A DNA stretch of 29,565 nucleotides, from positions 1 to 29,565 of the IMG/VR virus record IMGVR_UViG_3300048928_000222, one strand, 5' to 3'. Shown here piece after piece: positions 1 to 29,565 of this stretch (the first letter of the stretch is position 1; the number at the start of each line of letters is the position of its first letter). Position numbers and translations under genes: made by a program. The DNA is from a virus. Below the pieces are notes generated by a model, which was not told the DNA's origin, did not search any database, and saw only the letters and a list, made by a program, of their open reading frames with translations.

Positions 1-524
1 AGGAAGTTGGCATACAGCCCGCGCAGCGCCTCCACGATGCCGCGCGAGGCGCTGGCCTTCTCGGTCAGGATCACGCCACGGCCCTGGGTGCCCTCGTTGA
101 GCTTCACCACGTGCGGCGGCGGGCCGAGCATCGAGAGCAGATCGACGGTGTCGTCCGGGTTGTCGCCGAACACCGTGACCGGCATGTCGATGCCCTTGGA
201 CGCCAGGATCTGGTGCGCGCGCAGCTTGTCCCGCGCGCGTAGGATCGCGTCGGAGGGGTTGGGCGTGCGGGCGCCCATCATCTCGAACTGGCGCAGCACG
301 GCCGTCCCGTAGCGGGTGACTGAAGCACCGATGCGCGGGATCACCGCGTCCACCCCGGTGATCGGCCGGCCCTTGTAATGCATGGTGAAACCATCCGCGG
401 CGATGCGCATGTAACAGCGCAACGGATCGAGGATACGCACGGTATGGCCCCGCGCACGGGCGGCCTCCACCAGGCGACGCGTGGAGTACAGCTTGCTGTT
501 GCGGGACAGGATGGCGAGTTTCAT
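1..524 (-). CDS. rimK: RimK-type ATP-grasp ligase, 5' part (cut by window edge)
   Basis: Reading leftwards from ATG at 524-522, the frame is open to the window edge, giving 174 residues of a family about 300 long. The N-terminus [18 protein letters not shown], followed by [41 protein letters not shown] and [12 protein letters not shown], matches RimK. RimK is a cytosolic ATP-grasp enzyme that adds glutamates to the C-terminus of ribosomal protein S6. The visible part covers the pre-ATP-grasp domain and the first ATP-binding loop; the catalytic C-terminal half lies outside. No clear Shine-Dalgarno precedes the start. It is a host housekeeping gene and marks the left flank as chromosome. Xanthomonadaceae is the best guess for the host, from remembered close similarity. 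Confidence 0.93.
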
Positions 525-670
525 CGCGGCGCAGGGGCTGGGAAGCGCGAAGCATAGCGCGTGGCGTGTAGGCCGCGATGACGGACGGCGCTCGCGATCC
601 AGCTGCCCGCATCCGGCACTTTCCCGCTGTTAATGGGCTGGGTGCACGCCGCGAGACCGGGGCGCCGTCT

Positions 671-1066
671 TCAACTATCAAGCAGAGCAGTGCCGTACGA
701 GTTGTCTACAGCGCAAAGCCAGTTGCCGTCCGGTTCCCGACGAAACACGTAGGTGGCCCGGCGAACCGTCGAGATCGGAGCGCCCTCTTCATCGGTGGTA
801 TCCAGCCAGGTTTCCATGACAACCAGCGCCGTTTCCCCGCCCTCAATCACTTCCATCTTGCCTTGGCGGACCTTCAGTTTGCCGTCGAAGTAAGAAGAGA
901 TTGCCTCGAATGCGCTTTTGATCTGGTCCTTGCCCCTGGCGTACATGCCCGGCTTCACCACCAGGGTGGCGTCATCTGTGTAGAACCGCATCAGGCCATC
1001 GAAGTCCTTCGCCGATATGGATCGGTCTGCGGCTTCGATAAGGGTCTTCAGGGGATGATCGGACAT
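671..1066 (-). CDS. SnoaL/NTF2-like (DUF4440-type) protein
   Basis: A 131-residue protein with the cone-shaped NTF2-like fold pattern: an N-terminal helix (LKTLIEAADRSISAKDFDGL), then FYTDDATLVVKPG, then alternating strands ending in RREPDGNWLCAVDNS. DUF4440/SnoaL proteins are small cytosolic proteins, some being isomerases or hydrolases and many of unknown substrate, so no reaction is assigned. ATG at 1066 is preferred over the upstream TTG at 1078 because GGAG lies 6 bases before it. It lies on the chromosomal side of the att junction and is probably a host gene. A terminator-like hairpin sits about 35 bases upstream of its start on the same strand. Confidence 0.8.
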   Translation of the reverse strand: MSDHPLKTLIEAADRSISAKDFDGLMRFYTDDATLVVKPGMYARGKDQIKSAFEAISSYFDGKLKVRQGKMEVIEGGETALVVMETWLDTTDEEGAPISTVRRATYVFRREPDGNWLCAVDNSYGTALLDS

Positions 1067-1091
1067 TCTTGACTCCAAAAATGGCCGCGGC

Positions 1092-1121
1092 GGAAGAACA
1101 AAACCCGCCTCGCGGCGGGTT
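1092..1121 (-). terminator. Rho-independent terminator-like hairpin
   Basis: On the minus strand an 8-bp perfect stem, AACCCGCC/GGCGGGTT, with a 4-base loop is followed by a T-rich tract (TTTTGTTCTT). It could end transcription running leftwards from the former tRNA-Gly gene. Because it lies only about 35 bases before the NTF2-like gene on the same strand, it could instead act as a leader attenuator. Confidence 0.6.
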
Positions 1122-1358
1122 GCGTTGTCTGATCACAAGACGCGCTCTACCCACCCTTATGGAGGGTGGCAATAATCAACGTGCGGGCGCGTACAAGTGG
1201 CATGCAGTGACCGTATCACTGGCGTCGAAAACTGGCAAACCCGCCAGCAAGCCCCAGCTGGAGGCTCGATCGAGACACAGGCCTGACCTGAGCACAAAAA
1301 TTGCGGAGGGGATCGGAGGGTGCGGAGCGGCCGGCATCCCCAAAAGCACTGGAGGACA
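1122..1358. other. Chromosomal intergenic stretch rich in inverted repeats
   Basis: No convincing gene is seen in this stretch between the terminator and the tRNA fragment. It holds several perfect inverted repeats: CCACCCT/AGGGTGG (1151-1157 and 1163-1169), CAGTGA/TCACTG (1205-1210 and 1216-1221) and CTGGCG/CGCCAG (1219-1224 and 1242-1247). Near its right end are two copies of the TGCGGAGSGG motif. It may be the 3' flank of the tRNA operon or may hold a structured RNA; the sequence alone does not decide. Confidence 0.4.
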
Positions 1359-1405
1359 TGGAGCGGGTGAAGGGAATCGAACCCTCGTCAGTAGCTTGGG
1401 AAGCT
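1359..1405 (-). repeat. Attachment-site junction: 3' half of tRNA-Gly(CCC)
   Basis: Read on the minus strand, this is the 3' part of a glycine tRNA: anticodon stem-loop AGCTTCCCAAGCT with anticodon CCC, variable region, T-arm GAGGGTTCGATTCCCTT, acceptor strand CACCCGC, discriminator T and encoded CCA. Beyond the anticodon arm (from 1406) the sequence no longer matches a tRNA: no 5' acceptor strand pairing with CACCCGC and no proper D-arm is present. A tRNA 3' half between host genes and phage genes is the classic remnant left by tyrosine-recombinase integration into a tRNA. The phage brings its own 3' half, so the intact tRNA is expected at the far prophage end, outside this window. Confidence 0.82.
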
Positions 1406-1445
1406 CATGGGCATACCATTACAAATCAATAGTATAGGCCTGGTT

Positions 1446-1522
1446 TCCGCTCCGCAATCTATGAGCAACCACCACAAAAAGTGCCTCGTTTCAGAGGGCG
1501 TCCTGAGGGATTGCGGAGCGGA
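1446..1522. repeat. 14-bp inverted repeat next to att core
   Basis: TCCGCTCCGCAATC at 1446-1459 is the exact reverse complement of GATTGCGGAGCGGA at 1509-1522, with 49 bases between. Near copies lie left of the att core: ATTGCGGAGGGGA at 1300-1312 (one mismatch) and TGCGGAGCGG at 1321-1330. Paired sites next to an att core would fit arm-type sites for integrase or excisionase, or an operator for the plus-strand gene that starts at 1589. The function is inferred only from position. Confidence 0.5.
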
Positions 1523-1588
1523 TTTTGGCTGAGCTTTGACCCCCGACTGGCCGGAGCTACCATTGAATCTCTACACAGGGGAAATGGA

Positions 1589-2320
1589 ATGACCATCAGT
1601 GATTGGATGATCGTAAGCGCGACGCTCTTGGGGCCGATCATCGCTGTCCAGGTTCAGAAGGCGATCGAACGAGCTAGGGACAGCCGTAATCAGAGGACCT
1701 GGGTCTTCCATCAGCTGATGGCCACGAGGGCAGCCCAGCTATCCCCCCAACACGTTGAAGCCCTGAACATGATCGATCTGGCGTTCTACGGAAAGGGCCC
1801 CGGCCGGCGCCGCAAGACCGCCCAGCGAGTTCTCGATCAATGGAAGGAGTACTTAGACCACCTCTCGGATCGCGATCTACGAGATCGAGACTCTAACGGC
1901 TGGGCCTCCAAGGGTGTGGACCTGCAAGTGGAACTGCTCGTGGCCATTGGCCAGGACGTTGGCTTTACCTTTGATCGCGTCCAGCTTCGAAAAGGAGCGT
2001 ACAACCCGGAGGCTCACGGGAGGATGGAAGACGAGCAAAACTTGGTGCGGCGTCTCGCTATAAACGTCTTGGAAGGCAGGACGCCGCTGTCTATGAACGT
2101 AGCAAGCTTCCCAGTGGATGAAGATGCCCTACGCGCCCAGACGGAGCTGTCCACCAAGCTGGGAGGGCTGATCGCTGATGGAGAGATTAAGGTTCGCCTG
2201 GTGGCGTCGGATGGGGCGCCACCATCAGGTGATAATGACCGGACCGCCGATGCGGCAGGCGTCACGTCCTCAACTCCTACCATGTCAAGGTCGCGGAAGA
2301 TCAATAGAAACAACGACTAA
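1589..2320 (+). CDS. DUF6680-like membrane-anchored protein
   Basis: A 243-residue protein whose first ~22 residues (ISDWMIVSATLLGPIIAV) form one probable N-terminal membrane anchor, followed by a basic, charged cytosolic part. The segment WVFHQLMATRAAQLSPQHVEALNMIDLAFYG matches what I recall of the DUF6680 family, which has no established function. ATG at 1589 is preferred over an open frame extending upstream to 1481, because AGGGGAA precedes it and the homology-like segment begins there. The C-terminal ~40 residues are low complexity (Ser/Thr/Asp/Arg). It is the first gene inside the prophage and is transcribed away from the att site, a common place for lysogenic-conversion or anti-phage genes. 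The family call is from memory and the role is unknown. Confidence 0.72.
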   Translation: MTISDWMIVSATLLGPIIAVQVQKAIERARDSRNQRTWVFHQLMATRAAQLSPQHVEALNMIDLAFYGKGPGRRRKTAQRVLDQWKEYLDHLSDRDLRDRDSNGWASKGVDLQVELLVAIGQDVGFTFDRVQLRKGAYNPEAHGRMEDEQNLVRRLAINVLEGRTPLSMNVASFPVDEDALRAQTELSTKLGGLIADGEIKVRLVASDGAPPSGDNDRTADAAGVTSSTPTMSRSRKINRNND

Positions 2321-2376
2321 GCCGATCACCCGCGATCATTGGCGGCCTACGGAAATCAATGGCTTACACGTGGCCT

Positions 2377-2396
2377 GGGGTCAGTTTGGGGTCAGT
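2377..2396. repeat. Short tandem repeat, GGGGTCAGT twice
   Basis: GGGGTCAGT occurs at 2377-2385 and again at 2388-2396, an 11-base period in phase with one helical turn. It lies between the convergent DUF6680-like gene and the next minus-strand gene, overlapping no coding region. It may be a protein-binding site or chance. Confidence 0.4.
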
Positions 2397-2399
2397 CCC

Positions 2400-2612
2400 T
2401 CAGGCGGCCTGGTCGTCGTCCAAGGGCTGCAGCCGGTTGGCGATACCGTCGAACCGCGCGGCCTCGACGCGGAGCCGGTCAGCGCCACGCCGGCGACTCG
2501 CCCTCGCCCGCCAGTCACCGCTGCGAATGCTGTCCAGATCGTCGGCCTGCTGCCATAGCGAAGCCGCCCTCGCGCGCGCCCAGCGCGCCTTGCCGATGCT
2601 CTTTTGATCCAT
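2400..2612 (-). CDS. Small basic phage protein of unknown function
   Basis: A 70-residue highly basic protein rich in Arg and Ala (starting MDQKSIGKARWARARAASLW) that appears helical, with acidic residues spaced in the second half and an acidic end (DDDQAA). ATG at 2612 is taken because the composition after it is protein-like; only a weak GTGGG lies upstream. It follows the gene at 2679-3017 on the same strand with about 65 bases between, so the two may form a short operon. Not recognised; a nucleic-acid-binding role would be a guess from charge alone. Overlapping frames here are also open because of high GC, which lowers confidence. Confidence 0.5.
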   Translation of the reverse strand: MDQKSIGKARWARARAASLWQQADDLDSIRSGDWRARASRRRGADRLRVEAARFDGIANRLQPLDDDQAA

Positions 2613-2678
2613 GGACCCACTGTCGCCGCCGGCGGTCGCACGCGCCGATACGGAGGCAACGCCGGCTGACTCAGGCCG

Positions 2679-3017
2679 CTACAGCTTCGGGTTCGGGATT
2701 GCGTCCAAGCGCCTTTGCTGCTGGATCTCGGTGCGGGAGAGCCTGCGGGCCGGCTCGTCGTTGGCCACCAGCCGAGCCACAGCCTCCTTCAGAGGCACCC
2801 CATCCAGTACCCGCGCTGCGCACCAGCGCTCTGCGTAGCGCTTTCCCTGACGGACGCTTGCCGCACGTACCTCTTTGTCCTGCCAGAGCTTCCTGCAGGA
2901 CAGGACGACGCGGATGCCATGGGCACTCGGCTGCACGCTGGCGATCTGACGGTTTCGCCACCACAGCCCCCAGTGGTCACCGTGCTGCACCCAGCCTTGA
3001 GGCGTAGGGGCGGTCAT
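2679..3017 (-). CDS. Hypothetical protein of the left arm
   Basis: A 112-residue soluble protein. The first 30 residues are rich in Trp, Gly and His (TPQGWVQHGDHWGLWWRNRQ), suggesting a small beta domain, followed by a helical, basic C-terminal half (RRLSRTEIQQQRRLDAI). ATG at 3017 is chosen because the sequence becomes protein-like there; an in-frame ATG at 3047 would add ten residues, and neither start has a strong ribosome binding site. A segment (LDGVPLKEAVARLVANDEP) looks like a helix-turn-helix-sized helical pair, but I cannot assign it to a family. It is transcribed towards the 70-residue gene at 2400-2612. Confidence 0.6.
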   Translation of the reverse strand: MTAPTPQGWVQHGDHWGLWWRNRQIASVQPSAHGIRVVLSCRKLWQDKEVRAASVRQGKRYAERWCAARVLDGVPLKEAVARLVANDEPARRLSRTEIQQQRRLDAIPNPKL

Positions 3018-3223
3018 GAAGCCGGTGGAGTTACAAGGCGGGAGCATGGGCGCAGGATACGGACCGGGGTCTCAGATTCCGCGACGGGCCGTCGGGGCGA
3101 TGCAAAGGCCCCAGCGGTGGGCGACTCAGACCCCTCAGCGCCCGGCCGGGTCGAACACGACGGCACAGCCTCGTTCAAACGTGGCCAACTGGTACGCTCC
3201 CACAAAACCTCACGGAGCAAGCC

Positions 3224-3514
3224 ATGGATCATCAAGAAGGACGATCAGCACCCGATCGGCTGGAACAGCTCGAAAGCCAAGTCGAGGCGCTCATGGGCCA
3301 TGTCAAAGCACTTGAGTACGGCCTTCGGCTAGTCATTGCTACCCATCCGGCACCTGAGCTGGTGCTGCATGCGCTGGACAGCATGGCGGACGATATCTTT
3401 ACGCCGCCGTCGTTCACCGGAGAGGCAGCGAGTCCAATGTACCAAGCTGCCCTGCAGCAAGGTCTGGGGATTGTCAGAGAGCAAATCACCGAATCCTTGC
3501 GATCGCCCCCATGA
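3224..3514 (+). CDS. Small coiled-coil protein, unknown function
   Basis: A 96-residue acidic protein. Residues ~10-35 (DRLEQLESQVEALMGHVKAL) show heptad spacing typical of a short coiled coil, followed by an amphipathic helix and then a region containing FTPPSFTGEAASPMY. The start at 3224 is supported by GGAG 7 bases upstream. It stands alone on the plus strand between minus-strand genes and converges on the SRAP gene, leaving 27 bases between their stops. It resembles small phage accessory proteins that oligomerise through the N-terminal helix, but no family is recognised. Confidence 0.68.
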   Translation: MDHQEGRSAPDRLEQLESQVEALMGHVKALEYGLRLVIATHPAPELVLHALDSMADDIFTPPSFTGEAASPMYQAALQQGLGIVREQITESLRSPP

Positions 3515-3541
3515 CGAGTGACTACCCTATCGCTGCGTCCC

Positions 3542-4474
3542 CTACGCAGCCAGCCGATGCTGGTAGTACGGATGCCGCTTGTCGTCGAAGATTGCGTACA
3601 GCGCCCCCAAGTCGGCCGGGTTTGGGTTGAGCCAAGCATCCAAGTGTTCGGGCTTGATGTTGATGATCGTCCGGTCATGGCCAGCCTCGGCGACCTCGGG
3701 CTCGGGGTCATCGGTGATGGCGGCGAACGACAGCAGATCGGGCTCCTTGCCGGCCGGGTCCACCCAGTGCGACCACAGGCAGGCCACCAACATTGGGTCG
3801 CCGGTGCGGGGCGTGAACTGCACCACCTGGTTGCTGCCGTCCGGCCCCTCCACGTTCTCGTAGAAGGTGTCCACCACCATCAGCGCGTGCGTGTAGCCGA
3901 AGGCCGGCCGCCAGAAACCCTCCAGGCTGTCGCGCCTGGCGTTGTAGGTGCCGGGGTAGCGCTGGTCGTAGCTGGCCGGCTTCCCGGCTAGCCGGCACTG
4001 GTAGCGCATCGGCTTCACCACTCGGCTGCCGCCCTCGGACACGATGACGGTGCCGTACACCCCGGGGAAGATCCGCGAATCTCTTGCCACGTGGTCAGTG
4101 CGCCGGAGGTCGGCCAGCTTGCCCTGGGCCCGGGCAATCTTGTTGGTCGCCACTCGCACGTCGTTCTCGGCCTTCTTCGTGAACCTGGTCTGCAGCGCGC
4201 GCTCGGCGTTCACTAGGCGGGTCTTCTGGGTGAACAGCTCCTGCTCAAAGGCAGTGGCATCTCGGGCGTTCCAGTCCTGAATTGCCGCCCAGACCGCACG
4301 CTCGACAGGGGTCTTGCCCGCCGCGAATGCATCATCCATGGCCTTCGGCGTCTTTGGCCGCTTCTTGCCGGGATCGTGGGCATACAGCGCCGTGAACTCG
4401 TCCATAGACACGACTGCGCCGAACTCGCGCACGAGCTTGTGGTAATCGGCCTTGATTTGAGCGGAATAGCACAT
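3542..4474 (-). CDS. SRAP-domain protein (YedK/HMCES-like), enlarged
   Basis: A 310-residue member of the SRAP family, which covalently traps abasic sites in single-stranded DNA through an N-terminal cysteine exposed by Met removal. All four key residues are present: Cys2 (MCYSAQ), Asn178 (TYNARRDS), Glu206 (TFYEN) and His266 (AGHDR). ATG at 4474 is therefore chosen over an upstream in-frame start, which would bury the cysteine. E. coli YedK is about 222 residues; here about 100 extra, mostly helical and highly charged residues lie between Cys2 and the first conserved strands (roughly 20-135, e.g. RALQTRFTKKAENDVRVATN). It may shield phage DNA from abasic-site damage or base-excision defences; that role is inferred. 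Confidence 0.9.
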   Translation of the reverse strand: MCYSAQIKADYHKLVREFGAVVSMDEFTALYAHDPGKKRPKTPKAMDDAFAAGKTPVERAVWAAIQDWNARDATAFEQELFTQKTRLVNAERALQTRFTKKAENDVRVATNKIARAQGKLADLRRTDHVARDSRIFPGVYGTVIVSEGGSRVVKPMRYQCRLAGKPASYDQRYPGTYNARRDSLEGFWRPAFGYTHALMVVDTFYENVEGPDGSNQVVQFTPRTGDPMLVACLWSHWVDPAGKEPDLLSFAAITDDPEPEVAEAGHDRTIINIKPEHLDAWLNPNPADLGALYAIFDDKRHPYYQHRLAA

Positions 4475-4596
4475 GGCCGGATTACACCACGGCCCGCTCA
4501 AGGATCCGTGAGCGAAGAAAGCTGCTGAACCTTAACAAGCGGACGGCTATGATTCACCTTCGAGGGATCCCGGCCCGTCGCCAACCACAGAGGCCC

Positions 4597-4884
4597 ATGC
4601 CCAACACCGGACATTTCTATCTCGTTGACGTCAGTGGCCAAGCCGATGAGGCTGGGCGGCTCCTTGAAGTAACGAGCGTTCAGTGCCGATGCCTGCCGTG
4701 CGGCTGGTCGTTTGATGCCTTGCCTGGCCGGGGCCTGATTGCCATTGCGGGAGGGGCCGTTCTCGCCTGCCCGCATTGTGAGAATCGTCAGGCCGTCAGC
4801 CTCGCTAGATTTTCTGAGTTTATTGACCGCGTTGGCAGCGGGTCTCGTCCTGCACCCCCGGATGCCGATCACCTGAGCCGCTAG
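4597..4884 (+). CDS. Zinc-ribbon-like small protein
   Basis: A 95-residue protein with two CxxC knuckles, Cys32/Cys35 (CLPCGW) and Cys58/Cys61 (CPHC), plus Cys30, the spacing of a zinc ribbon. The first 25 residues form a likely strand region (GHFYLVDVSGQ) and the tail is proline-rich. ATG at 4597 follows AGAGG with a good gap; an in-frame ATG at 4549 has weaker support. It is divergent from the SRAP gene across 122 bases that must hold both promoters, so the two may be co-regulated. No function is assigned; zinc ribbons of this size usually bind nucleic acid or partner proteins. Confidence 0.68.
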   Translation: MPNTGHFYLVDVSGQADEAGRLLEVTSVQCRCLPCGWSFDALPGRGLIAIAGGAVLACPHCENRQAVSLARFSEFIDRVGSGSRPAPPDADHLSR

Positions 4885-4902
4885 GGGGGTGAAACGGTGG
4901 CA

Positions 4903-5060
4903 ATGCTGCTGGCGAGCAAGCTACCGCCGATGGAAGCCTACCGCGTCGGCAGGCGATCAACACGCCGAGCAAGGAGCTTGAGGGACCCCTGGAGGCTCGG
5001 GTTCCATCCGAGGCCGCGCTATTAAAGGTGGCCAATCGTCTCCGATGGCCACCCATTTGA
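4903..5060 (+). pseudogene. Small gene, apparently frameshifted
   Basis: A good ribosome binding site (AGGGGGGTG) leads to GTG 4897/ATG 4903, opening a frame that reads MLLASKLPPMEAYRVGR. Protein-like sequence then jumps to the -1 frame near 4950 and continues INTPSKELEGPLEARV to PSEAALLKVANRLRWPPI, with a stop at 5058-5060. The second frame has no start of its own, while the first degenerates into Arg-rich sequence ending about 5026. A single-base deletion would explain both. Joined, they would make a protein of about 50 residues. The alternative is that neither frame is translated. Family unknown. Confidence 0.35.
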
Positions 5061-5077
5061 AGCCTATTGCCATCAGC

Positions 5078-5932
5078 CTACATCTGCTGAGCGCACTCCA
5101 AAGTGCCTTCGGTTGATCGCCATTGGCAGACGATAATCAGATTGTCATTGCCACCGCTGATCCCGTTAAAGCGCGCACCGATGTCCATCAGCGCACCGAG
5201 GAAGTCATCGACACTGGTCCCGCCATTGAACGTCCACGTACCAGCGTACTCTTGCGTGTTCTCGGCGGGCAGCACCTGCCCGTCGGCGAAACGACCGCTT
5301 CCAGGGACGTAGCTGTAGTCCCCAAATGCTGACGACTTAACAAAGGTGGACCGGCTTCCATCGTCGCCTTTGATCACCACCTTCACTTGGAACGTCGCTT
5401 GGTCCCCAAAGAGGTTGTTCACCAAGTAGTAGAGGCGCTCCATACCCGCTTTGAATCCGTCACGAACAGAAATCCGGCTGTCAATCCTCGTCTGTATAGC
5501 AGCCCGAATGTTGACGTTACTCTGGATGTCGTACGCAGTGATGCTGGGATCAAGCCAAGGCGCCTGGTCTCGAATTTCCTGAATTGGAATCTCGATACTC
5601 ATGACCATTGGCTGGCCATATATCTGTGCGGCGGCCTGCAACTCCTGCATTGCAGCTTGCTCTGCAGGAGATGCCTCTGCCTCCACCACGTTCATCTCCT
5701 CACCAAATTCAATGGGAGACTCACCCCAGCCCGACACTTGATAGTGCCGAAGAATTCCAGCGCTGACGTTGTAAATGGTGTGAGAACCGTCGCCCGAATA
5801 CATGGCGAGCTCTCGCATCTGGTAAGCGTCACAACCATCACACGGCAACGTAACGGCTTCCACCGGAGCGGAATAAAGCGCCAACCCTGCGACTACCGCC
5901 AAAGCACTTACACATGATCTAATCATGCTCAT
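5078..5932 (-). CDS. Secreted/periplasmic protein of unknown function (likely moron)
   Basis: A 284-residue protein with a clear signal peptide: MSMIRS, a hydrophobic core to about residue 20, and probable cleavage after VEA (residue 26). The mature part starts with a CxxC pair (LPCDGCDAYQM) followed by strand-like sequence containing YSGDGSHTIYNVS, and ends with another two Cys (IIVCQW, LECAQQM). It therefore probably folds outside the cytoplasm with disulfides. The start is fixed by AAGGAG 9 bases upstream. Its base composition is visibly less GC-rich than the tail genes beside it. It lies after the end of the tail genes with 300 bases of its own upstream region, so it is probably expressed separately, perhaps in the lysogen. 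Confidence 0.75.
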   Translation of the reverse strand: MSMIRSCVSALAVVAGLALYSAPVEAVTLPCDGCDAYQMRELAMYSGDGSHTIYNVSAGILRHYQVSGWGESPIEFGEEMNVVEAEASPAEQAAMQELQAAAQIYGQPMVMSIEIPIQEIRDQAPWLDPSITAYDIQSNVNIRAAIQTRIDSRISVRDGFKAGMERLYYLVNNLFGDQATFQVKVVIKGDDGSRSTFVKSSAFGDYSYVPGSGRFADGQVLPAENTQEYAGTWTFNGGTSVDDFLGALMDIGARFNGISGGNDNLIIVCQWRSTEGTLECAQQM

Positions 5933-6255
5933 TCGACATCACTCCTTGATCTAAGACAACTCTCGATTGAACCGCTCATGAATGTGAGCCAACCGTTTGT
6001 CTCATAGATGTCATGTACTCGCAAGAACACCTGTCACAAAACTCGAGGCACTCGCTCCTGCGTCATCAATGCGTCGAGCATGCTCATTTTCTTCATTCAC
6101 CACTACATGCCGGCGTGGTTGAAGGCGAGCCAAGCCCGTGACTTGTTGGCGGCCGATCCTAACGATGCGATGGCGATGCTGCGGACCGGTTAGCCGTGCG
6201 GTGAACACGCCCCGCAAAAACCAACGGGCCCTGCTGGACCAAACCGCCTGAGGCC
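5933..6255. other. Intergenic stretch between secreted protein and tail block
   Basis: No convincing gene is seen. Short open frames exist on both strands (for example 38 codons from 6080 on the plus strand, and 6011-6217 on the minus strand) but lack a good ribosome binding site or protein-like composition. A small inverted repeat GCTCA/TGAGC (5974-5978 and 5985-5989) lies about 45 bases upstream of the secreted-protein start and could be an operator. The stretch must contain that gene's promoter, but I cannot place -35/-10 boxes with confidence. Confidence 0.45.
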
Positions 6256-6453
6256 TTAGGAGGCCTCGTCTTCGGGCTCGACCTCCGCGGTGAAGGCATA
6301 GACCCTGCCCACCGTCAGCGCGCCGGCATCCCCAGGCGAAACGGTCAGATTCAACTGAGGCACCCCCGCCTCGACCGGAACGAAGTTGAGCATGATCGCA
6401 CCGGGCTGGTCCGCGGTTTCCATCTTCATTTGTAGCTTTGCACGAAATTTCAT
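6256..6453 (-). CDS. Small phage protein downstream of the tail fibre
   Basis: A 65-residue protein (MKFRAKLQMKMETADQPGAI...) predicted to be mostly beta strand, with an acidic C-terminus (AEVEPEDEAS). The start at 6453 has a strong AGGAG 6 bases upstream. It begins 74 bases after the stop of the giant tail-fibre gene on the same strand and is the last gene of the tail block. Small ORFs here in siphophages are often fibre accessory proteins or simply unknown; no signal peptide or membrane segment is present, so it is not a holin. Function unassigned. Confidence 0.75.
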   Translation of the reverse strand: MKFRAKLQMKMETADQPGAIMLNFVPVEAGVPQLNLTVSPGDAGALTVGRVYAFTAEVEPEDEAS

Positions 6454-6527
6454 CGATATCTCCTGGTTATGCGGCGACTGGAGCGCTGGTCGCCGCGTCA
6501 GCGGTTGGAACTGAGCGGCATGGCCGC

Positions 6528-9500
6528 CTATGGCTCTTCGGTACTGACCACTGCGATGGTCTGGTTCTCGATCTGCGGGACCGCCTGAGTGGTGAGCGAG
6601 CCCTCGTAGATGAAGCTCTGGTACGTAGACCCCTGCTCGGTCGCGGTGAATGAGCCGCTGCAGGTGAAGTAGTACTGCTGCTGCCATCCGCCGTTCGGCA
6701 ACTGCGGAATGCCAGCGTCACGATCGTGATAGGTGTTGCTGACCAATACGGCGGATGCCGGAAAAGCCTGCTGGGAAACCAACTCCAAACCTGCACCCGA
6801 GTTTCGACGCAGGCGTAGAACGGTGCTGGTCACGATTGCTGGCGGCGGCGGCTCGTTGCTCGAGGATCGTCCGTCATACCAGGTGGTGTAGGTCGGAGAA
6901 AACGTGCTGAACGACGCCACCACCACCCGCTGTTTGCCGTGCGCCGCGAAAGGACCGACCTCGACGTATGGATTGGCGGCGGTGCTGCTGGTGCGATTGG
7001 CATTCTTCCAGATGCCTGCCGACAGCGAGCCGCCCCAGTACGCGTTGCCGCTCACATCCATCCACATCGTGGCATTCATCTTGTTTGCGGCGCCGGCACC
7101 CACGTTCGGCCCGAAGTAGTCCATCAGGTCGCCGTTGCCAAAGCCGGTGCCGATGATCCGCTGCGAGTTCCCCTTCCATACGCGGATGTAGCCATCGCGC
7201 ATCTCGATACCTTCCGGCTTGTTCGGACTGAGGATCTGAAGGACGTTCGCCAGGATCTTCATGTCGACGACCTTGCCGTCGTTCTTCGTGACCATGCCGC
7301 CGGTCAAGCCGTCGGCCGTGACGTAGAGGCTATAGCCAGCCAGAGTCTCGCCTCCCCCCGCCGAGTACGGGGAGGGGCCAGTCTGCCCCTCTCGCATCTC
7401 TTCCAGCATCGGCTGGAAGATCCAGAAGTAGTTGCCCTCGTTGTTGCTGAGGCCCAGACCTCTTAGATAAAACCCGACCCTTGCATAGACTGCGCTGGCC
7501 GGCGCCACCATCGACGCGCTCAAGCGCTTCATCCTGTCCAGCGTGATGGGCGGGCGGACGTTCGTGGCATCCGCTGGACCGGAGTACTGCTCGCCAACTG
7601 TGTTGCCGTTGGCATCCCTGAAGGAAATCAGGATAGCCAAGCCCACCCGGTGGCAGTTGATGTATGCGGAAAAGCAGTAGCGCTTCCCAGCCACAACGGG
7701 CACGGGCTGCTCGTCACCAGCCCAGAACTGGGTGTTCAAGGCAAGATTCGAGGGTGCAGATCCACCGAAATGGGCCAAGCCAGGCGGAGCCCACTCGGGC
7801 CCAGCGACCAGCCCCAGTTCGTTCCATGTGCCGTTTCCAGAGTTCCACCACCCCCAACCACGACGCCCATCCTTGAACAACGTGTTGGAGAGCAGGTTGC
7901 CGCCACCGGTCATCGTGTCCTTCACCATGGCCGTGAGCGTCTGCACCACCTGAGTGTCAGCTTTGCCCGCAACGCTGGCACCGACCTGGTTGACCTGCTG
8001 CCCGAGAGCAGTGATCTGGCCGCCCTGCTGAGTGACCGTCGTGGTTAGCGCGCTCAGCCCGGTGGCCGAAGCATCGGCAGTCGTTTTCGCGCCGTGGGCG
8101 TCCGTCACGTCCTGCCACATCACGTTGTCGATCAGCAACGCAACATTCTGCGGCGTCTGCCCGTTGCGTCCTTGGATGGCCACCCAAAGCTGGGCTTTCA
8201 CCGTTGGATTGCTGATAGTCACGTAGCCCGAGATCTTGGTCCAATTCGCCAAGGCGTCCATACGCTGCGTGCCAGTAGTGGGGGCGGAATACCACGCTCG
8301 CACGCCAGCCGAATTCACGCCGCTCACCCCTATCGAATAAGTCGAGCCGCCCGGAGCGACAGCATCTGGGTCGTTCTTGAGCCAGGCCTCCACAAAGTAG
8401 ACGCGACCTTCATTGGTCAGGATCTCCGGCCCGAAGTAGACGTCGGTGTTTGTGTTGCTCGGCGCACCGGTGCGCAGTAGGCGCGCCGCCCGAACACCGA
8501 AGTAAGCCCGCGCCCCAGCGGAGCCGGCGATTGCTCGAAGCGCACCGGTCGAGGACTGGGATATCAGCGCGTCGGCCGCATAGCCCTCGAAGCCTGCATC
8601 GATGAGGATGTTGGGCCCTGCGGCCTGCGTAGCAGCGAGCGCGGCATTAGCGCTCGTGATTGCCTGGCCCTGAGCAGTGATCGTGCCTTCGAGCAACGTC
8701 ACCTTGCCAGTCAGACTGCTGGCGGCCGCAGCAGAGAGAGCAGCACTGGCTGCAGCTTCGGCTACGCTTGGCATGTATTGCGTCGCTACCTCGCCCATCT
8801 GGAACTGTACATTGTCGACATCGAGCTGCATCGACGCTGCTGATGGCCCACCAATGATGCGGAAGATTGCCCGGCACTGACCGGTATCGGCCGGGGCGAG
8901 AACAGGATCGGAGATCGCGCGGACAAACTTATCTGTCAGTACAAAGTTCTTTGTTACCGTTGATGTCACCACATCGCTGCCATTACGGCACTGAATGATC
9001 AGCTGACACGTTGCACCGGGCGTCCCCTTTACCATCCCAGATAGAACGTACCTCTGGCCTGATTCAATCTTGGGTTGATAACCAAGTGCAGGCTCGACAC
9101 CCACATACTGGCCCGTGCCCTGCAAGATCGCAGACACGCTGACGTGCCTTGCGGATCCCGGGAGCGAGCTCGGCGAATACCCGACTGTCGTACCGCCGCT
9201 GGAAGAACTCCGCCAGAAGGGAAGGAGTGTCGTTAACGAGTTGCTGTTCTCGAAACTGCTATCGAGCAGCAGATTGTCTCCGCCGATGTTCTGCAGGCTC
9301 GCGGTGACATTTGTCAACGAGGCGCCTTGGCTGGTTACAGTGTTGCCGATCTGGGTAACCTTTGTGTCCAACGTGTTGAGCGCGCCAGCGTTTGCACTCG
9401 CTTGACTCTGTGCCGCATTGGCGGTCTGCTGCGCTGCCGCTGCAGCCGCGGCAGCGTCCGTAGCCGCCTTGTCGCTGACGGCAGCCCACGCTGTCCCGTT

Positions 9501-11756
9501 CCACCGCTTGGGCGTATTGGCATTTGCAGTGGAGTCGATCCACAGGTTCTGCGGCAGGCGATCGGTAGCAGCCGGCAACGCCGCCCCATAGATGACCTTG
9601 CCTTTCGCCCCTGCGGCGTCGGCTGCAGCCTGCGCAGCCTGCTGGGCGGCTGTGACGTTGCCGTTGGTCTGAGTAAGCCCGGACTGGACTTGCCCAATCA
9701 AAGTTGCCTGCGCATTCTGCGTCCCTTCGATAATGCCGGTTCGCGTAGTGAGGGAAGACAAGCCAGATGCGGTGGCCGCTATCTGCTCTTCGTCGGTGAC
9801 GTCGACGAGTTCGAAGTCATCGACCAGGACATAGCCCGCAGTGTTGCGAATGCCGGCTGACAGGCGGAACCGCGCTGTGCCCTCTGCAATCGTGAAGACG
9901 GCCTCCACCAACGTCCAGTTGGTCCAACCCGAGTTATAGGTGCGCGCCCACTGCAGTACTTCCGTGCCGTCAGTGCGGATGGCACCTACGCGGATCTTTG
10001 AATTGTCGGTGTCGCCGACGTAGTCCGCGCTGACCTTTACCCAGGCCCGCAGCCGGTAGCGCCGTCCTACTTTGACCTCGATTCCCTCATTGAGGTTCGC
10101 CTGTGCCGAGGCGACCACCCCAATCGGCAAGCTGGCACCTTTCAGGCACCTGCCGCCACCGCGACCTTCCGTGGCGCTGACCGACCACGCGCCAGGCTGA
10201 CCGCCCGAGATCTGCCATCCAGCGAGGTCGTTGCCTATATCCCCGTTGTTCACCAGATTCACGCCGCGGCTCATTGCGGCGCGCAGATCCGACGACACCT
10301 TCGTCGTCGCTTGGGCATTGGCCTGGTCGGCGGTCACCATCGCGTCCTGCAGCGTCGTCACCGACGCGCTCGTGGCGAGGCCGCCGCTGCCGGCAGGCAT
10401 GCGGGCTTCCATCGTCGTGATGCGTTGTAGCTGCGCGCTGTCGGCCGTAGCACGGGCGGTTCGCTCGTCCGCGATGAAGCCGTGGGTCACCTTGCTGAGA
10501 TCGCTACCCGTGTAGCTCCCGCGCATCTGGACAGCGAGGTCATCACGCTTTGTAGCCTCGGCGGCGAGTGCCGTGGTCTGTGCCAGGGCCTGTTCCTGCA
10601 CTAGCGCCACACTGGCGCCCGGCGCGGGCCGCCCGATCGCGATGTAGTCGTACTCGACATAGTCGTTGATGGTCTGACCGCGGGTGAGCGCAATTCGCAC
10701 CTGCCGTATCGGCGACGCGCCAGACCACGGAATATCGCTGATGTCCACGGTGGCTACGCCGGCGGCATCGAACGCCGGCGGCGCGATTGTTGTCGACTTC
10801 CCGTCGTTCCAAGCCTGATCAGCATCGGTCGTCCAGCGGACCAATCCAAGCCAAACCGGATTGCCGGTCCTGCGCATACGCAGCTTGATGAAGCGATAGG
10901 CGTTGCCGTCGATGCCCAGGGCCGCAGGCGACTGTGCGTAGGATGCGCTGTTGTTCGTCGGGCGGAGCCAGCCATCATTGAGGGCCGGCGCTCCGCCATT
11001 GCTGCCCCATCCTTCCACCGTAGTCGTAAAGTGCCAGATCGTCTTGCTGTCGAACTGCGTACCGCTGCCGGCGGCCACCTCGGAGAGCGCACGCGAGAGC
11101 GAAGCGAATCCGTTCTGCTGCGTCTCGCTGACCGAGGTGATGGCAGCCTCGCGCTCCATCTTCTCGTTAAGCAGCTGCGTAGCGCGGGTCCGGCTCTCGG
11201 CAGCGACCGCATCCATGGCTTGGCCAATCTGGGTGACGCGAGTCTTCCCCTCCTGCACCAGTCCGGCGTTCACCAGCCCGATATCGCGGGCGCGGCTGGC
11301 GGCTTCATTGGCGTCGGCCAGCATGCGGTCCACGATCTCCTTCTCCAGCTTCTGCTGGGCGGCGACCAGCTCGGCGGTGGTGGGCGCGGGTGTGGCCTCC
11401 ACCACGGTGCCCTGCCCCGGCTTCCCCCGCACGGACGCGGTGATTCGGAAGAACCACTTCTGCCCGCTGCCATCGCTGTAGAGGTAGCGGGTTTCGGTGG
11501 TGCGGTGGATCTCCGTCCACGGCCCATTCTGGCTGGGGCCCCGCTCGACGATGTAGACCACCCCGGCCTGATCGACGGCGTCCCACTCGATCAGAACGCC
11601 GTCGGCCACCGGCTCAGGTGTCACGCCATCCACCGGCGGCGTCTCTGCGGACACGTACACCGTCGGGAACCATGACGAGCTCTGTGCCGTCACCGGGGTG
11701 ACGGACGGCAGCGCGCCCGCCCCGATATCGATCAGGGTAATTTTCCGTTCTTGCAT
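6528..11756 (-). CDS. Giant tail-tip fibre / host-specificity protein
   Basis: A 1742-residue protein. The N-terminal ~125 residues contain one fibronectin type III-like domain (about 40-124: GVLIEWDAV, YIVERGPSQNGPW, WFFRITASV). After it, Ala/Gln-rich coiled coils alternate with five beta-sandwich modules resembling carbohydrate-binding domains (starting near KTIWHFTTTVEGW, GVNLVNNGDIGND, GDNLLLDSSFENS, GPNILIDAGFEG and GGGNLLSNTLFKDG). A WIDSTANANTPKRWNGTAW motif occurs mid-protein. The C-terminal part (MVTKNDGKVVDMKILANVLQ) resembles the end region of lambda J-type central fibres. It should assemble as a trimer at the tail tip and bind the host surface. AGGA precedes the start, and the gene begins 9 bases after the tape-measure stop. 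Domain calls are by eye. Confidence 0.85.
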   Translation of the reverse strand: MQERKITLIDIGAGALPSVTPVTAQSSSWFPTVYVSAETPPVDGVTPEPVADGVLIEWDAVDQAGVVYIVERGPSQNGPWTEIHRTTETRYLYSDGSGQKWFFRITASVRGKPGQGTVVEATPAPTTAELVAAQQKLEKEIVDRMLADANEAASRARDIGLVNAGLVQEGKTRVTQIGQAMDAVAAESRTRATQLLNEKMEREAAITSVSETQQNGFASLSRALSEVAAGSGTQFDSKTIWHFTTTVEGWGSNGGAPALNDGWLRPTNNSASYAQSPAALGIDGNAYRFIKLRMRRTGNPVWLGLVRWTTDADQAWNDGKSTTIAPPAFDAAGVATVDISDIPWSGASPIRQVRIALTRGQTINDYVEYDYIAIGRPAPGASVALVQEQALAQTTALAAEATKRDDLAVQMRGSYTGSDLSKVTHGFIADERTARATADSAQLQRITTMEARMPAGSGGLATSASVTTLQDAMVTADQANAQATTKVSSDLRAAMSRGVNLVNNGDIGNDLAGWQISGGQPGAWSVSATEGRGGGRCLKGASLPIGVVASAQANLNEGIEVKVGRRYRLRAWVKVSADYVGDTDNSKIRVGAIRTDGTEVLQWARTYNSGWTNWTLVEAVFTIAEGTARFRLSAGIRNTAGYVLVDDFELVDVTDEEQIAATASGLSSLTTRTGIIEGTQNAQATLIGQVQSGLTQTNGNVTAAQQAAQAAADAAGAKGKVIYGAALPAATDRLPQNLWIDSTANANTPKRWNGTAWAAVSDKAATDAAAAAAAAQQTANAAQSQASANAGALNTLDTKVTQIGNTVTSQGASLTNVTASLQNIGGDNLLLDSSFENSNSLTTLLPFWRSSSSGGTTVGYSPSSLPGSARHVSVSAILQGTGQYVGVEPALGYQPKIESGQRYVLSGMVKGTPGATCQLIIQCRNGSDVVTSTVTKNFVLTDKFVRAISDPVLAPADTGQCRAIFRIIGGPSAASMQLDVDNVQFQMGEVATQYMPSVAEAAASAALSAAAASSLTGKVTLLEGTITAQGQAITSANAALAATQAAGPNILIDAGFEGYAADALISQSSTGALRAIAGSAGARAYFGVRAARLLRTGAPSNTNTDVYFGPEILTNEGRVYFVEAWLKNDPDAVAPGGSTYSIGVSGVNSAGVRAWYSAPTTGTQRMDALANWTKISGYVTISNPTVKAQLWVAIQGRNGQTPQNVALLIDNVMWQDVTDAHGAKTTADASATGLSALTTTVTQQGGQITALGQQVNQVGASVAGKADTQVVQTLTAMVKDTMTGGGNLLSNTLFKDGRRGWGWWNSGNGTWNELGLVAGPEWAPPGLAHFGGSAPSNLALNTQFWAGDEQPVPVVAGKRYCFSAYINCHRVGLAILISFRDANGNTVGEQYSGPADATNVRPPITLDRMKRLSASMVAPASAVYARVGFYLRGLGLSNNEGNYFWIFQPMLEEMREGQTGPSPYSAGGGETLAGYSLYVTADGLTGGMVTKNDGKVVDMKILANVLQILSPNKPEGIEMRDGYIRVWKGNSQRIIGTGFGNGDLMDYFGPNVGAGAANKMNATMWMDVSGNAYWGGSLSAGIWKNANRTSSTAANPYVEVGPFAAHGKQRVVVASFSTFSPTYTTWYDGRSSSNEPPPPAIVTSTVLRLRRNSGAGLELVSQQAFPASAVLVSNTYHDRDAGIPQLPNGGWQQQYYFTCSGSFTATEQGSTYQSFIYEGSLTTQAVPQIENQTIAVVSTEEP

Positions 11757-11765
11757 TGGGGATCC

Positions 11766-14700
11766 TTAGTTCAGCGCTTCGCGCAGTGACGCGCTGTTGC
11801 TCGTGCGTACGCCGGACGTGGTGACGCGCAGAAGGTCGCGGAGCACCTGGTTCTGTTCGGCCAGCAGGGTATTGCCCTGCTGTACGGCCGCCGTCGTCTC
11901 GGCCTGATCCTTCCCATCGACCACCAGATCGAACACCGCCCGGCTGAAGTTGTCCGGCAGAGCCTCGATCACGTCAGCCAGCTTGCCCATGCTGGTGCCG
12001 TCCTCGAGGTCAAGGTCGCCCACCTTCATGCTGTCGATCAGCCCGGTTACTTGGCTGTATAGGTTGTTGTAGTCCTTGCCGCTGGCGAACAGGTTGCGCC
12101 CGAAGCCCAGGGCCGCCTGTGCGGCCGCCTGCGCCGCGCTGCTGTCGCCGCCGGACACCGCACGCTCCAGCTCCCTCATCGTCTCCTGCAGCTTCTCCTG
12201 ATCGGTCAGTGGCGACAGGTCGCTGATCGACAACCCGTACTTCATGGCCTTCTTGTCGGCGTCGATCTGGGCCTGCAGCTTCCCCATGTTGGTCGCCCGC
12301 AGAGCCTCGATCTTGGCCAGGTCTTCCGCCCGGGCGCCTGACAAGCCCAGCGCCTTGGCGTAGTCGTTGGCCGCCTTCACCTGCTGGCGGTACGTGCGCT
12401 CGATCGTCAGCGCCTGCGACTGGTACTGCGTCAGGTTGCCGGTGAGCAGCTGCGTGGACACGTCGGCCATCAGAGTGGCGTAGTTCCCCAGCAGCCCTGT
12501 GACCTTTTCGATCTGGGTGGCCAGATCCGTCCCGGCGACGCCGGCCAGGTCCTGGAAGTAGTCGACCGCCTTGTTGACCTTCTCGATCTCCATGCTGTTG
12601 AGCGCCCGGCCCAGCTCGTCGGCATTGCCGACGGCCAGCGCGATCGATGCACTCAGCGCGGAGAACACGTCCGCCGACTCGTAGTAGCCGTCGAGCTGGT
12701 TGCCGAACCCGGCCGCCCGAACCGCCTCGGTGAACAGGCGATCGGTTATGTCACCCAGATAGGCTTCGAGCTGGGCCTTAGCCTCGGTCGAGTCGGCCGA
12801 CAGCGTCAGCTTGCCCAGGCTTACCCGGACGCCAGCCAGCTGCTGTCTCAGATCAACGCCCAGCTGCTTGGCGAGGTCCGTCGTCGCCCCGCGCACCTGG
12901 CGCGCGGCCATATCGAACGTGCGGTCGATGTTCGGGTCGAGGCCGGTGTACTGCGTCCACTTCTTGTCGCTGCGGAACAGGCCACCCTTCGCCTTCACAT
13001 CGGCGTAGCTCTGGCCGGCGAACCCATCGAAACCGTAGCTGCCGGTAATGCCTTGCCCGGTGACCTTGGGCGCGCTCCGACCAAACAGCTTTGCGTGAAT
13101 GCTGGAGCCGGACAGAATCGATGCCGTCTTGGCATTGAGGCCCAGGCCACGGAAGCCCTTATCCGCCAAGCCGACAGCGCCCGCCGTTGCGATCTTGCCG
13201 GCCCAGCTCTCGCCGTTGGCGATGTCCCATCCCTGATCGAACAGCTCTGCGTTTTTCATCATGCCGGCGATGATCCAGCCGATGATCGGGACCGCTGCCG
13301 CAGCGGTAGAGCCGGCAGCACCGGCGCCAGCTGCTGCGGACCCACCTGCAGCGCCGCCGCCGGTGAGTGCCGCAACGTTGTTGCCGAATCCCATGAGGCT
13401 GCCCGCGTTGGCGCCACTCGACGCGGCAGATCCGGCACTAAACAGCCCCTGCCCCTTGGACAACAGCCCGGCGATCGTCCCCACGTTCTGGCCACCGGCG
13501 GCGGATCCGTTCCCGCCGAACACCCCCATGATGCTCTGCATGCTGAAGCCGCCGCCCTGGCTGCCCCAGTTGCTGAAGCCTTCCATGATCCGGGTCTGGA
13601 TCGGGATCACCAGCTTCTGCTGCAGCAGCTGGCGCGCGAGGTCGCGCAGTCCCTGCTTGGCCACGTCCTTCAGGTCATCCCACAGGCCGTTGAAGTCGCG
13701 CAGCCCACCGGCAACGAAGTCCGCCATCGCATCGGCGGCATCGCCGACGCCGTAGACCACCACGTTGGCCCATGCCTCGACGTTGGCCGCTGCCTCTTCA
13801 ACCCGCAGTGACAGCGCCGCGGACGCATCAGCCGCAGCCAGCATCGACCGCTCATACTCTTCGTAGCTCGCCGCTCCCTTGGCCAGTGCCAGCGCTTCCT
13901 TGCCGCCGGCGGCCTCGACCGCCTTCTGCAATTCCTGCCGCATGTCCCGCTCATTGAGCAGCTGACGACGGTAAAGCTCGCGCGCGCGCCCGATCTTGCC
14001 CAGCATGGCCAGCTCGCCGTCCATGGTCGCAAGCAAGGCCTCCGGACTCGCAACGGCCCGATCCACCTCCGCAGCCACCTTGGCGTACTCCATCGCGCTC
14101 TGCGCCATCAGCACGTTGGCATCAGCCTGGGCGATATTGCCCTTGGCCAGCGCAGCGTTGTACTCGGCCATGTTCTGCAGGTGCTTGGCCATCGCCTCGT
14201 CGAGCGGGCCATTCATCGCCGCGGCGGCCAGCTCCGCCTGCTGGCGGTAGCGCTCAAGCGCGTCGGTCGCGGCCTTCTGCTCCTTGATCGCCGCCTTTTC
14301 ACCCGCCTTCGCAGACTGCGCGGCTTTCTGGGCCACCTCGGTCTGACGAATCAGGCTCAGCCCCAGCGCGATCTGCTTGTTGTACTCAGCGCGTTGCTCC
14401 GCGCTGAGCTTGTCGGCGCCGCCGGCCGCGTTGATCTTCTGCCCGACGTCAACCATGAAGGCTGCCTCGGCGCCCTGCTTCAGGCGCACGAGGTTCACGA
14501 GCTGGCCGTCAATGCTGGACTGTAGCGACTTCAGGTGCTGGTCGATCCCATCGGAAGCGGCCTTGGAAGCTACTGCTTGGCGATTCAATGCTGCCGTCGT
14601 TGCATCGGTTTGCCGTTCGGCTCCATTGCTGGTGCCGATGAACGTGCCGAGCAGCTGATTTTGCTGCTCGTATTTCAGGCCCAGAGTGGCGGCTGACGCT

Positions 14701-16202
14701 GTCTGCTCAACAAACCTCTCGGTAATCCGCTTCGCAGCGGGCGCACCTTCCAAGAGCCTGGCATTTGCATTAGCGAGCTCAGCGGCGAACTGATCCGCGC
14801 TGACCTTCCCTGCCTGCAATTGCTCGCGCAGCGCGCGCACCTCCTTGCCATACTCACGAGCGGGGATGCCACCGACCTCGCTGTTCGCCACGCCGTACAT
14901 ACGATCAATTGCGCTGGCGATCGCGTCGTAACCCGCTTGCATTTCCTTCTGCAGTCGCAGGATCTCGCCCGCTTGCTGCTGCTTGTTCAGCTCGCGGAAC
15001 TTATCGATGGTGTCATCCATCGTTCCGTTGAAATCGATGAACGCGCTATCGGCATCCTTGGTGCTGTCGCGGATCACCCACCAACCGGCCGCTGCAGTGG
15101 CGAGTGCGGCGGCAATCCCCACCGGGCCACCTAGTGCGGCGTAAGCAGATGACAATCCCTGCGCGGCAACGCGGGCGGCGGTCTGCGCCGCTGTGAGGCG
15201 AACAGTTGCTGGGACCATGCCCATCATGCCTACTGAGGCGCGATTGGCCACGACCGCGTTCGTCGCCCAGAGCGTATTCAGTGCGGCGATGCCCTTGGTC
15301 AGCTTGCCCCCAGCGTAGAACACGCCCAAGCCTACGCCGAGCGGAACTGCGGCCGCTGCCACCACGCTGAGGTTCTCGGCGAAAGAATTGACCGCTGCGG
15401 TAGCCGCAGCGATCCCACCGCTCTGTGCCTGGCTGCCCAGCAGGTCGTTGAAGGACTCTTTCAGGCCGGTGAGCGCTCCGCCCAGCGTCTCGCGAGCGGC
15501 CTTGGCTGCGCCGGCATAGGACTCTTCCATCACGCCCATGACGATGGCCTGCGCCTCGCCCAGCCTTCCGGCCGCCTCCAGCGACGCCAGCATGTCCTTC
15601 TGCTGCGCAGTGAACTTAAAGCCTTGCTTCGTCAGCGCAGAGACACCCTCGGCCGGGTATTCCAGCGCCTTGCCGACGGTCTCAGCGGACTGCGTAATGT
15701 TCTCACCTAGGCGTACCGACTGATCGATCGCCAGCTGCAGCGCGCGAGGGAAGTTCTCACCAATGATGCCGGTGTACGACAGCAGGCGCGTCTGCGCATT
15801 GACGATCTCGCCCGACGAGTGAATCGTCGCCTTCGCCATCTTGTCAGCCATCTCAACAAGCTGCTTGCTGTTGAAGCCAGCGGCCTGTCCGGTTGACTTC
15901 AAAGCCGCGTTCAGCTGTGCCAGTTCGTACTGGGCATTAACAGTTTCGGAAATGAACTTGCCGAGCAACGCACCACCGCCGATCGCGCCGAAGCCTTTGG
16001 CTAAGGTGGCCATGCTCAGATCTATGCTTGTAACAGAGAGCTTCGCGTCGCGGGCGGCCTGGGCAAAGCTGTCGGACATCTCACGCTGCATCTGGCGCAT
16101 GGCCCGCGCCGACCGATCAGATGCCCGGGCGGCCTTGCCCAAGTCCCGCTCAAAGCTGCCTGTTTCGGCCAGCAGATCAACCGTCAGCGTATAAAGGGCC
16201 AT
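11766..16202 (-). CDS. Tail tape measure protein
   Basis: A 1478-residue, largely helical, Ala-rich protein. The N-terminus (YTLTVDLLAETGSFERDLGKA) and the following ~250 residues (LSYTGIIGENFPRALQLA, ALTKQGFKFTAQQ) match the lambda-type tail length tape measure family. Hydrophobic stretches lie near 280-310 and 360-390. Residues ~840-900 (ANVEAWANVVVYGVGDAADA, LRDLARQLLQQKLVIPI) match the lambda tape-measure C-terminal domain. It sits in the tail lumen, sets tail length and is ejected at infection. At about 0.15 nm per residue the tail would be around 200-220 nm, a rule-of-thumb inference. It starts 10 bases downstream of a strong terminator that ends the preceding moron, so late transcription must pass or bypass it. 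Confidence 0.95.
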   Translation of the reverse strand: MALYTLTVDLLAETGSFERDLGKAARASDRSARAMRQMQREMSDSFAQAARDAKLSVTSIDLSMATLAKGFGAIGGGALLGKFISETVNAQYELAQLNAALKSTGQAAGFNSKQLVEMADKMAKATIHSSGEIVNAQTRLLSYTGIIGENFPRALQLAIDQSVRLGENITQSAETVGKALEYPAEGVSALTKQGFKFTAQQKDMLASLEAAGRLGEAQAIVMGVMEESYAGAAKAARETLGGALTGLKESFNDLLGSQAQSGGIAAATAAVNSFAENLSVVAAAAVPLGVGLGVFYAGGKLTKGIAALNTLWATNAVVANRASVGMMGMVPATVRLTAAQTAARVAAQGLSSAYAALGGPVGIAAALATAAAGWWVIRDSTKDADSAFIDFNGTMDDTIDKFRELNKQQQAGEILRLQKEMQAGYDAIASAIDRMYGVANSEVGGIPAREYGKEVRALREQLQAGKVSADQFAAELANANARLLEGAPAAKRITERFVEQTASAATLGLKYEQQNQLLGTFIGTSNGAERQTDATTAALNRQAVASKAASDGIDQHLKSLQSSIDGQLVNLVRLKQGAEAAFMVDVGQKINAAGGADKLSAEQRAEYNKQIALGLSLIRQTEVAQKAAQSAKAGEKAAIKEQKAATDALERYRQQAELAAAAMNGPLDEAMAKHLQNMAEYNAALAKGNIAQADANVLMAQSAMEYAKVAAEVDRAVASPEALLATMDGELAMLGKIGRARELYRRQLLNERDMRQELQKAVEAAGGKEALALAKGAASYEEYERSMLAAADASAALSLRVEEAAANVEAWANVVVYGVGDAADAMADFVAGGLRDFNGLWDDLKDVAKQGLRDLARQLLQQKLVIPIQTRIMEGFSNWGSQGGGFSMQSIMGVFGGNGSAAGGQNVGTIAGLLSKGQGLFSAGSAASSGANAGSLMGFGNNVAALTGGGAAGGSAAAGAGAAGSTAAAAVPIIGWIIAGMMKNAELFDQGWDIANGESWAGKIATAGAVGLADKGFRGLGLNAKTASILSGSSIHAKLFGRSAPKVTGQGITGSYGFDGFAGQSYADVKAKGGLFRSDKKWTQYTGLDPNIDRTFDMAARQVRGATTDLAKQLGVDLRQQLAGVRVSLGKLTLSADSTEAKAQLEAYLGDITDRLFTEAVRAAGFGNQLDGYYESADVFSALSASIALAVGNADELGRALNSMEIEKVNKAVDYFQDLAGVAGTDLATQIEKVTGLLGNYATLMADVSTQLLTGNLTQYQSQALTIERTYRQQVKAANDYAKALGLSGARAEDLAKIEALRATNMGKLQAQIDADKKAMKYGLSISDLSPLTDQEKLQETMRELERAVSGGDSSAAQAAAQAALGFGRNLFASGKDYNNLYSQVTGLIDSMKVGDLDLEDGTSMGKLADVIEALPDNFSRAVFDLVVDGKDQAETTAAVQQGNTLLAEQNQVLRDLLRVTTSGVRTSNSASLREALN

Positions 16203-16211
16203 ATTCCGTCC

Positions 16212-16240
16212 ATAAAAAAGGCCCGCACATGGCGGGCCTT
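16212..16240 (-). terminator. Strong Rho-independent terminator after secreted moron
   Basis: On the minus strand a 9-bp perfect stem, AAGGCCCGC/GCGGGCCTT, with a 5-base loop is followed directly by a run of six T. It lies just after the stop of the secreted gene (16263) and just before the tape-measure start (16202). It should end moron transcription. Confidence 0.88.
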
Positions 16241-16262
16241 AGGTAAACCGGTGGTGGGTAGA

Positions 16263-16886
16263 TCAGTCGCTACATACGTCGGCGATGTCCTTATAGGACA
16301 TCCCTTTGGCTCTCAGCTGATCTTTAAACTCGTCACTGCATGTCGCCACAACCTCTGACTTTCCCTTCTCGTCGCCTCTACTCATCCACGCAGGTCTAGC
16401 GACACTCATTTCGAGCGTAGGCGCTTTGAATTCCTCTTTGAACCCATCCTTGCACGCACTGTGCTTTGGATTGTCCACACAGAATTCTCGGACGTCGACT
16501 GGCGGGTCCCCTACCCAAGGCTCAGAGACTTCGCAACCGCCCTCCCAATAGAAGGAGCCTCGATGCGGCGTCGAAATCAAGGTGTAGGTTCTGAAGCCAA
16601 CGTACCCACCAAAGCCATTTCTTGCATTCAAGATTACGCACATGCGGTAACCACAGACGTCTGAACGGCCTGGATGCCCGCGGCTCATGCAAGTGGCATA
16701 TGGCCGACTGATAGCAAACCCGTACATATTCGCTGGGTCACGCAGGAGGCCTCCAATGCCCATGAATGCGGTTTCAACGGCTTCACCGTACGTTGGCGGC
16801 GCTCCGTAGCCCGGCTCCTGTGCTTGGCGCGCGTAAGCGGGCGCCCCCACGAGCAAGAGAGCCGTGAGAATTGCGTAGTTCTTCAT
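16263..16886 (-). CDS. Secreted eight-cysteine protein (moron)
   Basis: A 207-residue protein with a signal peptide (MKNYAILTALLLVGAPAYA, cleavage about residue 19). The mature part has eight cysteines, three within TCMSRGHPGRSDVCGYRMC, plus GGC, EFC, SAC, TCS and VCS, which suggests four disulfides in an exported protein. An aromatic and glycine-rich middle (GFGGYVGFRTYTL) looks beta-rich; the C-terminal third is charged and helical. AGGGGA precedes the ATG. It interrupts the tail genes on the same strand but has its own candidate promoter and terminator, and is less GC-rich than its neighbours. These are the marks of a moron expressed from the prophage. No family is recognised; a role in superinfection exclusion or virulence is only a possibility. 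Confidence 0.78.
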   Translation of the reverse strand: MKNYAILTALLLVGAPAYARQAQEPGYGAPPTYGEAVETAFMGIGGLLRDPANMYGFAISRPYATCMSRGHPGRSDVCGYRMCVILNARNGFGGYVGFRTYTLISTPHRGSFYWEGGCEVSEPWVGDPPVDVREFCVDNPKHSACKDGFKEEFKAPTLEMSVARPAWMSRGDEKGKSEVVATCSDEFKDQLRAKGMSYKDIADVCSD

Positions 16887-16909
16887 CTCGTCCCCTGAGT
16901 TTTCCGCCC

Positions 16910-16938
16910 ATGATGCCAGCGGCAGGAAATCGGCTCAA
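16910..16938 (-). promoter_or_regulatory. Candidate sigma-70 promoter of the secreted moron
   Basis: On the minus strand TTGAGC (16938-16933) and CATCAT (16915-16910) are separated by exactly 17 bases, each matching four of six consensus positions. The predicted transcript would start about 17 bases before the ATG at 16886, leaving AGGGGA in the leader. Paired with the terminator at 16212-16240, it would make the gene self-contained. Confidence 0.5.
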
Positions 16939-16948
16939 TCGGATATCG

Positions 16949-17710
16949 CTACGATGGGATCTCTTCAAACTCCATGTATCCGCTGAAATACTGCCGGCTG
17001 ATGTTCTCGGCCGAGGGCAGCTGAGTGGCGTGGCCGTACATCGCAGCGCGCGCGGCCAGAACCGGATCGAACGCCTTGGTCTGAATGTCGCGGTATTGCG
17101 GCACGACACATGCGCGCTGGCGCCCCGCCATCGCCATTGCCAGCGTCTCCCAGTCCGTTCCGGCCAGGCCGCCCTTGCGCACCACTGCCGTCGCGCGGCC
17201 CGACAGCGTCGCGGTCAGGCGGCGGTACACGGCACCGGCTACCGTGTTCACCTGCCCGCCCTTTGTCCGCGTGTGGGTGCTGGCGTCGATCGGCGCCACT
17301 GCCCATCCATCCGTGATTCCAACGTCCACCGTCCGGAAGATCGCGATCTCCCCCACCTCCACGTTGGCCACCGTAGTTTCGATCTGTACCGCCACACTGC
17401 TGACCGCGGCCGTGCCGGTCGGGAAGAGCCATGCACATACGGTCCCGGTCGGCAGGCGTACGGTCTGGCCGATGGCGCCCGCCGCCCGTACGGTGACGCC
17501 GGCTGGCACGTTGAGGCCCAGCACGGCCACGATGCCCGGCACAACAGCCTCAGCCAGGGTGATATTGACGGACAGCGCACCGGTGCGAGCGATGCGCGCC
17601 CGGCGTGCGGGCTTCCCGTCGAACAGCGCCGCGCCGCCGTCCGCCGTCAGCCAAGTCCCACCCACCAGCGCCACCGATTGAGGGGCCGGCATTCCATATC
17701 CGATCAGCAT
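16949..17710 (-). CDS. Tail protein of unknown subtype (tail-tip region)
   Basis: A 253-residue, strand-rich protein (ALSVNITLAEAVVPGIVAVL, VQIETTVANVEVGEIAIFRT) with repeated Ala/Val/Gly/Thr patches and a helical, less repetitive C-terminal third (DWETLAMAMAGRQRACVV). No signal peptide or membrane segment is visible. It begins 4 bases after the stop of the 655-residue tail gene and is surely co-transcribed with it. Position and composition suggest a structural tail or tail-tip component, but no Dit or lambda-M hallmark is recognised. An enzymatic role is unlikely. Confidence 0.7.
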   Translation of the reverse strand: MLIGYGMPAPQSVALVGGTWLTADGGAALFDGKPARRARIARTGALSVNITLAEAVVPGIVAVLGLNVPAGVTVRAAGAIGQTVRLPTGTVCAWLFPTGTAAVSSVAVQIETTVANVEVGEIAIFRTVDVGITDGWAVAPIDASTHTRTKGGQVNTVAGAVYRRLTATLSGRATAVVRKGGLAGTDWETLAMAMAGRQRACVVPQYRDIQTKAFDPVLAARAAMYGHATQLPSAENISRQYFSGYMEFEEIPS

Positions 17711-17714
17711 GCCA

Positions 17715-19682
17715 TCAACCCCACATCGTCAGGACCACGTCGCCCGTGGCCGGGTTGCGCTCAACGCGCCGCACCAGCACTGCCTTACCCTCTTCCAGGC
17801 CGTACCTCGGGTACGTCAGCCGGCCGATCTGGCCGGGCTGGGGGGCCAGGCTCTGATCGCCGCGCACCGTCACCTGGTAGAAAAATCGCTGCTGACGGTA
17901 CATACCCACCACCCGGTCGATCTCGGACTGCGCGTCAGCCGCGTTCCAGAAGAGCGAGATCACCGGATCCGCCGCGTCCGCACGGCGATAGTGCTGGTGC
18001 AGCGCCCCGCCGCCGTAGACCTGCGCGCGGAACAGCCCGGTCAGCTCGTCGCGTCGGGCCTGCGGCACGTCCACCACATCCGTGACCAGGTCCGACGCAG
18101 CCAACGCCTGCGCGTTCGGGCGGTATGCCATGCGGCGTGTCAGGTTCGGCGCGTCGTCTGGCACCGCCACCAGATCCTCGGCCAGGTCGTTGGCCGTGAG
18201 CTCGAACGCCGGAGCACCACCGAACGTCTCGGGGGCCACCACCCGGGTGAAGCGCAGCACACCGGTGGCGTCCTGGTAGCAGGCGGCCCCATAGCTGGGG
18301 AGGATGGCGTTCATGGCATCTCGACCGGTGATCGCATTCCCGGCGTAGTACCCCACGCCCGCATAGCCGGTTGCTGCATCCATCGCGGCGCAGTCGCTGC
18401 CCGACCAAGAGGTTTTGCCCAGGCGGCCCATGATGTCCGCGATCACCTGCCGCAGCGTGGCTGGGCGCTGGCCGGGCCCGACGCTTGAAAGGTCGGCAAC
18501 CACCGGCGTGACCGGAGGCGACTTCATGATCAGCTGCTGCCCGTCGGGCGACAGATTAAACGTGCCCGGCTCCATGAGGTCACCGCGGTCCATCACCACA
18601 TCGGCGTAGACCACGCCGTCGGCCACGAACATCGCCGTCGCATCCGAGTTGGCACCCATCGCCGGCACACTGGCGACCGCACCGATCACCACCGGTTGCG
18701 GCTTCCACGCCAATGCCGCGATGTTCGGCATGAACACGCCGCGGTTGATCGCCTTATCCAGATCGTCGTGAGCATCGCGGAAGTGAACCGTCTTGCTGCC
18801 GTCGTCGTTGATCTCGATGCGGTCCACGGTGAAGCGGAACACGGCAGCTGTGTCCGCCAGCATTCCGGCGGAGCTGCCTGCCCGGATCTGGACCGGCATC
18901 CCCGAGGCGCCGGACAGCGCCAGGCTGTCCAGCAGGCCGTCGGCGTCGAGCACGACGCACTCAGCAGCACTGGTCTGGGTCACCGGGTCGCCGCCCCAAG
19001 GCCAGAAGTTGATCTCGCTGATCAGGTTCACCCCTTCCGCGATCAGCCCCTCGTAGCGTGCGTTTGCCGGCAGGTCGCCCGGTGCAGTCAGCCAGTCCGC
19101 GTCCGACAGGCGGGTTACGGGCCCGGAGGCCGTGACCACCCTCCAGCCGGCGAGTGCAGCCGGGCCCCGCGCGTTCCACTGCCCGGCGTTCACCACCATG
19201 CACAGACCACCGGCCTTACTCGCCGCGAGGGCACCGGCGAAGTGCAGCGGGCCCGCCAATGTGATGTCGCGCTGATGTACCTGTGTGGCGCCCAGGTAGA
19301 GCTGCAGGCGGGTCGGCGTGCCAAACACCACCCGCAGGCCGGCGATGTCACCGTGCTTGGCAATCGGTAGGCCGGTGGCGACAGCCGCGCCATTCAACAT
19401 CACCCGCCCCGTTCCCAGCTCCCACCCGACCCCCGCAGCCGTGGCCCCCGGGTAGGTATTGAGCGGAGCTGCCGCAGTGACAATGCCGACCACTGCCACC
19501 ATCGGGTCGTCGCCCCAAACGGCGAACTCGGCCCCTACCGTTCCCGTGCTTTGCGCCACGTCCGACTTGGCCATGCGGCTGATATTGGCCGCGGCGGTGG
19601 TGGCCAGAGTGAGGCCGCCGTCTCGCACCGCCAGCAGCGGGCCGATGGGAACCGCCGCGAAGCGCCCGAAATTGTCAGCCAT
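17715..19682 (-). CDS. Large tail-tip / hub-like tail protein
   Basis: A 655-residue protein that begins with a strand-rich domain (about 40-200) containing GVGWELGTGRVMLNG, resembling the GW...NG signature of SPRY/concanavalin-like folds. Later parts include VDRIEINDDGSKTVHFRDAH and a long C-terminal part ending QIGRLTYPRYGLEEGKAVLV and RRVERNPATGDVVLTMW, reminiscent of tail hub proteins that form the ring below the tube. It starts 3 bases after the stop of the chaperone GT frame. It should form part of the tail tip or baseplate; the exact equivalence to lambda L/K/J or Tal is not established. Its position before, not after, the tape measure is unusual. Confidence 0.72.
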   Translation of the reverse strand: MADNFGRFAAVPIGPLLAVRDGGLTLATTAAANISRMAKSDVAQSTGTVGAEFAVWGDDPMVAVVGIVTAAAPLNTYPGATAAGVGWELGTGRVMLNGAAVATGLPIAKHGDIAGLRVVFGTPTRLQLYLGATQVHQRDITLAGPLHFAGALAASKAGGLCMVVNAGQWNARGPAALAGWRVVTASGPVTRLSDADWLTAPGDLPANARYEGLIAEGVNLISEINFWPWGGDPVTQTSAAECVVLDADGLLDSLALSGASGMPVQIRAGSSAGMLADTAAVFRFTVDRIEINDDGSKTVHFRDAHDDLDKAINRGVFMPNIAALAWKPQPVVIGAVASVPAMGANSDATAMFVADGVVYADVVMDRGDLMEPGTFNLSPDGQQLIMKSPPVTPVVADLSSVGPGQRPATLRQVIADIMGRLGKTSWSGSDCAAMDAATGYAGVGYYAGNAITGRDAMNAILPSYGAACYQDATGVLRFTRVVAPETFGGAPAFELTANDLAEDLVAVPDDAPNLTRRMAYRPNAQALAASDLVTDVVDVPQARRDELTGLFRAQVYGGGALHQHYRRADAADPVISLFWNAADAQSEIDRVVGMYRQQRFFYQVTVRGDQSLAPQPGQIGRLTYPRYGLEEGKAVLVRRVERNPATGDVVLTMWG

Positions 19683-19685
19683 TCG

Positions 19686-19985
19686 TCATCCCAGTGAATC
19701 AAACCAGTCCTGCGCCTCGTCGTCGTCCGACCGAGGCACCAGCACGTCCATGAAGTCCTGCATGCCGCGCTTCGTGCCTCCCTGGCTGTGCGCGGCGAAG
19801 GTGAAGGCAGCGAATGCGGCCGGCTTGATGTGCAGCCCCACCGGATCGATGGGGTTTCGCTTGTGGAACTCCCACCACCGCAGGAACTCCTTGCGCGACA
19901 TGGTCCCGCGCAGCTCCGCCACCGTGCGATGCAGATGGCCGGCCAGCACATGCCAGAACCAGTCCTCGCCCCGCTGCCTTAGGCG
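19686..19985 (-). CDS. Tail assembly chaperone, T frame (read by -1 frameshift)
   Basis: This open frame overlaps the end of the preceding chaperone frame by a few bases and reads RLRQRGEDWFWHVLAGHLHR, then RKEFLRWWEFHKRNPIDPVG, which resembles the lambda gpT-type region (DUF4035-like, with an aromatic EFxxWxxF...NP pattern). It has no convincing start: a GTG at 19949 lacks a ribosome binding site and would cut off conserved-looking sequence. Translation is expected by -1 slippage at 19985-19991, giving a fusion of 124 + 99 = 223 residues. Such GT fusions bind both tape measure and tail tube and are absent from virions. Confidence 0.85.
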   Translation of the reverse strand, partial: RLRQRGEDWFWHVLAGHLHRTVAELRGTMSRKEFLRWWEFHKRNPIDPVGLHIKPAAFAAFTFAAHSQGGTKRGMQDFMDVLVPRSDDDEAQDWFDSLG

Positions 19986-20356
19986 TTTCCCGCCTCGGCC
20001 TGGGCGTCAGCGGCCTTGTCACCGAAGCCCGAGTGCTTCATGGCCACCTGCTGCAGCTCGGCGGCCACCAGCGGCTTCAGCTGTGCCGCCTGAGCGTCCG
20101 TCATGACCGGCTTGCCGTTCTCGTCGCAGATGGTCGCCGCGATCAGCTTGGCGCGATCGCCGTCCTGGAAAAGCTTGCGGAACTCCGCATCCGGCAGCTC
20201 ACGCACGTGGAACTGCGCCGTGTCCCCGCTGGGCAGGGTGATGGTGTCCGCATGCACGTCCTTGGAGGCGAACATGCCCAGGCTGGTGAATGCCTGTAGC
20301 ACGGATTGTTCGGTGGCGCGCGTATCGGTCGCCGGGGTGTCGTTGGTCTTGCTCAT
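19979..20356 (-). CDS. Tail assembly chaperone, G frame
   Basis: A 125-residue acidic protein (starting MSKTNDTPATDTRATEQSVL) of the lambda-gpG type: strand-rich centre (DTITLPSGDTAQFHVRELPD), then helical (FRKLFQDGDRAKLIAATICD, AAELQQVAMKHSGFG) with an Ala-rich end. AGGAA precedes the start. It ends GCG GGA AAC GCC TAA, with the GGGAAAC slippery heptamer two codons before its stop. It coats and solubilises the tape measure during tail assembly. It lies between the tail tube and tail-tip genes, as expected. Confidence 0.88.
   Translation of the reverse strand: MSKTNDTPATDTRATEQSVLQAFTSLGMFASKDVHADTITLPSGDTAQFHVRELPDAEFRKLFQDGDRAKLIAATICDENGKPVMTDAQAAQLKPLVAAELQQVAMKHSGFGDKAADAQAEAGNA
19985..19991 (-). 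promoter_or_regulatory. -1 programmed ribosomal frameshift site GGGAAAC
   Basis: On the minus strand G GGA AAC in the zero frame is an exact X XXY YYZ heptamer. Slippage to GGG AAA moves ribosomes into the downstream frame, which is open to 19686. The zero-frame stop follows one codon later. This is the standard arrangement for siphophage G/GT tail chaperones. Confidence 0.9.
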
Positions 20357-20407
20357 GGGCCGTTTCCTGAAATGGTGGCTGGGTACGCAGGCCGCGCACG
20401 GCTAACA

Positions 20408-20473
20408 CGCGGGGGTTCCCGCGCACCCGGCCAAAGAGAAGGCCCGCCGTAACGGGCCGAAAGAGAGAGAGAG
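20408..20473. other. Two hairpins and a GA run between tail tube and chaperone
   Basis: CGCGGG/CCCGCG (20408-20413 and 20418-20423, 4-base loop) and GGCCCG/CGGGCC (20441-20446 and 20453-20458) form two stable hairpins, with an AG-dinucleotide run at about 20462-20473. On the minus strand the second hairpin is followed by TTCTCTTT, a weak terminator-like tract. They probably reduce read-through, or protect the 3' end of the abundant tail-tube mRNA relative to the low-copy chaperone. Confidence 0.55.
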
Positions 20474-20490
20474 CGCGCCGTTTATCTCGG

Positions 20491-20967
20491 TCAGGGATTG
20501 CCGTTGGGACGATTGGTCTTGACGGAGCCGGTGCCGCGGATCGTGATGGTTCCCTTCCAGATGTCGTTGTCGGCCACGTTCACTGCGAAGTTCTGGACGA
20601 AGCCCTGGAACTGCTTGGATACCACCGTGGTCGGCGGCGTGATCTTTCCGGCCACGGCGACCGGCTTGGGGACACCAGCCGTTTCGCTCAGCGGGGCGGC
20701 AACCAGGAAGTCCACCACGGCGCCGGTCTCGTGCAGCGCCTCGATCTTCTCGTGGTCGACCGGGTCGTAGTTGATCTCGATGGTGGTGCTACCAGTGGCT
20801 TTCCGGCCGGCGACGAACTGATCCCAGTCGTCGTCGAAGTCGGAGATATCGATCTCCGACGCCTGGCCGTCGGGGAAGCCGACCGAGCGCAGGCGGGTCA
20901 CCTTGATGACTTCGGCCGCGCCGATCGCGATGAACAGCTGGGAATGCTTGGACTTCAAAACGCCCAT
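20491..20967 (-). CDS. Major tail tube protein
   Basis: A 158-residue protein with a tail-tube pattern: IGAAEVIKVTRLRSVGFPDG, then EIDISDFDDDWDQFVAGRKATGSTTIEINYDP, DHEKIEALHETGAVVDFLV, and a C-terminal strand-rich part (NDIWKGTITIRGTGSVK). It polymerises into hexameric rings forming the siphophage tail tube, analogous to lambda V. AGAGGT lies 7 bases before the ATG. Its leader carries a terminator-like hairpin and a second GC-rich hairpin, and its downstream region carries two more, so it is likely on a separately controlled, abundant mRNA. Confidence 0.9.
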   Translation of the reverse strand: MGVLKSKHSQLFIAIGAAEVIKVTRLRSVGFPDGQASEIDISDFDDDWDQFVAGRKATGSTTIEINYDPVDHEKIEALHETGAVVDFLVAAPLSETAGVPKPVAVAGKITPPTTVVSKQFQGFVQNFAVNVADNDIWKGTITIRGTGSVKTNRPNGNP

Positions 20968-20988
20968 TGCGGTTTACCTCTTGTAGAA

Positions 20989-21003
20989 GCCCGGTCGCCG
21001 GGC
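20989..21003 (-). promoter_or_regulatory. GC-rich leader hairpin of the tail tube mRNA
   Basis: GCCCGG/CCGGGC (20989-20994 and 20998-21003) forms a perfect 6-bp stem with a 3-base loop about 15 bases upstream of the tail-tube ribosome binding site. It may stabilise the 5' end of this highly expressed mRNA. It is distinct from the terminator-like hairpin just upstream. Confidence 0.4.
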
Positions 21004-21005
21004 AC

Positions 21006-21026
21006 AAAAAAACCGGCTTGCGCCGG
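21006..21026 (-). terminator. Terminator-like hairpin before the tail tube gene
   Basis: On the minus strand CCGGC/GCCGG with a GCAA tetraloop is followed by seven T. It lies between the tail-completion gene and the tail-tube gene, so unmodified polymerase from the head genes would tend to stop here. Confidence 0.7.
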
Positions 21027-21032
21027 ATCAGA

Positions 21033-21038
21033 TATAGT
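21033..21038 (+). promoter_or_regulatory. Possible -10 box for the membrane-protein moron
   Basis: TATAGT lies 34 bases upstream of the plus-strand ATG at 21072, matching five of six -10 positions. No good -35 box is found at 16-18 bases, so any promoter here would need an activator or other contacts. Confidence 0.3.
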
Positions 21039-21071
21039 TCTCATCCAAGGACGAAGAAGGAATCATCGCCA

Positions 21072-21572
21072 ATGAAAGATCAGAAAGAGAATGGACCAGA
21101 CCGTGCGCCCGACCTTGCACATGCAAGCACTAAAGGCCCGAGTGATCTTCAAGCTTTAGTTGGAGCAGCAATTGCAGTCTTCGTGATTTTCTGTGGCACA
21201 TCCCTCCTATACAGCAAGACATATACGTCAGACGGAACGCTGTGGACTGGCTTTAGGTTTTCTGTGGTCGTTGGTGCAGCCTGCTCCATCATTCCGGGTC
21301 TCATCCTGGGCATATTCTTTGAGCGCGGACGAACAACCTTCGTTTCAATCATAAATTCCGTCAAATCCGGCGACGCGCTCGAAATATTCTGCTACTTAGT
21401 ACTTTCTTTCACGGCGCTCGTGATCGCAATGTGGATAGGGGATAGCTATCTATCTATCTCGTTCACCAAACTAGAACTTATGATCTCTCTAGTTGTCGGC
21501 GCCGTTGCTGGAGCCACCACCCTACCGTTTGCCCTATGGCACATCCTGCGGAAGAAGTCAGCGGACACATAA
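21072..21572 (+). CDS. Four-helix membrane protein (moron, opposite strand)
   Basis: A 166-residue protein with a hydrophilic N-terminal ~25 residues and four predicted membrane segments: about 27-47 (LVGAAIAVFVIFCGTSLLY), 62-83 (VVVGAACSIIPGLILGIFF), 103-123 (LEIFCYLVLSFTALVIAMW) and 135-157 (LMISLVVGAVAGATTLPFAL). ATG at 21072 is chosen over upstream in-frame codons because AAGGA lies 10 bases before it and upstream residues are not protein-like. It is encoded against the structural genes and overlaps the tail-completion gene tail-to-tail by 15 bases. Its lower GC content also sets it apart. No family is recognised; inner-membrane proteins in this setting often alter superinfection or the cell surface. 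Confidence 0.78.
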   Translation: MKDQKENGPDRAPDLAHASTKGPSDLQALVGAAIAVFVIFCGTSLLYSKTYTSDGTLWTGFRFSVVVGAACSIIPGLILGIFFERGRTTFVSIINSVKSGDALEIFCYLVLSFTALVIAMWIGDSYLSISFTKLELMISLVVGAVAGATTLPFALWHILRKKSADT

Positions 21573-21917
21573 CACGCGAACGTCGAAGGAAACGCCGAAG
21601 GCACCGGTGTCGTCGTCATCAGGCGTGGGGTTGTACGACTCGATACTGCCGTGCCGCTCCACCTCGTCACGGATGGAAACCGCAGCGGCGTTCGCTTGGC
21701 TGGCGCTCTCTCCCCAAACGGTCAGGCGCACCCGCCAGCCGTCTGCCGGCGGAGGATCGGAAAGCTGCGCCAGCGGTGACCCGCCCACGACGCTCCACGT
21801 CGCGTAGGGCAGCGTCGCGCCCTCGTGCGCCAGCCCGGGCCACACGCGAATCGGGTCGCCCAACAGCGCGCGCACAGGAGCGCTGGCCTGCAAGATCGAT
21901 TGAATCGGAGGAACCAT
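21558..21917 (-). CDS. Tail completion / neck protein (DUF3168-like)
   Basis: A 119-residue protein with the DUF3168 pattern: PPIQSILQASAPVRALLGDP, ATLPYATWSVVGGSP, RVRLTVWGESASQANAAAVS (the conserved VxxWxxS...A segment) and a strand-rich C-terminus. These proteins join the completed tail to the head. ATG at 21917 overlaps the upstream gp10-like stop as TGATG, indicating translational coupling. An in-frame upstream extension would lie inside the preceding gene and is rejected. Its last 15 bases overlap the 3' end of the plus-strand membrane-protein gene. Confidence 0.82.
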   Translation of the reverse strand: MVPPIQSILQASAPVRALLGDPIRVWPGLAHEGATLPYATWSVVGGSPLAQLSDPPPADGWRVRLTVWGESASQANAAAVSIRDEVERHGSIESYNPTPDDDDTGAFGVSFDVRVLCVR

Positions 21918-22423
21918 CACAGTACCCAGCCTTGCCGTTTCAGCGCGCGAGTGATCGCGATCCACGTTTCATTGATGATCGCTTGGGCCGCTTGCGGACC
22001 ACGGGCTTCCGCCGAGGGCGTCAGGAATGGCTTTGCGGCCATCTTCTTGGTCCCGAACTCAACGTGCCGCCAGTAGTGCGCCCAGCCCGTCGTTTCATAG
22101 ACCTTGCCGACGCGCCGCAGGCGCTGGTTGCGCTTCGTGTTCGAGTACTTGGCCTTTCGGCCTACCCGGACACCGACGGTGAAGTACTCCCCGTCCTTGC
22201 CCACTCCTGCCCGGCGGCGGTTCCTCGCATTGGCCCTGCGGACCACGATTTCGCTGGCAAGGAAGCCGGAATGCTTCACCACACGGTTCCGCGCCTCATC
22301 ACGGATGATGTTGCCGCCCTTGCGCATGCCGGTGCGCAGTGGCTTCCCACGGACCTCGTCCGGCAGGCCACGCAGGGTAGTCAGCAGCCCCTTCAGGCCA
22401 TACAGCTGTAGCTCTTCAGCCAT
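21917..22423 (-). CDS. HK97-gp10-like head-tail protein
   Basis: A 168-residue basic protein: LYGLKGLLTTLRGLPDEVRG, then RKGGNIIRDEARNRVVKHSG, a strand-rich middle, AHYWRHVEFGTKKMAAKPFL and an Ala/Ile-rich helix. The VEFGT...A.PFL pattern is typical of HK97 gp10-type proteins at the head-tail interface. ATG at 22423 follows AGGGG and overlaps the preceding gene's stop by 8 bases. It lies in standard order between head closure and tail completion. Confidence 0.9.
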   Translation of the reverse strand: MAEELQLYGLKGLLTTLRGLPDEVRGKPLRTGMRKGGNIIRDEARNRVVKHSGFLASEIVVRRANARNRRRAGVGKDGEYFTVGVRVGRKAKYSNTKRNQRLRRVGKVYETTGWAHYWRHVEFGTKKMAAKPFLTPSAEARGPQAAQAIINETWIAITRALKRQGWVL

Positions 22424-22742
22424 CGGATACCCCTGCATCCACCATGAGGGTGATGTGGCGTCGCGCGGTAGGGTCCGGCAGCACCGCCCGGATCGCGTAC
22501 ACCTTGCCGTCGAAGATCACGCGCATGGTATTGAGGACGCAAGGTAGATACGGGATCTCCATCCGGGCAGTCACCTGCCCATGCTCGGCACTTGCTGCCG
22601 TGAACTCGCGCCCCGATAGCGGCACGACCTCTGCCGGGACATTGGCGCGCCAATCAACCCAGCTCTTGGTGTCTCCGCCTAGATCGTCACGGACAGCCTT
22701 GTAGTCCTGAAGGGCGATGCGATGGCGATATTTCCCGGCCAT
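22416..22742 (-). CDS. Head closure protein (SPP1 gp16-like)
   Basis: A 108-residue protein beginning MAGKYRHRIALQDYKAVRDD, then WVDWRANVPAEVVPLSGREF and a central VTARMEIPYLP strand pair, matching head-tail adaptor/closure proteins of the SPP1 gp16 / lambda FII type. ATG at 22742 overlaps the connector stop as TGATG; an upstream in-frame start would lie inside that gene. It closes the portal channel after DNA packaging and provides the tail docking surface. Confidence 0.85.
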   Translation of the reverse strand: MAGKYRHRIALQDYKAVRDDLGGDTKSWVDWRANVPAEVVPLSGREFTAASAEHGQVTARMEIPYLPCVLNTMRVIFDGKVYAIRAVLPDPTARRHITLMVDAGVSDG

Positions 22743-23041
22743 CAGTAGAGCCTCAGCCGTCGATGCGGCCAAAGTAGCCTTTCAAAAGCCTTGTCCGAAT
22801 TTGCCGAGTTCGCCGCTTCGGGATCTTTGTACCGGGTGACCACCTTCAGCATCACAGCAGCTGCCACAGCCCCAGGGACCGCAACTGCCGCGCCATCGGA
22901 GTCCAGCCAAGGAATTGGCCTTTTGAGGTAGTCCGTCGCCTCCGCCTCGGCCTCAACAATCAGCCGATCGATTAGGTCGTCGTCGCCATCATGTATGACA
23001 GGAATTGCGGCCTTCGCGTCTTCACGAGTTACTACGCCCAC
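22742..23041 (-). CDS. Head-tail connector protein (gp6-like)
   Basis: A 99-residue helical protein: REDAKAAIPVIHDGDDDLID, RLIVEAEAEATDYLKRPIPW, then AVAAAVMLKVVTRYKDPEAA, the pattern of HK97 gp6 / SPP1 gp15 connectors that form a ring under the portal. GTG at 23041 is preferred because AGGGG lies 7 bases upstream; a longer in-frame start at 23074 would reach into the preceding gene without a ribosome binding site. It overlaps the 66-residue gene upstream by 20 bases. Confidence 0.85.
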   Translation of the reverse strand: MGVVTREDAKAAIPVIHDGDDDLIDRLIVEAEAEATDYLKRPIPWLDSDGAAVAVPGAVAAAVMLKVVTRYKDPEAANSANSDKAFERLLWPHRRLRLY

Positions 23042-23222
23042 GGGTTTTCCCCTTGTTCTCGGGAGCTGCTGCACGCGCCTTGTTCTCAGGAAGCTGCAGA
23101 AGGCCCATGCGGCTGGCGACCTCGAACGCCCGATCGGGGAGATCGTGGTCGCCTTGGTCGAACGTCTCCACCTGGATGCCGTCTGGCGACCAGCTCAGGC
23201 GGCGCTTGAGCGTTGCTTTCAT
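23022..23222 (-). CDS. Small basic protein after the major capsid gene
   Basis: A 66-residue protein: strand-like start (MKATLKRRLSWSPDGIQVET), then DQGDHDLPDRAFEVASRMGL and a Lys/Arg-rich disordered tail. A strong GGAGG 6 bases upstream fixes the start. It lies between major capsid and connector, 45 bases after the capsid stop. Short basic proteins occur here in several HK97-like phages without an assigned role; a head-decoration or connector-assembly role would be a guess. Confidence 0.72.
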   Translation of the reverse strand: MKATLKRRLSWSPDGIQVETFDQGDHDLPDRAFEVASRMGLLQLPENKARAAAPENKGKTRGRSNS

Positions 23223-23267
23223 TCGAACCTCCAGAGGGCGGCGGCCACGCCGCCGCCCCGATTAACG

Positions 23268-24455
23268 TCAGGCCGACAGCTTCAGCAGCTTGACGGCCTC
23301 GCTGTTCTCCACGAAGCCACCGACGCGCTTGGTGGTATAGAACTGGACGTACGGCTTGTTGGTGTACGGATCGCGCAGCACACGGGTGCCGATGCGGTCC
23401 ACGATCGTGTAGAAACGCTTCCAGTCGCCGAAGGCCAGCGAAAGGGAATCAGCGGCCAGCTCCGGCATGTCCTCGTTCTCGATGGCCCCGTAGCCAAGCA
23501 GCTTGGAGGGCTCGCCTTCCTGCAGGCCTGGCTGCCACAGGTAGTTGCCCTCGTTGTCCTTCAACTTGCGGGCTTCGCGAAGTACCAGGTTGGACAACAT
23601 GAAACGGCCGTTCTGCCGGTAGCCCTGCTTGGTGGCATAGATCAGATCAATCAGCGAGTCGCCGTTGAAGCTGCCGTCGATGCCGGATGCCACGAAACCA
23701 ACGGTGCCAAAAGGACGCGTACCGTCGGGCGTGCCAGCGTTGGCGTAGGCCAGGAAGCCCTTGGGCTTGTTCTCGCCGTTGCCGGCGGTATACGCGGCAT
23801 TTTCCTTCTCGTCGAAGACGATCGTGACCTCACTTGCCAGCCATGCTTCTACGTCGAAGAAGGCGTCATCGAGCGACGTCTGGGTGGCTGCCGGATTGGC
23901 GTAAATTTCGCCCATGAATGCTGCGACTGGAGCCAGCTTCGGAGTGCCAGTCTCCGGGCGCGGGTCAGTCTCGCCGACCCAACCCGAGCCAGCGCCACCC
24001 AGGTTCGCCAGTTTCTTGTAGTCCGGTGTACCGACGGTAATCACGTTGCACACCGAGCGCATGGGGTTGGATTTGCGCAGGATCTGGATGATGTTCCGAT
24101 CTAACTCTTCCGGGACAGCGAATCCGCCGTCGGCGTCGTTGCCGGTGTTCACGGCCTTGGACTCGATGCCGCCTGCGTCGCCCTTGCGCATGAACTTGGC
24201 AAAGCCCTCCTTGTACTCGGCCGCCTCCTTGCTGGGCTGCCCGACAATGCGATTGCCCTTGGTTTCGACGTCGTCCAGTCGGTTCTTGAGCTCTTCGACG
24301 CGCTCGAGCGCATTCTCGATCTTGGAGAGCTTCTGCTCGACGTCAGCCACCGACTCGCCCTTCGCCAGTTTTGCGAGGCGCTCGTCGTTGGTTTTCTTAA
24401 ATTCTTCGAAGGCCGTGCCCAGGCCATCGATTGCATTCTTCAGTTCGAGATCCAT
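23268..24455 (-). CDS. Major capsid protein, HK97 family
   Basis: A 395-residue protein. Residues 1 to about 105 are a coiled coil (EFKKTNDERLAKLAKG, VEQKLSKIENALERVEELKN), the delta-domain scaffold that the protease removes; the mature HK97 fold starts around NDADGGFAVPEELDRNI. Later matches include SNPMRSVCNVITVGTPDYKK, GEIYANPAATQTSLDDAFFD and FGDWKRFYTIVDRIGTRVLR. It forms the icosahedral capsid. The start ATG overlaps the protease stop as TAATG, so the two are translationally coupled. Confidence 0.95.
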   Translation of the reverse strand: MDLELKNAIDGLGTAFEEFKKTNDERLAKLAKGESVADVEQKLSKIENALERVEELKNRLDDVETKGNRIVGQPSKEAAEYKEGFAKFMRKGDAGGIESKAVNTGNDADGGFAVPEELDRNIIQILRKSNPMRSVCNVITVGTPDYKKLANLGGAGSGWVGETDPRPETGTPKLAPVAAFMGEIYANPAATQTSLDDAFFDVEAWLASEVTIVFDEKENAAYTAGNGENKPKGFLAYANAGTPDGTRPFGTVGFVASGIDGSFNGDSLIDLIYATKQGYRQNGRFMLSNLVLREARKLKDNEGNYLWQPGLQEGEPSKLLGYGAIENEDMPELAADSLSLAFGDWKRFYTIVDRIGTRVLRDPYTNKPYVQFYTTKRVGGFVENSEAVKLLKLSA

Positions 24456-25099
24456 TACATTTTTCCTCGTAGGATGTTGGCCAGATTTGCAACTGCTTTT
24501 GCCCCCTCAACATCCCGTTGAGTCGTGGCGTTTACGCGAGACAGGAACGTCTTCGCTTCGGATTGCGACATCCCGCATACCTCGCGCAGGTAGGACTCGC
24601 AGTCGCGGACGGTCTTCAGCTCCTGGAGCTGTTTGACGGACGTCACCTGCGCGGCGGCATTGGCAGGGAAGGTGACAATCGAGTTTTCCCAGAGGTCGAC
24701 GCGCTTGAGCGTGCGGATACCGGACACCCTGTCGAAGCTGTCCTCTCGGGTGACGAAGCCGATGGAGATACCCGTTACAGCGCCAATCTTCATCAGCGCG
24801 TGGGCTTCCCTTGCCCGGACGACGTCGGCAACAGGCAGCGAACCCTCTATGTAGAGGCCGACGGAGTCTTCTTGGAGCTTGGTGTGGACCCCAATCGGCT
24901 CGCCGCTACGGTGTTGCCAGAGCACGGGCGGCATTTTCCCCCGCTGATTCCATTCAGCGATCGACAGCGCGAAAGCTCCAGGTGCCACTACTTCGTCGTA
25001 GGAATCCTTGACGCCAAAGACGGAGGCGTAACCGGAGAACGTGCCGTCATCGCCGGCCGACTTGATCTCAAACGGTACGGTGAGGTGTTTCAGTTCCAT
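24455..25099 (-). CDS. Prohead protease, HK97 family (U35)
   Basis: A 214-residue serine protease. Motifs visible: GTFSGYASVFGVKDSYDEVV near the N-terminus, His63 in VLWQHRSGEPIG, Ser112 in VTGISIGF and Glu138 with PANAAA (LWENSIVTFPANAAA), consistent with the family catalytic set. It removes capsid delta domains and itself during maturation. GGAGA lies upstream of the ATG, and an mRNA hairpin with a GAAA tetraloop (25121-25136) lies between it and the portal gene. The usual order portal-protease-capsid is kept. Confidence 0.93.
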   Translation of the reverse strand: MELKHLTVPFEIKSAGDDGTFSGYASVFGVKDSYDEVVAPGAFALSIAEWNQRGKMPPVLWQHRSGEPIGVHTKLQEDSVGLYIEGSLPVADVVRAREAHALMKIGAVTGISIGFVTREDSFDRVSGIRTLKRVDLWENSIVTFPANAAAQVTSVKQLQELKTVRDCESYLREVCGMSQSEAKTFLSRVNATTQRDVEGAKAVANLANILRGKM

Positions 25100-25119
25100 G
25101 TGGTCTCCAGAAACGAGAG

Positions 25120-25137
25120 AGCCCGCTTTCGCGGGCT
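25120..25137 (-). promoter_or_regulatory. mRNA hairpin with GAAA tetraloop before protease
   Basis: On the minus strand AGCCCGC/GCGGGCT closes a GAAA tetraloop between the portal stop (25142) and the protease ribosome binding site. There is no T tract, so it is more likely an mRNA-stability or processing element than a terminator. Confidence 0.45.
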
Positions 25138-25141
25138 TCGT

Positions 25142-26347
25142 TCAGGTGTTGGATTTGGGTTTGGGAGGGGCTTGGCCGTTGATCAGCATGTTCATCGGGG
25201 TCAGGAAGATGTCCCCGCCCTCGCGAGGGTTCCAGTCCTCTAGGTCGCGGATCTCGTTGGGTGAAATCGCACCATCCTGCATCAGCGAGTGGTAGTACGC
25301 CGCTCGCGCGGCCATGTCTCCCCGCAGGAGAGCGTTCACGTTGAACTTCAGGAAGCCCGACGCCCACTGGGCGCGCGGCAACAGCGAAACTCGAACACGC
25401 GCCTCGATCGCCACTAGGTACGGCATCAGGCAATCTGTCACGAACTCCTGCGCCTGATGCTCGATGTTGGAGAAGGTGGCGTGCTCCAAATCGCCGATCT
25501 TGTGAGGCGGAACACGGAATAGACCAGCCATCTCGCTGCGGTTGAGCTTTCTTGCATCGATGTACTGAGCCTGCTCGTTGGTCATGGAAACCGGCGAAAA
25601 CTTCAGTCCGGCCTCAAGGATGGCTACCTTGAATGCGTTCTCCGCGCCGCCGTAGGTCCCCTGCCAAGAGTCTCGGATCCGTTCATATGCTTCGTCGGAC
25701 AGCGTGCCGTCCGTCGACAGCACGCCGGAGAGCTTGGATCCATTCTTGTAGCCGGAGCTGCCCATCTGAGCGCCAGCAATCCCCTCTCCCAGCGTTTCCC
25801 GCATGTAGCTGATCGGGTCCAGACCGCGCACGCCGTCCAGGCTGAACACACGGACGTGGAAGACCTCGTCCTGTGCAAGAACGGCCCGCCTGCCGTCCGG
25901 GAAGGCAACCTCATAGACGAGCGACCAATCGGACCTGAGCTTAGGGATGACCGAGTCAGGGTGAAGGGGAAGCAATTCCCGCAGTTCACCTCGCACCACG
26001 TTCTTCCAAGCGTAGAAGTTGCCGCGGGAGGCCAGGCATGCGCCCGTCTGCGTCCAAAACTCTACCGCCGTCTGAAAATCGTTCGGTGCAATGCTCAGTA
26101 GCGTATGGAGCCGGTTCTCTGTGTCCTTATCGCGCGCCTTGCCCTTTTTCCTGTAGAGGGCCACTGGAAGCATTCCGATGCTCTCCGCGATCACTCTCAC
26201 GCATGAGGCAAAAGGGGAGAACTGCATCGCGCGTCGCGCTGAGACCGCCACGCCGGCCGCGGACGCGCCGCCGCCGAGCAGCTGCGCGAGCTTGTCGGAC
26301 GAGTCGATCGCCGCGGGCATGGCCGATTTCGTGCCGAGGATGCCCAT
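25142..26347 (-). CDS. Portal protein, HK97 family
   Basis: A 401-residue protein with the HK97-type portal signature: FSPFASCVRVIAESIGMLPV, ALYRKKGKARDKDTENRLHT, FWTQTGACLASRGNFYAWKN, RGELRELLPLHPDSVIPKL, EVFHVRVFSLDGVRGLDPIS, MTNEQAQYIDARKLNRSEMA and LFRVPPHKIGDLEHATFSNI. It forms the dodecameric DNA channel at one capsid vertex. The N-terminal part is Ala/Ser-rich. The start overlaps the preceding small gene's stop as TGATG. Confidence 0.95.
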   Translation of the reverse strand: MGILGTKSAMPAAIDSSDKLAQLLGGGASAAGVAVSARRAMQFSPFASCVRVIAESIGMLPVALYRKKGKARDKDTENRLHTLLSIAPNDFQTAVEFWTQTGACLASRGNFYAWKNVVRGELRELLPLHPDSVIPKLRSDWSLVYEVAFPDGRRAVLAQDEVFHVRVFSLDGVRGLDPISYMRETLGEGIAGAQMGSSGYKNGSKLSGVLSTDGTLSDEAYERIRDSWQGTYGGAENAFKVAILEAGLKFSPVSMTNEQAQYIDARKLNRSEMAGLFRVPPHKIGDLEHATFSNIEHQAQEFVTDCLMPYLVAIEARVRVSLLPRAQWASGFLKFNVNALLRGDMAARAAYYHSLMQDGAISPNEIRDLEDWNPREGGDIFLTPMNMLINGQAPPKPKSNT

Positions 26348-26595
26348 CAGTCGGCCCCATAAACATCGAAATCGGTATGCGCGTCAACGACTAAGATGCG
26401 GGCCCCAGGAAAGGTACGAACGAATTGCTCGCGCATTTCCTGCTCACGTCTGGCCGTCACCGGCGCCGTGGTCCTCACTACCACCAGGTCGCCCCGACGC
26501 ACTCGAATGGCACCATCTGAGGGACGCTTGTGGAACTGCAGTGGCGCGCGGCGAAGGCGAGACGCGAGCCATGCTTTAAGGGAGTGGAAGTTCAT
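26347..26595 (-). CDS. Small protein between terminase and portal
   Basis: An 82-residue basic protein (MNFHSLKAWLASRLRRAPLQ, then strands RVRRGDLVVVRTTAPVTARR, a helix, and ILVVDAHTDFDVYGAD). The start overlaps the TerL stop as TAATG and its own stop overlaps the portal start as TGATG, so it is tightly coupled to both. A short ORF here is common in HK97-like phages, but function is generally unknown. Confidence 0.82.
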   Translation of the reverse strand: MNFHSLKAWLASRLRRAPLQFHKRPSDGAIRVRRGDLVVVRTTAPVTARREQEMREQFVRTFPGARILVVDAHTDFDVYGAD

Positions 26596-28271
26596 TACAG
26601 GCTCCTAAGGCCCCGGCTTTCGTAGGGTGAGGCGGCCGGGGCCTCGTTAAGCATCGCGCGGCCCATTGCCATGATCAGCGCCACGGCGCCGTCGATCTTG
26701 TTGTCGTTCGATTCCTTGCGCGGATAGACGTGATCTTTTGCGTCTACCCTGGCAACCACGTTGCCCATCATCCAAGTCATTGCCGCATTGCCGTCGTGCC
26801 ACAGGCGCCGAGAGATGATCAGTGCCTCGACCTCTTTCATCGGCTCGGACAGGTTCCGGACCGACTGTGCCATTTCGACCACAGGCAAGCCTTCCTGACC
26901 CAGCCGCGTCATCAGGTAGGCCGCCTGCGTAGGATCGAATGCAATGTCTTGTATCTCGATGCCGCGCGCCGCCAGCTCCCTGAGTTCTTCCTCGATGAAA
27001 GCGTAGTCGGTCATGTTTCCGGGGGTAGACACCATCAGTCCTTGAAGGACGAATAGCTGGTAGCGCTCGCTCTCCTCCACGGCCGATTCCGGCACATAGA
27101 ACCTCGGCACCACGTGGTAGCCGCCGTCCTTCTCAAACAGCAGGACCACTGCGGCCACGTCCAGCTTGGAGGCCAAATCGACGCCCACCCAGCAGCGGCA
27201 CCCTTCGAAATCGTCCAGCTCAAAAGAGCGCGATTGCCGCTGCCACGCCAGCATGTTCATCCACGCGAGCTTGGCACCCACCCAGTCGTTCAAGTGCTTG
27301 GTGCGGAAGGCGCTCTGCTTGCTGGCAGACCGTTTTGCCTGCTCCAGCTGCGCCAGTAAGAATTCTTCGAAGACCGAAACGCCATAGTTGGGGTTGGCCT
27401 TGCGCAGGCTCGCCGGATCGTCCCACCGATCGCCCTCGTCGATGCCGAAGATCATCCCGAAGATGGTTTCGTCGGTGACCTCGCCTTCCAGAATTCGGAT
27501 CACGTCGCGCCGCTTCTCGTAACACGGCCCGCCCAGGTTGGTCCCGGCGGTGGTGATGATCCCCAGCAAGGGCTGCTCTCGCGCGCCCATGCCAGTCTGC
27601 ATCGCATCGACCATGTGGTCGGTGTCGTGCTCGTGGTATTCGTCCACCAGCGCCGCGTGCGGGCTGGACCCGTCACCTGGCTTGCCGATCATTGGCTCGA
27701 ACTTCGACATGTCCTCCATGACAAACATGGAGCCGGGGTTCTTCGGGTTGCCCGACTGCTCGATGCCGAAACGCGCACGCAGCGCGGGCATCTTCTGGAC
27801 CATCTGCCAAGCCGGCCGGTACACCTCGAAGGCCTGCTTTTCGCTGGTCGCACCCGAGTAGATCTCGGCACCGGCCTCGCCGTCGGCCGCGAACAGGTAC
27901 AGGCCCCGTGCAGCAAGGCGCAGCGACTTCCCGTTCTTTCGGGGGATCTCTTCGTAGGACTCGCGGAACCGGCGCATGCCGGTGGACTTGCGGACCCAGC
28001 CGAACAGGTTGCACTCGATGAAGTGCTGCCACGGCTCGTACACCAGTCGCTGTTTTTTCGCCGCCCACTTGCCCTTCGTGTGGGGCATCAGCTCTTGGAA
28101 CTTGACCGCGCGATCGGCCTTAGCCGCGTCGTACTTATACGGCCAGTCTGGGCCCGTGCGCTTCAGGTCCTCCAGAAACCGCTGGCAAGCTAGGATGATG
28201 TACCGTCCGGCCGGAATCTTCCCGGCCACCACGCTGCGTGCGTAGGCCTTGGCAGATTCGCTCGGGGTCAT
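26595..28271 (-). CDS. Terminase large subunit
   Basis: A 558-residue packaging motor ATPase/nuclease of the HK97/Terminase_1 type. The Walker A-like loop is PRKNGKS (110-116), Walker B is AALVDEYHEH with Asp-Glu at 210-211, and the coupling motif is GIITTAGT (about 237-244). The C-terminal RNase-H-like nuclease begins CRCWVGVDLASKLD with Asp365; its later acidic residues include FDPTQAAYL and the KIDGAVALIMAMG end. The ATG at 28271 lies 3 bases after the TerS stop. It pumps phage DNA through the portal and cuts the concatemer. Confidence 0.96.
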   Translation of the reverse strand: MTPSESAKAYARSVVAGKIPAGRYIILACQRFLEDLKRTGPDWPYKYDAAKADRAVKFQELMPHTKGKWAAKKQRLVYEPWQHFIECNLFGWVRKSTGMRRFRESYEEIPRKNGKSLRLAARGLYLFAADGEAGAEIYSGATSEKQAFEVYRPAWQMVQKMPALRARFGIEQSGNPKNPGSMFVMEDMSKFEPMIGKPGDGSSPHAALVDEYHEHDTDHMVDAMQTGMGAREQPLLGIITTAGTNLGGPCYEKRRDVIRILEGEVTDETIFGMIFGIDEGDRWDDPASLRKANPNYGVSVFEEFLLAQLEQAKRSASKQSAFRTKHLNDWVGAKLAWMNMLAWQRQSRSFELDDFEGCRCWVGVDLASKLDVAAVVLLFEKDGGYHVVPRFYVPESAVEESERYQLFVLQGLMVSTPGNMTDYAFIEEELRELAARGIEIQDIAFDPTQAAYLMTRLGQEGLPVVEMAQSVRNLSEPMKEVEALIISRRLWHDGNAAMTWMMGNVVARVDAKDHVYPRKESNDNKIDGAVALIMAMGRAMLNEAPAASPYESRGLRSL

Positions 28272-28274
28272 GCA

Positions 28275-28655
28275 TCAGAACTCGTCGAATGGATTGCCCT
28301 CCCGGGGCTTCTCGGTCCCGAGCTTCTGGCGATCCGCCGGCGTGAGGCCGAGCCGCGCCAGGCAGCCGATCAGGTGCGAGTACTTGGCCGCCTTGAAGTC
28401 GGCGCGGTTGGCGCGGAACTCAGCGAGCAGTGACGCGGCCACCTCCATGACGAACCGGTCGGCGCTGGTCAGCACCCCTGGCAGCGAGCACTTGTCCAGT
28501 TCCTTCCAGACGTCGACCACGTCGGCGGGCAGGTGCCCCGGCGGCTTGCCGAGTGCCTTGCCCGTGGTCGGGGCGACCTTCTTGTAGCGCTGGGGGTTCT
28601 TTTTCTCGGCCCCTTTTAGCTTGGCCAGCTCGGCCGGCTGCTTGTGCCTCGCCAT
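28275..28655 (-). CDS. Terminase small subunit (P27-like)
   Basis: A 126-residue basic protein: MARHKQPAELAKLKGAEKKN, then LPADVVDVWKELDKCSLPGV, LTSADRFVMEVAASLLAEFR and LGLTPADRQKLG, matching P27-type small terminase subunits that recognise the packaging site. ATG at 28655 is preferred over an upstream TTG at 28664; GAGG lies 9 bases before it. It is directly upstream of TerL and next to an HNH gene, an arrangement linked in HK97-like phages to cos cleavage. Confidence 0.88.
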   Translation of the reverse strand: MARHKQPAELAKLKGAEKKNPQRYKKVAPTTGKALGKPPGHLPADVVDVWKELDKCSLPGVLTSADRFVMEVAASLLAEFRANRADFKAAKYSHLIGCLARLGLTPADRQKLGTEKPREGNPFDEF

Positions 28656-28730
28656 CGGGGCCAACCTCGAAATTCAAATTCTGTGGAAATGCCACCAAAA
28701 GAGGGCGCGCGTATCGCGAGGCGTTCAGCC
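28656..28730. other. TerS-HNH intergenic spacer; possible cos region
   Basis: A short non-coding stretch between the HNH stop and TerS. It contains GAGGC/GCCTC (28718-28722 and 28728-28732, overlapping the HNH stop) and an AT-richer block near TerS. In HK97-like phages with terminase-adjacent HNH genes the cos site commonly lies near here. No cohesive-end sequence can be recognised by eye, so this is positional inference. Confidence 0.25.
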
Positions 28731-29117
28731 TCAACTTTCACCCTCCCCCCTCCCTTGGCGACCTCCGCCGTGGAACGCGTCGCGGCCGTTAGGGTTCCAC
28801 GCGGGCCGCCCGAACCCGCCGTTCTCGCGCGCGGTCTTCGCGCTGTGGCAGGACCTGCAGAGGGACTGGTGGTTGCCCGGGTCGTTGTTGGCGTCGTCGC
28901 CGTCGATGTGGTCTACATCCGTTGCCGCCTTGACCATGCCCAACGCAGAGCAGTGTCGGCACAGCGGCTCACGCGCCAGGTGGGCGGCCCGCATCTTTCG
29001 CCATGCGGCCGAGTTGGTCGGCAACGCCCTTCGCGTCTGCCGCCGCCTCACCTGTCGTGCGTCTTCCTTATAGGGCTTCCAGCCGGTCGGCCGGTGCTGG
29101 GCGGGCCTCGTCGGCAT
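28731..29117 (-). CDS. HNH endonuclease (packaging-associated)
   Basis: A 128-residue HNH nuclease. Zinc-knuckle cysteines are C53/C56 (CRHC) and C87/C90 (CRSC); the catalytic motif is ATDVDHIDGD (Asp69-His70), with Asn82-His83 and His91 in NHQSLCRSCHSAK. The N-terminus is basic and the C-terminus glycine-rich. The start overlaps the upstream stop as TGATG. HNH proteins encoded next to terminases stimulate cos cleavage by the TerS/TerL complex in related phages. Confidence 0.95.
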   Translation of the reverse strand: MPTRPAQHRPTGWKPYKEDARQVRRRQTRRALPTNSAAWRKMRAAHLAREPLCRHCSALGMVKAATDVDHIDGDDANNDPGNHQSLCRSCHSAKTARENGGFGRPAWNPNGRDAFHGGGRQGRGEGES

Positions 29118-29332
29118 CAGTACGGCTTCCCGTCCATGTCGGTGCGCTGCGGCTCTGCCGCGGCGTCGGCGTCCGGCACTGGCACGCCGACCTCTTCGCC
29201 CAGCAGCAGCACGACCGACTGCGTGAGCAGTCCGATCTGTTCAGCCTGTTGAGCGATCTGTCGTCCCTGCTCCACGATCGCGGCGTGCTGCTGCTCGGCC
29301 AGCGACAGCAGGCGGTCTATGCGCTCGTCCAT
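29117..29332 (-). CDS. Small coiled-coil protein upstream of HNH
   Basis: A 71-residue protein whose first ~45 residues (MDERIDRLLSLAEQQHAAIV, EQGRQIAQQAEQIGLLTQSV) form a heptad-patterned coiled coil; the tail is acidic and proline-rich. GAGGAG lies 5 bases before ATG 29332, and both ends are TGATG overlaps with the neighbouring genes. Function unknown; an oligomeric accessory to packaging is plausible only by position. Confidence 0.75.
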   Translation of the reverse strand: MDERIDRLLSLAEQQHAAIVEQGRQIAQQAEQIGLLTQSVVLLLGEEVGVPVPDADAAAEPQRTDMDGKPY

Positions 29333-29565
29333 CAGAACTCCTCGATGGCCCAACCGCCGCCGTCCCGCTTCGGCTTCGCCCGGACCGCAATGAAGCGCAT
29401 GGGGTAAAGCGCGGCAGCCATCTTGATCTTGACCCTGGCATCGTCCATCCAGAAGCCCTTGACCTCGTGCAGCTCCATCACGCCATCAGCGGCTAGCACC
29501 GCAAAGTCGGGCGTGTAGAACATGCCGTCAGCCAGGCGCAGCTTGATGCCCTCGAACTTGTGCCA
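29332..29565 (-). CDS. DUF1064-like nuclease-fold protein (cut by window edge)
   Basis: The last 77 residues of a protein continuing beyond the right edge: WHKFEGIKLRLADGMFYTPD, FAVLAADGVMELHEVKGFWM, then ARVKIKMAAALYPMRFIAVR. The FYTPDF...DG...E.HEVKGF...KIK pattern matches DUF1064, a PD-(D/E)xK-like nuclease fold often encoded in phage replication or packaging regions. Here Asp of TPDF, Glu and Lys of HEVKG fit the catalytic triad. The stop overlaps the next gene's start as TGATG. The N-terminal third is missing from view. Confidence 0.82.
   Translation of the reverse strand, partial: WHKFEGIKLRLADGMFYTPDFAVLAADGVMELHEVKGFWMDDARVKIKMAAALYPMRFIAVRAKPKRDGGGWAIEEF

Follow-up and report, generated by a model that had tools for sequence, protein, structure and literature searches.

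A SRAP-family protein with a predicted helical-hairpin arm, encoded in a probable Stenotrophomonas-type prophage and shared with plasmids and chromosomes

SRAP proteins shield abasic sites in single-stranded DNA. Their known activity, as described for YedK, is the crosslinking and protection of abasic (AP) sites; mutants of Glu105 and His160 crosslinked far more slowly, and replacement of Asn75 by Ala had a slight effect (PMC9436759). Carriage of SRAP genes by temperate phages was already in print in 2013, with SPBc2 and a Burkholderia prophage as the examples (PMC3765255), and a SRAP protein has been reported from Marinobacter phage vB_MalS-PS3 (PMC8424206). The 2013 report also described SRAP genes beside UmuDC and ImuAB-DnaE2 (PMC3765255). 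In Acinetobacter prophage CP9 the SRAP gene lies upstream of umuC (PMC7273328), and in 2026 SRAP-like proteins were named putative PolY-binding subunits (PMC12926913). The UmuDC neighbourhood in phages and the ImuA-ImuB-DnaE2 neighbourhood on chromosomes are therefore already published contexts. Among titles and abstract openings in the open-licence literature, we found none that describes a helical insertion in a SRAP protein, and the parts of the cited literature available to us held no biochemistry on an arm-bearing one. Here we describe such a protein, encoded in a 29,565-nucleotide stretch of viral DNA (IMG/VR record IMGVR_UViG_3300048928_000222, positions 1 to 29,565; hereafter the window). 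Like the PF02586 SRAPs E. coli YedK and human HMCES, it has the Cys2, Asn, Glu and His residues and the core fold; unlike them, it has ~100 more residues, with a predicted helical hairpin after Cys2.

The gene is a minus-strand open reading frame running from 4474 to 3542, which begins with ATG and encodes 310 residues starting MCYSAQ (Table 1). A plus-strand reading of the same interval was ruled out by in-frame stops. The product matched the SRAP family PF02586 in Pfam (4.5e-19; 69.3 bits, above the curated threshold of 27.1) over residues 122–293, so that the match begins past most of the insertion. It also matched phrog_1599 (8.5e-34), and an NCBIfam scan of the protein returned no family at E 0.001. 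As a reference for insertion length we used L175, a short YedK-like SRAP of 221 residues from S. maltophilia. Profile alignment paired Asn178, Glu206 and His266 with the Asn, Glu and His of L175 (E 5.3e-6, probability 85.8); the YedK counterparts are Asn75, Glu105 and His160 (PMC9436759). Across 57 aligned relatives Glu206 and His266 are invariant, and Cys2 and Asn178 are at least 90% conserved. A tally over 164 relatives, made by pattern search with the missed rows read by eye, gave Cys at position 2 in 163 (exception, L106), the active-site Asn in 162, and Glu and His in 163. The exceptions at these last positions are a Lysobacter terrigena copy (L108, 6001–6945), in which Thr replaces the Asn, and a Paraburkholderia bryophila copy beside ImuA, ImuB and DnaE2 (L142, 6001–6960), which a stop codon truncates to 177 residues and which so lacks all three. 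A first-pass annotation of this DNA had called Cys2, Asn178, Glu206 and His266 intact; the reading frame, the alignment with L175 and the 57 aligned relatives all agree. Together with the predicted fold, these conserved residues make the protein a putative abasic-site crosslinker.

Table 1 Positions in the window of the SRAP gene, its arm and active-site codons, and neighbouring prophage features
Feature	Position	Strand	Basis
SRAP protein with hairpin arm	3542..4474	-	310 aa plus stop (P0001); ORF, Pfam, PHROG, AlphaFold, fold search
Insertion relative to short SRAPs, residues ~35-130	4085..4372	-	Profile alignment, AlphaFold model, fold search
Arm helix 1, residues 56-96	4187..4309	-	DSSP on AlphaFold model
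Arm helix 2, residues 100-124	4103..4177	-	DSSP on AlphaFold model
Cys2 codon (SRAP nucleophile)	4469..4471	-	From ORF; role as described in PMC9436759
Asn178 codon	3941..3943	-	ORF, profile alignment with L175, family alignment
Glu206 codon	3857..3859	-	ORF, profile alignment with L175, family alignment
His266 codon	3677..3679	-	ORF, profile alignment with L175, family alignment
Terminase large subunit	26595..28271	-	84% identical in three of 91 Stenotrophomonas genomes
Likely attachment site, tRNA 3'-end-like	1358..1406	.	49/49 bases identical in L006 and L003; tRNA likeness by eye
Divergent 111-aa gene (P0002), two CxxC pairs, ribbon-like	4549..4884	+	No Pfam match; conserved beside nearest phage SRAPs

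The alignment with L175 also defined the extent of the insertion. The shared SRAP core starts at residue ~134 in the window protein and at residue 32 in L175, leaving ~100 extra residues after Cys2, well beyond the ~30-residue spacing between Cys2 and the core in short SRAPs of the YedK/HMCES type. Since the insertion is found throughout the aligned family, it is not a product of chance. We then examined an AlphaFold2 model of the window protein, built from 57 sequences (mean pLDDT 91.4, pTM 0.87). In this model the insertion comprises a short helix (residues 44–52), a 41-residue helix (56–96), a tight turn and a 25-residue helix (100–124), the two long helices forming an antiparallel hairpin; block pLDDT values were 93–98 across residues 51–130. 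Residues 56–128 contain 14 K/R and 10 D/E. The first-pass annotation had described basic or charged helices inserted between Cys2 and the core strands and had proposed structure prediction among its checks; alignment, composition and model now bear this description out. A second model was obtained for L151, a member of a supported clade that holds chromosomal Stenotrophomonas copies (its own genomic context is unclassified), and gave identical hairpin bounds, 56–96 and 100–124, at pLDDT 91.2. In the models, the hairpin thus interrupts the N-terminal portion of the SRAP core.

Searching the PDB with the window model placed 15 SRAP entries on top, each at a Z score of at least 17.5, followed by unrelated hairpins at 7.8 or below. 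The best match was 1zn6 (Z 20.8, rmsd 2.8, 194 aligned), with HMCES 6oov (Z 19.6, rmsd 2.9, 204 aligned) and YedK 6kcq (Z 19.4, rmsd 2.9, 188 aligned) among the others; the model therefore has the SRAP (BB1717-like) fold, at 14–19% identity to solved SRAPs over the aligned core. The SRAP entries ranked the same with the L151 model (1zn6: Z 19.6, rmsd 2.8, 195 aligned). Hairpins outside the SRAP family, including those of SerRS, Gfh1 and topoisomerase I, scored at most 7.8 with the window model and 8.8 with the L151 model, and may match the arm through a common arrangement only. The Bordetella structures 1zn6 (227 aa, 211 resolved) and 2bdv (213 resolved; Z 17.5, rmsd 3.0, 185 aligned), both labelled 'phage-related' (1zn6 in its molecule name, 2bdv in its title), share the SRAP fold, but they are shorter, comprise the SRAP core and have no counterpart of the arm. 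1zn6 was the sole match in a profile search of PDB sequences. With the single window protein, phmmer found no match among PDB sequences, and a Foldseek search of BFVD with the window model returned nothing at E 0.001 or better. The published temperate-phage SRAPs (SPBc2, the Burkholderia prophage, vB_MalS-PS3 and Acinetobacter prophage CP9) resemble the window protein in being carried by temperate phages or prophages, whereas no arm is mentioned in the available parts of their accounts, with which the comparison is by description only.

Arm conservation was measured as the mean top-residue frequency in 107 non-redundant arm-bearing proteins. The distal arm is conserved nearly to core level, with frequencies of 0.73 for residues 79–96, 0.78 for the tip (97–100) and 0.69 for residues 101–113, against 0.78 for the core (129–310); the arm base is less conserved (0.48 for 56–78 and 0.57 for 114–128). 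Among the highest values in the arm were those of R86 and T99 (100% each), L94 (99%), R107 (98%), R125 (94%), K100 (91%) and K112 (90%, with K or R in 100%), and position 97 is K or R in 99%. The acidic positions E77, E79, E91 and D122 are also kept (84–85% for E77, E91 and D122), as is Phe81 (89%), which lies 122 degrees off the hydrophobic face. In an ideal-helix calculation, R92, K100, R107 and R125 point 138–158 degrees from that face, D122 is outward too (162 degrees), and R86 and K112 lie sideways, at 98 and 82 degrees. Because R92, K100, R107 and R125 face outward, they are unlikely to serve packing of the hairpin. Such conserved, outward basic residues point to a binding surface, for which we infer either DNA or a protein as the partner.

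Could the arm be a protein-docking or dimerisation element only, contacting UmuC, ImuB, RecA or its own copy but no DNA? Antiparallel hairpins often mediate protein contacts, and the conserved Phe81 and acidic positions would fit such a contact. The linkage of SRAP genes to polymerase genes and the proposed binding of PolY by SRAP-like proteins (PMC12926913) point the same way. However, the outward conserved residues R92, K100, R107 and R125 are basic and fit DNA at least equally well, and we lean against a purely protein-binding arm while counting it a real possibility.

We next consider where arm-bearing SRAPs occur. Relatives are encoded in 177 stretches of viral contigs, the best 80 of which are 67–96% identical over nearly their full length. 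Bacterial genomes gave 493 confirmed relatives, of which the best 80 come from Stenotrophomonas, Xanthomonas, Lysobacter, Luteimonas, Dyella, Paraburkholderia, Variovorax and others; 114 plasmid records also match, 89 of them across at least 80% of the query. A survey of 91 Stenotrophomonas genomes used as query the chromosomal 318-residue copy of S. maltophilia E301 (G003), which is ~56% identical to the window SRAP. It matched 75 genomes, 67 of them full-length at 73% identity or more and the other eight more weakly. The 318-residue Stenotrophomonas copies L166–L171 share the arm and the active site with the window protein (~56–58% identity) but differ in a longer loop past FYEH and in the C-terminus. 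One of them, L166, lies amid host genes and adjoins AraC, MerR, GGDEF and MCP genes. Its neighbourhood is common to four genomes (86–94% identical at the DNA level to L167, L168 and L169 across most of 8.5 kb), and we read L166 as host DNA. Just upstream of the SRAP gene in L166, at 2160–2994, are several copies of a ~200-base repeat, with similar repeats in L167–L171. The SRAPs beside ImuA, ImuB or DnaE2, for example on B. cenocepacia and Cupriavidus plasmids and in Paraburkholderia and Lysobacter, are likewise arm-bearing and ~48–65% identical to the window protein; unlike it, they are encoded within or next to mutasome genes.

Arm-bearing SRAPs are thus not restricted to phages, as the Stenotrophomonas chromosomes, the 114 plasmid records and the host-gene flanks of L166 indicate. 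Since the arm is common to chromosomal and plasmid homologues, it is not a phage invention, and a reading in which only phage versions carry the insertion does not stand. By these comparisons, the window SRAP belongs, as an unremarkable member, to a broad subfamily of arm-bearing SRAPs in Lysobacterales and Burkholderiales.

This distribution bears on a counter-defence role, also raised in the first-pass annotation, in which the protein would shield abasic sites cut into phage DNA by host glycosylase defences. The gene is phage-borne, its SRAP active site is intact, and SRAP proteins are known to crosslink and protect AP sites (PMC9436759). Yet host chromosomes commonly carry homologues with this arm, plasmids have them too, deletion of YedK is reported to have left Brig1 immunity to T4 unaltered (PMC11078745), and no base-modification family appeared among the 21 scanned of 173 mechanically called window ORFs, a weak negative. 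The annotation had itself named, as grounds for refutation, host chromosomal homologues sharing both the insertion and the function; the shared structure is what we found, in the 318-residue copy and in the L151 hairpin. PADLOC, whose library covers defence and not counter-defence, matched no defence model among ten proteins in and around the SRAP gene. We consider counter-defence very improbable.

Phylogeny raised a different alternative. In a tree of 107 arm SRAPs and two short SRAPs, the phage sequences do not form one group; at least eight label changes are needed, six of them forced by well-supported branches, with 35 of the 107 arm-SRAP rows carrying no context label. At their distance the two short SRAPs give no usable root, so we claim no direction of transfer. 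Such intermixing of phage and chromosomal copies would suit selfish or host-derived cargo that is functionless for the phage. Against this, the active site and the arm are conserved across many phages, which implies selection, and we give mere cargo little credence.

The surroundings of the gene are those of a phage: the window, a virus record, carries minus-strand genes for the terminase large subunit (TerL), portal, protease, major head and tail proteins, and the earlier description of the SRAP gene as phage-borne stands on them. The window TerL matches 23 of the 91 Stenotrophomonas genomes, at 84% identity in three and at most 35% in the rest. In G037 and G073 an arm-SRAP (77% and 76% identical to that of the window) lies 18–19 kb downstream of TerL on the same strand, and in G071 the 84% TerL and an arm-SRAP are on separate contigs. 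At the other side, window positions 1 to ~560 are 94–95% identical in L006 and L003 and include a minus-strand ORF that looks ATP-grasp-like by eye. Megablast of positions 1–25000 hit two records, by ~50 bases each, at the tRNA-like stretch of Table 1, in which ARAGORN found no full tRNA. We read this stretch as a likely attachment site and the DNA to its left as likely host DNA. On this evidence from sequence, the window represents one end of a prophage of Stenotrophomonas type, and the record is probably a piece of an integrated one. The late genes lie on one side of the SRAP gene and the likely attachment site on the other, at a distance of 2.1 kb; lysogenic cargo genes often lie between the late operon and the attachment site. 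A search of the named phage collection with the window SRAP (tblastn) gave no match, and Rfam at gathering thresholds gave nothing in the window.

Other genes were noted around it. Between the attachment-like stretch and the SRAP gene lies a DUF6680 gene (1481–2320, plus strand; PF20385, 1.4e-50), and a DUF6680 protein 66% identical to its product is also found near the G073 prophage SRAP. The 111-residue CxxC gene also recurs, less similar in sequence, at other places in some loci, with two copies downstream of the SRAP gene in L019, L021, L028, L029 and L031. Farther along, at 17715–19682 on the minus strand, a 655-residue protein matches phrog_8917 (1.7e-138), a family without assigned function.

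Regulatory signals were sought by pattern and by scan. Five LexA-type consensus patterns, which may differ from the host's own box, found no match upstream of the window SRAP; across 173 upstream stretches each matched 0 to 3, none convincing. The promoter scan found no promoter-like site against 0.4 expected from shuffles, and the terminator scan found one terminator-like site, inside the SRAP gene, against 1.3 expected. The LexA result touches on the 2013 proposal, made for the SPBc2 and Burkholderia prophage SRAPs, of a protease-like damage-sensor switch for prophage induction (PMC3765255). The C, E and H residues on which it would draw are present in the window SRAP, but later biochemistry assigns the Glu and His a role in crosslinking AP sites (PMC9436759), the gene lies 2.1 kb from the likely attachment site, and no SOS box was seen with these patterns. 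Such a switch seems very improbable to us.

To place the gene among translesion polymerases, contexts were counted by tblastn with marker proteins. UmuC, UmuD, ImuA, ImuB and DnaE2 had no match in the window, and the window gene is therefore outside a mutasome cluster. Among the best 80 of 493 genome loci, ImuA, ImuB or DnaE2 lies near the SRAP gene in 29, and in 15 the end of a same-strand DnaE2 gene is under 300 bp upstream of it; phage tail markers occur in 14 of the same 80, with no overlap with those 29. UmuC matched in 15 of the best 80 of 177 viral loci and in nine of the 80 genome loci. A subset of 50 phage records, taken from the 80 viral loci mostly for their long contigs, includes 11 with a Y-family polymerase, within 3 kb of the SRAP gene in ten and at 5.8 kb in one; as the polymerase-carrying phages are related, this is not a count of independent events. 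L045 is outside the 11, having UmuC by tblastn but no PF00817 match in the whole record. No Y-family polymerase was detected in the other 39 records, which may be fragments. On plasmids, the SRAP gene of B. cenocepacia HI2424 is followed by ImuA and a Y-family polymerase, and that of C. oxalaticus has an error-prone polymerase and a Y-family polymerase beside it; in the stretches viewed of the X. citri and Variovorax plasmid regions there were no such neighbours.

Taking these contexts together with the arm surface, we somewhat favour a reading in which the prophage-borne arm-SRAP crosslinks abasic sites and uses its arm to bind DNA or a translesion-polymerase partner. Once Met1 is removed, Cys2 would react with abasic sites of single-stranded DNA to give a thiazolidine crosslink, aided by Glu206 and His266. 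The distal arm would present the basic residues R86, R92, K/R 97, K100, R107 and K112, with R125 nearer the base, and would probably hold either DNA or the polymerase partner. Damaged, gapped phage or host DNA could in this way be shielded and then handed to a mutasome, that is, host ImuABC, or phage UmuDC where present, and the prophage gene would serve the phage or the lysogen. Several observations count against this mechanism: the window shows no match to a translesion-polymerase gene, the LexA-type patterns found no box, and in 39 of the 50 phage records, some perhaps fragments, no Y-family polymerase was detected. The conserved acidic positions E77, E79, E91 and D122 of the arm count against it as well, as does the commonness of hairpins in general. 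A bolder extension, which we put forward tentatively and think doubtful, is that arm-SRAPs are a dedicated mutasome subunit. The basic hairpin tip would clamp primed or gapped DNA and dock on a Y-family polymerase or ImuB, turning an AP-site shield into a lesion hand-off device that is exchanged among temperate phages, plasmids and chromosomes.

An arm-bearing subfamily encoded partly beside mutasome or Pol V genes bears on how SRAP shielding may be coupled to bacterial lesion bypass, and a conserved basic arm so widespread on phages, plasmids and chromosomes offers a handle on crosslinking, polymerase binding and mutagenesis. The candidate host partner ImuB was present in all nine Stenotrophomonas genomes tested. 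As a further observation, ImuB and the chromosomal arm-SRAP lie in the same chromosomal region without being adjacent, ~25–26 kb apart in G003, G004, G005, G037 and G073, ~20 kb in G071 and 30 kb in G002.
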